Assembly (NCBI RefSeq): GCF_018390555.1
Contig: NZ_JAHBGB010000002.1
Location: 744,001 to 808,000, forward strand
DNA from: Ancylobacter oerskovii
GTDB taxonomy: Bacteria > Pseudomonadota > Alphaproteobacteria > Rhizobiales > Xanthobacteraceae
Direction: 5' to 3'
Length of the DNA stretch: 64,000 nucleotides
Numbering within the stretch: the first letter of the stretch is position 1; each line of letters opens with the position of its first letter. Shown one piece after another: positions 1-64,000 of this stretch. The notes under the pieces are model-generated. The model was given only the letters and a program-made list of their open reading frames with translations. It was not told where the DNA came from and searched no databases. The translations under genes were made by a program, and so were the position numbers.

Positions 1-83
1 TCACAGCTTATCGTGCGGGTCACAAGGGCTTAGAAGAGACGAAGCGACCGGGCGCCACATGCGCGCCCCGAAAGGTGCGGGCC

Positions 84-1616
84 ATGAAGCATATTCTCGA
101 CGAACTCGACCACCGTCGCGCCGAGGCGCGTCTCGGCGGCGGCGAGAAGCGCATCGCCGCCCAGCACAAGCGCGGCAAGCTCACGGCCCGCGAACGCATC
201 GAACTTCTGCTCGACACCGGCTCCTTCGAGGAGTTCGACACCTTCGTCGAGCATCGCTGCACCGATTTCGGCATGGAAGCGACCAAGATCCCCGGCGACG
301 GCGTCGTCACCGGCTGGGGCACGGTGAACGGCCGGCAGGTCTTCGTCTTCGCCAAGGACTTCACCGTGTTCGGCGGCTCGCTGTCGGAAAGCCATGCCGC
401 CAAGATCACCAAGATCCAGGACATGGCGCTGAAGACCCGCTCGCCGATCATCGGCCTGTTCGATGCCGGCGGCGCCCGCATCCAGGAAGGCGTCGCCGCG
501 CTCGGCGGCTATGGCGAGGTGTTCAAGCGCAACGTCACCGCCTCGGGCGTCATCCCGCAGATCTCGGTGATCATGGGACCCTGCGCCGGCGGCGACGTCT
601 ACTCGCCGGCGATGACCGACTTCATCTTCATGGTGCGCGACACCTCCTACATGTTCGTCACCGGCCCGGACGTGGTGAAGACGGTGACCAACGAGACCGT
701 CACGGCGGAAGAACTCGGCGGCGCCAAGGTGCACACGACGAAATCCTCGGTGGCCGACGGCGCCTTCGACAACGACGTCGAGTGCCTGTTGCAGATGCGC
801 CGGCTGATCGACTTCCTGCCGGCCAACAACCGCTCCGGCGTGCCGCAATGGCCAAGCTTCGACGATGGCGAGCGGCTCGATCCCTCGCTCGACACGCTGG
901 TGCCGGACAATCCGAACAAGCCCTACGACGTCAAGGAACTGATCGCCAAGGTGGTGGACGAGGGCGATTTCTTCGAGATCCAGCCCGCCTTTGCCGCCAA
1001 CATCGTCACCGGCTTCGGCCGGGTGGAGGGGCGCACGGTCGGCATCGTCGCCAACCAGCCGATGGTGCTGGCCGGCGTGCTCGACAGCGACGCCTCGCGC
1101 AAGGCGGCGCGCTTCGTGCGCTTCTGCGACGCCTTCGAGATCCCGATCGTCACCTTCGTCGACGTGCCGGGATTCCTGCCCGGCACGGCACAGGAATATG
1201 GCGGGCTGATCAAGCACGGGGCCAAGCTGCTGTTCGCCTATTCGCAGGCCACCGTGCCGCTGGTGACGGTGATCACCCGCAAGGCGTTCGGCGGCGCCTA
1301 TGACGTGATGGCGTCCAAGCATGTCGGCGGCGACGTCAACTATGCCTGGCCGACGGCGCAGATCGCGGTGATGGGCGCCAAGGGGGCGGTGGAGATCATC
1401 TTCCGCGCCGATATCGACGATCCCTCGAAGATCGCCGCCCGCACCAAGGAATATGAGCAGCGCTTCCTCTCGCCCTTCGTGGCGGCCGAGCGCGGCTATA
1501 TCGACGAGGTGATCACCCCGCGCTCCACGCGCAAGCGCATCGCGCGGGCGCTCGCCATGCTACGTTCCAAGCATGTCGAGGCGCCGGCCAAGAAGCACGA
1601 CAATCTGCCGCTGTGA
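84..1616 (+). CDS. pccB: propionyl-CoA carboxylase beta subunit (carboxyltransferase)
   Basis: This is the carboxyltransferase subunit that moves the carboxyl group from carboxybiotin to propionyl-CoA, giving methylmalonyl-CoA. The 510-residue product has the usual length and shows the two-lobed crotonase-like fold of the family: a first glycine-rich lobe ([20 protein letters not shown], then [12 protein letters not shown]) and a second lobe with [16 protein letters not shown] and [11 protein letters not shown] chose the ATG at 84 because an AAGG ribosome site lies just upstream and the N-terminus [20 protein letters not shown] matches the family; an in-frame ATG at 75 lacks a good site. The alpha subunit follows 147 bp downstream and both mutase subunits follow that, so the whole block is one propionate/odd-chain/branched-chain degradation unit. 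No promoter can be judged because only 83 bp of upstream sequence are present. Confidence 0.96.
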
Positions 1617-1630
1617 CACAACAGGGCACC

Positions 1631-1723
1631 GTCATGCCCGGGCTCGGCCCGGGCATCCACGACTTCCACCGCAACGCGCGTCCAGTCCAAGATGTGGATG
1701 GCCGGGCCAAGCCCGGCCATGAC
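1631..1723. repeat. dispersed palindromic repeat, family A, copy 1
   Basis: Two hairpins face each other around a short variable spacer. The left one is GTCATGCCCGGG-CTCGG-CCCGGGCAT and the right one is ATGGCCGGG-CCAAG-CCCGGCCATGAC, with GTGGAT/ATCCAC joining them. Similar units are at 18354, 23814 and 35896, and a half copy is at 29006. It fills the pccB-pccA gap. Repeats of this type are common between genes in Hyphomicrobiales; a role in mRNA end protection or attenuation is inference. Confidence 0.85.
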
Positions 1724-1763
1724 GTCGCCTCCAGTTGAAGCCGGGCATCCGAGGATCCGTCGC

Positions 1764-3779
<2,016 letters not shown>

Positions 3780-3825
3780 GAACCTGACTCGTCGGGAGGG
3801 GAGTTGGCCAATGACAACGGTTTCT

Positions 3826-3923
3826 CCCTCTCCCCATTGGGGAGAGGGGTCTTCTTCGCTCCGCAATGTCGTCGCCCCTCACCGACCCGCGGCGCGGGCC
3901 ACCTCTCCCCAACGGGGAGAGGG
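3826..3923. repeat. dispersed palindromic repeat, family B, copy 1
   Basis: Two CTCTCCCC-nnnn-GGGGAGAG hairpins flank a core reading CCTCACCGACCCGCGGCGCG. Further copies are near 9954, 18490, 25091, 58833, 59085 and 59318. Here it fills the pccA-mutA gap and ends 33 bp before the mutA start, so both hairpins would be in the operon mRNA. Function is unknown; an effect on transcript stability is inference. Confidence 0.85.
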
Positions 3924-3956
3924 AAAGAAAGAGTCGGATTGCATGGAGCCACGTCC

Positions 3957-5822
3957 ATGACCCTCGATCTCGACCTCGGCAGCTTCCCTGCCGCCAGCCG
4001 CGAGGATTGGCTGGCGCTGGTCGAGGGCGTGCTGAAGGGCGCGCCCTATGAGCGGCGCATGGTGGCGCACACGCTCGACGGGCTGGCGCTCGACGCGCTG
4101 CCGCCGCGCCGGTCGCACGCCGGGCCCGTCGCGGCGCGGCCGGCGGGGACGGCCTGGAAGGTGCTGACCCGCATCGACCACACCGACCCGGCCGCCGCCA
4201 ATGCGCAGGCGCTCGAGGATCTGGCGAACGGCGCCGACGGGCTCGCCCTGATGTTCGCCGGCGCGCCCTCGGCCCGCGGCTTCGGGCTGCCGGTGACGCG
4301 CGAGGCCATCGCGGCGGCGCTCGACGGGGTGATGGCCGATCTCGTCACGCTGCGCGTCGAGGCCGGGCGCTTCCAGGGCCGTGACATCGCGCTGGCGCTG
4401 GCGGCGTTGCTGGAGCCGCACGACCCGGCGCGGCTCGACATCCGCTTCGGGCTCGATCCCATCGGCGACCTCGCGGCACTCGGCACCGCGCCGATCGAGT
4501 GGGACGCGCTCGGCGCCCGGCTCGGCCAGACCGTCGCCGCCCTGCGCTCGCGCGGCTTTGCCGCGCCGATGGTGCGGGCGGACGGGCGCCTCCACCACGC
4601 CGCCGGCGCCACCGACGCGCAGGAGCTTGCCGCCGTGCTGGCGACCGCCGTCGCCTATCTGCGGGCGCTGGAGGCTTCCGGCCTCGCTATCAAGGAGGCC
4701 GCGCCGCTGATCGAGGCGACGCTGACCGCCGATGTCGACCAGTTCCTCACCCTCGCCAAGCCGCGGGCGTTGCGGCTCCTCTGGGCGGCGGCGCTGGCGG
4801 CTTGCGGCATCGAGAGCCCGCCGCCGCTGGCGGTACATATGGAGACCGCCTGGCGCAGTCTCACCCGGCTCGACCCGCACACCAATCTGCTGCGCGGCAC
4901 CCTCGCCGCCTTCGCCGCCGGGGTGGGCGGCGCCGACAGCGTGACGGTGCTGCCCTTCACGCAGGCGCTGGGCCTGCCGGACGGCTTCGCCCGGCGGCTC
5001 GCCCGCAACACCCAGTTGATCCTGATCGAGGAATCCAACCTGCACCGCGTCGCCGATCCCGGCGCCGGCGCCGGCGCCATCGAGGAGCGGACCGAACAGC
5101 TCGCCGCCGCGGCCTGGGACCTGTTCCGCGCGGTGGAAGGCGAAGGCGGCCTCGTCGAGGCCCTGCAATCCGGCAGCTGGCAGCGGCGGATCGCCCAGGC
5201 GCGGGCGGCGCGGGCGACGGACGTCGCCACCCGCAAGGCGCCGATCACCGGCACCTCGGAATTCCCGCTGCTCGGCACCGCGGTGCCGGCCGTGCTGGCG
5301 CCGCTCCCCCGGCTCGACGCCGCCCCGCCGGCGGAAGGCGCGCTGCTGGTGGAGCCCCTCGTTGCCCACCGCCTCGCCGAGCCCTTCGAGGCCTTGCGCG
5401 CCGCCGCCGAGCGGGCCGAACCGCGCCCGGCGATCTTCCTCGCCACGCTCGGCACGCCGGCCGACTTCACCGCCCGGGCCGGCTTCGCCCGCCACCTGTT
5501 CGAAGCCGGCGGCCTCGCCGCCCTGCCTCATGACGGCGCCGACGACGACACGGCATTGGCCACCACCTTCCGCGCCTCCGGCGCCCGGCTCGCCTGCCTG
5601 TGCTCCTCCGATGCGCTCTATGGCGACCGCGCCGCTGCCGTCGCCGGCGCGCTGAAGGCGGCGGGGGCGCTGCGGGTCTATGTCGCCGGCCGGCTGCCCG
5701 AGCGGGAGGACGGACTGCGCGCGGCCGGGGTGGACGGCTTCGTCTTTGCCGGCGGCGATGCGCTGGAGATGCTGCGCGCCGCCCATGGCGCGCTCGGGCT
5801 GAAGCCGGGAGCGGAACCATGA
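3957..5822 (+). CDS. mutA: methylmalonyl-CoA mutase small subunit
   Basis: This is the non-catalytic partner of the adenosylcobalamin-dependent mutase, which interconverts (R)-methylmalonyl-CoA and succinyl-CoA. The 621-residue product aligns in layout with MutA: an N-terminal TIM-barrel-like region with degenerate substrate residues and a C-terminal flavodoxin-like domain from about residue 480. The C-terminal domain lacks the DxHxxG cobalamin-binding motif that the large subunit has, as expected for MutA. The start at 3957 ([18 protein letters not shown]) has GGAG 8 bp upstream; longer in-frame starts run back into repeat B. The gene ends 43 bp before mutB, so the subunits are very likely co-transcribed. 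Confidence 0.93.
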
Positions 5823-5865
5823 CCGCCCGCCGTGCTTTCCTTTCCTGCGGTCTGGAGGCCTCTCG

Positions 5866-8019
5866 ATGAGCCGTATCCCGGATTTCGCCGGCCTCGGCTG
5901 GCGCGCCCCGCGCCGGCCCGCCGTGCCGGCGACGGCGGCCCCGTGGCCGACCCCGGAAGGCATTGCGGTGAAGGGCGCCTACGGCCCGGCCGACCTCGCC
6001 GGCCTGCCCTTCGTCGACAGCTATCCCGGCCTCGCGCCGTTCCTGCGCGGGCCGTATCCCACCATGTACGCCACCCAGCCCTGGACGATCCGGCAATATG
6101 CCGGCTTCTCCACCGCCGAGGATTCCAACGCCTTCTACCGGCGCAACCTCGCCGCCGGCCAGAAGGGGCTGTCGGTCGCGTTCGATCTCGCCACCCATCG
6201 CGGCTATGACAGCGACCACCCGCGCGTCGCCGGCGATGTCGGCATGGCCGGGGTGGCCATCGATTCCATCCTCGACATGCGCACGCTGTTCGCCGGCATT
6301 CCGCTCGGCGAGATGAGTGTGTCGATGACCATGAACGGCGCGGTGTTGCCGGTGCTGGCGCTCTATGTCGTCGCCGCCGAGGAGCAGGGGGTGCCCCCGG
6401 CGCGGCTCTCGGGGACCATCCAGAACGACATCCTCAAGGAGTTCATGGTCCGCAATACCTATATCTACCCGCCCGCGCCCTCGATGCGGATCATCTCCGA
6501 CATCTTCGCCTTCACGTCATCGGCGATGCCGCGCTTCAACTCGATCTCGATCTCCGGCTACCACATGCAGGAGGCCGGGGCGACGGCCGACCTCGAGCTC
6601 GCCTATACGCTGGCCGACGGCCTCGACTATGCCCGTGCCGGCATCGCGGCGGGGCTGCCGATCGACAGCTTCGCGCCGCGGCTCAGCTTCTTCTGGGCGA
6701 TCGGCATGAACTTCTTCATGGAGGTCGCCAAGCTGCGCGCCGCCCGGCTGATCTGGGCGAAGCTGATGGCCGATCTCGGGGCGCAGAACCCGAAGTCGCT
6801 GCCGCTGCGCACCCATTCGCAGACCTCCGGCTGGAGCCTCACCGCGCAGGACGTGTTCAACAACGTCATGCGCACCATGGTCGAGGCGATGGCGGCGACG
6901 CAGGGGCACACCCAATCACTGCACACCAACGCGCTCGACGAGGCGCTGGCGCTGCCCACCGACTTCTCCGCCCGCATCGCCCGCAACACCCAGATTCTGC
7001 TGCAACAGGAGAGCGGCACCACCCGGGCCATCGACCCGTGGGGCGGCTCGTTCTTCGTGGAAAGGCTCACCGCCGATCTCGCCGCAAAGGCGAGCGCGCA
7101 TATCGCCGAAGTCGAGGCGCTGGGCGGCATGGCGAAGGCCATCGAGGCCGGCATCCCCAAGCTGCGCATCGAGGAGGCGGCGGCAACCACGCAGGCGCAT
7201 ATCGATGCCGGCGCGCAGACCGTGGTCGGCGTCAACAAGTACCGCCCCGACCGCGAGACGCCGATCGACGTGCTGAAGGTCGACAACTCCGCCGTAAGGG
7301 CGGCGCAGCTGGAAAAGCTGAGGCGCCTGAAGGCCGAGCGCGACCCGCAGATGCTGGAGACGGCGCTCGACGCCCTGCGCGAGGGCGCCGCCGGCGGCGG
7401 CAACCTGCTGGCGCTCGCCATCGACGCCGCGCGGGCGCGGGCGACGGTAGGCGAAATCTCCGATACGCTGGAGAGCGTGTTCGGCCGGCACCGCGCGGAG
7501 ATCCGCGCCGTGTCGGGCATCTATCGGCGGGAGGCCGGGCAGATGGGCGACAAGGTGGCGCGGGTGCGCCAACGGGTCGAGGCCTTCGAGGCCGAAGAGG
7601 GCCGGCGCCCACGCATCCTGGTCGCCAAGGTCGGGCAGGACGGGCACGACCGCGGCCAGAAGGTGATCGCCTCCGCTTTCGCCGATCTCGGCTTCGACGT
7701 CGATATCGGCCCGCTCTTCGCCACCCCGCAGGAAGCGGCGCGCCAGGCGGTGGAGAACGACGTCCACGTCATCGGCATCTCGTCGCTGGCGGCGGGCCAT
7801 CTCACGCTGGTGCCGCAGGTGAAGGCGGCGCTGGACGCCGAGGGACGGCCCGACATCATGATCGTGGTCGGCGGCGTGGTGCCGCCGCAGGACCATGACG
7901 CGGTGCGCGCCGCCGGTGCCGAGGCGATCTATCCGCCCGGCACGGTAATCGCCGAGGCGGCGGAAGAGCTCGTCGAGGCCATTGCCCGCCGGCTCGGGCA
8001 TAGCCGGGCAGCGGCATGA
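5866..8019 (+). CDS. mutB: methylmalonyl-CoA mutase large (catalytic) subunit
   Basis: This is the catalytic subunit, which uses adenosylcobalamin to rearrange methylmalonyl-CoA to succinyl-CoA for entry into the TCA cycle. The 717-residue length fits the family. It has the substrate barrel with [18 protein letters not shown] and [14 protein letters not shown], and the C-terminal B12 domain with GQDGHDRG, whose histidine (about residue 594) is the lower axial cobalt ligand. The region [16 protein letters not shown] and GGVVPPQD is the remaining B12 pocket. It is the last gene of the propionate block. Neither methylmalonyl-CoA epimerase nor the MeaB/ArgK chaperone gene follows within the window, although they often sit next to mutB. 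Confidence 0.96.
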
Positions 8020-8224
8020 GCAGAAAAACGGCAGAAACCGACTGCTGATGCCGCGATAGGCATGGACCCGGCGGAGGGGGCCGGCGCCTCCTTCATCCGC
8101 TCCCGGCGGCAAGTAGCCGCGATAGAGCCGATGTCGCCGACGTATCCCCCGTAAGCGAGTTGCTCCCGCCTTAAGACCGCCTGACGACCGCGGCCACTGA
8201 GAGCAGCGTCCGCCCCTTCCGACT

Positions 8225-8241
8225 TTGGCACAACGCTTGCT
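8225..8241 (+). promoter_or_regulatory. probable sigma-54 (-24/-12) promoter
   Basis: TTGGCACAACGCTTGCT matches the sigma-54 consensus TGGCAC-N5-TTGC: the GG (8227-8228) and GC (8239-8240) are separated by exactly 10 bp. The expected start site is near 8251, inside the operator at 8245-8264 and about 26 bp before the GntR gene. Sigma-54 control would fit nitrogen-regulated amino acid uptake. That it is active is inference; an enhancer-binding site was not identified in the roughly 200 bp upstream. Confidence 0.6.
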
Positions 8242-8244
8242 TGA

Positions 8245-8264
8245 CAGCCTTGTATACAAGGCTG
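8245..8264. promoter_or_regulatory. perfect palindromic operator for the GntR-family regulator
   Basis: CAGCCTTGTATACAAGGCTG is a perfect 20-bp palindrome. Its core TGTATACA matches the GT-N-TAC-type half sites bound by FadR-subfamily GntR regulators. It lies immediately upstream of such a regulator and covers the expected transcription start of the sigma-54 promoter, so the regulator probably represses its own operon. Confidence 0.75.
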
Positions 8265-8277
8265 CGAGCCCAGCGTG

Positions 8278-9033
8278 ATGAACCCGTCCACCGCCAATAT
8301 CGAGGAAGCCATCCTCTCGGCCATCCTCGCCGGCCGCATCCCGCCGGGAACCCGGCTCGGGGAGCAGAAGCTCGCCGACCTGTTCGGCGTCTCCCGCACC
8401 CGCGTGCGCGAGGCGATGATGCGGCTGGAGACGCGCGGCATCGTGCAGGTGAGCGCGCGGCGCGGCTGGTTCGTGGTCGAGCCCTCCGCCGACGAGGCGC
8501 GCGAGGCGTTCCAGACCCGTCGCGTCATCGAGACCGGGCTGTTGCAGACCGTGCGCGAAGTGCCGCCGCCGGTGCTGGCGAGCCTCAAGGAACATGTCGC
8601 CATCGAGCGGCAGGCCATCGAGACGGGAGACGTGTCGTCGCGCGCGTGCCTGCTCGGCGACTTCCACATCCACCTCGCCGATGCGCTGGGCAACCGGATG
8701 CTCACCGAGATCATCCGCGACCTCACCGCCCGCACCACGCTGATCTCCATGCTCTACCAGCCGACCGAGAAGGCGGCGGAATCCAGCCACGACCACGAGG
8801 ACATCGTCGCGGCGATGGAGGCCGGCGACCTCGCCGCCGCCGCCCGGCTGATGGAGGAGCACATCGGCAAGGTGGAGGCGGGGCTCGACCTCTCCGCCAA
8901 GCCCGATCCGCTCGCCTCGCTGCGCGAATTGCTGACCCCGTCGACCTTCAACGACGTGGCTCCTTCCATGCCGCACGCCCATGGGGTCGCGGTGCCGCAT
9001 GCGCCTCACCATCCATCGAAGACAGAGGACTGA
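8278..9033 (+). CDS. GntR family transcriptional regulator (FadR/FCD subfamily)
   Basis: This is a DNA-binding regulator of about 251 residues. The N-terminal winged helix (residues 1-70) shows the family pattern ILAGRIPPGTRLGEQKLADL, FGVSRTRVREAMMRLE and GIVQVSARRGWFV. The C-terminal all-helical FCD ligand domain (about 80-225) carries histidines such as FHIHLADALGN and the later SSHDHEDIVAAM, which often bind a metal and a carboxylate effector. It is the first gene of an amino acid ABC transporter operon, 3 bp ahead of the binding-protein gene, and a perfect palindrome precedes it, so local autorepression is likely. A GTG three bases upstream is an alternative start; neither start has a clear ribosome site. 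The effector, perhaps the transported amino acid or a product, is not known. Confidence 0.88.
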   Translation: MNPSTANIEEAILSAILAGRIPPGTRLGEQKLADLFGVSRTRVREAMMRLETRGIVQVSARRGWFVVEPSADEAREAFQTRRVIETGLLQTVREVPPPVLASLKEHVAIERQAIETGDVSSRACLLGDFHIHLADALGNRMLTEIIRDLTARTTLISMLYQPTEKAAESSHDHEDIVAAMEAGDLAAAARLMEEHIGKVEAGLDLSAKPDPLASLRELLTPSTFNDVAPSMPHAHGVAVPHAPHHPSKTED

Positions 9034-9036
9034 TCC

Positions 9037-9834
9037 ATGAACCGCCGCACGCTTCTCGCCCTTCTCGCCGGCGCCGTGGTCGCCGCACAGGCGCTGCCCG
9101 CCCTGATCCCGCCGGCGCATGCCGACGCGCTGGCCACCATCGAGGCGGGCAAGGTCATCCGCATCGCCGTGCCGCAGGACTTCCCGCCCTTCGGCAGCGT
9201 CGGCGCCGACATGGCGCCCAAGGGGTATGACGTCGACGTCGCCAGGCTGATCGCCGACAAGCTCGGCGTGAAGCTGGAGCTGGTGCCGGTGACCAGCGCC
9301 AACCGCATTCCCTATCTCCAGACCAGCAAGGTCGACCTCGTCATCTCCTCGCTGGGCAAGAACGCCGAGCGCGAGAAGGTGATCGACTTCTCCACCGCCT
9401 ATGCGCCGTTCTTCAACGGCGTGTTCGGTCCCGCCGATGCGGCGGTGAAGGAGGCCAAGGACCTCTCCGGCAAGACTGTCGGCGTCACCCGCGGCGCGGT
9501 GGAGGATCTGGAGCTGACCAAGATCGCTCCCGCCGATACCACCATCAAGCGCTACGAGGACAATAACGGCACCATCTCCGCCTTCCTGTCCGGCCAGGTC
9601 GACCTCATCGCCACCGGCAACGTGGTCGCCGCCGCCATCCTCGCGCGCAACCCGCCGAAGAAGCCGGAAATCAAGTTCCTGATCAAGAACTCCCCCTGCT
9701 TCATCGGCCTCAACAAGAACGAGCCGGCGCTGCTGGCCAAGGTCGACGCCATCATCGCCGACGCGAAGAAGGACGGCGCGCTCGACGCCATCTCGCAGAA
9801 GTGGCTGGGCGCCAAGCTGCCGGCGGATCTGTGA
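9037..9834 (+). CDS. polar amino acid ABC transporter, periplasmic substrate-binding protein
   Basis: This periplasmic binding protein (265 residues) delivers an amino acid to the permeases encoded downstream. An N-terminal signal peptide of about 29 residues (MNRRTLLALLAGAVVAAQAL, ending near AHA-DA) precedes a family 3 solute-binding fold: GKVIRIAVPQDFPPFGSVG, GYDVDVARLIADKLGVKLEL, and the hinge segment KVDLVISSLGKNAEREKVIDF. The start is supported by AGAGGA upstream. It follows the GntR gene by 3 bp and precedes two HEQRo-type permeases and an ATPase. The exact amino acid cannot be read from sequence. Confidence 0.93.
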   Translation: MNRRTLLALLAGAVVAAQALPALIPPAHADALATIEAGKVIRIAVPQDFPPFGSVGADMAPKGYDVDVARLIADKLGVKLELVPVTSANRIPYLQTSKVDLVISSLGKNAEREKVIDFSTAYAPFFNGVFGPADAAVKEAKDLSGKTVGVTRGAVEDLELTKIAPADTTIKRYEDNNGTISAFLSGQVDLIATGNVVAAAILARNPPKKPEIKFLIKNSPCFIGLNKNEPALLAKVDAIIADAKKDGALDAISQKWLGAKLPADL

Positions 9835-9953
9835 GGCTGCCGGGCCCGGCAGGGCGATGTCCTGCGCGGTACTTCCGCCGTAGGTATCTCCTGACAGCCA
9901 GCACGTCGGGATGAGGGTAAACGGACGCCATCAGCACCGGATCTCTTTCCTGC

Positions 9954-10062
9954 CCTCTCCCCGTTGGGGAGAGGTGGCCCGCGCAGCGGGTCGGTGAGGG
10001 GGGACGACACTGGGAAGCGCCGAGCCCCCTCACCCCACCCCTCTCCCCGACGGGGAGAGGGA
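9954..10062. repeat. dispersed palindromic repeat, family B, copy 2
   Basis: This copy lies in the 332-bp gap between the binding protein and the first permease (9835-10166), in the opposite orientation to copy 1. It keeps both CTCTCCCCG-GGGGAGAGG hairpins (9956-9974 and 10041-10060) and the core read as GCGCAGCGGGTCGGTGAGG. Nothing else recognisable is in the gap. The hairpins could lower downstream expression relative to the highly used binding protein; that is inference. Confidence 0.82.
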
Positions 10063-10166
10063 GCATCCCGGTGGCCCCGTCGCCTGACACGCGTTCCCAC
10101 GGGCTGGCCTCTTCCCCGGAGAGGCCTTCCAGCTTCCCATCACCCCACCAGCGGGAGTTCAGTGCC

Positions 10167-10838
10167 ATGAACTACGCGTTCGATTTCGGCTGGCTGGCCG
10201 ATTACTGGCCGGTGCTGCTCAAGGGCATCGGCATCACCGTCGAGCTCACGCTGGTCGGCGGCGTGCTGGGGATCGGCCTCGGCATCGCCTGCGCCTGGGC
10301 GCGGGCGCTCGGTCCCGGCTGGCTCAAGCCCATCGTCGCCGCCTATGTGGAGATGATCCGCAACACGCCGTTCCTGATCCAGCTGTTCTTCATCTTCTTC
10401 GGCCTGCCGGCGCTCGGGCTGCGCATGGGCGAATTACCGGCCGCCAACCTCGCCATGGTGATCAATCTCGGCGCCTATGGCTGCGAGATCATCCGCGCCG
10501 GAATCCAGGCGACGCCGCGCGGCCAGTTCGAGGCCGGCGCCAGCCTCGGCATGAGCCGGATCGAGACCTTCCGGCATGTGGTGCTGGTGCCGGCGCTGCA
10601 GCGCATCTGGCCGGCGCTGTCGTCGCAGATCGTCATCGTGATGCTCGGCTCGGCGGCGGTGTCGCAGATCGCGGCGGAGGATCTCACCTTCGCGGCGAAC
10701 TTCATCCAGTCGCGCACCTTCCGCGCCTTCGAGACCTATGTCGCCGCGACGCTGATCTATCTGGCGCTGGCCATCGCGCTGCGCCAGCTGCTGCGCGGCA
10801 TCGGCTGGACCATCTTTCCCAAGCGCGCGGCACGGTGA
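10167..10838 (+). CDS. polar amino acid ABC transporter permease 1
   Basis: This is an inner-membrane permease of 223 residues of the His/Glu/Gln/Arg type. It has alternating hydrophobic segments and the family segment VEMIRNTPFLIQLFFIFFGL, followed by the cytoplasmic EAA-like loop QFEAGASLGMSRIETFRHVV that contacts the ATPase. The ATG at 10167 has GGGAG ten bases upstream. The second permease starts 10 bp downstream, so the two probably form the heterodimeric channel of the complex. Confidence 0.93.
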   Translation: MNYAFDFGWLADYWPVLLKGIGITVELTLVGGVLGIGLGIACAWARALGPGWLKPIVAAYVEMIRNTPFLIQLFFIFFGLPALGLRMGELPAANLAMVINLGAYGCEIIRAGIQATPRGQFEAGASLGMSRIETFRHVVLVPALQRIWPALSSQIVIVMLGSAAVSQIAAEDLTFAANFIQSRTFRAFETYVAATLIYLALAIALRQLLRGIGWTIFPKRAAR

Positions 10839-10848
10839 GGGAACGGCG

Positions 10849-11508
10849 ATGAGCGACTTCACCACCTGGGACATCCTGCGCAACCTCCTCCTGTCGGCGC
10901 GCTGGACCGTCCTGCTCTCCATCGTCTCCTTCGTCGGCGGCGGCCTCGTCGGCGGCGCACTCCTGTTCGCGCGCATCGGCAAGGGGCGGCTCGGGCCGGC
11001 CTTCGCCAGGACCTATATCGAGCTGTTCCAGGGCACACCGCTGCTGATGCAGCTGTTCCTCGCCTTTTTCGGCCTCGGCCTGTTCGGCATCGACGTGCCG
11101 GCCTGGCTCGCCGCCGGGGTGGCGCTGATCCTGTGGACCGCCGCGTTTCTCGCCGAGATCTGGCGCGGCTGCGTCGAATCCATCGCCAAGGGCCAGTGGG
11201 AGGCATCCTCCTCGCTCGGCATGGGCTATCTGCAGCAGATGCGCTGGGTGATCCTGCCGCAGGCGCTGCGCATCGCCGTGCCGCCCACGGTCGGCTTCTC
11301 CGTCCAGGTGGTGAAGGGCACGGCGCTCACCTCGATCATCGGCTTCGTGGAGCTCTCCAAGGCCGGGACCATGGTGACCAACGCCACCTTCGAGCCCTTC
11401 ACCGTCTACGGCTTCGTGGCGCTGATCTACTTCTGCCTGTGCTGGCCACTGTCCAAGTCCTCCCAGATCCTCGAGAGGAAGCTCAATGTCGCTCATCGAA
11501 ATCACTGA
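10849..11508 (+). CDS. polar amino acid ABC transporter permease 2
   Basis: This is the second inner-membrane permease (219 residues) of the same family as the gene just upstream, with YIELFQGTPLLMQLFLAFFG as the family signature and the EAA-like loop KGQWEASSSLGMGYLQQMRW for ATPase contact. It starts 10 bp after permease 1 and overlaps the ATPase gene by 23 bp, which indicates translational coupling. Together with its neighbours it completes a binding protein-permease-permease-ATPase importer. Confidence 0.93.
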   Translation: MSDFTTWDILRNLLLSARWTVLLSIVSFVGGGLVGGALLFARIGKGRLGPAFARTYIELFQGTPLLMQLFLAFFGLGLFGIDVPAWLAAGVALILWTAAFLAEIWRGCVESIAKGQWEASSSLGMGYLQQMRWVILPQALRIAVPPTVGFSVQVVKGTALTSIIGFVELSKAGTMVTNATFEPFTVYGFVALIYFCLCWPLSKSSQILERKLNVAHRNH

Positions 11509-12214
11509 GGTGAAGAAGCGCTTCGGCGACAACGAAGTGCTCAAGGGCATCAATATCGACGTCGAGCCGGGCGAGGTCATCGCCATCATCGGCAAGTCCG
11601 GTTCCGGCAAGTCGACGTTGCTGCGCTGCATCAACGGGCTGGAGACCATCGACGAGGGCTCCATCTCCGTCGCCGGCGCGCAGTTGCTGCCGGACGAGCT
11701 GCACCTCAAGGCGCTGCGCCTCAAGGTCGGGATGATCTTCCAGGGCTTCAACCTGTTCCCGCATCTCACCGCCGGCCGCAACGTCATGCTGTCGCAGATG
11801 GTGGTGAAGAAGACGCCGAAGGCCGAGGCCGAGGTGATGGCCAAGAAGATGCTGGAGCGCGTGGGCCTCGGCCACAAGTTCGACGCCTACCCGGACCAGC
11901 TCTCCGGCGGCCAGCAGCAGCGCGTCGCCATCGCCCGCGCGCTCGCCATGCAGCCCATCGCCCTGCTCTGCGACGAGATCACCTCGGCGCTCGACCCGGA
12001 GCTGGTCAACGAGGTGCTGGCGGTGGTGAAGGAGCTCGCGAGCGAGGGCATGACGCTGATGATGGTGACGCACGAGATGCGCTTCGCCCGCGACGTGTGC
12101 TCGCGCGTCGTGTTCATGCATCAGGGCCGGGTGCACGAGATCGGGCCGCCGGAGGAGGTGTTCGCCGCCCCGAAGACGCCGGAGCTCAAGCAGTTCCTCG
12201 GCGTGACGCACTGA
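11486..12214 (+). CDS. polar amino acid ABC transporter ATP-binding protein
   Basis: This is the ATPase that powers the importer (242 residues). Walker A is GKSGSGKST at residues 36-44, the Q-loop is [10 protein letters not shown], the signature is LSGGQQQR, and Walker B is [15 protein letters not shown]. The H-loop is VTHEM. It resembles GlnQ/HisP-type ATPases in length and motif spacing. Its start lies inside the end of permease 2. It is the last transporter gene of the operon. Confidence 0.94.
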
Positions 12215-12259
12215 CGGACGGCGCTTCACTTCCGATCCGCCGCGTGGCAGACCGGCGCC

Positions 12260-12601
12260 ATGAAACCGATGAAGCCCATCGCCTCCGACTGGACCGACGT
12301 GGTGCTGGTCTGCCGCAAATGCGCGAAGAAGCTCAAGAAGGGCTTCGGCGAGGAGGGCGACGACCGCCTCGCCCCGGCGCTGCGCGACGCGGTGGCCCGG
12401 CGCGAGGGCGGCAAGCCGGCCAGGAAGCCGCGCCGGAAGGGTGCCCATGTCGCCGTGGTAGAGGTGGATTGCCTCGGCGTCTGCCCGAAGGGCGCGGCGG
12501 TGGTGGTGCCGGCCGGCATGCCGGAGCGCTGGCGGCTGGTGCGGCGCGGCGACGACCTCGCGAGCCTTCTCGACGAGATTGCCCCGGCGCGCCGGCCCTG
12601 A
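12260..12601 (+). CDS. small four-cysteine protein, possibly thioredoxin-like [2Fe-2S] ferredoxin
   Basis: This is a 113-residue protein that I do not recognise with certainty. It has four cysteines, C18 and C21 (CRKC) and C71 and C75 (DCLGVCPKG). The CLGxCPKG segment after a hydrophobic strand (HVAVVEVD) is typical of thioredoxin-fold [2Fe-2S] proteins, but the N-terminal pair is spaced more closely than in classic Shethna-type ferredoxins. A lysine/arginine-rich loop separates the halves. It sits 45 bp after the amino acid transporter ATPase on the same strand and ends 2 bp from the convergent FUSC gene. Whether it belongs to the transporter operon functionally is unknown; a redox or metal-binding role is inference. 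Confidence 0.7.
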   Translation: MKPMKPIASDWTDVVLVCRKCAKKLKKGFGEEGDDRLAPALRDAVARREGGKPARKPRRKGAHVAVVEVDCLGVCPKGAAVVVPAGMPERWRLVRRGDDLASLLDEIAPARRP

Positions 12602-12603
12602 GC

Positions 12604-13596
12604 TCAGCCCTTGCTCGCTTCCTCGGCGGCGATCTGCCGGGCGTTCAGCGCCCAGACCAGCGTCGTCATGATGCTGACGCCGATGACGATGCCGACCAGC
12701 CGCTCCACCGGCGGATCGAGCGTGACCGGCGGGCCGGTCGACACCAGCGTGACCAGATAGGCGATGGCCGACTGGGTACCGATATAGGTCTGCGCCGACT
12801 TGGCGAGATGGACGCGGGCGAAGAAGAACACGCCGAGGAACAGCGCCGTCGCCCACCACCATTCCTCGGTGGCGTCGAGGCCGATCACCACGAGCCCGGC
12901 GGTGCCGCCGATGATGCAGCCGACGATGCGCTGGAAGCCGCGATGGCGGGAGGCCACCGGGTCGGCGTCGATGAGCACGAGGCAGGAGATCAGCACCTGC
13001 GGCAGCTGCGGCAGCGCGAAAAGCGACCAGGCCACCACCAGCACCGATGTCCCGAGCGCGGCGATGAGCGATTGCTTCAGCGCCCCCTCATGCGTGGCGG
13101 TGGTGGGGGTGGCCACGAGATGGCCGAGCTCGCCGGCGCGCGGGCCCAGCGCCCAGTTCGCCAGCGTGCCGCAGGTGACGCCGATGCCGATCTCGTAGCA
13201 GCGGTTCCAGGCGAGGGAATAGAGGTCCTGCGGCTGCTGCATGGTGTAGAGCACCACCAGCGCGAAGGTGATCCCGCCATAGAACCAGGCATAGCCATAG
13301 GTGCTGCGCTGGCGCCCATAGGTGCTGATGCCGGCCGCCAGCGACGCGAACGCCATCTGCTGGACCGGCAGTCCCTCCAGCCACTGCCCGGCCAGATAGC
13401 CGAGCGACACCCCCACGATGGTGCCGGTGATGCGCAGCACCCCCTTGGTGAACAGCTGGTCGCGGTCGACATTGGCGATGATCATCACCGAGAGCGCCGC
13501 CCAGTAGGGATCGGCGAGCCCCATGGCGAGCGAGATATAGACCGCGGCGAGGACACCCGAGGCGGTGGCGAGGGCCTGGCGGGTGACGTCGTCCAT
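12604..13596 (-). CDS. FUSC family inner-membrane protein (aromatic acid/efflux type)
   Basis: This is an inner-membrane protein of 330 residues with the FUSC/YccC-type N-terminal membrane module: LADPYWAALSVMIIANVDRD and the run of alternating hydrophobic helices that follows. Better-known members such as AaeB are about twice as long, with a second membrane or cytoplasmic half, so this is a short form. It lies 3 bp downstream of an HlyD-type adaptor, the same pairing as AaeA/AaeB, so export of aromatic or other small acids across both membranes is the likely role. No outer-membrane factor gene is adjacent. The substrate is not known. Confidence 0.82.
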   Translation of the reverse strand: MDDVTRQALATASGVLAAVYISLAMGLADPYWAALSVMIIANVDRDQLFTKGVLRITGTIVGVSLGYLAGQWLEGLPVQQMAFASLAAGISTYGRQRSTYGYAWFYGGITFALVVLYTMQQPQDLYSLAWNRCYEIGIGVTCGTLANWALGPRAGELGHLVATPTTATHEGALKQSLIAALGTSVLVVAWSLFALPQLPQVLISCLVLIDADPVASRHRGFQRIVGCIIGGTAGLVVIGLDATEEWWWATALFLGVFFFARVHLAKSAQTYIGTQSAIAYLVTLVSTGPPVTLDPPVERLVGIVIGVSIMTTLVWALNARQIAAEEASKG

Positions 13597-13599
13597 CGC

Positions 13600-14580
13600 C
13601 TAGAACCAGATCAGCGTGCGCGCATCGGCGCCGTTGAACAGGCCGAGCCCGGCCGGCCAGTCGTCGAGGGTGATCTCGATGGGGAAGCGCTGCGGCAGCC
13701 GCACCCAGTCGGTCGTCGGCTCGACATAGGGCACCACCTGCGGATTGCTCGGCGAGCGCGACACCCCGGCGGCAACGCCGCTCACCCGCCCATAATGGAT
13801 CACCCAGGGGTCCGAGCCGAGCGTCAGCCACACGCGCTGGCCCGGACGGATGCGGGCGAGGTGCCGCTCGGGCATGTTCGCCACGATCCGCCGGCGGCGG
13901 TCGGTCACGATCGCCAGCACCTCGGTGCCGGGGCTGAGATAGTCGCCCAGCCGGATGGTGAAGGGCGCGATGCGGCCGGCCTCCGGCGCCCTCATCGTGG
14001 TCTTGGAGAAATCGTACTGCGCCTTGTCCAGATCGGCCTTGGCCGAGGCGATGGTAGCGCCCGCCACCACCACCCGGCGGTTCGACACGTCGAGCGCCGC
14101 CTGGGCGGTCTGCACATTGGCGGTGGCGGTGGCGACGTCGCGGGTGGCGACGTCGAGCGACGCCTCGGGCGAGAAGCCCTCGGTGGACAGCGATTTCACC
14201 CGGCCGAGCTGGGCCTGCGCATTGGTCAGCACCGCCTGGGCCGAGGTGACGCCGGCCTTGGCCGAATTCACCTCGTCGCGGGCGAGCTCCAGGTCGGCCT
14301 GCGCCTGCTGCAGCGCCGCCTGCGTCTGCTCCACCTTGAGCCGATAGGGCGTCTTCTCGATCTCGAACAGCAATTGCCCGGCGGCGACCGACTGGTTGTT
14401 CTGCACCGCCAGCCGCGAGACCGGCCCCGCGATCTCCGAGGAGACCACCAGTATGTCGCTCATCACATAGGCATCGGCGGTATAGGCAAAGAAGCGGACG
14501 CTGATCTCGTACAGCACGAACAGCGCCACGATGACGCCGATGATGAGCTTCACCGGATGGCGCAGCAGAGCCGTGAACAT
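13600..14580 (-). CDS. HlyD/AaeA-type periplasmic adaptor protein
   Basis: This is a membrane fusion protein of 326 residues. A single N-terminal membrane helix (LIIGVIVALFVLYEISV) is followed by a lipoyl-like half (VSSEIAGPVSRLAVQNNQSV), a long alpha-helical hairpin rich in Ala/Gln (about residues 80-180) and a second lipoyl half plus beta-barrel (RAPEAGRIAPFTIRLGDYLS). It links the FUSC protein encoded 3 bp downstream to an outer-membrane channel encoded elsewhere. The start MFTALLRHPVKL is directly ahead of the membrane helix. The pair is probably an AaeAB-like efflux pump. Confidence 0.86.
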   Translation of the reverse strand: MFTALLRHPVKLIIGVIVALFVLYEISVRFFAYTADAYVMSDILVVSSEIAGPVSRLAVQNNQSVAAGQLLFEIEKTPYRLKVEQTQAALQQAQADLELARDEVNSAKAGVTSAQAVLTNAQAQLGRVKSLSTEGFSPEASLDVATRDVATATANVQTAQAALDVSNRRVVVAGATIASAKADLDKAQYDFSKTTMRAPEAGRIAPFTIRLGDYLSPGTEVLAIVTDRRRRIVANMPERHLARIRPGQRVWLTLGSDPWVIHYGRVSGVAAGVSRSPSNPQVVPYVEPTTDWVRLPQRFPIEITLDDWPAGLGLFNGADARTLIWF

Positions 14581-14672
14581 GCAGACCGAATCTCCGCCGC
14601 CCCCGCGACGGGGCCCGCGGCATCATCGCGGCTTTGGCAGGTGAGCTCAATCCGCCGCGAGCGCTACCGCGC

Positions 14673-16391
14673 TCAGATCGGCGGATGCGGAATCGACGCC
14701 AGCAATTCGCGCGTATAGTCCGCCTTGGGCGCGGTCATCACCGTCTCGGTGGCGCCCGCCTCGACGATGCGCCCGGCGCGCATCACCATCACCCGGTCGC
14801 AGAGCAGGCGCACCACCTCGAGGTCGTGGCTGACGAAGATGTAGCTCATGCCCAGCCGCTGCTTGAGGTCCTGCAGCAGGTTCAGCACCACCGCCTGCAC
14901 GGAGACGTCGAGCGCCGCCGTCGGCTCGTCGAGAATGACGAGATCCGGGTCCGGTGCGATGGCGCGGGCGATGCCCACCCGCGCCTTCTGCCCGCCGGAA
15001 AGCTGGTGCGGGAAGCGGTCGAGCAGGTTCACCGGCAGGCCGACGAGGCCGGCCAGTTCCTCCACCTTCGCCCTGAGCGCCTTGCCGGACAGGCCGGAAC
15101 CCATCCGCAGCAGCGGGTCGGCGATGGCGCGGGCGGCGGTGTAGCGCGGGTTGAGGCTGTCGGTCGGGTCCTGGAACACCAGCTGGATGCGCGAGCGCCA
15201 TTTCGAGCCGGCGAAGCGCCTGGCCGGAATGGCCGACAACTCCTCGCCCTTGAACACGATGCGCCCGGAAGTGGGATCGAGCAGCCGCATCAGCATCATC
15301 GAGGTGGTGGACTTGCCGCAGCCGCTCTCGCCGACGAGGCCGAGGCTCTCCCCGCGCGCCACCGAGAAGCTGATGCCGTCCACCGCGCGGAACGGATCGG
15401 CCGCCGCCCCCTTGATGCCGAACGCGCCGGCGAGCCCGGTTGCGGGCGCCTGGCGCGGATATTCCTTCACCAGGTTCTCGACGACCAGCAGCGGCGTGCC
15501 GGCACCTTCCACCGGCGCGGTCGGCGCGGCAGCGGCGGGCGCGGCGTCCACCGGCAGCAGGTCGCGCAGGGTGACGCCCCTGCGCGGCGTCGCCCGCATC
15601 AGCTTGCGCGTATAGGGATGCTGCGGGGCGCGGAAGATCTCGGCGGCGGTCGCGGTTTCCACCACCCTGCCCTTCTCCATCACCATCACCCGGTCGCAAT
15701 AGGCGCTCGCGAGCCCGAGATCGTGGGTGATGAGGATGGTGGACATGTTGCGCGCGCGGGTGAGCTCGACCACGAGGTCCATCACCGCCTTCTGCGTGGT
15801 GACGTCGAGGCCGGTGGTCGGCTCGTCGGCGATCAGCAATTGCGGCCGGCAGGCCAGCGCCAGCGCGATGACGATGCGCTGGCACATGCCGCCGGACAGT
15901 TCGAACGGATAGGCGTGGTAGCGCTCCTCCGGCCGGGCGATGCGCACCGCCTTCAGCACCTCGATGGCCTTCTCCCTCGCATCGGAAGGCTGCGCCTGCA
16001 CATGCTCGATCAGCACGTCCTCGATCTGCTTGCCCACCTTGCGGATCGGATTGAGCGCCGCGCGCGGGTTCTGGAAGATCATCGACATCTCCCGCCCGCG
16101 CAGGGCGCGCACCGCACCCTCCGGGGCCGTGCCGATGTCGACGCCGCCCAGGGTGATCGTGCCCTCGGCGATTCGGCCGGCGCGGTCGAGAATGCGCATC
16201 ACCGCAAAGGACGTGACCGATTTTCCCGAGCCGGATTCGCCGACGATGCCGAGCGTCTCGCCCTTGGCCAGCGTCAGGTCGATCTTCTCCACCGCCCGCA
16301 CCGTGCCGCGCCTTGTGGCGAATTCGACGGTGAGGTCGCGCACCTCCAGCAAGGGCGGCTGCATGTGATTGGCTCCGGCATGCATGTTCAT
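14673..16391 (-). CDS. peptide/nickel-type ABC transporter, fused double ATP-binding protein
   Basis: This is a 572-residue ATPase with two complete nucleotide-binding domains, equivalent to DppD plus DppF in one chain. Domain 1 has Walker A GESGSGKS at residues 51-58, ELSGGMCQR near 164 and LLIADEPTTGLD. Domain 2 has Walker A GESGCGKS at 354-361, QLSGGQKAR and LVILDEPTAALD. An alanine/proline-rich linker lies around residues 280-300. The start at 16391 has AGGAGAG a few bases upstream; longer in-frame readings overlap the permease gene and lack that support. It is the last gene of the four-gene importer operon, 11 bp after the second permease. Confidence 0.93.
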   Translation of the reverse strand: MNMHAGANHMQPPLLEVRDLTVEFATRRGTVRAVEKIDLTLAKGETLGIVGESGSGKSVTSFAVMRILDRAGRIAEGTITLGGVDIGTAPEGAVRALRGREMSMIFQNPRAALNPIRKVGKQIEDVLIEHVQAQPSDAREKAIEVLKAVRIARPEERYHAYPFELSGGMCQRIVIALALACRPQLLIADEPTTGLDVTTQKAVMDLVVELTRARNMSTILITHDLGLASAYCDRVMVMEKGRVVETATAAEIFRAPQHPYTRKLMRATPRRGVTLRDLLPVDAAPAAAAPTAPVEGAGTPLLVVENLVKEYPRQAPATGLAGAFGIKGAAADPFRAVDGISFSVARGESLGLVGESGCGKSTTSMMLMRLLDPTSGRIVFKGEELSAIPARRFAGSKWRSRIQLVFQDPTDSLNPRYTAARAIADPLLRMGSGLSGKALRAKVEELAGLVGLPVNLLDRFPHQLSGGQKARVGIARAIAPDPDLVILDEPTAALDVSVQAVVLNLLQDLKQRLGMSYIFVSHDLEVVRLLCDRVMVMRAGRIVEAGATETVMTAPKADYTRELLASIPHPPI

Positions 16392-16402
16392 GGGAGCTCT
16401 CC

Positions 16403-17278
16403 TCAGGTGCGCCGCTGCGGATCGACGAGGTCGCGCAGGCCGTCGCCGAGCAGGTTGAAGCAGAACACCGCCAGCATCAGCGTCACGCCGGGAAAGAAGG
16501 CGATCCACCATTCGCCGGAGATGATGAAGGAGGCGCCCTCCGCCACCATGATCCCCCATTCCGGGGTGGGCGGGCGCACGCCCAGCCCGATGAAGGAGAG
16601 GCCGGCCGCGTTGAGGATGGCGTAGCCCATGGTGAGCGACACCTGCACCATCATGATCGGCAATATGTTCGGCGCGATGTGGCCGAGGAGAATACGCATC
16701 TCCGAATTGCCGGCGAGCCGCGCCGCCTGCACGAAGCCGGCCTCGCGGCGGATATTCGCCTCGGCGCGGGCGACGCGGACATAGAGCGGGAAATTGATGA
16801 TGGCGGTGGCGATGACGATGTTGGTCACCGTGTTGCCCAGCGCCGCCACGATGCCCATCGCCAGCACGAACAGCGGAAAGGCCATGATGGTGTCGGAGAC
16901 GCGGCCGACGATGCGGTCGGTCCAGCCGCCGCAATAGCCCGACGCGATGCCGGCGAAGCCGCCGCCTACGAACACCAGCGCCACCGAGGCCACCGCGATG
17001 ATCATGTCGAGCCGCGCCGCCACCACCACGCGCGAGAAGATGTCGCGCCCGAGCTGGTCGGTACCGAACCAGTAGGTGGCGGAGGGCGGCTGCAGCGCCG
17101 CCGAGGTGTTGCTCGCCAGCGGGTCGTGCGGCACCACATAGGGGCCGATCAGCGCGGCAAGCGCGAACAGCGCGAACAGGCCGAAGGCGAGGCCGGTGAC
17201 CGGGTTCTCGGCGACGATGTGCCGGGCATGGGAGAACAGGCTGTCCTTGGGCGCGGCGTCGGTGGCGGCAAGGGTCAT
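16403..17278 (-). CDS. peptide-type ABC transporter permease (DppC-like)
   Basis: This is an inner-membrane permease of 291 residues. The N-terminal region has a cytoplasmic head and first helix, then the family segment LASNTSAALQPPSATYWFGT DQLGRDIF, typical of DppC/OppC proteins, and the EAA loop with VRVARAEANIRREAGFVQAA. It is flanked within 11 bp on each side by the DppB-like permease and the double ATPase, so it forms a heterodimer with the former. Confidence 0.92.
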   Translation of the reverse strand: MTLAATDAAPKDSLFSHARHIVAENPVTGLAFGLFALFALAALIGPYVVPHDPLASNTSAALQPPSATYWFGTDQLGRDIFSRVVVAARLDMIIAVASVALVFVGGGFAGIASGYCGGWTDRIVGRVSDTIMAFPLFVLAMGIVAALGNTVTNIVIATAIINFPLYVRVARAEANIRREAGFVQAARLAGNSEMRILLGHIAPNILPIMMVQVSLTMGYAILNAAGLSFIGLGVRPPTPEWGIMVAEGASFIISGEWWIAFFPGVTLMLAVFCFNLLGDGLRDLVDPQRRT

Positions 17279-17288
17279 GGCGCCCTCC

Positions 17289-18302
17289 TCAGGCTTCGAT
17301 GCGCACGCGCGGATCGACGAGGCCGTAGAGGATGTCGATCGCGAGGTTGAGCAGCACGTAGAGAATGGCCATGGCGAGCACGAAGCCCTGCACCGGCGCG
17401 TAGTCGGAGGTGATCAGCGCCTCGATGGCGTAGGAGCCGATGCCCGGCCAGGCGAACACCTTCTCCACCAGCACATTGGCGCCGAGCAGGAAGGAGAACA
17501 CCATGCCGAGCGTGGTGATCACCGGCAGCAGCGCGTTGCGGAAGGCGTAGCCCATCACGACCTTGGAGGGCTTCAGCCCGCTCGCCCGCGCGGTGCGCAC
17601 GAAATCCGAGGCCAGCACCGAGAGCATGGAGGCGCGGGTCATGCGGGCGATCGGCGCCAGCGAGAAGATGGCGAGCGTCACCGCCGGCAGCCAGATCTGC
17701 GACCAGGCGGCGCGGAACACCTCGAGATCGCCGGCGAGCAGGCTGTCGATCAGGTAGAAGCCGGTGACGGTGTCGGGCGCGGTGTAGAAGAAGTCGAGCC
17801 GGCCCATCGGCGCCGGCGCCCAGCCGAGCTTGTAGTAGAACACATAGACCAGCAGCAGCCCGGTGAAGAACACCGGCAGCGACACGCCGGCGGTGGCGAT
17901 CACCCGGCACAGATGGTCGATCCACGAGCCCTGCCGCACGGCGGCGAGGATGCCGAGCGGCACCGACACCGCCACCGAGAGGATGAGGCCGAGCAGCGTC
18001 AGCTCGGCCGAAGCCGGCAGCCGGGCGCGGATATCCTCGAACACCGGCTGGCCGGTGGTGAGCGACATGCCGAGATTGCCGGTGGCGAGGTCCTTCACAT
18101 AGGCAAGGAACTGCACCGGCAGCGGCCGGTCGAGGCCGAGCTGGGCCTTGATCTCGGCAATGGCCTGCGGGGTCGCCGCCGGGCCGGCGAAATAGGCGGC
18201 GGTGTCGCCGGGCAGCACCCGCGTCAGCAGGAAGGTGACGATGACAACGCCGATCAGGCTCGGGACGGCGGTGCCGAGCCGGCGGACGATCTGCTTGAAC
18301 AC
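17289..18302 (-). CDS. peptide-type ABC transporter permease (DppB-like)
   Basis: This is an inner-membrane permease of 337 residues with the DppB/OppB N-terminus (FKQIVRRLGTAVPSLIGVVI and the following VTFLLTRVLPGD) and the EAA loop (VRTARASGLKPSKVVMGYAF). I chose the GTG at 18302 because a perfect GGAGG (18308-18312 on the complementary strand) lies 5 bp upstream; the ATG at 18314 would put that site inside the gene and has no good site of its own. A longer reading back to 18443 would be encoded by repeat A and is unlikely. About 460 bp of repeats separate it from the binding-protein gene. Confidence 0.9.
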   Translation of the reverse strand: MFKQIVRRLGTAVPSLIGVVIVTFLLTRVLPGDTAAYFAGPAATPQAIAEIKAQLGLDRPLPVQFLAYVKDLATGNLGMSLTTGQPVFEDIRARLPASAELTLLGLILSVAVSVPLGILAAVRQGSWIDHLCRVIATAGVSLPVFFTGLLLVYVFYYKLGWAPAPMGRLDFFYTAPDTVTGFYLIDSLLAGDLEVFRAAWSQIWLPAVTLAIFSLAPIARMTRASMLSVLASDFVRTARASGLKPSKVVMGYAFRNALLPVITTLGMVFSFLLGANVLVEKVFAWPGIGSYAIEALITSDYAPVQGFVLAMAILYVLLNLAIDILYGLVDPRVRIEA

Positions 18303-18353
18303 GGTGGCCTCCATCCAATGGTCGATGAGATGTCCGGTACGCTCCGTCCCGTC

Positions 18354-18433
18354 GTCATGGCCGGGCTTGACCCGGCCATCCACGTCTTGCCGCCGCCGAA
18401 GTCGTGGATGCCCGGCCCAAGGCCGGGCATGAC
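18354..18433. repeat. dispersed palindromic repeat, family A, copy 2
   Basis: Hairpins ATGGCCGGG-CTTGA-CCCGGCCAT and ATGCCCGGCC-CAAG-GCCGGGCAT face each other with the same ATCCACGTCTT/GTGGAT joints as copy 1. It lies in the leader of the DppB-like permease gene, in the 463-bp gap 18303-18765. Confidence 0.83.
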
Positions 18434-18489
18434 GGCCATCCACATGTTGCTCCCGCTACGCCTTCCACGGCGTGCGGCAGTGGGGTGCC

Positions 18490-18674
18490 GGCGCGACCGG
18501 CTCCCTCTCGCCGCACCGAACTCGGTTGTTGCCGAGTTCGGCACTCGGAGTAGTCGCCATCGGATGCATCCGGCGGTGACTGAGAGGGGTGGGGTGAGGG
18601 GTCTTCCTGGCTTCCCAATGTCGTCCCCCCTCACCGACCCGCTAACGCGGGCCACCTCTCCCCACCGGGGAGAG
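18490..18674. repeat. dispersed palindromic repeat, family B, long form, copy 3
   Basis: This is a longer version of family B. Besides the CCTCACCGACCCGCTAACGC core and the terminal CTCTCCCC-ACC-GGGGAGAG hairpin, it contains CCGAACTCGG-TTGTTG-CCGAGTTCGG, a perfect 10-bp stem. A similar long form is at 58833. It fills most of the rest of the gap between the binding protein and permease genes. Confidence 0.8.
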
Positions 18675-18765
18675 GAAAAGATAGGGAGCCGCCGTCACGC
18701 TGCTGTCTCGACCCGCAGCGCATCGATACATGAGGAGAGCGTCAAGGAGACCAATCCCTGCCTCC

Positions 18766-20394
18766 TCACGCCTTCCTGAGCGTGCGGTAGTCCAGCTGCC
18801 GGTGGAACCAGTATTGATAGCCGGCAATCGATTTCTGCATGGCGACGCTGAGATAGGGCTGGAACACCGGCACCCGCGGCATTTCGGCGAAGGCGAGGTC
18901 GATGAAGCCGGTGACATCCTTGTCGTAGACCGGCCAGTCGCCGGCCGCGGCGGCGGCGCGGGCGCCGTCGACCAGCCTGTCCATCTCCGAATTCTTGTAG
19001 CCCATGGTGTTGAACACCGCGTTCTGGCCGTGATAGCCCCAGAAGAAGAAATATTCCGGGTAGTCGAGCCAGCCGGAGAAGAAGTTGGAGATCAGCGGCA
19101 TCTCCTTCTTGGTGATCTCGCCGCGCCAGTTGGCGCCCGGGACCTTGTTCAGCGTCACCTTGATACCGATCTGGCCGAGGCTCTCCTGCACCAGCGTGCA
19201 CAGCGGCTCGTTCACCACGGCCGCGCCGAGATCGAAGGACAGCGTGGTCTCGAACCCCTCCGGGTAGCCGGCCTTGGCGAGCAATTCCTTGGCCTTGGCA
19301 AGGTCGGTATTGTAGCCATGCGCCTGCGGCCACACCGGCTGGCTCACCTTGTTGGACGCCGCGCCGAACAGCGGCTTGCCGAGGCCGAACAGCACCGCGT
19401 CCATGATCTTCTGGTAGGGAATGGCATAGGCCACCGCCTGGCGCACCTCCAGCTTGTCGAAGGGCGGCTTGGTGACGTTCATGCCGATATACTGGACGCC
19501 GTTGCTGACCGGGTTGGACACCACCTTCACCTTGCCGGCCTTGTCGAGCTCGACGAAGTCCTTTGCCGGCAGGTCGAAGGAGATGTCGGCATCGCCGCGC
19601 TCGATCAGCGCCCTGCGGTTTCCGGCGGACGGCACCATGCGCCACACCACCCGCTTGATCGAGGGCGTCGGGCCGCAGGCCCATGTATCGTTGCGCTCGA
19701 AGATCACCTCGGTGCCGGAGGTCCACTTCACCACCTTGTAGGCACCGCCGCCGGCGGTGTTCTGCTTGGTGTATTCCATGCCCCACTTGTCCTGCTCGGT
19801 GGCCTTGGACTGCACCAGCTTCGAGTTGAACACCGAGGGCACGATCACCGCGAGATCCGGCATGGTCAGCCGGTCGGGGCGGATGAAGTCGACGCGGAAG
19901 GTGTGGTCGTCGACCACCACGAACTGCTCCGGCTTCTCCAGCGAGCCGGCCTTCATCTGGAAGGTCGGGAAGCCGCCCACCGACACCGCGCGGTCGAACG
20001 ACCACTTCACGTCCTGCGCGGTCACCGGCGAACCGTCGTGGAAGGTGGCGTTCCGGCGCAGCTTGAAGGTGGCGGAATTGGCGGAGACGTCCCAGCTCTC
20101 GGCAAGCTCGGGCACCAGCTTGTTCTGGTCGTAGCTCACCGAGCCGTCCGCCAGCGTCTTGGTGCCGTAGCTCATCAGCCGGTCGTAGCAGTTCCACGCC
20201 ACCTCATAGCCGGGACGATTGGTGCCCACCCCGTGAATGTCGAGATTGTTCGGGCCGGATTCGCTCACCAGAAGCAGCGTCTCCGCCCGCGCCGACTGGG
20301 CGCGCGCCGACGACCACACCGCCGGTGCCGCCACGCCGGTGGCGGCGAGCGAGGAAAGGGCGGAGGCGGACTTCAGGAATTCGCGACGATTCAT
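18766..20394 (-). CDS. peptide-type ABC transporter substrate-binding protein (family 5), Tat-exported
   Basis: This is a periplasmic binding protein of 542 residues for peptides or similar solutes. The start at 20394 gives MNRREFLKSASALSSLAATG, a twin-arginine signal with RREFLK, ending near SSARA-QS. The mature protein shows the family 5 layout, for example VSYDQNKLVPELAESWDVS, NATFHDGSPVTAQDVKWSFD and the later IGMNVTKPPFDKLEVRQAVA. GGAG lies nine bases upstream of the start. It is the first gene of the importer operon and is divergent from a GntR regulator. Tat export suggests that it folds in the cytoplasm, but no cofactor site is evident. The neighbouring cyclodeaminase-family gene hints at an amino acid or opine-like substrate; that is inference. 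Confidence 0.92.
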   Translation of the reverse strand: MNRREFLKSASALSSLAATGVAAPAVWSSARAQSARAETLLLVSESGPNNLDIHGVGTNRPGYEVAWNCYDRLMSYGTKTLADGSVSYDQNKLVPELAESWDVSANSATFKLRRNATFHDGSPVTAQDVKWSFDRAVSVGGFPTFQMKAGSLEKPEQFVVVDDHTFRVDFIRPDRLTMPDLAVIVPSVFNSKLVQSKATEQDKWGMEYTKQNTAGGGAYKVVKWTSGTEVIFERNDTWACGPTPSIKRVVWRMVPSAGNRRALIERGDADISFDLPAKDFVELDKAGKVKVVSNPVSNGVQYIGMNVTKPPFDKLEVRQAVAYAIPYQKIMDAVLFGLGKPLFGAASNKVSQPVWPQAHGYNTDLAKAKELLAKAGYPEGFETTLSFDLGAAVVNEPLCTLVQESLGQIGIKVTLNKVPGANWRGEITKKEMPLISNFFSGWLDYPEYFFFWGYHGQNAVFNTMGYKNSEMDRLVDGARAAAAAGDWPVYDKDVTGFIDLAFAEMPRVPVFQPYLSVAMQKSIAGYQYWFHRQLDYRTLRKA

Positions 20395-20468
20395 CAGGCG
20401 AAGCTCCAGGAATGAGGCCGGGCGGCGTGGCGATGGGAACAAGCGGGGGAATGCTGGGTTCGACAAAT

Positions 20469-20482
20469 ATTGTGCATGCAAT
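20469..20482. promoter_or_regulatory. possible GntR operator in a divergent promoter region
   Basis: ATTGTGCATGCAAT has inverted arms ATTG/CAAT around TGCATG, within an AT-rich stretch (20465-20505) that stands out from the surrounding DNA. It lies between the binding-protein gene and the GntR gene, where both promoters must be. The repeat is imperfect, so the call is tentative. Confidence 0.35.
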
Positions 20483-20606
20483 TTTGAAATCTTGCGTGCT
20501 TAAATTGCCGTCATGGACGCTGAAATTCTGTGCTGTATGCCCAGGGCGATTCATGCGATGACATCGGGAGATAGGCGGGCAACCCTTCGAGCAGGCGCAT
20601 TCCGGC

Positions 20607-21278
20607 ATGGTCGATGAACGGCAGACGCGCACCGAGAAGCTGGCCGGCGAGATCGCCGACGCGATCATCGACGGGTCGCTGGAACCCGGCACGCGCCTCG
20701 ACGAGCACATGCTGGCGGCGCGCTACGGCACCTCGCGCACCCCGGTCCGCGAGGCGCTGCGCAAGCTCGCCACCACCGGGCTGATCGAGCTGCGCCCGCG
20801 CCGCGGCGCCATCGTCGCCGAGATCACCTCCGAGCAGCTGGAGACCCTTTTCGTCGCCATGGGCGAGTTGGAGGCCACCTGCGCGCGCCTCTCCGCGCTC
20901 AGCATGACGCCGATCGAGCGGCGGCGGCTCGGCGCCCTGCACGACAGCATGGCGGACATGGTGGTGCGCGACGATGTCGAGGCCTATGCCGCCGCGAATA
21001 TCGGCTTCCACACCCTGTTCTATGCCGGCTCGCACAATCCGGTGCTGGCGGATATGGCGGCGACGCTGCGGCGGCGGCTGGCGCCGTTTCGCCGCGCCCA
21101 GTTTCGCGCCCCCGGCCGGCTGGCGCTCTCACATTCCGAGCATGGGGCGGTGATGCGGGCGGTGCTTGCCGGCGATGCCGCGAGCGCCCATGCCGCCATG
21201 CTGCACCATGTCAGCCTGGTGGAGGATGCCTTCGAGCAGCTCGCCGCCCCGCCCGCCGCCCGACGGCAGGCGCTTTGA
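20607..21278 (+). CDS. GntR family transcriptional regulator
   Basis: This is a regulator of 223 residues. The N-terminal winged helix (residues 5-75) contains EIADAIIDGSLEPGTRLDEH, YGTSRTPVREALRKLATTGL and the wing RPRRGAIVAEI. A helical FCD effector domain follows to about 210. It is divergent from the peptide-type transporter operon and 147 bp upstream of the cyclodeaminase-family gene, so it probably controls one or both. The start at 20607 has only a weak ribosome site. Confidence 0.88.
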   Translation: MVDERQTRTEKLAGEIADAIIDGSLEPGTRLDEHMLAARYGTSRTPVREALRKLATTGLIELRPRRGAIVAEITSEQLETLFVAMGELEATCARLSALSMTPIERRRLGALHDSMADMVVRDDVEAYAAANIGFHTLFYAGSHNPVLADMAATLRRRLAPFRRAQFRAPGRLALSHSEHGAVMRAVLAGDAASAHAAMLHHVSLVEDAFEQLAAPPAARRQAL

Positions 21279-21425
21279 CGCTCGGCCTGTCTGATCGGCG
21301 CCGACGCAGATCCCCCGGATGCCCCCGGCGCGCCGGGTACCGGGCGCGGCGAAAGCCGCATTCCGCCGGCGCGGAACATGCACTAGCTTCCCCCGGATTC
21401 TGCCGCACCTTCAGGAGACCCGCCG

Positions 21426-22358
21426 ATGCGCTTCTACGCCGCCGAGGAAATCGAGGCCGCCCTCGACTATCCCCGCCTCATCGCGGCGCTGCGCGAGGCC
21501 TTCGCCACCCATGACGAAGCCCTGCCGGTTCGCGGCGCCTTCGACGTCGGCACCGGCGAGGCCCCCGGCCATCTGCTCACCATGCCGGCCTGGAAGCGTG
21601 GCGAGGCGATCGGCACCAAGCTCGTCACCGTGTTCCCCAACAATGCGGCGCACGGGCTCGGCGCCGTCGCCTCGCTCTATGTGCTGTTCGACGGCGTCAC
21701 CGGCCAGCCGCAGGCGGTGATGGAGGGCGACGCGATCACCAATCGCCGCACCGCCGCCGCCTCGGCGCTCGCCGCCTCCTTCCTCGCGCGGCCGGACAGC
21801 CGCACCCTGCTGATCGTCGGCACCGGCCATGTCGCGGCGCAGCTCGCCGCCGCACACCGCGCCGTCCGGCCGATCGAGAAGGTGCTGGTGTGGGGGCGCC
21901 GCGCGGAGAAGGCCGACGCGCTCGCCACCGCCATCGCGGCCAGCGGTATCGAGGCCACGGCGGTGGACGCCCTGCCCGCCGCCCTCGCCGAGGCGGACAT
22001 CGTCAGTTGCGCCACCACCTCGACCGAGCCGCTGGTGAAGGGCGCCGACATCCGCCCCGGCACCCATGTCGACCTGGTCGGCGCCTTCAACCCGGCGATG
22101 CGCGAAAGCGACGACGCCCTGGTCGCCCGCGCCGAGGTGTTCGTCGACACCCGCGCCGGCGCGCTCGCCGAGGCGGGCGACCTGCTGCAGCCGCTCAAGG
22201 CGGGACGCTGGTCGGCCGACGCCCTCCGGGCGGACCTGCACGACCTCGCCCGCGACCGCCATCCCGGCCGGCGGACGGCGGAAGAGGTGACGCTGTTCAA
22301 ATCGGTGGGTGCGGCGCTGGAGGATCTCGCCGCCGCGCGCCTGGTGGTGGGAAGCTGA
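21426..22358 (+). CDS. ornithine cyclodeaminase / mu-crystallin family protein
   Basis: This is an NAD(P)-dependent enzyme of 310 residues. The N-terminal part carries the family substrate region (GEAPGHLLTMPAWKRGEAIG and TKLVTVFPNN), the middle has TGQPQAVMEGDAITNRRTAA, and the Rossmann motif is LLIVGTGHVAAQLAAAHRA near residue 120. Relatives deaminate ornithine to proline, reduce pyrroline-2-carboxylate or other cyclic imines, or make opine-like compounds, so the name is a family name only. AGGAG lies 10 bp before the ATG. The adjacent transporter and GntR regulator suggest that it acts on an imported amino acid derivative. Confidence 0.85.
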   Translation: MRFYAAEEIEAALDYPRLIAALREAFATHDEALPVRGAFDVGTGEAPGHLLTMPAWKRGEAIGTKLVTVFPNNAAHGLGAVASLYVLFDGVTGQPQAVMEGDAITNRRTAAASALAASFLARPDSRTLLIVGTGHVAAQLAAAHRAVRPIEKVLVWGRRAEKADALATAIAASGIEATAVDALPAALAEADIVSCATTSTEPLVKGADIRPGTHVDLVGAFNPAMRESDDALVARAEVFVDTRAGALAEAGDLLQPLKAGRWSADALRADLHDLARDRHPGRRTAEEVTLFKSVGAALEDLAAARLVVGS

Positions 22359-22375
22359 TTCGCCTCAGCGGCGAA
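22359..22375. terminator. hairpin between convergent genes
   Basis: TTCGCC-TCAGC-GGCGAA forms a perfect 6-bp stem in the 20-bp space between the cyclodeaminase-family gene and the convergent 73-residue gene. There is no T-tract, so it is at most a weak bidirectional terminator. Confidence 0.35.
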
Positions 22376-22378
22376 GGG

Positions 22379-22600
22379 TCAGCGGATGAACTCGATGGTA
22401 TCGAGCGCGATCAGCTGGTTGCCCTGGTAGTTGTTGTCGTGCAGACGGCACAGCATGAAGCGATCCGCCACCTCGATCGGCCCATAGGCGGTGACGGTGT
22501 CGCCGCTGCGCAGCTTGATGATTAGCGCGTGCTTGCGGTCGTCCTTGGCCACTTCCCTGAGCAGATCGCAGATGGTGCGGTCCGTGGTGCAGATGTTCAT
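22379..22600 (-). CDS. small conserved-looking protein, possibly Sm-like barrel
   Basis: This is a 73-residue protein of unknown function. The start at 22600 (MNICTTDRTICDLLREVAKD) has GGGAGA seven bases upstream; a longer reading to 22654 has none. After an N-terminal helix the sequence alternates short strands with turns: HALIIKLRSGDTVTAYG, RFMLCRLHDNN and QLIALDTIEFIR. This strand order and the LRSGDxVxxYG turn recall Sm/Hfq-like barrels, but that is only a pattern impression. It stands alone, convergent with the cyclodeaminase-family gene, with about 195 bp of featureless DNA upstream. Confidence 0.7.
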   Translation of the reverse strand: MNICTTDRTICDLLREVAKDDRKHALIIKLRSGDTVTAYGPIEVADRFMLCRLHDNNYQGNQLIALDTIEFIR

Positions 22601-22794
22601 GGCGTTTCTCCCATAACGTCCACGCCGCTTCGGCCCGGTGGGTTCCAGCCGCACGACTTATTCTGGACATCAACCCGCCACGAACTATCCGGTTCCTTGC
22701 GCCCCCCGGCAAGCACTTTCTGCGCAAGCCTCTGTGAGGCCGAATATTTCCGCAACGGCAGGACGATTCGGCGAAAATCGGGCGGCGCCGGGGG

Positions 22795-23625
22795 TCAGCC
22801 CGCCACCCGGCGCGCCCGGCGGCGCCTCATCACCGCGATGGCGACGAGCGCCAGCACGATGATCGCCATCGAGAACAGCGTCGTCACCGTGCCCAGCGCA
22901 TAGAGCACCGGCGTGGTGACGTTGGTGGTCATGCCGTAGATCTCCAGCGGCAGGGTGTTGAAGGTGCCGGCGGTCATCAGCGAGCGGGCGAACTCGTCAT
23001 AGGACAGCGTGAAGCCGAACAGGCCGACGCCGACCAGGCTCGGCAGGATGATCGGCAGCACCACATGCGCGAAGCTCTGCCACGGCGTGGCGCCGAGGTC
23101 GCGCGCCGCTTCCTCGTAGGCCGGGTTGAAGCGGTTGAACACCGCGAACATGATCAGCAGCCCGAAGGGCAGCGTCCAGGTGAGATGCGCCCCGAAGCCG
23201 GAGGAATACCAGGCGGTCTCCAGCCCGGTCACGTTGAAGGCGAGGCCGATGCCGAGCGAGACCAGGATGGAGGGCACGATCAGGCTGGCGATGGTGAGGT
23301 AGAACAGCGGCCCGGCGCCGAGGAAGCGCCGGCGGAAGGCGAGGCCGGCCAGTAGCGACACCACCACGGTCGCCGCCATGGTCATCAGCCCGAGGACGAG
23401 CGAGCGGGAGAAGGCGCCGCCGAAATCGCCCACCGCCTGCTGCTCGAACAGCAGGTTCCTGAACCAGTGCAGCGAGGTGCCGTTCATCGGGAAGGTGAGC
23501 CCGCCATTCGGCCCCTGGAAGGACAGGATGAAGATCGTCGTCAGCGGGCCGTAGAGGAACAGCACGAACAGCACGAAGAAGGCGGTGAGGACATAGAAGC
23601 CGGGGCCGCGCCGTTCCGAGTTCAT
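22795..23625 (-). CDS. spermidine/putrescine-type ABC transporter permease (PotC-like)
   Basis: This is an inner-membrane permease of 276 residues. The N-terminal helix (FYVLTAFFVLFVLFLYGPL) is followed by a periplasmic segment with ILSFQGPNGGLTFPMNG, typical of the PotC side of these importers, and an EAA loop with YEEAARDLGATPWQSFAHVV. AAGGAG lies upstream of the start. It is the last of four transporter genes, 375 bp after the PotB-like permease; the gap contains repeat A. The substrate may be a polyamine, but many relatives carry other cations or opines. Confidence 0.9.
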   Translation of the reverse strand: MNSERRGPGFYVLTAFFVLFVLFLYGPLTTIFILSFQGPNGGLTFPMNGTSLHWFRNLLFEQQAVGDFGGAFSRSLVLGLMTMAATVVVSLLAGLAFRRRFLGAGPLFYLTIASLIVPSILVSLGIGLAFNVTGLETAWYSSGFGAHLTWTLPFGLLIMFAVFNRFNPAYEEAARDLGATPWQSFAHVVLPIILPSLVGVGLFGFTLSYDEFARSLMTAGTFNTLPLEIYGMTTNVTTPVLYALGTVTTLFSMAIIVLALVAIAVMRRRRARRVAG

Positions 23626-23813
23626 GGTTCACTCCTTCCGTGTCCGGCCGTGCTGCCGGCGTCGACCGACCTGCGTGCGTCGAGGCGCGCCGGCGCTCGC
23701 GCCTCGACACGACGAGGAATGATCGAAGCCGCGGCCCGCGCCCGGCTCCCGCCGGGAGCGCCGTCGTCCCGAGAGCCTGACCGGCACGTCCTCCGAGGAT
23801 GAAGAGGTGCGCC

Positions 23814-23906
23814 GTCATGGCCGGGCTTGTCCCGGCCATCCACGTCTTCCGGCCGGGTACAGGCGGAAGCCAAGGCGTGGATCCCCGGGACAAGCCCGGG
23901 GATGAC
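23814..23906. repeat. dispersed palindromic repeat, family A, copy 3
   Basis: Hairpins ATGGCCGGG-CTTGT-CCCGGCCAT and ATCCCCGGGA-CA-AGCCCGGGGAT are joined by ATCCACGTCTT and a spacer. It is the only recognisable element in the 375-bp gap 23626-24000 between the two permease genes. Confidence 0.82.
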
Positions 23907-24000
23907 GCTGCGCACAGAATGTCCGCTCAGGCTCCGAGGTGCCCGGCCAGCGGCCGGGCCTCGAGGGAGGCTCGCCTCGCACACCCGCCCCGCCCGCATC

Positions 24001-24852
24001 TCACAGCTCCTTGCGGATGTTGACGATGCGCAATATGCCGCCGACCAGCAGCAGCACGATGATCAGGAGGATCACCGCATTCGCCGCCGCCGCCGGGTAT
24101 TGCAGCAGCGCGATCTGGTTCGCCATCATCAGCCCCACCGAGGCGGACTGGCCGCCGGACATGAAGCGCACGGTGATGAAGTCCCCCATCACCAACGTCA
24201 CCACGAAGATCGAACCGATGGCGATGCCGGGCTTGGCCAGCGGGATGATGACGTTGGTGAGGATCTGCCAGCCATTGGCGCCGGCATCCCGCGCCGCCTC
24301 GATCAGCGCCCGGTCGATGCGCATCAGCGTGTTGAAGATCGGCGTCACCATGAACAGCGTGTAGAGGTGCACCATGGCGAGCACCACCGCGAAATCCGAG
24401 AACAGCAGGAACTCCAGCGGCTGGTCGATCAGCCCCATCTGCATCAGCGTCTGGTTCAGGAGCCCGTTGCGGCCGAGGAACGGGATCCAGGAGATCATGC
24501 GGATGATGTTCGAGGTCAGGAACGGCACGGTGCAGACGAGGAACAGCACCATCTGCGTCGTCGTCGAGCGGATGTGGAAGGCAAGGTAATAGGCCACCCA
24601 GAAGCCGACGAACAGCGTCGCCGCCCAGACGATCGCCGTGTATTTGAACGTGTTGAGATAGGTGTTCCACGTCACCGGCGAGGTGATCGTCTCCTCGTAA
24701 TTGGTGAAGACGAAGGCCGGGAAGATCTGGATGGAATCATAGTCCCAGAAGCTCACCATCACGATGGTGGCGATGGGCAGCACCAGGAACGCCGCCAGGA
24801 TCAGCGTCAGCGGCGTCGCCTGGAGATAGGGCGCGAAGCGTGAAAGCGTCAT
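24001..24852 (-). CDS. spermidine/putrescine-type ABC transporter permease (PotB-like)
   Basis: This is an inner-membrane permease of 283 residues. It starts MTLSRFAPYLQATPLTLILA with a first helix, has the segment FTNYEETITSPVTWNTYLNT typical of PotB proteins, and an EAA loop with LIEAARDAGANGWQILTNVI. It pairs with the PotC-like permease downstream. A 312-bp gap with repeats separates it from the binding-protein gene upstream. Confidence 0.9.
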   Translation of the reverse strand: MTLSRFAPYLQATPLTLILAAFLVLPIATIVMVSFWDYDSIQIFPAFVFTNYEETITSPVTWNTYLNTFKYTAIVWAATLFVGFWVAYYLAFHIRSTTTQMVLFLVCTVPFLTSNIIRMISWIPFLGRNGLLNQTLMQMGLIDQPLEFLLFSDFAVVLAMVHLYTLFMVTPIFNTLMRIDRALIEAARDAGANGWQILTNVIIPLAKPGIAIGSIFVVTLVMGDFITVRFMSGGQSASVGLMMANQIALLQYPAAAANAVILLIIVLLLVGGILRIVNIRKEL

Positions 24853-24917
24853 GCGGGCGTTCCGGTTCGAAGCAACGGCACGGCATTGGCGGGCAGAGAC
24901 AGCGGCACGGTGCCCGG

Positions 24918-25080
24918 ATCCTTCGAGGCTCGCTGCGTTCGCAGCTCAGGATGAGGGGCTCCTTCGGTCAGGCTCGGAGGACCAGGATGCCCGGGCAGGG
25001 ATCGGAAGAAGGAAGGGGCGGACTTTCCCGTTCTTCCGCTCCTCATGCTGAGGTGCGAGCGACAGCGAGCCTCGAAGCAC
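24918..25080. repeat. dispersed inverted repeat, family C, copy 1
   Basis: The ends are inverted: TCCTTCGAGGCTCGCTG at the left and CAGCGAGCCTCGAAGCA at the right, enclosing further short palindromes such as GCTCAGGATGAGG and CCTCATGCTGAGG. A related unit is at 33334-33516. With the family B half copy next to it, it accounts for most of the 312-bp gap 24853-25164. Confidence 0.75.
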
Positions 25081-25090
25081 GCTGACGCTC

Positions 25091-25132
25091 GCCCCCCCTC
25101 ACCCCACCCCTCTCCCCCCACGGGGAGAGGGA
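25091..25132. repeat. partial family B repeat
   Basis: The segment contains only one half of the family B unit: CCCCCTCACCCCACCCCTCT followed by CCCC-CCAC-GGGGAGAGG. It sits 33 bp beyond the end of the PotD-like gene, directly after repeat C. Confidence 0.7.
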
Positions 25133-25164
25133 GAAGGAGGCGTTGCCTCGGCAGGCGCCCTTCC

Positions 25165-26451
25165 TCACGCGGCGATGAACTCGTTCCAGCGGCGGACCAT
25201 GTAGCGGTCCTCGTCCATCACCGAGTTCCAGCAGGCGACCGCGCCCATGCGCTCCTTGAAGGAGCCGCCGTCGCGCACCGCGCCCGCCGTGTACATCACC
25301 TTGCCCTCCGGCGAGAGGATGTCGGCCTTGGCCGGCTGGCCGAGCATCCAGAACGCCCATTCGTCCGGGGTCATGTTCTTCTCGGCGGTGGAGAGCACCG
25401 CGGAATAGTAGCCCTGGCGGTTGAGATAGGCGCCGACCCAGCCGGACAGGTACCAGTTGATGTATTCATAGGCGGCGTCGAGCTGCGCGCCCTTGAGATG
25501 CTTGGCGATGCCGAGGCCGCCGCCCCAGGCGCGATAGCCTTCCTCCAGCGGCTGGTAGACGCAGGGGATGCCCTTGGAGCGCACCGCCGCCACCGCCGGC
25601 GACCACATGGACTGGATCACCACCTCGCCGGAGGCCATCAGGTTCACGCTCTCGTCGAAGGTCTTCCAGAAGGCGCGGAACTGGCCGGCCTTCTTGGTCT
25701 TGATCAGGAAATCGACGGTGCCGTCGATCTCCGCCTTGGTCATGTTGCCCTTGTCGCCATAGGTCATGATGCCGGCGCTCTCGCAGATCATCGCCGCGTC
25801 CATGATGCCGATGGACGGGATGTTGATGATCGAGGTCTTGCCCTTGAAGGCCGGGTCGAGGATGTCCTTCCAGTTCTTGATCGGCCGGCCGACGAGGTCG
25901 GGGCGGATGCCCAGCGTGTCGGCGTTGTAGATGGTGGGGATCAGCGTCATCCACTGGGTGGGCGCCTTGGCAAACACCTTGGAGTCCGGTCCCTCGACGA
26001 AGCCCACCGTGTTCGGCGCCGTGCCCTGGGCGATCTTCGATTCCGGCGTCAGCTTGCCGGTGGTGAAGATCGGCACGATCTGGTCGTAATACTTGATCTT
26101 GGTGACGTCCATCGGCTGCAGCGTGCCGGCCGGGAACACCTTCTTGCAGATCCAGTATTCGATGTCGGCGATGTCGAAGCTGTTCGCCTGCGTCACCACG
26201 CGCTGCGACACCGCGTCGGAATCGAGCGCGGTCATCTGCAGGGTGATGCCGAGGTCGGCCTTGCACTTCTCGGCGATGGCGTTGAGGTTCGAGACGCCGG
26301 TGCCGAACTGGCGCAGCGTGATCGGGTTCTGCGCCCAGATGGTGGGAAAGCCGGTGACGACGCCGGCACCGGCGGCGAGGCCGCCGGCCGCGGCCGCGCC
26401 CTTGAGCAGCTGGCGGCGGCTCACGCCCTTCGAGTTGGTCTTCTTCGTCAT
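25165..26451 (-). CDS. ABC transporter substrate-binding protein (PotD-like), Tat-exported
   Basis: This is a periplasmic binding protein of 428 residues. The start at 26451 gives MTKKTNSKGVSRRQLLKGAA, a twin-arginine signal with SRRQLLKG that ends near IWAQ-NP. The mature part has segments typical of spermidine/putrescine-type receptors, for example FTTGKLTPESKIAQ, GIRPDLVGRPIKNWKDILDP and GEVVIQSMWSPAVAAVRSKG. It is longer than E. coli PotD (about 350 residues). It lies between the ATPase gene and the two permeases of the same system. The ligand is not determined. Confidence 0.9.
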   Translation of the reverse strand: MTKKTNSKGVSRRQLLKGAAAAGGLAAGAGVVTGFPTIWAQNPITLRQFGTGVSNLNAIAEKCKADLGITLQMTALDSDAVSQRVVTQANSFDIADIEYWICKKVFPAGTLQPMDVTKIKYYDQIVPIFTTGKLTPESKIAQGTAPNTVGFVEGPDSKVFAKAPTQWMTLIPTIYNADTLGIRPDLVGRPIKNWKDILDPAFKGKTSIINIPSIGIMDAAMICESAGIMTYGDKGNMTKAEIDGTVDFLIKTKKAGQFRAFWKTFDESVNLMASGEVVIQSMWSPAVAAVRSKGIPCVYQPLEEGYRAWGGGLGIAKHLKGAQLDAAYEYINWYLSGWVGAYLNRQGYYSAVLSTAEKNMTPDEWAFWMLGQPAKADILSPEGKVMYTAGAVRDGGSFKERMGAVACWNSVMDEDRYMVRRWNEFIAA

Positions 26452-26500
26452 GTCTGTCTCCCGAGATGTCGTTTGGCCGGGATCTCGCGCCACGGCCATG

Positions 26501-26557
26501 TCTTCGTGTCGGCGTCTTCGTGTCGGCGTCTTGGTGTCGGCGTCTGTCGTGTCGGCG
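26501..26557. repeat. four tandem 14-15 bp repeats
   Basis: The unit TCTTCGTGTCGGCG occurs twice exactly (26501-26514, 26515-26528), then as TCTTGGTGTCGGCG and TCTGTCGTGTCGGCG. The block directly abuts the stop codon of the PotA-like gene and lies 50 bp upstream of the start of the binding-protein gene. Such arrays can change copy number by slippage, which would alter spacing in this leader; that is inference. Confidence 0.85.
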
Positions 26558-27652
26558 TCAGGCGGAAGGCGAAGGCTTGAGGAGGTGGATGTCGTCCGGC
26601 GTCCAGGCGAGCGGCACCGCGTCGCCGATGGAGAGCGGCCTGGCGAAGAAGGCGGATTCCGGCACCTGAACCGCGAAGTCGTCGACCCCGGGCGCGGCCA
26701 GCGCCACCTGCACCTTCTGGCCGTGATATTCGATGTTCTGCACCAGTCCGGTCAGGCCGCAGCCGGGCGTCGACGGCTCGCCGATGCGGATGCGGTCGGT
26801 GCGCACCGCGATCTCCACCGGCGCGCCGGCCTCCAATCCTTCCTCGTCCGGCGCCTTGAAGGTGGCGCCGCCCGGCACCTCGAAGGTGAAGCCGTCCCCC
26901 GCCCGCCCGGCGACCCGGCCGGCGATGACGTTGTGGTCGCCCATGAAGCGGGCGACGAAGGCGGTGGCCGGCCGGTTGAACACCTCGCGCGGCGTCGCCG
27001 CCTGCTCGATGCGCCCGCCATTCATCACCACCACCAGGTCGGAGAGCGCCATCGCCTCCTCCTGGCTGTGGGTGACGTGGATGAAGGAGATGCCGAGCTG
27101 CAATTGCAGCTTCTTCAGCTCCTGCCGCACCTTGATCTTGAGGAAGGGATCGAGGGCCGAGAGCGGCTCGTCGAGCAGCAGCGCCTGCGGGTCGGTGATC
27201 AGCGCGCGCGCCAGCGCCACCCGCTGCTGCTGCCCCCCGGAGAGCTGCGCCGGCCGCCGCTCGGCAAGGTGGTCGAGTTGCACCAGCTTCAGCATTTCCA
27301 GCGCCCTGCCGCGGCGCGTGGCCTTGTCGATGCCCCGCATCTTCAGCGAGAAGGCGACATTGTCGACGCTGTCGAGATGCGGGAACAGCGCATAGCTCTG
27401 GAACATCATCGCCGTGCCGCGCCGGGCCGGCGGCAGGTCCGTCACCACCGCCGGGCCGAGGCGGATGTCGCCTTCGGTGATGCTTTCATGCCCGGCGATC
27501 ATGCGCAGCGTGGTGGTCTTGCCGCAGCCGGAAGGGCCGAGCAGGCAGCAATAGGTGCCGGCGGGGATCTTCAGCGTCACCGCGTCGACCGCCAGCGCCA
27601 GCCCGTAGCGCTTGGTCACCCGGATCAGCTCGATGTCGGCGCCCTTGCTCAT
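26558..27652 (-). CDS. spermidine/putrescine-type ABC transporter ATP-binding protein (PotA-like)
   Basis: This is the importer ATPase, 364 residues. It has Walker A GPSGCGKT near residue 40, the Q-loop MMFQSYALFPHLD, the signature QLSGGQQQR, Walker B LLLDEPLSALDP and the H-loop THSQEEAMAL. A C-terminal TOBE domain (about 280-360) follows, as in PotA and other regulatory ATPases. The start at 27652 (MSKGADIELIRVTKRYG) is the one that begins just before the first conserved strand; the longer in-frame reading adds low-complexity sequence. It is the first gene of the operon, divergent from a tripartite-type binding protein. Confidence 0.92.
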   Translation of the reverse strand: MSKGADIELIRVTKRYGLALAVDAVTLKIPAGTYCCLLGPSGCGKTTTLRMIAGHESITEGDIRLGPAVVTDLPPARRGTAMMFQSYALFPHLDSVDNVAFSLKMRGIDKATRRGRALEMLKLVQLDHLAERRPAQLSGGQQQRVALARALITDPQALLLDEPLSALDPFLKIKVRQELKKLQLQLGISFIHVTHSQEEAMALSDLVVVMNGGRIEQAATPREVFNRPATAFVARFMGDHNVIAGRVAGRAGDGFTFEVPGGATFKAPDEEGLEAGAPVEIAVRTDRIRIGEPSTPGCGLTGLVQNIEYHGQKVQVALAAPGVDDFAVQVPESAFFARPLSIGDAVPLAWTPDDIHLLKPSPSA

Positions 27653-27821
27653 CTGGCCTGCCACCCTCTCCGCTCGTCGGATCCGGGCATCGCAAGGCCT
27701 GTGCCAGTTGCCGCAGGGATGGGCGGGCGCCGGTTTCGGCGCCGGGCAGGCGCGGCGGGGAAAAGGAGCCGCCGGGCCGGCGCCCAGCTTTTGGGCATCC
27801 CGGGCCACGCTTGCCTAGATA

Positions 27822-27849
27822 GGATACGATTTTTCCACGGATCGAATAC
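27822..27849. promoter_or_regulatory. imperfect inverted repeat between divergent transporter genes
   Basis: GGATACGAT (27822-27830) and ATCGAATAC (27841-27849) are inverted with 7 of 9 matches and a 10-bp spacer. They lie in the AT-richest part of the 328-bp divergent gap 27653-27980 and are the best operator candidate there. No binding protein is encoded adjacent, so the regulator is unknown. Confidence 0.4.
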
Positions 27850-27980
27850 AATCGAAGAAAACTCGCCGTCCATTGGTCGAACTTGCCCGAGCAACCGTTG
27901 AGCCCGGCCGCCAAATCGGGGAACGTGGCGCAAGGGCACTCTCACAAGATGCCGCCATCCGTCCCCATGGGAGATCCGCC

Positions 27981-28985
27981 ATGTTCCGCCTTCCGCCCCG
28001 CGCCGCCCTCGGCGCCACGTTCCGCGCGCTCCTCGCCGCCGCCGGCGCCGCGACCTTCGCGCTCGCCGCCGGTCCCGCCGGCGCCCAGGGCTTTCCCGAG
28101 CGCCCCGTCACCCTCGTCATTCCCTTCCCGGCGGGCGGCTCCACCGATCTCGTCGGCCGTCTGGTCGCCGAGCGCATGAGCGCCGAGCTCGGCCAGCCGG
28201 TGGTGGTGGAGAACAAGGGCGGGGCCGGCGGCAATCTCGGCGCGGCGCAGGTGGCGAAGGCCAACCCGGACGGCTACACCATCCTCATGGGCACCGTCGC
28301 TACCCACGCCCTCAACCCGGCGCTGTACAAGAAGATTCCCTACGACGCGGAAAAGAGCTTCGCGCCCATCTCGCTGCTGGTGGTGGTGCCGAACGTGCTG
28401 GTGGTGAACCCGGACTTCCCGGCGAAGACCGTGCCGGAACTCGTCGAGCTGCTCAAGAAGAACCCCGACAAGTACAGCTACGCCTCCTCCGGCAACGGCA
28501 CGCCGCTGCATCTTTCCGGCGAGCTGTTCAAGAGCCTGGCCGGGGTGCAGATGCAGCACATCCCCTATCAGGGCGCCGGGCCGGCGCTGAACGACGTGCT
28601 GGCCAACCAGGTGCCGATCATGTTCGACAACCTCCCCTCCTCGGCCGGCCACATCAAGAGCGGCAAGCTGCGGGCGCTGGGCGTCACCACCGCCAAGCGC
28701 GCCCCGTCCTTCCCGGATATCCCGGCCATCGCCGAGACCATACCGGGCTACGAGACCTATACGTGGAACGCGCTGTTCGCCCCGGCCGGCACGCCGCCGG
28801 AAGTGGTCGCCAAGCTGAACGCCGCCGCCAACAAGTCGCTCGCCGACCCGAAGGTGCAGGCCCGCCTCGCCGATTTCAGCGCCACCGTCGTCGGCTCGAC
28901 GCCCGAGGAGCTCGGCGCGCATGTGAAGGCCGAGCTCGCCAAATGGGCGCCGATCGTGAAGGCGTCGGGCGCCCAGGTCGACTGA
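27981..28985 (+). CDS. tripartite tricarboxylate transporter (Bug/TctC) substrate-binding protein
   Basis: This is a periplasmic binding protein of 334 residues of the Bug/TctC family. The start at 27981 (MFRLPPRAALGATFRALLAA) gives an arginine-containing signal peptide ending near AGAQ-GF, with GGAGATC upstream. The mature part shows the family motifs PVTLVIPFPAGGSTDLVGRL, VVENKGGAGGNLGAAQVAKA and NPDGYTILMG. No TctA/TctB membrane genes are nearby, as is common for this expanded family. It converges on the uracil-degradation gene URC4. The ligand, usually a carboxylate, is unknown. Confidence 0.93.
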   Translation: MFRLPPRAALGATFRALLAAAGAATFALAAGPAGAQGFPERPVTLVIPFPAGGSTDLVGRLVAERMSAELGQPVVVENKGGAGGNLGAAQVAKANPDGYTILMGTVATHALNPALYKKIPYDAEKSFAPISLLVVVPNVLVVNPDFPAKTVPELVELLKKNPDKYSYASSGNGTPLHLSGELFKSLAGVQMQHIPYQGAGPALNDVLANQVPIMFDNLPSSAGHIKSGKLRALGVTTAKRAPSFPDIPAIAETIPGYETYTWNALFAPAGTPPEVVAKLNAAANKSLADPKVQARLADFSATVVGSTPEELGAHVKAELAKWAPIVKASGAQVD

Positions 28986-29005
28986 GGCGCCCCTCCCGCA
29001 ACAGC

Positions 29006-29033
29006 GTCATGCCCGGGCTCGTCCCGGGCATGT
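29006..29033. terminator. half copy of repeat A between convergent genes
   Basis: GTCATGCCCGGG-CTCGT-CCCGGGCATG is a strong GC hairpin equal to the left half of repeat A. It lies in the 61-bp gap between the convergent TctC-like and URC4-like genes, where it could act as a bidirectional terminator. There is no clear T-tract. Confidence 0.45.
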
Positions 29034-29046
29034 GCGTCTTCAGGGC

Positions 29047-30270
29047 CTAGAACACCGTGCCATCGGCATCGATGGCGATGGGGGGCGGGCCGCCCGGGCG
29101 CTTCTGCGCCGCGATCTGCCGGCCCGCCGTCCATGTCCCGCCCTGCAGCAGCTTGGCCAGCGGAAACGCCGCCGCATCCAGCCCCAGCCGCTCGCGCACC
29201 CGGTCGGCGAGCCGGTCCATCAGCGCCACGGTGAGCGCCCGCCACTCGACGATCATCTCCGAATCCACCGGATGCTTCTGCGCCGGGTCGACGGGCGCGC
29301 GCGGCACGATCAGCCCGAGATCCACCAGAAGGCCGCCATTGCGGTATTCCGGCAGCGCCGTGAGGTCGTCGAGGTCGACCACCGCCACGCCGGCCGCCTC
29401 GAAGGGCTCCAGCAGCGAGTAGGTCAGCCACTGCGACAGCTTGTGGAACGGCACCAGCCCGGCCGAGCGGTCGGGTACCACGATCGCCGGATGCCGGCCG
29501 ACATCGCCCAGCACCACGCCGTCGACCACCAGCCCCGCCGGCCAGATCGAGGACAGCCCGTCGAGCAGCGCCTCCAGGATGCGGGCCGCCGGCAGCCGGC
29601 CGAGCCGCGCCTGCGGCAGCAGCGCGTCGATCAGCCCGCCCGGCCGCGTCGCACCGTCGCCGAACAGGTCCGGGCGAGCGGCCATCGCCGCGCCGAGCCG
29701 GTTGAGCAGCGCCACCCGCCCCTCGAGCCCCACCAGCGGGTTGTCGGGCCCCACCTGGAAATGCCGGGCCAGCGTCGTGGCGTCGAGACCGATGAGCGCC
29801 TGCGCGTCGACGCGCAACGGCACCGACGGATCGGAGGAGAACGCCCCCGCCTCGAACATGCGCAGGCTGGCGACCCCCAGCCCTTCCGAGCGCGTCACCG
29901 TCAGCCCGGTGGCCGCCTCATGGTAGCGCCAGGCGTCGCCCGCCCCGGCGTCGAGCAGCACGCTCGCCACCGCGAGGTCGACCATGATCCGCGCCGTCTC
30001 CAGCGGATCGGCCTCGAGCCGTGCGGCCAAGGCCTCCCAGCGGGCCACGCCGCCGGCATCGAAATGCCGCCAGCGGCTGTGATAGGGAATGTCGAGCGTG
30101 GGATAGGCGCGGCGCGTCACCTCCGCCACATAGTCCGCCACCGTGTCGAGCGCGCCCTCGTCGAGGGTGAAATACGGCGAGTTCCCCGCCTGCACATGGT
30201 CGAGCACGCTGTGGCTGCGGGCGCGCACGGCATGGGGGGAGCGCAGGGCGGCGAGTTCGGGCGGGATCAT
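29047..30270 (-). CDS. URC4/Urg3 family protein (DUF1688), uracil degradation
   Basis: This is a 407-residue protein of the URC4/Urg3 (DUF1688) family. The N-terminus MIPPELAALRSPHAVRARSH SV and the segment YPTLDIPYHSRWRHFDAGGV are characteristic. In the yeast Lachancea kluyveri URC4 is required for the URC route of uracil breakdown, and its loss leaves a ribosylurea intermediate; its exact reaction is not settled as far as I know. Here it is the third gene after a URC1-like and a PhnA-like gene, and a uracil phosphoribosyltransferase is divergent, which completes the core URC set. AAGGA precedes the start. Confidence 0.88.
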   Translation of the reverse strand: MIPPELAALRSPHAVRARSHSVLDHVQAGNSPYFTLDEGALDTVADYVAEVTRRAYPTLDIPYHSRWRHFDAGGVARWEALAARLEADPLETARIMVDLAVASVLLDAGAGDAWRYHEAATGLTVTRSEGLGVASLRMFEAGAFSSDPSVPLRVDAQALIGLDATTLARHFQVGPDNPLVGLEGRVALLNRLGAAMAARPDLFGDGATRPGGLIDALLPQARLGRLPAARILEALLDGLSSIWPAGLVVDGVVLGDVGRHPAIVVPDRSAGLVPFHKLSQWLTYSLLEPFEAAGVAVVDLDDLTALPEYRNGGLLVDLGLIVPRAPVDPAQKHPVDSEMIVEWRALTVALMDRLADRVRERLGLDAAAFPLAKLLQGGTWTAGRQIAAQKRPGGPPPIAIDADGTVF

Positions 30271-30330
30271 GCGGCGTCCTTGTTCGAATGACGGGAAGGC
30301 GGCGCTCGCCGCCTTCCGGGCCGGCGGTCC

Positions 30331-30633
30331 TCAGCGCTTGCGCACGAATTCCGTGCGCAGCACCAGGCCCTTGATGCTGTCGTGGCGGCAGTCGATCTCC
30401 TCGGGATTGTCGGTGAGGCGGATCGAACGGATCACCGTGCCCTGCTTCAGCGTCTGGCCGGCGCCCTTCACCTTCAGGTCCTTGACCAGCACCACCGAGT
30501 CCCCGTCGGCGAGGATGTTGCCGGCGGCGTCGCGCACCGCGCTCGCCAGCGCCGCCTCGGCCTTCACCTCGGAGGCCGGCCGCCACTCGCCGGTCGCCTC
30601 GTCATACACATAGTCTTCGTCGTCGCCGGCCAT
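30331..30633 (-). CDS. PhnA/YjdM C-terminal domain protein
   Basis: This is a 100-residue protein. After an acidic N-terminus (DDEDYVYDEATGEW) it has the PhnA/YjdM domain: DGDSVVLVKDLKVKGAGQTL, then KQGTVIRSIRLTDNPEEIDC and the end KGLVLRTEFVRKR. It lacks the N-terminal zinc ribbon of full-length PhnA proteins. The family name refers to an old association with phosphonate use and its function is unknown. It lies between the URC1-like gene (69 bp) and the URC4-like gene (60 bp) in the same orientation, so it is probably co-transcribed with uracil degradation. Confidence 0.82.
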   Translation of the reverse strand: MAGDDEDYVYDEATGEWRPASEVKAEAALASAVRDAAGNILADGDSVVLVKDLKVKGAGQTLKQGTVIRSIRLTDNPEEIDCRHDSIKGLVLRTEFVRKR

Positions 30634-30702
30634 GCCCGCCTCTGCTGTTCAGGAAAACGCCCGACGCACGCAGGCGCCGGGCGCGGATGACAGGGGCCGC
30701 GG

Positions 30703-31971
<1,269 letters not shown>

Positions 31972-32075
31972 GATGGGCTCGCTTCTCGCCCGGCCTTGGC
32001 GGCCGGTCCTCGGGAAGCACTGAATGTGAGCGCGATATGTGACGTTCTGCAAGAGGGGCGGCGCCGAACCGCGAA

Positions 32076-32103
32076 AAATTTCGGACGGACTGGTCCGAAA
32101 TTT
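32076..32103. promoter_or_regulatory. perfect inverted repeat in the divergent uracil-degradation promoter
   Basis: AAATTTCGGAC (32076-32086) and GTCCGAAATTT (32093-32103) are exact 11-bp inverted arms with a 6-bp spacer, GGACTG. The site lies between the URC1-like and uracil phosphoribosyltransferase genes and could serve both promoters. Two TGTATCG copies 12 bp apart (32103-32109, 32115-32121) follow it. It does not match the RutR box. No regulator gene is adjacent except NikR. Confidence 0.7.
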
Positions 32104-32188
32104 GTATCGCCGAATGTATCGTCCTTCGCGTTTCCGCTAGCTTGTGGAACTCTGCGTCGCGTTTCATCCAGCCTTCAGCGAGCATCCC

Positions 32189-32851
32189 ATGGCCATGCCC
32201 GACACCGCCACCGTCACCGCCCCGGCCTCCACCGTCGTGGTCGATCACCCGCTGATCCAGCACAAGCTCACGCTGATGCGCCGCTCGCGCACGCCGGCCA
32301 ACGAGTTCCGGCTGCTGCTGCGCGAGATCAGCATGCTGCTCGCCTATGAGGTGACGCGCGACATGCCGCTGGAGATGATCGAGATCGAGACGCCGCTTAC
32401 CACCATGCAGGCGCCGATCCTGTCGGGAAAGAAGCTCTGCCTCGTCTCGGTGCTGCGCGCCGGCGGCGGCATCCTGGAAGGCATGCTGGAGATCCTGCCG
32501 GCCGCCCGCGTCGGCCATGTCGGCCTCTACCGCGACCCGGTGTCGCTGCAGGCGGTGGAATATTATCTCAAGCTGCCGCGCGACATTTCCGAGCGCACCG
32601 CCATCGTGCTCGACCCGATGCTGGCCACCGGCAATTCGGCGGCGGCGGCGGTCGACCAGGTGAAGGCGGCCGGCTGCCAGTCGATCAAGTTCGTCTGCCT
32701 CATCGCGGCGCCGGAAGGGCTGAAGGTGTTCCACGACGCGCATCCCGACGTGCCCGTCTACACCGCGGCGGTTGACAGCCACCTCAACGACCACGGCTAT
32801 ATCGTGCCCGGCATCGGCGACGCCGGCGACCGAATCTTCGGCACCAAATAA
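32189..32851 (+). CDS. upp: uracil phosphoribosyltransferase
   Basis: This enzyme makes UMP from uracil and PRPP (220 residues). The core segments are [20 protein letters not shown], the ribose-phosphate binding loop [20 protein letters not shown] and [13 protein letters not shown] at the C-terminus. It is normally a salvage enzyme, but in the URC pathway UPRT (URC6 in yeast) starts uracil breakdown by converting uracil to UMP, and its position opposite the URC1-like gene favours that role here. An alternative start at 32195 is possible. NikR follows by 19 bp. Confidence 0.94.
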
Positions 32852-32870
32852 GGCTCCAGAGCGAGGCAGC

Positions 32871-33302
32871 ATGCAGCGCGTGACCGTGACCATCGACGAC
32901 GCGCTGCTCGCCGCCCTCGACGCCCATGCCGCGCGGCACGGCTACGGCAACCGTTCCGAGGCGATCCGCGACGCCCTGCGCACCGCCCTCCTCGGCACCG
33001 ACGCCGCCCCGGCGGCGGACACCGCGCCCTGCGTCGCCACGCTCAGCTATGTCTATGAGCACGAGAAGCGCGAGCTCGCCCGCCGCCTCGCTCAGGTACA
33101 GCACGGCCATCACGACCTCACGGTGGCGGCGCTGCATGTCCATCTCGATCACGGCACCTGCCTCGAGGTCTCGGTGCTGCGCGGGCCGGCCGGCGAGGTG
33201 AAGCAACTCGCCGACGCCGTCGTCACCCAGCGCGGCGTCCGCTACGGGCAGTTGCATCTGGTGCCGGCCGGGGAGGAGCCGCACGCGCATCGGGACGACT
33301 GA
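32871..33302 (+). CDS. nikR: nickel-responsive transcriptional regulator NikR
   Basis: This is a 143-residue ribbon-helix-helix repressor. The N-terminus MQRVTVTIDDALLAALDAHA and NRSEAIRDALRTAL form the DNA-binding fold. The C-terminal ACT-like domain has the nickel ligands in the conserved pattern: H78 of QHGHHD, H89 and H91 in LHVHLDHGTC, and C97. All four match E. coli NikR H76, H87, H89 and C95 with a shift of two. GAGG lies upstream of the ATG. A NikR-like box is found 307 bp downstream, in front of the nickel permease gene, which gives the likely target. Confidence 0.95.
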   Translation: MQRVTVTIDDALLAALDAHAARHGYGNRSEAIRDALRTALLGTDAAPAADTAPCVATLSYVYEHEKRELARRLAQVQHGHHDLTVAALHVHLDHGTCLEVSVLRGPAGEVKQLADAVVTQRGVRYGQLHLVPAGEEPHAHRDD

Positions 33303-33333
33303 GGCGCGTGCGGGGTCAGTGGAAACCGCGTGC

Positions 33334-33516
33334 GTGCTTCGAGACGCAGGGCTCCGCCCTGTTCCTCGGCAGGAGGAGGTATCCCGGCCACTCCTCGATG
33401 CTTTGCTCGAACAGCCATCCCGGCTCGCCCCAACTCCCCGGCATGAGAAGGTTCGACCTCCACTCGGCCCATCCTCATCCAGAGGTGTCCGGCGCAGCCG
33501 GGCCTCGAAGGACGCA
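33334..33516. repeat. dispersed inverted repeat, family C, copy 2
   Basis: The left part GTGCTTCGAGACGCAGG and the right part GGGCCTCGAAGGACGCAGG resemble the ends of the copy at 24918. Together with the NikR-like box it accounts for much of the 407-bp gap 33303-33709. I see no gene in the rest. Confidence 0.6.
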
Positions 33517-33608
33517 GGCCCTTCCCCGCCCTCGCTCCCACCTCGTTCACTCCCGGTGAAAACCTCTTCGCAGATGCGAAAACCGGATTGACCCACCTCC
33601 ACCCCGGC

Positions 33609-33636
33609 GTATGCTGATTCAGTCAAATCGTCATAT
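33609..33636 (+). promoter_or_regulatory. NikR-like operator in front of the nickel permease gene
   Basis: GTATGC and TCATAT are separated by exactly 16 bp. The E. coli NikR box is GTATGA-N16-TCATAC, so 10 of 12 bases match at the right spacing. The site is 73 bp before the hupE-like start, next to nikR. Repression of nickel uptake when nickel is plentiful is the expected effect. Confidence 0.65.
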
Positions 33637-33709
33637 GCAGACGTACGCACCGGGCCTCTCCCGCGCCGGGAATCCCCGAAGGCGGCCTGCCTGTCCAACG
33701 GGGCCTGTC

Positions 33710-34336
33710 ATGTCGAATGCCGTCTCCACACGTCTCCGCCGCCACACCGCCCGTGCTGCGCTCGCCGCCGGCTTCGCGCTCGTCCCCGCCCTCGCCTTCG
33801 CCCATCCCGGCCATGGCGAGGCAGCCGGCCTCGTGCACGGCTTCCTGCATCCGATCGGCGGGCTCGACCATGTGCTCGCCATGGTGGCGGTCGGCATCTT
33901 CGCCGCCCAGCTCGGCGGCCGCGCCATCTGGGCGGTGCCGGCCACCTTCGTGGCGCTGATGGCCGCCGGCGGCGCGCTCGGCATGTGGGGCGTCGACCTG
34001 CCCTTCGTCGAGCTCGGCATCGTCGGCTCCATCGTGGCGCTCGGCCTCGTGGTCGCGCTGGGCTGGAAGAACGCGCCGCTCGGCGCCGCCATGGCGCTGG
34101 TCGGTTTCTTCGCGGTGTTCCACGGCCATGCCCATGGCACGGAGATGCCCACCGACGCGTCCGGCCTCGCCTATGCCGCCGGCTTCCTGGCCGCCACGAC
34201 GGTGCTGCACCTCGCCGGCATCGGCATCGGCCTTGCACTCGGCAAGCTCGGCGAGACCCGCGCGCCGCGCCTCACCCAGGCGCTGGGCGCGGTGGTGGCG
34301 GTGGCCGGCCTCGGCCTGCTGTCCGGCGTGATCTGA
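33710..34336 (+). CDS. HupE/UreJ family nickel permease
   Basis: This is an inner-membrane protein of 208 residues. It has a cleavable signal-like first helix ending FAHPGHGEAAG, so the mature N-terminus would carry histidines (HPGHG), and the family signature HPIGGLDHVLAMVAVGIFAA, which contains the metal-binding HPxxGxDH. Several further hydrophobic helices follow, ending in GLGLLSGVI. Members bring nickel (or cobalt) in for urease and hydrogenase. Between nikR and a probable nickel-dependent guanidine hydrolase it is probably the nickel supply of this locus. The start at 33710 was chosen because the signal region begins there; its ribosome site is weak. Confidence 0.9.
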   Translation: MSNAVSTRLRRHTARAALAAGFALVPALAFAHPGHGEAAGLVHGFLHPIGGLDHVLAMVAVGIFAAQLGGRAIWAVPATFVALMAAGGALGMWGVDLPFVELGIVGSIVALGLVVALGWKNAPLGAAMALVGFFAVFHGHAHGTEMPTDASGLAYAAGFLAATTVLHLAGIGIGLALGKLGETRAPRLTQALGAVVAVAGLGLLSGVI

Positions 34337-34358
34337 CGCGCGCGCCACTTCGCGTCGC

Positions 34359-34375
34359 CGCCGAAATTTTCGGCG
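34359..34375. terminator. hairpin after the nickel permease gene
   Basis: CGCCGAAA-T-TTTCGGCG is a nearly perfect palindrome 23 bp after the stop codon. It may end the hupE-like transcript before the riboswitch leader begins. There is no long T-tract beyond the stem. Confidence 0.4.
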
Positions 34376-34440
34376 TTCCGGCACGCAGGTGCCGCTATTC
34401 CGGGCTTCCGATCCATCGGGAGCCCGTTTATTTTCGGCAC

Positions 34441-34570
34441 TGTCCCTAGGGTTCCGGCATCGGCGATGCGTCTGGTCCGAGAGGGACAACCCGGCGGCCG
34501 GAGCTTCCTCCCGGAGGTTCGCTCCACCACATGCGCCGGGTCCACGGCGGGATAAAAGCCCGGGAGGCTC
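34441..34570 (+). promoter_or_regulatory. guanidine-I (ykkC) riboswitch
   Basis: The 323-bp leader of the ureohydrolase gene carries the conserved blocks of the guanidine-I aptamer in order: CTAGGGTTCCG (34446-34456), CTGGTCCGAGAG (34472-34483) and ACGGCGGGATAAAAGCCCGG (34544-34563). A first stem is formed by TGTCCCT (34441-34447) with AGGGACA (34482-34488). The class binds guanidinium and switches on guanidine exporters, carboxylases or hydrolases. The expression platform between 34567 and the ribosome site at 34646 is not clear; GCTCGCGCGAGC at 34567-34578 is one palindrome in it. Confidence 0.92.
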
Positions 34571-34659
34571 GCGCGAGCGGTTCGCGGCGTGACCCTCCGG
34601 CTCATCCCGAGGGCTCTCCAAGGACCGGTCGCAAGGACTGATCGCAAGGAGAGAACCTG

Positions 34660-35865
34660 ATGCGTTCCCATCCCACCCGTTCGACCCGTTTCGCCGGCCT
34701 CGCCCCGGCCCCCGCCCGCAAGCGCCGCCACCATCCCAATTTCGAGATCAAGGGAATGCAGGGCTGGAAGGCGCTGGAGGCCGAGGAAGGCCTCTCCGAG
34801 GCCGGCTGGCGCAAGGAACAGCAATGGGCGCTCGACATGGGCCTGCCCGGCGCCGACAGCATCACCGACAAGTCGATCCCGACCTTCGCGCGCGGCGAGC
34901 TGCCGCATTTCGCCGGCATCAACACCTTCCTCAAGGCGCCCTATGTCGAGAATGTCCGCGACGTCGGCAAATATGACGCCGCCGTCATGGGCATTCCGTT
35001 CGACAGCGGCACCACCTATCGCCCCGGCACCCGCTTCGGGCCGCAGGGCATCCGCCGGATCTCCGCGCTCTACACGCCCTACAATTACGAGCTCGGCGTC
35101 GACCTGCGCGAGCAGATGACGCTGTGCGACGTCGGCGACGTGTTCACCATTCCCGCCAATCTGGAAAAGAGCTTCGACCAGATCTCGCGCGGCGTCAGCC
35201 ACGTCTTCTCCTCCGGCGCGCTGCCGATCATGCTGGGCGGCGACCATTCGATCGGCTTTCCCTGCGTGCGCGGCATCGCCGAATGCACCTCCAAGCGCAT
35301 CGGCATCATCCATTTCGACCGCCACATCGACATCCAGGAGAAGGATCTCGACGAGCGGATGCACACCACGCCGTGGTACTGGGCGACCAACCTGCCCAAC
35401 GTCTCGCCGAAGAACCTCGTCCAGCTCGGCATCGGCGGCTGGCAGGTGCCGCGCTACGGCGTGCAGGAGGCGAGGAAGCGCGGCACCAACGTGCTGACCA
35501 TCGACGACATCGAGAAGATCGGGCTGGAGAAGGCCGCCGAGATCGCGCTGGAGCTCGCCTGGAAGGACGCCGACGCGGTGTACATCTCCTTCGACGTCGA
35601 CAGCATCGACTGCGGCTTCGTGCCGGGCACCGGCTGGCCGGAGCCGGGCGGCTTCCTGCCGCGCGAGGCCCTGAAGATCCTCGGCCTCGTCGCCGCCGAG
35701 GGCCTGTGCGGGCTGGAGGTGGTGGAGGTCTCGCCGCCCTACGACACCTCCGACATCACCGCCCTGTTCGGGCTGCGCGTCGTCGTCGAGGCGCTCGGCT
35801 CGATGGTGGCGCACGGCAAGATGGGCGCCCACAGGCACATCATCGACAAGCCGGTGAATTTCTGA
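34660..35865 (+). CDS. ureohydrolase, probable nickel-dependent guanidine hydrolase (GdmH type)
   Basis: This 401-residue enzyme has all ureohydrolase metal ligands: GGDHS (residues 193-197, H196), DRHID (D220, H222, D224) and SFDVDSID (D312, D314). Arginases and agmatinases usually read DAHxD; here it is DRHIDIQEKDLDERMHTTPW, and the third motif continues CGFVPGTGWPEPGG. As far as I recall, these features and the extended N-terminus (about 90 residues before the fold) are those of the Synechocystis guanidine hydrolase, which releases urea and ammonia and needs nickel. The guanidine riboswitch upstream, the nickel permease and NikR before it, and the histidine-rich gene after it all agree. 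Public pipelines would probably call it agmatinase. AAGGAG (34646-34651) precedes the ATG. Confidence 0.85.
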   Translation: MRSHPTRSTRFAGLAPAPARKRRHHPNFEIKGMQGWKALEAEEGLSEAGWRKEQQWALDMGLPGADSITDKSIPTFARGELPHFAGINTFLKAPYVENVRDVGKYDAAVMGIPFDSGTTYRPGTRFGPQGIRRISALYTPYNYELGVDLREQMTLCDVGDVFTIPANLEKSFDQISRGVSHVFSSGALPIMLGGDHSIGFPCVRGIAECTSKRIGIIHFDRHIDIQEKDLDERMHTTPWYWATNLPNVSPKNLVQLGIGGWQVPRYGVQEARKRGTNVLTIDDIEKIGLEKAAEIALELAWKDADAVYISFDVDSIDCGFVPGTGWPEPGGFLPREALKILGLVAAEGLCGLEVVEVSPPYDTSDITALFGLRVVVEALGSMVAHGKMGAHRHIIDKPVNF

Positions 35866-35895
35866 GGCGGTTCGTCGCTCTTCAAACAGTGCGCC

Positions 35896-35984
35896 GTCAT
35901 GCCCGGGCTCGGCCCGGGCATCCACGACTTCAGCGAAGCACACCGGCGCAAGACGTGGATGGCCGGGTCAAGCCCGGCCATGAC
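35896..35984. repeat. dispersed palindromic repeat, family A, copy 4
   Basis: Hairpins ATGCCCGGG-CTCGG-CCCGGGCAT and ATGGCCGGG-TCAAG-CCCGGCCAT, with ATCCACGACTT and GTGGAT joints, fill the gap between the guanidine hydrolase and the histidine-rich gene. If both genes are on one mRNA the hairpins lie between them. Confidence 0.83.
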
Positions 35985-36030
35985 CGATCCTGTACCTGAG
36001 CCGTGACAGAACGAATAGGGACGTTTTCCA

Positions 36031-36546
36031 ATGCATCGCGGACACGACCACGATCATCCTCACGACCACGGCGCGGGAAGCCACACTCACGGCCATGCCC
36101 ACGCCCATGCCCACAGCCACTCCCACGCCGGGCACAATCACGGCCACGGCCCGGCCCGCGTCGCCCAGTGGCAGACCCCGCATTTGCCCGATGCCCCGCC
36201 GCCGGAGGATCACCATCACGACGAGCCCGATCTCGACCTCGTCGAGCAGGCCTTCGTCGAGGGCTTCGCGAGCGCCTCGGATCCCACCAGCTTCCTGCGC
36301 CTCGCCCGCGTGCCCTTCGACGCCCGCGCCGAGGACGGCACGCGCCTCAGCCTGCTGCGGGTGGAAAGCCATGCCGCCACCGATGTCGGCGCGGTGATGC
36401 CGCATCTGGGCGGCGGCAGCTTCCGCTACGATCCCTTGCCGAAAGCCATGGTGTCGCGCCGCCAGCAGCTGCGCTTCGTCTATTTCGACGGCGCGGCCAC
36501 GCGCGCGCTGCCGCTGGCGCAAGTGCGCAAGCTGACGGAGATCTAA
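36031..36546 (+). CDS. protein with histidine-rich N-terminus, possible nickel chaperone for guanidine hydrolase
   Basis: I do not recognise the family of this 171-residue protein. About 17 of the first 40 residues are histidine, in HxHxH runs (DHDHPHDHG, GHAHAHAHSHSHAGH), and a second cluster EDHHHDEP lies near residue 65. The remaining 105 residues form a compact-looking domain (LDLVEQAFVEGFASASDPTS, FLRLARVPFDARAEDG, RQQLRFVYFDGAATRALPLA) without signal peptide, membrane helix or CxxC zinc motif. Histidine tails like this store or pass nickel in HypB, UreE and similar chaperones. It follows the probable guanidine hydrolase by 165 bp. A role as nickel donor or store for that enzyme is inference, but well supported by position. 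Confidence 0.85.
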   Translation: MHRGHDHDHPHDHGAGSHTHGHAHAHAHSHSHAGHNHGHGPARVAQWQTPHLPDAPPPEDHHHDEPDLDLVEQAFVEGFASASDPTSFLRLARVPFDARAEDGTRLSLLRVESHAATDVGAVMPHLGGGSFRYDPLPKAMVSRRQQLRFVYFDGAATRALPLAQVRKLTEI

Positions 36547-36636
36547 GCCGCGACAGGCCGTTCCGCTCGCGCAGTCGTGACATCGGCGTGTCGCAATGCC
36601 ACGCGTCTGGGGGCCGTATGGGCGTTTTGTCCGGTT

Positions 36637-36650
36637 GATCGGAACCGATC
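36637..36650. promoter_or_regulatory. inverted repeat upstream of hemA
   Basis: GATCGG-AA-CCGATC is a perfect 6-bp inverted repeat 91 bp before the hemA start, extended on both sides as TTGATCGG/CCGATCcAA. It could bind a dimeric regulator of heme synthesis. It is not a good FNR box. No other candidate element is visible in the 194-bp gap. Confidence 0.35.
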
Positions 36651-36740
36651 CAAAGTTCATCTTGCCCGCGACGCCCGTCGGGGCGGGCGGCCGCCGGCAT
36701 GACGGCCACGCCTGCCCGGCGAAGCAGAGTGGATGCATTG

Positions 36741-37967
36741 ATGGATTATACCCGGATCTTCGAAGCCGCCGTCGAGACGTTGAAGAGCGAGCGGCGCTAC
36801 CGCACCTTCGCGGAGATCGAGCGCGACGTCGCCCGCTTCCCGCGCGCCACCTGGCATTCGCCGAAGGGCGCCCGCGAGATCGTCATCTGGTGCTCGAACG
36901 ATTATCTGGGCATGGGATGCCATGAGAGCGTCGTCGAGGCGATGTGCGCCTCCGCCCGCACGGTCGGCGCCGGCGCCGGCGGCACCCGCAACATTTCCGG
37001 CAACAGCCACGCCATCGTCGAACTGGAGCGCGAGCTCGCCGACCTTCACGGCAAGGAGGCCGGCCTCGTCTTCACCTCCGGCTACATCTCCAACGAGACC
37101 GGCATCTCGACCCTCGCCCGGCTGATCCCGGACTGCCTGATCCTTTCCGACGCGCTCAACCACAATTCGATGATCGAGGGCGTGCGCCATGCCGGGCGCG
37201 ACAAGGCGGTGTTCCGCCACAACGACCTCGCCCATCTGGAGCAGCTGCTCGCGGGCGCCGGCGACCGGCCGAAGCTGGTGGTGTTCGAGAGCGTCTATTC
37301 GATGGATGGCGACGTGGCGCCGATCGGCGCCATCTGCGATCTCGCCGAGAAATACGGCGCCATGACCTATCTCGACGAGGTGCACGCGGTCGGCATGTAC
37401 GGCCCGCGCGGCGCCGGCCTCGCCGAGCGCGACGGGGTGATGCACCGGGTCGACGTCATCGAGGGCACGCTGGGCAAGGCCTTCGGCGTGGTCGGCGGCT
37501 ACATCACGGGCAAGCGGGCGGTGATCGACGCCGTGCGCTCCTATGCGCCGGGCTTCATCTTCACCACCGCCCTGCCGCCGGCGGTCGCCGCCGCGGCCGC
37601 CGCCTCGGTGCGCCATCTCAAGGCGTCGAGCGTCGAGCGCGACCGCCAGCAGGAGCAGGTCGCCAAGGTGAAGAACGCCTTCGAGGCCGCCGGCCTGCCG
37701 CTCGTCGTCACCGACACCCACATCGTGCCGGTGATGGTGGGCGATGCCGAGCTGTGCAAGGCCGCGAGCGACCTGCTGCTCGCCGAGCACGGCATCTACA
37801 TCCAGCCGATCAACTATCCCACCGTGCCCCGCGGCACCGAGCGGCTGCGCATCACCCCCGGCCCGCGGCACGACGACGCCCTCGTCGAGGCGCTCACCGC
37901 GGCGATGGTGGATGTGTGGACACGGCTCGGCCTGCGCTTCGTCACGCAGGCGGAAGCGGCCGAATAG
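36741..37967 (+). CDS. hemA: 5-aminolevulinate synthase
   Basis: This enzyme makes 5-aminolevulinate from glycine and succinyl-CoA, the first step of tetrapyrrole synthesis by the C4 route of alphaproteobacteria. The 408-residue protein has the start [20 protein letters not shown], the glycine/CoA region [32 protein letters not shown] with the PLP-binding aspartate, and [17 protein letters not shown], whose lysine (about residue 246) binds PLP. The start at 36741 is at the conserved N-terminus. Succinyl-CoA is also the product of the mutase operon at the window start. The gene is convergent with the AbrB-type membrane protein. Confidence 0.96.
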
Positions 37968-37981
37968 GCCGGAAGCAGGGA

Positions 37982-38000
37982 GCCGGCCACCCGCGCCGGC
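37982..38000. terminator. hairpin between convergent genes
   Basis: GCCGGC-CACCCGC-GCCGGC can form a 6-bp stem in the 41-bp space between hemA and the convergent membrane gene. No T-tract is present. Confidence 0.35.
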
Positions 38001-38008
38001 CGGGCGGG

Positions 38009-39124
38009 TCAGTCCTTCGGATCGGCATCGGGATCGGAGGTGCCGGGCTTGGGCACCGCCGCCGGGCCGAACACGAAGCGCACGACCAGCGGCAGCGCCA
38101 GCGACAGCCCGACGAAGCGCGCCAGATGGTGGGCGGCGACGAAGGCCGGATCGACGCCCAGCACGAAGGCCATGATGGTCATCGCCTCCAGCGCGCCGGG
38201 CACATAGGCGAGGAACACCTTGGGCAGCGGCTCGCCGGCGATCCAGGCCGCCGCGAGGGCGAACAGGAAGGCGACGCTCACCGCCACCGTCAGGGCCACC
38301 AGCCCGTCGATGAAGAAGCGCCGCAGCGTCGCCATCGAGGTGCCGGCGAAGCGCGCGCCGGAATTGGCGCCGAGGATCACGAAGCAGACGATCAGCAGCA
38401 GATCGGGCAGCCGGCCCTCCACGAGGCCGGCCCCGTGCAGCACGCCGCTGGTCAGCATGGCGCCGACCATGGCGCCGCCGGGAAAGCGTACCCGCTCGAA
38501 CAGGAAGCCGCCGAGCGCCCCGGCGCCGAGCGACAGCAGGAGATTGTAGAGATCCGGCGCCACCGGGTTGATCGGCAGCGTCCCGGCGGGCTGGTGCCCG
38601 AGCCCGCCCATCGCCGCCGGCAGCAGCGCCACCAGCACGAACAGCCGCAGCGACTGGCCGAACACCACGCGCCGCACGTCGGCGCCCGAGGTCTCCGCCA
38701 TGATCAGCACGGCGGACAGCGCCCCCGGCGCGGCGGCGAAGAAGGCGCTGCGCCGGTCCCATTTGGCGACCTTCTCCAGATAGAGCCCGACCGCCAGCAT
38801 CATCGCCGGCAGCGAGATCATCAGGATCGCCATGGTGGCCGGCCAGCTGGCGATGCCGCGCAGCGTATCCGGCGACACCGCCGAGCCCATGGAGGTGCCG
38901 AGCAGCACGAAGGTGACGTCGCGCAGCCGGCGGCCGATCCCGACCGGCGCCCCGGCCAGCGAGGCGACGGCGCAGGCGACCAGCGCCCCCGACAGCCAGC
39001 CGGCGGGCATGCCGAGAAAGGCGAACAGCCCGCCGCCGGCCAGGGCCAGCGCCAGCGTCGCGGCGGTTCGGGCAAGTCCGCGCAGGCGGTTGCGGCGGGG
39101 TTCGGAAGACTGCGGATGCGGCAT
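38009..39124 (-). CDS. AbrB family membrane protein (putative transporter)
   Basis: This is an integral membrane protein of 371 residues with about ten hydrophobic segments. It belongs to the AbrB (ammonia monooxygenase-associated) duplication family, often mislabelled as a transcriptional regulator: each half contains a segment like GMPAGWLSGALVACAVASLA or VRFPGGAMVGAMLTSGVLHG and ADVRRVVFGQSLRLFVLVAL. There is no DNA-binding domain. Function is not established; export or regulation has been proposed. The start at 39124 (MPHPQSSEPRRNRLRGLAR) has only a weak ribosome site. It stands alone between hemA and the polysaccharide cluster. Confidence 0.82.
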   Translation of the reverse strand: MPHPQSSEPRRNRLRGLARTAATLALALAGGGLFAFLGMPAGWLSGALVACAVASLAGAPVGIGRRLRDVTFVLLGTSMGSAVSPDTLRGIASWPATMAILMISLPAMMLAVGLYLEKVAKWDRRSAFFAAAPGALSAVLIMAETSGADVRRVVFGQSLRLFVLVALLPAAMGGLGHQPAGTLPINPVAPDLYNLLLSLGAGALGGFLFERVRFPGGAMVGAMLTSGVLHGAGLVEGRLPDLLLIVCFVILGANSGARFAGTSMATLRRFFIDGLVALTVAVSVAFLFALAAAWIAGEPLPKVFLAYVPGALEAMTIMAFVLGVDPAFVAAHHLARFVGLSLALPLVVRFVFGPAAVPKPGTSDPDADPKD

Positions 39125-39238
39125 GAACGGCGATTTGGGTTGCTGGGGATCAATGCGCCACCCGGCACCGAAGGTCAATTTCGATGCCGGGCCGGCATGC
39201 GGTTTTTCCCGCCGGCCACCCTTCCCGTCACGCCGGCG

Positions 39239-40012
39239 CTACAGCCAGCCTATGTCGGGATGGTAGATGCGCCGCCCGTCGAAGCCGAGCGGCAGCCCGC
39301 TCTTGCGCTGGGCATAGACGCGCCGCATCTTCGAGTGGTCGAACTGGGTGGTCTGGATCATCGACAGCGGCGCGACGTGATAATAGCCCAGCACCATCGG
39401 CACGAAGACCAGCAGCCGGTCTTCCGCGCACAGGTGCAGCAGCAGCTCCCAATCCTCATGCGCCGCGGCGTGCTTGCCGTAATAGCCGCCGAGATCCTCG
39501 ATCTGGTCGGCATCGACCAGCGAGAACGCATCGATATAGTTCATGTCCAGGATGCGCTCGTCGACGAAGTCGTTCGACAGCAGCCCGATCGAGCGCTGCC
39601 CGTTATGCATCACCAGATTGCCGTAGGTGATCGCCGCGCCGGTGTCCCGCGCCGCCCGCCAGAAATGATGCAGGTTTTCCGGCACCAGCTCGTTGTCGGC
39701 GTCCATGAAGCAGACATGCCGGTAGCGCGCATGGCGCATGGCGAGATTGCGGGTCGCCGCCAGCCCCTCATTGCCGGTGGCGAGGATCGGGTCGAGCACG
39801 CCGAGCCGGTCCGCCAGCGCCAGCGACGCCAGCAGGCGCTGCGAGCCGTCGCGGGAAAAATCGTCCACCACGATCACCTGGCAGCCGATTCCGCGGGCGC
39901 GCAGGTTCTCGGCGGCGCGCAAGGCGCTGCCGATCGACCGGCCGAGATAGTTGCGGTGGTTCCAGTTGGGAATGCAGATCGACACGCCGTCAGGATTGCG
40001 CCCGTCCATCAT
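39239..40012 (-). CDS. family 2 glycosyltransferase
   Basis: This is a 257-residue GT-A glycosyltransferase. The N-terminus MMDGRNPDGVSICIPNWNHR contains the family entry strand, then QVIVVDDFSRDGSQ (nucleotide binding), NEGLAATRNLAMRHA, and the metal-binding MDADNELVPE. Further on, AAHEDWELLLHL contains the ED pair common to the family. GGAGGT lies 6 bp before the start, which overlaps the preceding stop in ATGA. It is the last gene of the coupled galE cluster and most likely adds a sugar to a cell-surface polymer. Confidence 0.9.
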   Translation of the reverse strand: MMDGRNPDGVSICIPNWNHRNYLGRSIGSALRAAENLRARGIGCQVIVVDDFSRDGSQRLLASLALADRLGVLDPILATGNEGLAATRNLAMRHARYRHVCFMDADNELVPENLHHFWRAARDTGAAITYGNLVMHNGQRSIGLLSNDFVDERILDMNYIDAFSLVDADQIEDLGGYYGKHAAAHEDWELLLHLCAEDRLLVFVPMVLGYYHVAPLSMIQTTQFDHSKMRRVYAQRKSGLPLGFDGRRIYHPDIGWL

Positions 40013-40968
40013 GGCGCGACCTCCGCGCCCCGCTCCGCCCCGGCGAGCTGGCGCGCCGCCGGGCACCAGGGGGCGATGGCCCGGGCGACATTGGCCGCCA
40101 GCCGGCCGTGCCGCTCGATGAAGTCGAACGCCGCCTGATACAGCGCCGCGAGCCCGAACCGCTCCTTCGCTTCCCGCACCGCCTGCAGATGCGGGTAGAC
40201 CCAGGGCACATGCGCGAAATGCGCCGCGTTCAGCGGATCGACCTTGGCCGGCACGGCCCCGGCCGCCACCGCGTGCAGCGCCCGGAAACCCTCGTGATAG
40301 GGGAAGCTGTGGTGGCTGCTCCACAGATAGAGGTCGGCGCGCGCGAGCACGCGGGCGATCTCCGCCGCCTCCAGGCCGGATCGCCGCTCATAGGGGCGGT
40401 GCGGCGGCAGGAAGGCGAAGCCGTCGCCGCCCAGCGTCTCCATGGCGGCGGAGAGGAAGGCGGCCCGGTCGGCGGTGGCATGGCCGAGCATGGCCCATGG
40501 CAGCGGGCGGCCGGCCTGCCAGCGCCCGAGCGAGGCGCGCTCGCGGGCGGAAAACGCCTCCGGCGCCCAGGCATAGGGCACCCCGCGGATGAAGGGCACC
40601 TCCACCTGCCGCACCATGGTCAGGTCCACCACGGCGGTGACAGGAGCGGCATCATGCGGGAACTGGTTGCCGAACCAGTGCGAATAGACGGTGTCGTAAT
40701 TGACGAGGATCCGGTGCTCGAACCGCTCCAGCGCCGCGTTGAGCTCGGCGCGCCGGCCGGCGCGTTCCGCCGCGATCAGGCATTCGGAATAGTTGACGAT
40801 CAGCACCGTGTCGCCGGCCCGCGCGCGCAGCGCCGCGACGTCGGCGGACGCCAGCGCCGCCGCCGGCAGGCCGAAGGCCGTCAGGTCCTGCGCCAGGTTC
40901 TCCGCCTGGCTCTCATAGAACCAGTTGATGCCGAAAGGCGCGATGACGGGGAGCATGCCGTCGCTCAT
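40009..40968 (-). CDS. unrecognised protein of a polysaccharide cluster, possibly glycosyltransferase-like
   Basis: This is a 319-residue protein that I cannot assign. It begins MSDGMLPVIAPFGINWFYES and has segments that look like a two-domain nucleotide-sugar enzyme: GDTVLIVNYSECLIAAERAG, HRILVNYDTVYSHWFGN, GVPYAWAPEAFSAR and AKVDPLNAAHFAHVPWVYPH. Near the end is a helical region up to LAGAERGAEVAP. It overlaps the gene upstream by 1 bp (TGATG) and the glycosyltransferase downstream by 4 bp, so these are translated together. No membrane helix is obvious. A role in sugar transfer is inference from context only. Confidence 0.78.
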   Translation of the reverse strand: MSDGMLPVIAPFGINWFYESQAENLAQDLTAFGLPAAALASADVAALRARAGDTVLIVNYSECLIAAERAGRRAELNAALERFEHRILVNYDTVYSHWFGNQFPHDAAPVTAVVDLTMVRQVEVPFIRGVPYAWAPEAFSARERASLGRWQAGRPLPWAMLGHATADRAAFLSAAMETLGGDGFAFLPPHRPYERRSGLEAAEIARVLARADLYLWSSHHSFPYHEGFRALHAVAAGAVPAKVDPLNAAHFAHVPWVYPHLQAVREAKERFGLAALYQAAFDFIERHGRLAANVARAIAPWCPAARQLAGAERGAEVAP

Positions 40969-41753
40969 CAGGGCAGATCCGCGGCGCCGCCGAGATGCCG
41001 GATGCTCTCCTGCTGCAGCGTCGCATAGCGGCGCAGGCTGGCGACCTCGTGCTCCAGCTCGGCAATCCGCGCCTTCAGCGCCTCGGCGTCGTCGGGCGCC
41101 GCCTGCGGGCGACGGGCGGCGGCGCGCAGTTCCTGGATCTGGTCGAGCAGGAAGAACGGGTCGATGGCGCGGTCGGCCAGGAGCGTCGACAGCTGCGCCA
41201 GCAGGCGGTCGCGGTCGGCGCGCCGCTCGTCGGCGGCGAGCAGGAGCAGCGAGGATTTCCACAGCGCCGGCGACAGGCCCGCCAGCGGCCGGCCATGCAC
41301 GCCCCCGACGGCGGCGCCCTCCAGGCCCTGCCAGTCGCGCCCGACGCCATGGACCAGCACCACCGCCCCGGCAGCGCCGAGCGCCGCCCGGCCGGCCCGT
41401 TCCATCGCCGCGGCCGGATAGAGCCGCACCTCGTCACCGGCCGGCGTCTCGTCCGCCGCCTCGACGAAGGAGATGGCGGGATCGACGCGGCAATGTTCGA
41501 GCCGGCGCGCCAGCTCGGCCTCCCCGACCGCCACCCTGCGGGCGCCGGCAAGCCGGGCGATCACGCCGGCGAGGAAGACGTCGACCTCGTTGAGGCCCGC
41601 GTCGCCGCCGGCCGTCTCGCTCAGTTCCCGCCAGTTGCGGCGGGCGTCGAGATGCAGGGCGAGCAGGTTCACCCAGGTCTGCCGCGGCTCGCGCCGGCTC
41701 GCGAGCGGCGGCAGCGGCGAGGCGTCCCGGGCGGGCCCGGAGGTGTCCGGCAT
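40968..41753 (-). CDS. unrecognised protein with C-terminal coiled coil, polysaccharide cluster
   Basis: This is a 261-residue protein of unknown function. I chose the ATG at 41753 (MPDTSGPARDASPLPPLASR) because GGGAGAG lies 6 bp upstream; an ATG at 41780 that overlaps the galE stop is the alternative. The middle has REPRQTWVNLLALHLDARRN, EVRLYPAAAMERAGRAALGA and AVVLVHGVGRDWQGLEGAAV. The last 45 residues (DAEALKARIAELEHEVASLR and following) look like a coiled coil. It is coupled to the next gene through TGATG. Confidence 0.75.
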   Translation of the reverse strand: MPDTSGPARDASPLPPLASRREPRQTWVNLLALHLDARRNWRELSETAGGDAGLNEVDVFLAGVIARLAGARRVAVGEAELARRLEHCRVDPAISFVEAADETPAGDEVRLYPAAAMERAGRAALGAAGAVVLVHGVGRDWQGLEGAAVGGVHGRPLAGLSPALWKSSLLLLAADERRADRDRLLAQLSTLLADRAIDPFFLLDQIQELRAAARRPQAAPDDAEALKARIAELEHEVASLRRYATLQQESIRHLGGAADLP

Positions 41754-41779
41754 GGCCGTCTCTCCCGAAAGCGCGTCCA

Positions 41780-42862
41780 TCACCGGCTCGCGCGACGGCC
41801 GACGGCATCGGCGGCCACCACGTCGGCGGCCACCACCTCCGCCGCAACGGCGCCGACCGGCGCGTTGCGCCGGGGATGCGCGCGAAGATGCCACCGCCAG
41901 GCGGTCTCGATGATCTGCCGGAGGCCCGAATGCCGGGTCTCGAAGCCGAGCTCGTCGCGGGCGCGCGTCGCATTGGCCACCAATATGGCCGGATCGCCCG
42001 CCCGCCGGCCGCCGACCACCTCGGGCAGCCGCAGGCCGGTCACGTCCTCGATCACCCCCAGCACCTGCCGGATCGAATAGCCCTCGCCGGTGCCGAGATT
42101 GAAGGTGCCGCCGGTCTCGCCGCGCAGCAGCCGCTGCAGCGCCAGCACATGGGCGTCGGCCAGGTCCACGACATGGATGTAGTCGCGCACCGCGGTGCCG
42201 TCCGGGGTCGGGAAGTCGGAGCCGAACACGGCGAAGTCGTCGATATAGCCCTGCAGCGTCATCAGGGCGCGCGGGATGATGTGGGTCTCGGGGTCGCGTA
42301 GTTCGCCGAGCTCGCCGGCGAGATCGGCGCCGCAGGCGTTGAAATAGCGCAGCACCACCGATTTCAGGCCATAGGCCATGCCGAAATCCGCCAGCATGTG
42401 CTCGACCATGCGCTTGCTCTGGCCATAGGGATTGACCGGCACGGTCGGCACGCTCTCGTCGATCGGCATGTGCTCGGGCTGGCCGTAGACGGCGCAGGTC
42501 GAGGAGAACACCAGCTTGTCGCAGCCGGCGGCCCGCAACCCGTTGAGCAGCGACAGCGAGCCGACGACGTTGTTCTCGTAATATTTGGCCGGGTTGACCA
42601 TGGATTCGCCGACATAGGCCGAGCCGGCGAAATGGATGGCGGCGACCGCCCCATGGGTGCGCACCGCGGCGGCCACCGCGGCGGCGTCCCGGATATCGCC
42701 CTCCACCAGCGGCCCCCAGCGCACGAAGTCGCGATGGCCGGTGGAGAGGTTGTCATAGGTCACCGGCAGGAAGCCCGCCAGCGCAAGCGCCTTGCAGGTA
42801 TGAGCACCGATATAGCCGGCACCGCCGACGACCAGAATTCGTTCCGCTGTCACCGCGACCAT
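41780..42862 (-). CDS. galE: UDP-glucose 4-epimerase
   Basis: This enzyme interconverts UDP-glucose and UDP-galactose (360 residues). The NAD motif is VVGGAGYIGAHTCKALALAG at the N-terminus, followed by the conserved VTYDNLSTGHRDFV, FSSTCAVYGQPE and the catalytic YGQSKRMVEHML (YxxxK). The substrate region has YFNACGADLAGELGE and YIHVVDLADAHVLAL. The C-terminal 35 residues are an alanine/valine-rich tail (VAAEVVAADVVAADAVGRRA), longer than usual. It is the first gene of the coupled four-gene unit and 12 bp after the UDP-glucuronate decarboxylase gene, so precursor supply and transfer are encoded together. Confidence 0.94.
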   Translation of the reverse strand: MVAVTAERILVVGGAGYIGAHTCKALALAGFLPVTYDNLSTGHRDFVRWGPLVEGDIRDAAAVAAAVRTHGAVAAIHFAGSAYVGESMVNPAKYYENNVVGSLSLLNGLRAAGCDKLVFSSTCAVYGQPEHMPIDESVPTVPVNPYGQSKRMVEHMLADFGMAYGLKSVVLRYFNACGADLAGELGELRDPETHIIPRALMTLQGYIDDFAVFGSDFPTPDGTAVRDYIHVVDLADAHVLALQRLLRGETGGTFNLGTGEGYSIRQVLGVIEDVTGLRLPEVVGGRRAGDPAILVANATRARDELGFETRHSGLRQIIETAWRWHLRAHPRRNAPVGAVAAEVVAADVVAADAVGRRASR

Positions 42863-42874
42863 CCCCGCGTTCGC

Positions 42875-43849
42875 TCAAACAGCGATAACACGCTGCACCA
42901 ATCCTTGCGAAACGAGCGATTCGAAATAGGGAATCGTCCGCTTCACGCCCTCGCGCAACGGTACCGTTGCCTGCCAGCCAAGCTGTTCGCGCGCCCGGTC
43001 CACCTGCGGCCGGCGCTGGCGCGGATCGTCTTCCGGCAGCGGCCGGTGCACGATCCGGGACCGCGATCCGACGAGCTCGATGACGAGGCGGGCGAGCTCC
43101 AAAATGGTGAACTCGGCGGGATTGCCGAGGTTGATCGGCCCCGTCACCTCGGCTGGACTTTCCATAAGCTTGATCAAACCATCAATCATATCATCGACAT
43201 AGCAAAAAGAACGCGTCTGCTCCCCACTCCCGTGGACCGTAATATCCCGATTCAGCAAAGCCTGCACGATGAAACTCGAGACCACGCGCCCGTCATTGGG
43301 ATGGGTTCGCGGGCCATAGGTATTGAAAATACGGGCAACCTTGACCTGCAATTCGTGCTGGCGCCAGTAGTCGAAGAACAGCGTTTCTGCGCAGCGCTTG
43401 CCTTCATCATAGCAGGAACGCGGACCGATGGGATTCACATTGCCCCAATAGTCTTCCGCCTGCGGATGCACATGGGGATCGCCATAGACCTCGCTGGTGG
43501 ACGCCTGCAGGATGCGGGCGTTGAGCCGCTTGGCCAGCCCCAGCATGTTGATGGCGCCCAGCACGCTGGTCTTGGTCGTCTGCACCGGGTCGCGCTGATA
43601 GTGCACCGGCGAGGCCGGGCAGGCGAGATTGTAGATCTCGTCCACCTCGACATAGAGCGGATGGGCGATGTCGTGCCGCAGCAGCTCGAAGCCGGAATGG
43701 CCGATGAGATGCTCGATGTTGCGGCGGGTGCCGGTGAAGAAATTGTCGACGCACAGAACCTGGCAGCCCTCGCCCAGCAGGCGCTCCGCCAGATGCGACC
43801 CCAGGAAGCCGGCTCCGCCGGTGATGAGGACGCGACGCTCGAGATGCAT
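42875..43849 (-). CDS. UDP-glucuronate decarboxylase (UDP-xylose synthase type)
   Basis: This is a short-chain dehydrogenase-type enzyme of 324 residues that makes UDP-xylose from UDP-glucuronate. Motifs are [37 protein letters not shown], the family-specific [34 protein letters not shown], and the catalytic [28 protein letters not shown] completes the pattern. The part encoded at roughly 43150-43420 is visibly AT-richer than either end of the gene. It heads the downstream polysaccharide genes. Confidence 0.93.
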
Positions 43850-44028
43850 GAATCGGCTCCAGGTGCCGCCGGCGTGGACGGATTCGTCCTGCCTACAGCA
43901 GTCGCCATGAAGGTTTCGCTAAAATCACCCGATGTGAAACGGCCGCGTCCGGCAGTCGAACGCGGCCCTGCCCGCCCGCGACGCGCCGCAGAACCGGCCG
44001 CCGCGCCGGCCGGAGCGTCGAATGCCTG

Positions 44029-45951
44029 CTAGACGAAGATGAAATTGCTCGTCGTCAGTTCCGTCAGCTTGGCGTTCTGCAGCACGATGCCGTCGGCCCC
44101 GTCCCAGATCACCACGTCGGTGCCGCTCTGCAACGCCGCCGTCAGCACCGCGCCGATCGAGGAGAAGATGTCGCTGTCGAACGCCACCCGGTCCTGCGCC
44201 ACGTTCCAGTCGACGAAATAGTCGACCCCGCCGCCCGTCTCGATGATCGCGTAGTCGTAGCCGGCACCGCCGTAATAGGCGTCGGTGCCGCGGCCGCCGG
44301 TCATGTAGTCGTTGCCCGCCTCGCCGAACAGCCGGTCATTGCCGTTCTTGCCATAGAGGCTGTCCGAGCCGCCGCCGCCATAGAGATTATTGCCGAGTTC
44401 GTTGCCGGTGACGATGTTGGCCTTGCTGTTACCGCCGGCATCTGTGGCGGTGCCGAACAGCACGATGTTCTCGAAATCGGCGTCCAGCCCGCGATTGACC
44501 GAGGTCCACAGCGTATCGGTGCCCTCGCCCGGCTTCTCGAACACGACGTCGGAAAGGCTGTCGACGACATAGGTGTCGTTGCCGAGGCCGCCGATCATGG
44601 CGTCCGCCCCGGTGCCGCCATCGAGCCGGTCGTTGCCGGCATTGCCGTAGAGCTCGTCGGCGCCGGCGCCGCCATGCAGGGTGTCGTTGCCGGCATTGCC
44701 GCCCATGAGATTAGCGCCGGAATTGCCCCACACCTCGATATTGCCGAAGCCTTCCTCGACCCTGGCCCGCTCGACATTGGCCGGCAGCACATAGCCGCTC
44801 ACCCGCACATAGGCGATGTCGGTGCCCTCGCCCGCCGCCTCGACGATGATGTCGCCGAGATGATCGACGACATAGCCGTCATTGCCGGCCAGCCCGGTCA
44901 TGGTGTCGGCGCCGGCGCCGCCGTTCAGCACATTGTCGGCGATGTTGCCGCGCAGCGTGTCGTTGCCGGTGCCGCCGATGGCGTTCTCGATCAGCGAGGC
45001 CGGGTTGTCCTCGAACAGATAGGCATTGTAGACGTTGCCGCGCGCATAGACGCCGTCGCCGAGAGAGGCGCGCCGCGACGCCGAGAACAGGCTCGCCCCG
45101 CCCGGCGCCAGGTCGACCGATACCGCGCTGCCATAGTTCGAGAAGTCGTAAGTATCGACGCCGCCGCCGTCCCAGATGGTCATGAAGACCTTGTTGCCGC
45201 CCGGTATGCCCTTGCCTTCGCCGTTCACCGACATCTGGCCGTTGGCGGGATCCCATGTATAGACGTCGTCGGTGGCGTAATAGCTGTAATCCGCGCCGTA
45301 GAGCGTCTGCAGCGCCAATATGTCGAGCGCCATGTAGGTCTGCGGGTTGTCCCAGGTTCCGGTGGTGTAGTCGGTGCTCGCGGGGCCGCCCGGATAGGAG
45401 CGGTGGCTCATCACCGTATATTCCAGCGCGTCCCGGTCCGCAGGCACCACGGTGTCGCCGGCGCCGCCGGCCGCGCTCGCCACCTTCAGCCCCAGCGCCG
45501 CGCCCACCATCTGCAGATGGATCAGATAGGCGTAATTGCCGAGCTGCGGGTTTTCGAGGTCGCGCGGCGTGCCGTCCAGGGCGGTGCCGAACACCACCTC
45601 GGCACCATCCGCGGAGGGCGGCGAGCCGGTCGCCAGGGGATTGGCCGCCGCCGAATTATAGATGAAGATGTCCCCGCCTTCGACGGACTTCTCCACCAGA
45701 CTTATATTGGTGATCCCGGTCACATGGCCGTATCGCTGTACGTGATCCTCGTTGGTGTAGTAACTCCTTGCGATCAGGAAGGTCCTTATCACCTGCCTCT
45801 GCTGCTGGGAGGTATCGAGCACGGCGGGATCGTCGCTCGAGCCGTACCAGTCGCCGACGGTGAACGAGACCGGGCCCGACCATTTCGTGTCGCCCAGCAG
45901 CCCGTCAATATAGGGATTGCCGGTCGGATCGACAGTCACAACGCTCGCCAT
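44029..45951 (-). CDS. RTX protein 1, serralysin-like with degenerate zinc site
   Basis: This is a 640-residue secreted protein. The N-terminus VDPTGNPYIDGLLGDTKWSG is the M10/serralysin start without signal peptide. Where serralysins have HExxHxxGxxH, this protein has QMVGAALGLKV (residues 147-157), so three zinc histidines and the catalytic glutamate are absent. The Met-turn region remains (EYTVMSHRSY, 177-186). The C-terminal serralysin domain follows with calcium-binding nonapeptides (GGTGNDTLRGN, GGAGADTMTGLAGND, GGTGADAMIGGLGNDTY, GGGGSDSLYGKNGNDRLFGE). The C-terminus LTTSNFIFV resembles the uncleaved secretion signals of PrtD-dependent proteins. It is probably exported by the type I system at 50.3-53.4 kb. 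Not an active M10 protease by these residues; binding or structural roles are open. Confidence 0.9.
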   Translation of the reverse strand: MASVVTVDPTGNPYIDGLLGDTKWSGPVSFTVGDWYGSSDDPAVLDTSQQQRQVIRTFLIARSYYTNEDHVQRYGHVTGITNISLVEKSVEGGDIFIYNSAAANPLATGSPPSADGAEVVFGTALDGTPRDLENPQLGNYAYLIHLQMVGAALGLKVASAAGGAGDTVVPADRDALEYTVMSHRSYPGGPASTDYTTGTWDNPQTYMALDILALQTLYGADYSYYATDDVYTWDPANGQMSVNGEGKGIPGGNKVFMTIWDGGGVDTYDFSNYGSAVSVDLAPGGASLFSASRRASLGDGVYARGNVYNAYLFEDNPASLIENAIGGTGNDTLRGNIADNVLNGGAGADTMTGLAGNDGYVVDHLGDIIVEAAGEGTDIAYVRVSGYVLPANVERARVEEGFGNIEVWGNSGANLMGGNAGNDTLHGGAGADELYGNAGNDRLDGGTGADAMIGGLGNDTYVVDSLSDVVFEKPGEGTDTLWTSVNRGLDADFENIVLFGTATDAGGNSKANIVTGNELGNNLYGGGGSDSLYGKNGNDRLFGEAGNDYMTGGRGTDAYYGGAGYDYAIIETGGGVDYFVDWNVAQDRVAFDSDIFSSIGAVLTAALQSGTDVVIWDGADGIVLQNAKLTELTTSNFIFV

Positions 45952-45995
45952 GAGATCCTCGTCATTCCGGGCGGCCCGGCACGCCCCTCGCGCGC

Positions 45996-47840
45996 CTATA
46001 CGAACAGGAAGTTGCTGGTGGTCAGGTCGGCCAGCCTGGTGTTCTGCAGCACGACGCCGTCGCTGCCGTCCCAGATCACCACGTCGGTGCCGTTCTGGAA
46101 CGCCGCGCTCATCGCCGCGCCGATCGAGGAGAAGATGGCGCTCTCGAACACCACCCGGTCTTCCGACGCCTTGAAGTCGACGAAGTAATCCACCCCGCCG
46201 CCGTTCTGGATGATGGCGTAGTCATAGCCCGCGCCGCCATAATAGGCGTCCCGGCCGGTGCCGCCGGTCATGTAGTCGTTGCCCTCCTCGCCGAACAGCC
46301 GGTCGCTGCCGACATGGCCGTACAGGCTGTCCGAGCCGGCGCCGCCATAGAGGTTGTTCGCCAGCGCATTGCCAGAGACGATGTTGTCGAGGCCATTGCC
46401 GCCGGCATCGGTCGCCGTGCCGAACAGCGCGATGTTCTCGAAATCGGCGTCGAGGCCGCGATTGACCGAGGTCCACAGCGTGTCGACACCGTTGCTCGGC
46501 TTTTCAAAGACGATATCCGCCAGGCTGTCGACGATATAGGTATCGTCGCCATAGTCGCCGATCATCTTGTCCGCTCCGGCGCCACCGTCGAGGTGATCGT
46601 TGCCCCCGGCACCATAGAGCGTGTCGTTGCCGGCATTTCCATAGAGCGCGTTGTCGGTATAGTTGCCGAACAGCACATTGTTCAGCGCATTGCCATGCAG
46701 GTCGAACACCCCGGCAATGTTCTCCGTCCTGCCGTTCTCGACATTCGCCGGCAGCACATAGGAAGCCAGCCGCGAATAGACGAGATCGGTGCCTTCGCCG
46801 CCGGCCTCGATCACCACGTCGCCGACATTGTCGACGACGTAGCTGTCGTTTCCGGCGAGGCCGGTCATGATGTCGGCGCCCACGCCGCCATTCAGCAGAT
46901 TGGCGGCGATGTTGCCGCGCAGCGTATCGTTGCCCGACCCGCCCAGCGCGTTCTCGATCAACGATGCCGGATTATTGTCGAACAGGAAGGCGTTGTAGAT
47001 GTTGCCCTGCGCATAGACGCCGTCGCCGAGCTGGGCGAGCTGCGCTTGCGAAAACATGCTGTGGCCGCCCGGCGTGAGATCGATCGACACCGACGTCTTG
47101 TAGGCCGACAGGTCGTAAATATCGATGCCGCCGCCGTCCCAGATGGTGCGGAGGATCTTTGTGCCCCCCGGCACACCCGACGACCAGCCGTTGACAAAGG
47201 TGTCCCCTTTCGCCGGATCCCAGCGATAGCTGGTGTTGCGATCATTGTAGCTGTAGTCGGCACCGCCATAGAGACTCTGCAGCGCCAGAATGTCCAGCGC
47301 CATATAGGATTGCGGATGTCCGTACTTCTCGACGGTATAGGCGCCGACAGGACCGCCCTCATAGGAGCGCCGGCTCATCACGGTGTATTCGAGCGAATCC
47401 ATATCCGCCGGCACGGCGATATTGGCCACGCCGCCGAGGTCGCTGGCATATTTCAGGCCCAGGGAAATGCCGACGCCCTGCATATAGGTGAGATAATCAA
47501 CATCTCCGATCTGGGGGTTATATGCAGGATCGAAAAGAATATCCCCACCATCGGCCGGAGAGCTCATGAATGGCGGAGCGTTCCACGCATTGCCGACACG
47601 AATATTTCCATCCCCAGATTGCGGAGATTCTTCATTATATTTTACGACGTACCGCAATTTTATATTAGTGATTGCGATTATATATTGATATTTAACGTGA
47701 ACCGAATGTATGTAATCGTAGCTGACATACGGATTGGCATTATTGAATGAATACGTCGTATCCCCGGCCCATTTGCTGCCCTGCAGCAGGCCGTCGATAT
47801 AGTCGTCGCCGGTCAGGCCGACATTGACAGGAAGTCCCAC
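45996..47840 (-). CDS. RTX protein 2, serralysin-like with degenerate zinc site
   Basis: This is a 614-residue paralogue of the neighbouring RTX proteins. It starts MGLPVNVGLTGDDYIDGLLQ, and the zinc motif is replaced by QGVGISLGLKY (residues 121-131), again without histidines or the catalytic glutamate. EYTVMSRRSY is the Met-turn counterpart, and RTX repeats (GGSGNDTLRGN, GGVGADIMTGLAGNDSY, GGAGADKMIGDYGDDTY) precede the same C-terminal tail ending LTTSNFLFV. The first 100 residues are encoded by AT-rich DNA (about 47500-47800) and differ most from the other two, while the last 180 residues are nearly the same as in them. The 44-bp gap to RTX 1 suggests co-expression. Confidence 0.9.
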   Translation of the reverse strand: MGLPVNVGLTGDDYIDGLLQGSKWAGDTTYSFNNANPYVSYDYIHSVHVKYQYIIAITNIKLRYVVKYNEESPQSGDGNIRVGNAWNAPPFMSSPADGGDILFDPAYNPQIGDVDYLTYMQGVGISLGLKYASDLGGVANIAVPADMDSLEYTVMSRRSYEGGPVGAYTVEKYGHPQSYMALDILALQSLYGGADYSYNDRNTSYRWDPAKGDTFVNGWSSGVPGGTKILRTIWDGGGIDIYDLSAYKTSVSIDLTPGGHSMFSQAQLAQLGDGVYAQGNIYNAFLFDNNPASLIENALGGSGNDTLRGNIAANLLNGGVGADIMTGLAGNDSYVVDNVGDVVIEAGGEGTDLVYSRLASYVLPANVENGRTENIAGVFDLHGNALNNVLFGNYTDNALYGNAGNDTLYGAGGNDHLDGGAGADKMIGDYGDDTYIVDSLADIVFEKPSNGVDTLWTSVNRGLDADFENIALFGTATDAGGNGLDNIVSGNALANNLYGGAGSDSLYGHVGSDRLFGEEGNDYMTGGTGRDAYYGGAGYDYAIIQNGGGVDYFVDFKASEDRVVFESAIFSSIGAAMSAAFQNGTDVVIWDGSDGVVLQNTRLADLTTSNFLFV

Positions 47841-48106
47841 GCCCGCTCTCCTTGCCTAGCGCAACCGGCGCTCATCTGCCTTCCGCAGCATCATCCATGT
47901 TATGCCGGGCAAGACAACCGGCAGATGAAATAATGCGCGTGCCCGCACAGATCTTGTCGACGGTAACGTCAGGCGGCGCCTCGGCCTGCGGTGCCCCCCC
48001 CCGCGGGCGGGCCGGCGCGATCGCGCGCATGGCTCGACGCAGGCGTCGACAGCCCGGCTCCGCCGCCCTCGCACGGGCAGCGAGAGGCGCGATGCGGGAG
48101 GATGCC

Positions 48107-50008
48107 TCACGCGATGAGGAAGTTGCTCGTCGTGAGGTCGGCCAGCCTGGCGTTCTGCAACACGATGCCGTCGCTGCCGTCCCAGATCACCACGTCGGTG
48201 CCGTTCTGGAACGCCGCATCCATCGCCGCCCCGATCGAGGCGAAGATCGCGCTGTCGAACACCACCCGGTCGCGGCTCGCATTCCAGTCGACGAAGTAAT
48301 CCACCCCGCCGCCTTCCTCCAGGATCGCATAATCGTAGCCGGTACCGCCATAATAAGCGTCGGTCCCCTTGCCGCCGGTCATGTAGTCGTTGCCGTCCTC
48401 GCCGAACAGCCGGTCATTGCCGTTCTTGCCATAGAGGCTGTCCGCGCCGCCGCCGCCATAGAGATTATTAGCCAGCTCGCTGCCGGTGACGATGTTGGCC
48501 TTGCCGTTGCCGCCGGCATCGGTCGCCGCCCCGAACAGCACGATGTTCTCGAAATCGGCGTCGAGCCCGCGATTGACCGAGGTCCACAGCGTGTCAACGC
48601 CCTCGCCCGGCGCCTCGTAGACGACGTCGGAGAGGTGGTCGACGACATAGGTATCGCTACCGAGACCACCGATCATCTGGTCCGGCCCGGTGCCGCCATC
48701 GAGGGTGTCGGCACCGGCCATGCCGTAGAGCACGTCAGCTCCCGCCCCGCCATGAAGCGCGTTATTGCCGGCATTGCCGGCGAGCAGATTGGCCTCGGCA
48801 TTGCCCCAGATCTCGACATTGCCATAGCCTTCCTCGATTTTGGCCTGCTCGACATGGGCCGGCAGCACATAGCCGGTGGCTCGCACATAGACGGTGTCCG
48901 TGCCCTCGCCCGCCGCCTCGACCACCACGTCGCCGACATAGTCGACGACATAGCTGTCATTGCCGGCGAGGCCGATCATGGTGTCGGCGCCGCCGCCGCC
49001 ATTGAGGATGTTGTCGGCGACGTTGCCGCGCAGCGTGTCGTTGCCGGAGCCGCCGATGGCGTTCTCGATCAGCGAGGCCGGATTGTCATTGAAAAGATAG
49101 GCATTGTAGACATTGCCCTGCGCATAGACGCCGTCGCCAAGATAGGCCAGCTGTTCCTGCGAAAAAAGACTGACCCCGCCGGGCGACAGATCGACGGATA
49201 CACCCTCATCGTAATTGAGAAAACTATACGTATCCACCCCTCCGCCATCCCAGAGAGTCATGTATATCTTGTTGTAACCCGGCATCGAACCTTGCGCAGA
49301 ATTGTTTACGGTCATCCGTCCGGTTTCGGAATTCCAGCGATAAACACTATCACTGCTGTTTCTGCCGTACTCCGCTCCGTAGAGCGTTTGCAACGCCAGA
49401 ATATCGAGCCGCATGAACGTCTGAGGAAAATCGCGTTCTTCGCCCACATCATAGAGATCGGCCGGCCCACCGACATAAGAGCGCTGGCTCATTACAGTAT
49501 ATTCGAGAGAATCCTTGTCCTCGGGCACGACAACATCGCTCACGCCGCCGGGCGCGCTTGTCAGCTTCAGGCCTCGCGTGTAGCCAAGCGCCTGTGCGTG
49601 GATGAGATAGGCGAAATCGCCGGCGCTGGGAGAACCCAGATCCCGAGCGGTTCCCCTCCACAGCCAATTGAATCGTATGTCAATATGAACGGCCTGCCCG
49701 CCCAGCCATGGGTCGACCTCATCTTCAACAATGACCGGGGAAACATCAAAAGGCCCACCCGCGATTTCTTCATGCGTGAACCTCAAATTTCCATTGTTAT
49801 AATAAACATAATCATCAATCTCGTCACTGTAGTGATGAGGCGGTTCGCGGTTGAGAAGACCGTGGTCTCCTCCCGTAGAAACCAGCCAGCCAATGGCCGG
49901 ATTATAACCCCACGCACTGTATGTAGTCTTGCCTTCCCATTTGAACCCAGCAAGAATACCATCGATATAATCATCGCCCGTCGGGTCGACATTCACCACA
50001 TCAGCCAT
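48107..50008 (-). CDS. RTX protein 3, serralysin-like with degenerate zinc site
   Basis: This is a 633-residue paralogue. The start at 50008 gives MADVVNVDPTGDDYIDGILA, matching the other two. The zinc motif position reads QALGYTRGLKL (residues 139-149), with the same Q...G...GLK pattern and no histidine ligands; EYTVMSQRSY follows. The C-terminal RTX part (GGSGNDTLRGN, GGGGADTMIGLAGNDSY, GGTGPDQMIGGLGSDTY, GGGGADSLYGKNGNDRLFGE) is closest to RTX 1 and ends LTTSNFLIA. Its N-terminal third is encoded by AT-rich DNA (about 49230-49990). It is divergent from the type I secretion genes with a 290-bp gap. Confidence 0.9.
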   Translation of the reverse strand: MADVVNVDPTGDDYIDGILAGFKWEGKTTYSAWGYNPAIGWLVSTGGDHGLLNREPPHHYSDEIDDYVYYNNGNLRFTHEEIAGGPFDVSPVIVEDEVDPWLGGQAVHIDIRFNWLWRGTARDLGSPSAGDFAYLIHAQALGYTRGLKLTSAPGGVSDVVVPEDKDSLEYTVMSQRSYVGGPADLYDVGEERDFPQTFMRLDILALQTLYGAEYGRNSSDSVYRWNSETGRMTVNNSAQGSMPGYNKIYMTLWDGGGVDTYSFLNYDEGVSVDLSPGGVSLFSQEQLAYLGDGVYAQGNVYNAYLFNDNPASLIENAIGGSGNDTLRGNVADNILNGGGGADTMIGLAGNDSYVVDYVGDVVVEAAGEGTDTVYVRATGYVLPAHVEQAKIEEGYGNVEIWGNAEANLLAGNAGNNALHGGAGADVLYGMAGADTLDGGTGPDQMIGGLGSDTYVVDHLSDVVYEAPGEGVDTLWTSVNRGLDADFENIVLFGAATDAGGNGKANIVTGSELANNLYGGGGADSLYGKNGNDRLFGEDGNDYMTGGKGTDAYYGGTGYDYAILEEGGGVDYFVDWNASRDRVVFDSAIFASIGAAMDAAFQNGTDVVIWDGSDGIVLQNARLADLTTSNFLIA

Positions 50009-50298
50009 AATGCGATTTCCCGCTGCACCTGATAACAGTCGACATGGTCGCTCGCCCGAACGCCGGCTCCGGTTGCGCAGGACATCGCTCGACCAGGCCG
50101 ACACATGGATACGTCAGCCCGACAGGACGAACGTCTCGCGCCACTCACAAGATACTGGTTTTCAACTGGCTTGCCGGATATAGCGCAAGAAGAGGGCGTC
50201 ATCTACAACTACGCGCAGGACCATGCGCTGCCTGCCGTTCGGCACCATGGATCAATCCGTATCGGGCATGGCCCGCCCGTCAGCAGGGTAGTCGCCTC

Positions 50299-52101
50299 AT
50301 GACTTCCGACCTCGCCAAAGCCATGCAGGCCTGCCGCACGGCCTTCATCGGCATCGGGCTGATGACCGGCGTCATCAACATCCTCTACCTCACCGGCTCG
50401 ATCTTCATGCTGGAGGTCTATGACCGGGTGCTGCCCAGCCGCAGCATTCCCACCCTGGTCGGCATCGCCCTCCTCGCGGCGATGCTCTACGCCTTCCAGG
50501 TGGCGCTCGACATTCTGCGCCTGCGCATCCTGTCGCGCATCGGCCTCGCCCTCGACGAGGGGATCGGCGCGCGGGTCTATGCCGCGGTGGTGCGGGCGCC
50601 GCTGCGCGCGGTGCCGGCCGGCGACGGCCTGCAGCCGATGCGCGATCTCGACCAGCTGCGCGGCTTCCTCTCCGGCCTCGGCCCGACCGCGCTGTTCGAC
50701 CTGCCGTGGATGCCGCTCTACCTCGTCATCTGCTTCCTGTTCCACCCGCTCATCGGCGTCACCGCGCTCGCCGGCTGCCTCGTGCTCGTGGCGTTCACCG
50801 CCGTCACCGAGATGACCACCCGCAAGCCGGTGCGCCAGGCCATGCTGGAGATGACGGCGCGCAACGCGCTGTCGGAGGTCGGGCGGCGCAATGCCGAGGT
50901 GCTCGCCGCCATGGCGATGACCGAGCGCTTCGGCACCGTCTGGGCGGAGGCGAACCGGCGCTACACCCTGCAGCAGCAGCGCGCCGCCGATATCGGCAAC
51001 GGGCTCGGCTCGCTGTCCAAGGGGCTGCGCCTCGCGCTGCAATCCACCGTGCTCGGCGTCGGCGCCTGGCTGGTCATCCGCGGCGAGGCGAGCGCCGGCA
51101 TCATGATCGCCGCCTCCATCCTCAGCGCGCGGGCGCTGGCGCCGGTGGAGCTCGCCATCGCGCACTGGAAGGGCTTCGTCGCCGCCCGCCAGGGCTGGAA
51201 GCGGCTCGGCGAGCTGCTCCGGGCCTTCCCCGCCGCCGGCGAGCCGATCGCGCTGCCCCGGCCCCACAGGACGCTGGCGGTGGAGGCCATCTCCGTCGCC
51301 CCGCCCGGCAGCCGCCGGCTGGTGGTGCAGGAGGTCGGCTTCACGCTGGAGGCCGGCCAGTGCCTCGGCGTCGTCGGCCCCTCCGGCTCGGGCAAGTCCA
51401 GCCTCGTACGGGCGCTGGTCGGCGTCTGGCAGCCGGCGCGCGGCAAGGTGCGGCTCGACGGCGCCGCCTTCGAGCAGTGGCGGTTCGACGACCTCGGCGC
51501 CGCCATCGGCTATCTGCCGCAGGACGTCGAATTGTTCGCCGGCACGGTGGCGCAGAACATCGCCCGCTTCCACCCCGATCCCGACCATGGCGCGATCATC
51601 GCCGCGGCGGAGGCGGCCGGGGTGCATGCGCTCGTCCTCAGCCTGCCGCAGGGCTACGAGACGCCGATCGGCGAGGGCGGCGCCGCGCTCTCCGCCGGCC
51701 AGCGCCAGCGCATCGCCCTGGCGCGGGCGCTGTTCGGCGCGCCCTTCCTGGTGGTGCTCGACGAGCCGAACTCCAATCTCGACGCCGATGGCGAGGCGGC
51801 GCTCAACCAGGCGGTGGCCGGGGTGCGGGCGCGCGGCGGCATCGTCGTCATCGTCGCGCACCGCCACAGCGCGCTGGCCAGCATCGACAGGCTGCTGGTG
51901 ATGCAGGAAGGCCGCCTCCGCGCCTTCGGCCCCAAGGAGCAGGTGTTGCGCAAGCTCGCGCAGCCCGCCGCCGCTCCGGTGCCGGCCGGCGGTGCCGACG
52001 TCGTCGTGATGAGCGGGCGCGGCGAGCGTCCGCCGCGGCCGGGCGCCGGGGCCGGAGCCGCCGGCGCGGAGCCGGCCGAGAAGGAGGGCCTGCTGCCGTG
52101 A
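50299..52101 (+). CDS. type I secretion ABC transporter (PrtD family)
   Basis: This is the inner-membrane ABC exporter of a type I secretion system, 600 residues. An N-terminal membrane domain (AFIGIGLMTGVINILYLTGS, then FMLEVYDRVLPSRS, the PrtD-type signature) is followed by the ATPase with Walker A GPSGSGKS (residues 360-367), the signature LSAGQRQR (464-471), and Walker B LVVLDEPNSNLD. There is no C39 peptidase domain, as expected for exporters of uncleaved RTX proteins. The start at 50299 begins the conserved membrane domain. It overlaps the adaptor gene by 4 bp. The three RTX proteins divergent from it are the probable cargo. Confidence 0.94.
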   Translation: MTSDLAKAMQACRTAFIGIGLMTGVINILYLTGSIFMLEVYDRVLPSRSIPTLVGIALLAAMLYAFQVALDILRLRILSRIGLALDEGIGARVYAAVVRAPLRAVPAGDGLQPMRDLDQLRGFLSGLGPTALFDLPWMPLYLVICFLFHPLIGVTALAGCLVLVAFTAVTEMTTRKPVRQAMLEMTARNALSEVGRRNAEVLAAMAMTERFGTVWAEANRRYTLQQQRAADIGNGLGSLSKGLRLALQSTVLGVGAWLVIRGEASAGIMIAASILSARALAPVELAIAHWKGFVAARQGWKRLGELLRAFPAAGEPIALPRPHRTLAVEAISVAPPGSRRLVVQEVGFTLEAGQCLGVVGPSGSGKSSLVRALVGVWQPARGKVRLDGAAFEQWRFDDLGAAIGYLPQDVELFAGTVAQNIARFHPDPDHGAIIAAAEAAGVHALVLSLPQGYETPIGEGGAALSAGQRQRIALARALFGAPFLVVLDEPNSNLDADGEAALNQAVAGVRARGGIVVIVAHRHSALASIDRLLVMQEGRLRAFGPKEQVLRKLAQPAAAPVPAGGADVVVMSGRGERPPRPGAGAGAAGAEPAEKEGLLP

Positions 52102-53408
52102 GCGATCCGACGCCGGCCGGCCCCCATCGTTCCATCCGCCGCCATCTCGCCCTGGGGCTCGCTCTGGTCGTCGCCGTGGTGTTCGGCGTCGGCGGCTGGG
52201 CGGTGGCGACGCAGATCTCCGGCGCCGTCATCGCGCCCGGGCAGCTCGTGGTCTATTCCAGCCTCAAGAAGGTGCAGCACCCCACCGGCGGCATCGTCGG
52301 CGAGCTGCTGGTGAAGGAAGGCGACGAGGTGCGTGCCGGCGACGTGGTGCTGCGCCTCGACAAGACGGTGGCCGAGGCCAATCTCGCCATCCTCGCCAAC
52401 AATCTCGACGAGCTGCAGGCCCGGCAGGCCCGCAACGAGGCCGAGCGCGACGGCATCGCCGAGCTCGGCTTCGCGCCGGAGCTGCGCGCCCGCGCCGAGC
52501 ACCCCGATGTCGAGCGCATCCTCGTCGGCGAGCGCAAGCTGTTCGAGACCCGCCGCTTCCTGCGCGAGGGCCGCAAGGCGCAGCTGAAGGAGCGCATCGC
52601 CCAGCTCGGGGAGGAGATACGCGGCCTCGACTTCCAGCTCGGCTCCAAGGACCGGGAGATCGCGCTGATCGGCACCGAGCTCAAGAGCGTGCGCCAGCTC
52701 TGGACCGACAATCTCGTCTCCATTCAGCGCGTCACCGCGCTGGAGCGCGACGCCGCGCGGCTGGAGGGAGAGAAGGGCCTGCTGATCGCCAACATCGCCC
52801 AGACCAAGGGCCGCATCGTCGAGACCGAGCTGCAGATCCTGCAGATCGACCAGGACATGCGCAGCGAGGTCGCCACCGAGCTCGCCGACATCCGCGCCAA
52901 GCTGTCGGAGACACGCGAGCGCATCGTCACCGCGCAGGACCAGCTCAGCCGCGTCGAGATCCGCGCCCCGCAGGACGGCACCGTGCACCAGTTGGCCGTC
53001 CATACCATCGGCGGCGTGGTGGGCCCCGGCGAGCCGATCATGCTGGTGGTGCCGAAGAACGACCAGCTGGAGGCCGAGGCGCGGGTGGCACCGCCCTTCA
53101 TCGACCAGCTGGCGATCGGCCAGCCGGCGGTGATCCGCCTCTCCGCCGGCGCGCAATGGGAGACGCCGGAGCTCAACGGCACCGTCAGCCGCATCTCGGC
53201 GGACATCGTGCCGGACCCCGTCACCGGCGAGGGCTTCTATTCCGTGCGCATCGCCCTGCCGCCGAAGGAGCTGGCCCGGCTCGACGGGCTGAAGCTGGTG
53301 CCGGGCATGCCGCTCGAGGCCTTCATCAAGACCGGCGACCGCACCGTGCTGTCCTATCTGGTCAAGCCGCTCACCGATCAGGTGGCGCGCTCCTTCCGCG
53401 GCCGCTGA
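52098..53408 (+). CDS. type I secretion periplasmic adaptor (HlyD/PrtE family)
   Basis: This is the membrane fusion protein of the type I system, 436 residues. A single membrane helix (LALGLALVVAVVFGVGGWAV) follows a short N-terminus, then the first lipoyl half (KVQHPTGGIVGELLVKEGDE), a long coiled-coil hairpin (about residues 95-285) and the second lipoyl half (IRAPQDGTVHQLAVHTIGGV). The start is GTG at 52098 inside the GTGA overlap with the ABC gene, with AGGAGG ten bases upstream. An outer-membrane TolC-type factor is not encoded in the window. Confidence 0.93.
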   Translation: MSDPTPAGPHRSIRRHLALGLALVVAVVFGVGGWAVATQISGAVIAPGQLVVYSSLKKVQHPTGGIVGELLVKEGDEVRAGDVVLRLDKTVAEANLAILANNLDELQARQARNEAERDGIAELGFAPELRARAEHPDVERILVGERKLFETRRFLREGRKAQLKERIAQLGEEIRGLDFQLGSKDREIALIGTELKSVRQLWTDNLVSIQRVTALERDAARLEGEKGLLIANIAQTKGRIVETELQILQIDQDMRSEVATELADIRAKLSETRERIVTAQDQLSRVEIRAPQDGTVHQLAVHTIGGVVGPGEPIMLVVPKNDQLEAEARVAPPFIDQLAIGQPAVIRLSAGAQWETPELNGTVSRISADIVPDPVTGEGFYSVRIALPPKELARLDGLKLVPGMPLEAFIKTGDRTVLSYLVKPLTDQVARSFRGR

Positions 53409-53433
53409 GCCGGCGGACGCCTCGTCACGGAAG

Positions 53434-53451
53434 CGCGCCCGCGGCGGCGCG
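53434..53451. terminator. hairpin between convergent genes
   Basis: CGCGCC-CGCGGC-GGCGCG forms a perfect 6-bp stem in the 55-bp space between the secretion adaptor and the convergent methyltransferase gene. No T-tract. Confidence 0.35.
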
Positions 53452-53463
53452 ACGGCCGGCGGC

Positions 53464-55365
53464 TCAGCCGTGCAGCCCCGCGCCTTGCTCGGCCGGCGCG
53501 GGGCGCAGGCCGTAGCGCCAGAACCGGTCGGGCAGCGTGTCGGACAAGGCCGCGCTCGGCGCATGCAGCGAGCGTCCCTCGCGGAGGCCGTGGCGCAAAT
53601 AGTGCAGCAGCGGGTTCTGGTCGGAGGGTACGTCGCGGTTGCCGCGGAAATAATCGGCAGTGCTGAACAGCAGGCTGGGATTGGCGCCCTGGCGAAAGCC
53701 GGTGTCGAGATAGTGCCGCGCCGCCTCGTGCGGCTCGACGCCATGGGTCTCGGCATACCAGGCCCTGTCGAACAGCGCGCTGGATTCCAGCAGCCGGATA
53801 TCGTCGTCCTGCGGATCGGGCACCCGCGGCGCGATCTCCGCCGTCTCGGCGCTCGGCTCCACGGGCGGCGCGGGTTCGGCCGCCTCCCATGCGGCGAGCG
53901 GAGCGGTGATCAGGTGGCGCAGCTCCCGGCACTGGGCGAGGCAGTCCTGCGCCAGCCCGGCGGCCCGCTGCGCCGCCGCCTGCGCCACGGCGCCGGCGCG
54001 CCGCTCGCGCCCGGTGCGCCCGTTCAGCCGCAGCCGCTTGCGCAGGCGCGAGGGCACGCAGGAGACCAGCCGCTGCCGCAGGGTCTTGGAGCGGATCGAG
54101 AGCGCCCGGGCCTCCTCGCCATGGGCGGCATGCAGGGCGAGAACCAGCTGCTCGGCCTGCTCGATCCGCGGCGGCATGCCGGCGGCGAGCTCGGCCCGCT
54201 CCCGCTCCGCCGCCTGGCAGCGTGCGCGCAGTTCCCGGCACTCCTCCTCCAGCGCGACGATCTCCTGCCGGTGCGCCGCCTCCGCCTGCGCCAGCCGCGC
54301 CCGGCGCTCGGCCTCGACGGCGCTCTTCAGCCGGTCGATCTCGCGCGCCAGCACCTCGTCCTTCTCGGCGAGCCGGCGCAGCTGCGACAGGTGGGCCTCG
54401 CGCTGCTCGGCGATCACCGCCGCCTGCGCCTGGATCAGCGCCTGCCGCTCGTCGAGAATGCGCAATTGCTCGCGCAGCGTCGCCTCCTGGCCGGCCAGCC
54501 GTCCATCCTTCTCCGCGCCGGCCGCCTGCAAGGCCGCCACCTGCGCGGTGAGGCCGTCATAATCGGCGATGGCCTGCCGGCGCACGCCATCCAGCGTGCC
54601 GGCCAGCTCGTTGCCCCAGGCCTGCAGCGTCTCGATCGCCCCGGCGCCGCTGGCACCGCCGTCGATGAGAACCGAATCCGCCGGCACCGCCAGCGGCGCA
54701 TCGGAGCAGACGGCGAGCAGGAACACCGGCCGGGCCGGCGGCAGCGGCGCCCGCGCCGGCGCCTCGCCGTGCAGCCACCACATGTCGGCGGCCCCGGCCC
54801 TTTCGTCGGCGGCGGCGATCATCGAGGCGAGCCCGACCGCCTGCCCGCGCAGCGCGACATGCGCGAAGAGCCGGCGCAGCTCGCCCTCGAACTCGCCGGC
54901 CGACAGCTCGGCGAGGTGGAACTGGTTGCGGTTGTTGAGGACGCCGGAATAGACGTCGCGGTCGGGGGTGGAGACGATCAGCGTCCCGCCCGGCTTCAGC
55001 ACCCTTCGGAGCTCGGCGAGCGCCCGGCGCGGATCGGCGACATGCTCGACGGTCTCGAAGCTCACCACCGCGTCGAAGCTGTGGTCGGGAAAGGGCAGCG
55101 CGCCGACGTCGCCGGCCTCGAAGCCGAGATTGCCGATGCCGGCATAGCGGCGGGCGGCGTGGGCGACCGCCTGCGCGTCGAGATCGACGCCCACCACCCG
55201 ACCGGCATGGCGGGCGAGGAACGCGGCGCCGTAGCCCTCGCCGCAGGCGACATCCAGCACCGCGCCCCCGGCGATCAGCCCGGCGGCGAAGGCGTAGCGG
55301 TGCTGATGCTCGGCGGCGATGCTGCCGGCGGTCCCGGGAATGAAGCGCTCGCCCGTGTCGTCCAT
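53464..55365 (-). CDS. SAM methyltransferase with coiled coil and C-terminal polysaccharide-enzyme domain
   Basis: This is a 633-residue multidomain protein. The start at 55365 gives MDDTGERFIPGTAGSIAAEH, as in class I methyltransferases linked to polysaccharide synthesis. The SAM motif is AVLDVACGEGYGAAFLARHA (residues 37-56), followed by VVGVDLDAQAV and SFETVEHVADP. A long coiled coil (about residues 260-430) comes next. The C-terminal part (LFDRAWYAETHGVEPHEAAR, ADYFRGNRDVP, DQNPLLHYLRHGLREGRSL) is the short FDxxWY...NPxxHYxxxGxxEGR module found in many rhizobial surface polysaccharide enzymes. It may methylate a glycan end or a lipid-linked sugar; the substrate is unknown. Confidence 0.82.
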   Translation of the reverse strand: MDDTGERFIPGTAGSIAAEHQHRYAFAAGLIAGGAVLDVACGEGYGAAFLARHAGRVVGVDLDAQAVAHAARRYAGIGNLGFEAGDVGALPFPDHSFDAVVSFETVEHVADPRRALAELRRVLKPGGTLIVSTPDRDVYSGVLNNRNQFHLAELSAGEFEGELRRLFAHVALRGQAVGLASMIAAADERAGAADMWWLHGEAPARAPLPPARPVFLLAVCSDAPLAVPADSVLIDGGASGAGAIETLQAWGNELAGTLDGVRRQAIADYDGLTAQVAALQAAGAEKDGRLAGQEATLREQLRILDERQALIQAQAAVIAEQREAHLSQLRRLAEKDEVLAREIDRLKSAVEAERRARLAQAEAAHRQEIVALEEECRELRARCQAAERERAELAAGMPPRIEQAEQLVLALHAAHGEEARALSIRSKTLRQRLVSCVPSRLRKRLRLNGRTGRERRAGAVAQAAAQRAAGLAQDCLAQCRELRHLITAPLAAWEAAEPAPPVEPSAETAEIAPRVPDPQDDDIRLLESSALFDRAWYAETHGVEPHEAARHYLDTGFRQGANPSLLFSTADYFRGNRDVPSDQNPLLHYLRHGLREGRSLHAPSAALSDTLPDRFWRYGLRPAPAEQGAGLHG

Positions 55366-55478
55366 GGTCCGTCCCCGCCCCGCCTGACGCGACGCCGCCC
55401 GGCGCGCCTCTTCATCCCATGGGTAATGCAAAGCCGCCGGCATCACCAGACATGGGGTGTCCGGCGGCCGCCTTCGGC

Positions 55479-56687
55479 TCAGCGGGTCAGCCAGGCCGCG
55501 AGGCGGCGGGTCGCCTCGGCCAGCTGCGCCTCGCCGCGGGCGAAGCACAGGCGGATGAAGTCCTCGCCGCCCGGCCCGAAGGCGGTGCCCGGCGCCAGGC
55601 CGATATTGGCCTCGTCGACCAGCTTCAGCGCCAGCTGGCGCATGTCGGTTTCGCCCTCGACGCCGAAGAAGGCGTAGAACGCCCCCGGCGGCCGGGCGAG
55701 CCGCACCCGGTTGGTGGGCAGCAGCCCGTCGGCGACGATGTCGCGCCCGCGCCGCGCCCGCTCGATCTGGTGGGCGACGAAGCTCTCGCCGCGCTCCAGC
55801 GCCGCCACGCCGCCGCGCTGCATGAAGGCGGCGACGCCGGAATTGGTGTACTGGATCAGGTTCTCGATGACGTCGCCGAGCGAGGGATGCGCCTCCAGCC
55901 AGCCCATGCGCCAGCCGGTCATCGCCCAGTTCTTCGAGAAGGTCTGCAGGAACAGGATGCGGTCCTCCGGCTCCATCACGTCATGGAAGGAGGGCGCGCG
56001 CCCGCCTTCGCCGGCCTCGTAGTAGAAGCGGCCATAGATCTCGTCGGCGATGATCCACAGCCCGTGGCGGCGGGCGATGTCGAGCACGCCGGCCAGCACC
56101 TCGTGCGAGGCGACGAAGCCGGTCGGGTTGGCCGGGGAGTTGATGAAGATGGCGCGGGTGCGCGGGCTCACCGCGTCCTCCAGCCGGCCGAGATCGAGCG
56201 AGAAGCCCTCCGCCGGATCGAAGCCGAACGGCACGAAGACCGGCCGCGCCCCGGCCGCCTGCGCCGCCGCCGCGGCATTGGGCCATTCCGGCGAGGGGAT
56301 GATCACCTCCTCCTCGGCGCCGACGGTGAGCGCCAGCGCGATCTGGATGGCGTGCATGCCCGAGCCGGTGACGAAATAGCGTTCCGGGTCCTCGGCGATG
56401 CCGTAGAGCTTCGTCATGTAGCGGGCGATGGCGGCGCGCAGGTCGGGAATGCCGCGCTGCCAGGTGTAGAAGGTCTCGCCGGCGGCGAGCGAGCGGGTCG
56501 CCGCCTCGCTGATGAAGGCCGGCGTCGGCAGGTCGCCCTCCCCGGCCCAGAGCGGGATCAGCCCCTCGCGGGTGCGCCCGTAGTTGAACACCTCGACGAT
56601 GCCGCTCTCCGGCAGCGCCAATGCCTGCGGACGCACGAAGTCGAGGAGCGAGGGGCTCGGCACGAAGGGGCTGGCGGCGACGGACAT
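55479..56687 (-). CDS. class I/II PLP-dependent aminotransferase
   Basis: This is a 402-residue aminotransferase of the aspartate aminotransferase fold. The PLP lysine is K252 in TFSKNWAMTGWRMG. Other family marks are the substrate-phosphate region SGMHAIQIAL, NSPANPTG near 183-190, and IIADEIYGRFYY near 212-223. The subgroup usually acts on aspartate, aromatic or other amino acids; I cannot fix the substrate. It is flanked by a methyltransferase on each side and has no obvious pathway partner. The start MSVAASPFVPSPSLLDFVRP is the only good one. Confidence 0.88.
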   Translation of the reverse strand: MSVAASPFVPSPSLLDFVRPQALALPESGIVEVFNYGRTREGLIPLWAGEGDLPTPAFISEAATRSLAAGETFYTWQRGIPDLRAAIARYMTKLYGIAEDPERYFVTGSGMHAIQIALALTVGAEEEVIIPSPEWPNAAAAAQAAGARPVFVPFGFDPAEGFSLDLGRLEDAVSPRTRAIFINSPANPTGFVASHEVLAGVLDIARRHGLWIIADEIYGRFYYEAGEGGRAPSFHDVMEPEDRILFLQTFSKNWAMTGWRMGWLEAHPSLGDVIENLIQYTNSGVAAFMQRGGVAALERGESFVAHQIERARRGRDIVADGLLPTNRVRLARPPGAFYAFFGVEGETDMRQLALKLVDEANIGLAPGTAFGPGGEDFIRLCFARGEAQLAEATRRLAAWLTR

Positions 56688-56993
56688 GAGGGCTTCCCGG
56701 CTGGTTCGGCGACGCTCCTACCATAGCCGCGCCGCGGCGTCCCATTCATCAAAAGCTGTGCGACGACCCATCTGCGGTGGTGATGGACGGCACCGCTCGC
56801 CGGCACCGCGCGTCCCCATCCCGCCCGCAGGCCCGATGGCGGCGCGGCGCGGGTAAACGGTCGTCCGTTGTGAAACGCGCCGGTGTCGCGTAAGCCCGTG
56901 TCGCGCAAGCCGGGCTCACGCCGGACGTCGCTTTCGGCCGGCCGTGGATTTCCGGCCGCGGCGCCTGCGAAAGCCGAGACAGGACGACGCCCC

Positions 56994-57611
56994 GTGACCG
57001 ACCTCTCCGACCGGATCGTCGATCTCTACCGCCGCCATGCGCAAGCCTGGGCCGGCGCGCGCACCGCGATGCCGCCGGGCGCCTGGCTGATGGAGGAGGC
57101 GTGGCTCGCGCGGTTCCTGGCTCTCGTCACGCCCGGTGCCGCCCTTCTCGACATCGGCTGCGGCCCCGGCCTTCCCATTGCCGGCCACCTCGTCGCGCAC
57201 GGCCATCGCGTCACCGGCATCGACAGCGCGCCGGAGATGATCGCGCTGTTCCGCGCCAACCTGCCGGAGGCCGAGGCCCGCGTCGCCGACATGCGCGAAC
57301 TCGCGCTGGGCCGCCGTTTCGGCGGGCTGATCGCCTGGGACAGCTTCTTCCACCTGTCGCCGGGCGACCAGCGCCGGATGTTCGCGATCTTCGCCGCCCA
57401 TGCCGAGCCCGGCGCGCCGCTGCTGTTCACCTCCGGCCCGGCGGCGGGCGAGGCGATCGGCACGCTCGAGGGCGAGCCGCTCTACCATGCCAGCCTCGAT
57501 CCGGCGGAATACCGCGCGCGGCTGGACGAAGCCGGCTTCGACCTCGTCGCCCACCGCGCGGAAGACCCCGGCTGCGGCGGCCACACCGTGTGGCTGGCCC
57601 GCCGCCGCTAG
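56994..57611 (+). CDS. class I SAM-dependent methyltransferase
   Basis: This is a methyltransferase of 205 residues. The SAM site is LLDIGCGPGLPIAGHLVAHG with GIDSAPEMIALFRANLP as the next strand and acidic end, then VADMRELALGRRFGGLIAWD. The start is the GTG at 56994 (translated VTDLSDRIVDLYRRHAQAWA), because AGGA lies upstream and the upstream in-frame sequence is low-complexity. The substrate is unknown. The 306-bp gap before it (56688-56993) holds only a pair of 15-bp direct repeats, GTGTCGCGTAAGCCC and GTGTCGCGCAAGCCG, near 56883-56912; I see no other element there. Confidence 0.82.
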   Translation: MTDLSDRIVDLYRRHAQAWAGARTAMPPGAWLMEEAWLARFLALVTPGAALLDIGCGPGLPIAGHLVAHGHRVTGIDSAPEMIALFRANLPEAEARVADMRELALGRRFGGLIAWDSFFHLSPGDQRRMFAIFAAHAEPGAPLLFTSGPAAGEAIGTLEGEPLYHASLDPAEYRARLDEAGFDLVAHRAEDPGCGGHTVWLARRR

Positions 57612-57624
57612 CCCGGCGCCCGGA

Positions 57625-57641
57625 GCCCGCCGCCAGCGGGC
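57625..57641. terminator. hairpin between convergent genes
   Basis: GCCCGC-CGCCA-GCGGGC forms a perfect 6-bp stem in the 32-bp space between the methyltransferase and convergent rfbB genes. Confidence 0.4.
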
Positions 57642-57643
57642 CG

Positions 57644-58699
57644 CTAGCCGGCGGTGCCCAGCCGGGCGCGGTCGTAGCGCGCCTTCAGCGGCTCCCACCA
57701 GGAGGCGTTGTCGAGATACCAGCGCACCGTCTTCTCGATGCCGGTCTCGAAGGTCTCGGCCGGCGTCCAGCCGAGCTCGTCCTTCAGCTTGCCGGCGTCG
57801 ATGGCGTAGCGCGCATCGTGTCCCGGCCGGTCGGTGACGAAGGCGATCAGCGCCTCGCGCGCGCCGATCCGCGCATCCGGCACCACCCGGTCCATGATGG
57901 CGCAGATGGTGCGGACGACATCGATGTTGCGGCGCTCATTGTTGCCGCCGACATTGTAGCTCTCGCCGAGCCGCCCGGTGGTGGCGATCAGCTCCAGCGC
58001 GGCGGCGTGGTCGTCGACATAGAGCCAGTCGCGCACATTCTCGCCGCGGCCATAGACCGGCAGCGGCTTGCCCTCCAGCGCGTTGAGGATGGTGAGCGGG
58101 ATCAGCTTCTCGGGGAAATGGTACGGCCCGTAATTGTTCGAGCAGTTCGACATCACCACCGGCAGGCCATAGGTGTGGAACCACGCCCGCACCAGATGGT
58201 CGGAGGCCGCCTTGGAGGCCGAATAGGGCGAGTTGGGCTGGTAGGGCGTGTCCTCGCGGAACAGCCCGTCGGCGCCCAGCGAGCCGAACACCTCGTCGGT
58301 GGAGATGTGGTGGAAGCGGAAGCCCTTCTGCGCCCCGGCGTCGAGCCCGCGCCAGTAGCGCAGCGCCTCCTGCAGCAGGTTGAAGGTGCCGACCACATTG
58401 GTCTGGATGAAGTCGCCCGGCCCGTCGATCGAGCGGTCGACATGGGATTCGGCGGCGAGATGCATCACGAGGTCGGGGCGGAACGTGTCCAGCGCCTCGC
58501 GCATCGCCCGTCCATCGCCGATATCGGCCTTGAGGAAGCGGTAGTTCGGCCGGTTGTCGATCTCGTTCAGCGAGGCGAGGTTGCCGGCATAGGTGAGCTT
58601 GTCGACATTCAGCACCTCCCAGCCGTCCCTGACGAGCCGGCGCACCACTGCCGATCCGATGAAGCCGGCCCCGCCGGTCACAAGCACACGCCGCGTCAT
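57644..58699 (-). CDS. rfbB: dTDP-glucose 4,6-dehydratase
   Basis: This enzyme makes dTDP-4-keto-6-deoxyglucose for rhamnose and other deoxysugars (351 residues). The NAD motif is [52 protein letters not shown], the catalytic [15 protein letters not shown] and [20 protein letters not shown] are the standard family blocks. The start is at the conserved N-terminus. No rfbA, rfbC or rfbD is adjacent, so the remaining rhamnose genes must be elsewhere. It lies beside the other surface-sugar genes of the window. Confidence 0.95.
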
Positions 58700-58807
58700 G
58701 TCGTTCCTGCCACGCCTGTCGAAGCTGGCGGACTATCACAGGGCGAAAGCGCTTGCCTAGAGGCGCCGCCGCGCACCGACCGCCACCGCCCACGCGCGCC
58801 CCGCCTC

Positions 58808-59530
58808 CGAACGCCCCGCCCGCCGGCGCGACCGGCCCCCTCTCCCCGCACCGAACCCGGCTTTTGCCGAGTTCGGCATTCCATAAGGTCAAAATCGGAG
58901 ACATCCGATTTTGACGGAGAGGGCCGGGGTGAGGGGTCTTCACCTCTTCCCGATCGTCAGCCCCCCTCACCGACCCGCTGCGCGGGCCACCTCTCCCCAG
59001 CGGGGAGAGGGAAGAGAGCAGGAAGGAAACGCCCCTCAGCCGCCTTTTGGAAGCCACAAGCCCCCGAACGCCTCGCCCTCTCCGCCGGCGCGACCGGCGC
59101 CCTCTCCCCGTCGGGGAGAGGGCTGGGGTGAGGGCTCTTCCCGGCTTCCCAATCGTCAGACCCCCTCACCGACCCGCTGCGCGGGCCACCTCTCCCCAAT
59201 GGGGAGAGGGAAAGGAGACAGGAAGGAGGCAGCCCTTCAGCCGTCTTTCGGAAGGAAGGAAACGGCCCCAGCCATCATTTCGGGAGCAGCAAGGCCCCGA
59301 ACGTCCCGCCCTCTCCGCCAGCGCAACCAGCTCCCTCTCCCCATTGGGGAGAGGGGTGGGGTGAGGGGCCTTCTTCGCCCCCCAATCGCCAGACCCCCTC
59401 ACCGACCCGCGGCACGGGGCACCTCTCCCCAATGGGGAGAGGGAAAGGGGACAGGAAGGAGGCAGCCCTCAGCCTCCTTTCGGAAGGAAAGCAACGGCTC
59501 CGGCCGCCTTTCGGAAGCAGCATGCGTCCC
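58808..59530. repeat. tandem block of three long family B repeats
   Basis: The 1126-bp gap between rfbB and mscL (58700-59825) holds three head-to-tail units of about 235-255 bp. Each starts near CCGAACG...CCGCCGGCGCGACC (58808, 59064, 59298), contains the family B hairpins (58833-59010, 59085-59213, 59318-59450) and ends with a GGAAGGA-rich segment. The first unit has the extra hairpin region near 58855-58880 and a second inverted repeat TCAAAATCGG/CCGATTTTGA. I find no credible gene in the gap; the region 59530-59825 shows nothing recognisable. Confidence 0.8.
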
Positions 59531-59825
59531 GCCCCGGAGCTTTCGAGGCAAGCAACAACGACCGAATGCGGAACAGCCCCCGCCATCCCCGACGACAGCC
59601 AGAGCGCCCTGAGAAGCATGGGCAAAGCCGCCCGCAGGCGTCACGCGTCGGCCGGGATGACGACAGAACGGAAAATCGACGAAGCCGAAAGCCCCCCGAG
59701 CCGCCATCCCATCCGGCACCGCACGGAACGTCGCACGGGACACCCCGCGCGCCGCCCGTATCGCGGCTCCACACCGGCTCCGTGCCCCGGCGACGCCCCG
59801 GTGCGGGGCGGTCGCCGGGCGGGCC

Positions 59826-60245
59826 TCAGGCCTTGCGGGCGAGGATGTCGCGAATTTCGCCCAGCAGCACCTCTTCCTTGGTCGGCGGCGCCGGCGGCGG
59901 CGGGGCATCGGCCTGCTTGCGGTGCAGCCTGTTGATCCCCTTCACCACCATGAACAGGATCCACGCGATGATGAGGAAGTTGATCACCACGGTGAGGAAG
60001 TGGCCATAGGCCAGCACCGCCCCCTGCTCGCGCGCGGCGGCCAGCGAGGTGGCAGTAACGTTGGAGGCGAGCGGCAGGAAGTAGTTGGAGAAGTCGAGGC
60101 CGCCGAAAATCGCGCCGACCACCGGCATGAAGATGTCGCCGACGATGGAGGTGACGATGGCGCCGAAGGCCGCGCCGATGATCACGCCGATGGCGAGATC
60201 GACAACGTTGCCCTTCATGGCGAATTCCCGGAATTCCTTGAGCAT
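59826..60245 (-). CDS. mscL: large-conductance mechanosensitive channel
   Basis: This is the inner-membrane emergency valve that opens under turgor (139 residues, the usual size). It starts [20 protein letters not shown], has the pore helix [20 protein letters not shown], the periplasmic loop, the second helix [20 protein letters not shown], and the C-terminal amphipathic end with [23 protein letters not shown] precedes the start. It is divergent from the sensor kinase gene. Confidence 0.96.
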
Positions 60246-60422
60246 TTCTTTCCTCCGGCCGAATCGCGCGGCTCCCCATGGCCGCGTTGCCCGGATATTC
60301 TTACCCCGGTAGCGCAAGGCGGCAAGCCAGCGCCGCCCGCGCCCCCCGCCACCCGCTTGCCGCGCCCGGCCCGGCGGGCGCATAAAGGGCCACGTCGCCG
60401 CCCGCCCCTCACCGGAGATCCC

Positions 60423-63400
60423 ATGCTTCAGGCCTGGGTCATCATCGCCGTCGCCCTCGCCTATATCGGCTTCCTCTTCGCCGTGGCGAGCTATGGCGAT
60501 CGCCGGCAGGCGCGCGGCAAGGGGGGCACTCGCGGCCGGCCGGTGATCTATTCGCTGTCGCTGGCGGTCTACTGCACCTCCTGGACCTTCTTCGGCTCGG
60601 TCGGCCTCGCCACCACGCAGGGGGTGGACTTCCTCACCATCTATGTCGGGCCGATCCTGGTGTTCGCGCTCGGCGTGCCGCTGCTGCTGCGGCTGGTGCG
60701 CCTCGCCAAGGCGCAGAACATCACCTCCATCGCCGATTTCATCGCCGCCCGCTACGGCAAGAGCCCGGGCGTCGCCGCGGTGGTGGCGCTCGTCGCCATC
60801 CTCGGCTCGCTGCCCTACATCGCCCTGCAGCTGAAGGCGGTCGCCATCTCGCTGGTGGCGCTGCTCGGCGATTTCGAGGGGCTCGGGCTGCACTACCCGG
60901 TCATCGGCGACCTCGCCTTGCTGGTCGCCATGGCGATGGCGGTGTTCGCGGTGCTGTTCGGCACCCGCCACATCGACGCCACCGAGCACCAGGAAGGCCT
61001 GATGCTGGCGGTGGCGGCGGAATCCATCGTCAAGCTGGTCTCCTTCCTCGCCGTCGGCCTGTTCGTCACCTTCGTGATGTTCTCCGGGCCGTTCGACCTC
61101 GTCGCGCAGGCGCAGGAGAGGGACGTACTGCCGGTGCTGACCCGGCACTTCTCGCTCGGCGACTGGGGCACCATGTCGGTGCTCTCCGCGCTGGCCATCC
61201 TGATGCTGCCGCGCCAGTTCCACGTCGCGGTGGTGGAGAACACCTCGGAGGGCGAGCTGCGCACCGCCGCCTGGCTGTTCCCCACCTATCTCGTCGCCAT
61301 CAACATCTTCGTCATTCCCATCGCCATCGCCGGCCTGGTCTCCTTCCCGCCCGGCTTCATCGACGGCGACATGTACGTGCTCGCCCTGCCGATGTCGGCC
61401 GGGGCGCAGGGCATCGCGCTGCTCGCCTTCGTCGGCGGCCTGTCGGCGGCCACCGCCATGGTGATCGTCGAGACGGTGGCGCTGGCGGTCATGGTGTCCA
61501 ACGATCTCGTCATGCCGCTGCTGGTGCGCGCGCGACGCCATAGCGCCGAATCCGCCGCCATCCACGCGCCGCGGCCGGGCGGCCTGCCCGCCGACGCCGC
61601 GCCGCCGGCCTCGGATATGGGGCACAAGCTGCTGCTGGTGCGGCGGGCGGCGATCTTCGCCATCCTGCTGCTGGCCTATCTCTATTACCGCATCACCGGC
61701 GAGGCGCAGCTGGCGCAGATCGGCCTGCTCTCCTTCGCCGCGGTGGCGCAATTCGGCCCGGCACTGCTGCTCGGCCTGGTCTGGCGGCGCGGCACCGCGC
61801 TGGGGGCGATGGCCGGCATCGCCGCCGGCGTGGCGCTCTGGGCCTATACGCTGCTGCTGCCCAGCCTCGCCGATGCCGGCCTGGTGGCCCGCGCTTTGCT
61901 GACGGAAGGCCCGTTCGGCCTCGGCTTCCTGCGCCCGCAGGCGCTGCTCGGCCTGCACGCCGCGCCGCTCACCCATGGCGTGCTGTGGAGCCTCAGCGTC
62001 AACCTCATCGTCTTCGTCACCGTGTCGCTCATGCGCCAACCGAGCCCGATCGAGCGGCTGCAGGCCAGCGTCTTCGTCGAGGCGGACCGCAGCCCGTCGG
62101 CGCCGTCCTTCCGGCTGTGGCGCTCGCCGGTCACGGTGGGCGAGCTCACCGCCACGGTGGCCCGCTATCTCGGCGAGGAACGCACCCGCGCCTCCTTCGA
62201 GAGCGTGTCGGCGATGCGTGGCCTGTCGCTCGATCCCGCCCGCGAGGCGGATTTCCAGCTCATCCGCTATGCCGAGCACCTGCTCGCCTCGGCGATCGGC
62301 GCCGCCTCCTCGCGCCTCGTGCTGTCGCTGATGCTGCGCAAGCGCACCGTCTCCACCAAGGCGGCGCTGAAACTGCTCGACGATGCCTCCGCCGCCATCC
62401 AGTACAATCGCGAGATCCTGCAGACCGCGCTCGATCATGTGCGCCAGGGCATCGCGGTGTTCGACCGCGACCTGCGCCTGGTGTTCTGGAACCGGCAGTT
62501 CGGCGAGATGCTGGACCTGCCGGCCGAGGCGGTGCGCATCGGCGTGGGCATCGACCAGATCCTGCGGGTCAGCGCCAGCGGCGGGCTGTTCGGCCCCGGC
62601 CCGGTGGAGGAGCTGGTGCGCGAGCGGCTCGCCCGCTTCACCCGCCGCAACGCCAGCTTCATGGAGCGCCTGGCGCCGCGCGGCGTGGTGATGGAGGTGC
62701 GGGTCAACACCATGCCCGATGGCGGCGTGGTCGTGACCTTCACTGACATCACCCCGACGGTGGAGGCCGCCGAGGCGCTGGAGCGCGCCAACGAGACGCT
62801 GGAGAAGCGGGTGAAGGAGCGCACCAAGGCGCTCGAGCACCTCAACACCGCCCTCGCCCAGGCGAAATCGGAGGCCGAGGACGCCAACATCTCCAAGACG
62901 CGCTTCCTCGCCGCCGCCTCGCACGACATCCTGCAGCCGCTGAACGCGGCGCGGCTCTACGCCACCAGCCTGGTGGAGCGCGCCATCACCCCGGAGAATG
63001 TCCGCCTCGCGCAGAATGTCGACGCCTCGCTGGAGGCGGTGGAGGAGATCCTCTCCGCCCTGCTCGACATTTCCCGCCTCGACACAGGGGCGATGAAGCC
63101 GGAGCTGGCACCCCTGCGGCTCGACGACATGTTCCGCCAGCTGGAGGTGGAATTCGCGCCGCTCGCCAAGGAAAAGGGCCTGCGCCTCACCTTCGCCCCC
63201 ACCACGGCGGCGGTGCGCTCGGACCGGCGCCTGCTGCGGCGGCTTTTGCAGAACCTGATCTCCAACGCCATCAAATACACCCCGCGCGGGCGGGTGCTGA
63301 TCGGCGTGCGCCACCGGCGGGGCCGCGGGCGGCTGCGCATCCAGGTGTTCGATACCGGGCTCGGCGTCCCCGCATCCAAGCAGAAGCTGATCTTCAAGGA

Positions 63401-64000
63401 GTTCCAGCGCCTCGACCAGGGCGCCAAGGCGGCGCGCGGGCTGGGGCTGGGGCTCTCCATCGTCGAGCGCATCTCCCGCGTGCTCGATCATCCCATCGAG
63501 CTCGCCTCGCAGACCGGGCGCGGCAGCATGTTCGCGGTGGATCTGCCGGTCGCCCCGCCGATCCCGGCGGAAGCCGGGCCGGCTCCCCGCGCGGCGGCGG
63601 CGCCGGTCGCCGGGCTCCACGGGCTGTCGGTGCTGTGCATCGACAACGACCCCTCGATCCTCGACGGCATGGAAACGCTGCTGTCGGGCTGGGGCTGCCG
63701 GGTGTTCAAGGCCGCCGACGTGCCCGGCGCGCTCGCCATGCTGCGCGAGGCGCGGGCGCGGCCGGACGTGCTGCTGATCGACTATCACCTCGACGAAGGC
63801 GACGGCATCGAGGCGACCAAGCATCTGCGCTGGAAGCTCGACCAGTCGCTGCCGGCGGTGCTGATCACCGCCGACCGCTCGAAGAAGGTGCGCGACACCG
63901 CCAAGGCGACCGAGATGGAGGTGCTGAACAAGCCGGTGCGCCCGGCGGCACTCAGGGCGCTGCTCGCCCAATGGCGCGCCGCGCGGATGGCGGCGGAATA
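60423..64000 (+). CDS. hybrid sensor kinase: SSS transporter-like domain, PAS, histidine kinase, receiver (3' end at window edge)
   Basis: At least 1192 residues are encoded; the frame ends in GAA-TA at the last base, so a stop codon may begin there. The N-terminal half (about residues 1-520) is a sodium/solute symporter-like membrane domain ([40 protein letters not shown]). A PAS domain follows ([20 protein letters not shown]), then a coiled coil and the kinase core: H-box [18 protein letters not shown] with H834, N-box [13 protein letters not shown], and [13 protein letters not shown] receiver domain has the phospho-acceptor D1120 in [12 protein letters not shown]. This architecture is that of CbrA/CrbS-type sensors. 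Start: GGAG six bases upstream. Neither the ligand nor the partner regulator is in the window. Confidence 0.93.

Follow-up and report, generated by a model that had tools for sequence, protein, structure and literature searches.

A histidine-rich protein of an unnamed family, encoded directly behind guanidine hydrolase, is a predicted dedicated nickel metallochaperone of that enzyme

How does a guanidine hydrolase acquire nickel in a bacterium that appears to lack the maturation proteins described for it? Guanidine hydrolase (GdmH), a nickel enzyme discovered not long ago, has GhaA and GhaB as known helpers, which are homologous to HypA and HypB. According to excerpts of the respective papers, GdmH activation requires GhaAB (PMC11271267), the operon of GdmH encodes GhaA and GhaB for maturation (PMC12930504), hypA and hypB are among the genes of guanidine-riboswitch operons (PMC8390497), and the metformin and dimethylguanidine hydrolases MefH and DmgH depend on HypA/HypB (PMC11399263). 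The excerpted text of PMC11271267 further reports that its own MetAB chaperones made no significant difference in extracts, yet were needed for growth on metformin, and that of PMC11410670 describes the guanidinase of the comammox bacterium Nitrospira inopinata as active at partial nickel occupancy when made without any co-expressed chaperone, and calls the nickel loading of this enzyme unclear.

The window, a 64,000-nucleotide stretch of Ancylobacter oerskovii DNA, carries on its + strand and in this order nikR, a HupE/UreJ gene, a guanidine-I riboswitch, gdmH, the open reading frame at issue and hemA. The nickel-responsive regulator gene nikR (32868-33302; PF08753, and TIGR02793 over cut-off) is followed by that of the HupE/UreJ nickel permease (33710-34336; PF04955, E 1.7e-56), for which the longest ORF begins at 33611 and position 33710 marks a Met ahead of a signal-like stretch. 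The riboswitch aptamer (34435-34568; Rfam RF00442, 86.4 bits) precedes gdmH (34660-35865), which encodes an arginase-family protein of 401 residues. We identify this protein as a Ni-dependent guanidine hydrolase because its two best solved relatives are guanidinases, namely Synechocystis GdmH (7esr/7oi1, E 4.5e-162) and the Nitrospira inopinata enzyme (9fek), and because it has the guanidinase residues Thr118/119, His235 and Trp326; both the organism names and the Thr, His, Trp criterion follow the excerpted text of PMC11410670. The next ORF (36031-36546), here called hisR, and its product HisR, as a label of convenience, starts with ATG, encodes 171 residues of no named family and is followed downstream by hemA (36699-37967). 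Co-transcription of gdmH and hisR in the window is uncertain because the two are separated by 165 nt that contain a palindromic repeat (35895-35926, + strand). This 32-base element is dispersed, and we regard it as context outside the system: the window holds it at 1630-1661, 18403-18434 and 35895-35926, as two exact copies and one with 3 mismatches, where zero copies are expected by chance.

HisR contains 23 His and no Cys, and its 17 His within residues 1-40 make it the protein with the highest His count per 40-residue stretch (runner-up 12) among the 215 window ORFs of at least 100 aa. The N-terminal tract proper (residues 1-39, 36031-36147, with all 17 His) is predicted to be disordered, the AF2 model giving residues 1-40 block-mean pLDDT values of 40-60 and no secondary structure. 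It includes a GHNH motif (residues 34-37, 36130-36141) and is followed by a QWQTPH motif (residues 46-51, 36166-36183) and by a second His cluster (residues 61-63, 36211-36219). Residues 65-171 (36223-36543), in turn, are modeled by AF2 as a compact fold of two helices and a small beta-barrel (pLDDT 89.9, pTM 0.75), which we consider a putative docking domain. The first-pass annotation of this DNA had pointed to about 17 His among the 40 leading residues, to a further cluster and to a compact domain that it could not place; both His clusters are indeed present, the structure prediction it had proposed for residues 65-171 returns a compact domain, and Pfam and NCBIfam give zero matches at E<=1.

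The protein belongs to a large family nonetheless lacking a name. A database search with residues 60-171 retrieved 1287 proteins at E<=0.001, and a member of a second subfamily used as query retrieved 1275 relatives, a set that may overlap with the first. None of the 120 relatives among the matches listed (of 1287) carries a precomputed Pfam domain, neither the window protein nor its C-terminal half matches Pfam, NCBIfam or PHROGs, and a set of 25 diverse members likewise yields no Pfam or NCBIfam match at E<=0.1. A DUF2470 label that one source attaches to relative P0044 was set aside, as the same locus (L004) is among those 25 members and matches no Pfam model; the annotation of a Limimaricola variabilis plasmid simply lists HisR as a hypothetical protein. 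A PDB profile search gave no credible chain for the family, and ThyX was discarded as a candidate, with weak matches only (E about 0.5) that run through the His tag. Fold searches with two predicted models also returned no confident PDB match: the matches were weak overall, the weak rows were mostly Tudor/SH3-like barrels, and UreE, HypA and SlyD were absent among the matches listed. The possibility, considered beforehand, that the C-terminal domain belongs to a family unrelated to metals found no such family. Comparisons with individual nickel helpers point the same way. PF01155 (HypA) is matched by 0/25 members and the profile comparison against one HypA has a probability of 0.3%; the P-loop GTPase domain of HypB/CobW (PF02492) has no match, with a probability of 0.4% against one HypB; and UreE_N and UreE_C have no match, with a probability of 0.1% against one UreE of the window's genome. 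The zinc site of HypA is built of Cys pairs, which the Cys-free window protein does not have. The HisR family is unannotated and, by any sequence test run, is not HypA, HypB or UreE.

Two subfamilies can be told apart by their layout. In subfamily 1, GHN is followed by QWQTPH and by a domain starting with DLDLVE, whereas in subfamily 2, in which many of the named hits are Rhodobacterales, GHN is followed usually by LHSH and then by the same domain, which is about 30% identical; a profile termed A2 took in 7 of 8 subfamily-2 proteins. QWQxPH is present in 79/80 subfamily-1 loci, and QWQTPH is absent from subfamily 2. In a 25-row alignment covering both subfamilies invariance is limited to M1, G34, N36 and eight residues of the domain, with H35 kept in 24/25 members, and the C-terminal domain has D84 as its sole invariant Asp and no His or Cys conserved in both subfamilies. 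GHN itself is kept in 77/80 loci and occurs in both subfamilies. The His tract, on the other hand, varies: the median is 14.5 His before the QWQ motif (80 loci), one locus (L077) has a single His there, and some members of subfamily 2, for example L135 and L137, have short, His-poor N-terminal starts. These His-poor members retain both the GHN-plus-domain core and the position behind gdmH, which speaks for an auxiliary role of the tract and for the core as the essential part.

To describe the genomic context of the family, we used a sample of 150 genomes of the host's order and a sample of 397 genomes of its phylum, neither chosen for hisR, as well as a scan of named genomes, in which 99 relatives were found and 80 kept as loci, the other 19 being left out of all counts over 80. 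In the order sample hisR occurs in 20/150 genomes, and in 20/20 of these the gene immediately upstream, in the same orientation, is gdmH, although three of these gdmH matches (L091, L095, L102) break off well before the N-terminus; GdmH-like matches at E<=1e-60 are found in 24/150 genomes, and their co-occurrence with hisR has a Fisher p of 2.9e-21. In the phylum sample hisR and gdmH are each present in 10/397 genomes, the identical ten, and are adjacent on one strand in all of them. Two genomes (G000, G072) are common to both samples, which leaves 28 distinct carriers, and gdmH adjoins hisR in 28/28. In the named genomes gdmH lies directly upstream of hisR in 79/80 loci, counts that are not independent of the above since some species occur both in the random samples and in the named scan (L129, L130 and L132 resemble L055, L067 and L042). 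The remaining locus, L029, was weighed as a counter-example and rejected, as its gdmH is present on the opposite strand at a distance of 7 kb. In the four GdmH-like enzymes that lack hisR, Thr or Ser takes the place of the guanidinase Trp, so that, by this criterion, every guanidinase in both samples has hisR and no hisR occurs without a guanidinase. The co-occurrence with GdmH that had been put forward as a check on the earlier annotation is thus observed in all carriers of both samples (20/20 and 10/10, gdmH directly upstream), and hisR is tied to one enzyme in all genomes examined.

A separate observation concerns the GdmH-like ureohydrolases L124, L126, L127 and L128 (genomes G127, G035, G075 and G073), which have neither hisR nor the guanidinase Trp and carry a His-rich insert before a PKNLVQ stretch. 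The insert reads HSHGPGQHHDHSHMHDVG in L126 and is shorter in L124. L124 and L128 adjoin nickel-type permeases, one a HupE by Pfam and the other NicO-like by eye with no Pfam hit. Such enzymes may have a nickel loop of their own built in.

Other neighbors are less constant than gdmH. A guanidine-I riboswitch scores over the gathering threshold in 22/25 loci tested and is missing in L076, L077 and L028, the last of which is cut short. Outside Ancylobacter the usual order is riboswitch, ABC transporter, gdmH and hisR, often with hupE. Over the named loci as a whole, the gap between gdmH and hisR has a median of 12 nt, with at most 25 nt in 51/79. Across the 80 loci we count substrate-binding genes in 51, permeases in 49 and ATPases in 38, their function read from sequence, and HupE in 36 (flanks up to 6 kb); transporter and HupE presence varies between loci while gdmH is constant. 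On the Limimaricola variabilis plasmid the neighbors are annotated as ABC transporter genes, and there is an 11-nt overlap between gdmH and hisR. Two further candidate partners were rejected on these grounds: HemA, because hemA adjoins hisR only in L001-L022 (Ancylobacter and close relatives), a further match in L061 being 34% identical and 2.5 kb away, and the ABC transporter, because hisR persists in all of the 21 loci L002-L022 where the substrate-binding gene is kept in just two (L009, L010). By-eye inspection of the ORFs between 30.7 and 38 kb of the window likewise shows no ABC transporter gene. In the window nikR and HupE sit directly upstream of the riboswitch, and nikR is found in just 6/80 loci, all within L002-L022, so that the nickel-sensing neighbor is a local feature of certain Ancylobacter-like genomes. 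Plasmids, too, can carry riboswitch, gdmH and hisR together, as do Sinorhizobium fredii psfSMH12a (L153) and Limimaricola NZ_CP139692.1 (L152), the two plasmids from which gene content was taken; hisR is matched in six plasmid records, of which five are predicted conjugative.

The two subfamilies of HisR are mirrored in the enzymes that they accompany. In a GdmH tree of 103 rows (of 115 loci, after exclusion of rows shorter than 250 residues, identical rows and L029, which had no hit), the 86 subfamily-1-linked, 13 subfamily-2-linked and 4 unlinked enzymes each fall on one side of a branch, with support of 84, 88 and 100, respectively, the first two being moderate. The subfamily labels of five Rhodobacterales-like rows from the phylum sample were checked after the tree was made. 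One alphaproteobacterial metagenome-assembled genome, G528, has two gdmH genes, one followed by a subfamily-1 hisR and the other by a subfamily-2 hisR (L147 and L148); the placement of its subfamily-1-linked GdmH (L147) is unsure, as this long branch joins another one, that of L123, whose place is equally unsure. The two gene pairs of G528 represent a natural test of pairing specificity.

Taken together, we consider it probable that the ORF behind gdmH, as a member of this unnamed family, encodes a dedicated nickel metallochaperone of GdmH. The linkage to the gene of a nickel-enzyme client, which is looked for in a nickel metallochaperone, is found for hisR and gdmH; nickel binding, docking and insertion by HisR we infer from it and from the features of the protein. 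Speaking against this reading are the variability of the His tract, the lack of a C-terminal His or Cys shared by both subfamilies, the two loci in which no riboswitch was detected (L076, L077), and the activity of the N. inopinata guanidinase, at partial nickel occupancy, when produced without a chaperone (PMC11410670). An unlikely alternative is that HisR is an assembly or stability factor of the GdmH hexamer, with GdmH held or folded by the C-terminal domain and a secondary, scavenging (for metal) or scaffolding role left to the His tract. Such a factor would suit a conserved folded domain next to a variable tract and the presence of GdmH as partner throughout both samples, but the retention of GHN in 77/80 loci and both subfamilies, as well as the clustering of nickel genes around the locus, speaks against it.

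Nickel storage or detoxification, in which HisR would soak up HupE-imported nickel and release it slowly without contacting GdmH, we regard as quite improbable. Most members are His-rich, with the median tract given above, and HupE lies near hisR in 36/80 loci, as expected of a store; a general store, however, should also adjoin urease or hydrogenase genes, yet gdmH is the neighbor in 28/28 carriers, pairing is subtype-specific in G528, the sole genome with two copies, and the folded domain rather than the tract is the conserved part. The proteins Hpn and Hpn-2 of gastric Helicobacter represent a storage type that is almost wholly His-rich and is not known to have a conserved folded domain. 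As far as the excerpted text of PMC4671568 describes them, HisR resembles these proteins in being small, His-rich and, by prediction, nickel-binding, and differs from them in its fixed partner gene and in its conserved domain of 107 residues, modeled with a pLDDT of 89.9. The earlier proposal of a nickel-insertion or storage factor for guanidine hydrolase therefore fares unevenly: the link to gdmH is far stronger than that annotation could tell, while storage is less likely than delivery because His-poor members keep the GHN-plus-domain core and the place behind gdmH.

If HisR is instead a delivery protein, the question becomes what it delivers nickel in place of, or together with. The first-pass annotation had stated that neither HypA nor HypB is encoded near the gene, and this holds for the entire genome of the window (99.76% complete), where HypA (PF01155) has no match and HypB (TIGR00073) has three, none over cut-off and two of them UreG genes. 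Among those 20 of the 28 carriers that belong to the order sample, HypA is found in 5 (two as partial matches) and HypB in 4, by coordinates never beside gdmH. With HypA absent in 15/20 and HypB in 16/20 carriers, GdmH mostly must obtain its nickel without them, and the best reading is that HisR stands in for HypA/HypB (GhaA/GhaB) at GdmH. The idea of a helper type that replaces HypA/HypB is upheld as to their absence and not as to mutual exclusion, for carriers are neither richer nor poorer in HypA and HypB than other genomes (p 1.0 and 0.59).

UreG, by comparison, is enriched in the order sample (19/20 carriers vs 82/130 others, p 0.004) and is a possible helper, though the enrichment may mean no more than that urea from GdmH feeds urease. 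A HisR that acts as an adaptor for UreG or another G3E GTPase and brings nickel to GdmH with it, as HypA does with HypB, is very unlikely: the enrichment and the two UreG genes of the window's genome speak for it, but urea, the GdmH product, is enough alone to explain the urease genes, and carrier G028 has no match to UreG, HypA or HypB, albeit not as a clean case because its GdmH shows no match over the first 107 residues. UreE, UreF and UreG are clustered at two separate places in the genome of the window (L082 on contig 12 and L083 on contig 24), and the UreE of both has a long His tail.

Nickel-enzyme helpers are a known kind of protein, and the HisR family itself is unannotated. It shares with the GhaA/GhaB of cyanobacterial GdmH operons, said in excerpts of PMC12930504 and PMC11271267 to mature the nickel enzyme, that it is encoded with GdmH, and differs from them in having no HypA, HypB or CobW match, no Cys and no GTPase domain. 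The HypA/HypB of MefH/DmgH are likewise nickel helpers encoded beside a nickel ureohydrolase with HupE near (PMC11399263, in its excerpted text), whereas HisR is unrelated to them in sequence, is a single gene and lies downstream rather than upstream of the enzyme gene. UreE is a nickel chaperone with a His-rich tail, which both UreE of the window's genome have, whereas the tract of HisR is N-terminal, UreE_N and UreE_C are not matched and the neighbor is gdmH instead of urease. A literature search, with the primary GdmH paper (10.1038/s41586-022-04490-x) outside its reach, returned, among the papers listed, no description of a His-rich GdmH partner.

We therefore propose a model for HisR as a dedicated metallochaperone in which guanidine would open the riboswitch, so that gdmH and hisR could be made together where the genes nearly touch, and nickel would enter via HupE. 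Collecting Ni(II) would fall to the disordered His tract together with GHN, with the qualification that His-rich tracts bind Zn, Co and Cu too. The C-terminal domain would dock on newly made apo-GdmH, as suggested by the 51/79 loci in which the genes are so closely spaced, and Ni(II) would then be handed to the two-metal site of GdmH, so that the enzyme would carry nickel instead of manganese, the customary metal of its family; a GTPase such as UreG may take part.

In a bolder form, to which we give somewhat less than an even chance, HisR would add a third system of nickel insertion to Hyp and Ure: small, GTPase-free and guanidine-induced, loading two nickel ions into a manganese-type ureohydrolase by means of a disordered metal-collecting tract, GHN and a previously unseen docking domain, and having replaced HypA/HypB for guanidine use across Alphaproteobacteria. 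At the strength of the present data, the HisR family offers a concrete, testable answer to how the guanidinase of Alphaproteobacteria without GhaA/GhaB is supplied with nickel, and co-expression of hisR may be needed for a fully active alphaproteobacterial guanidinase.
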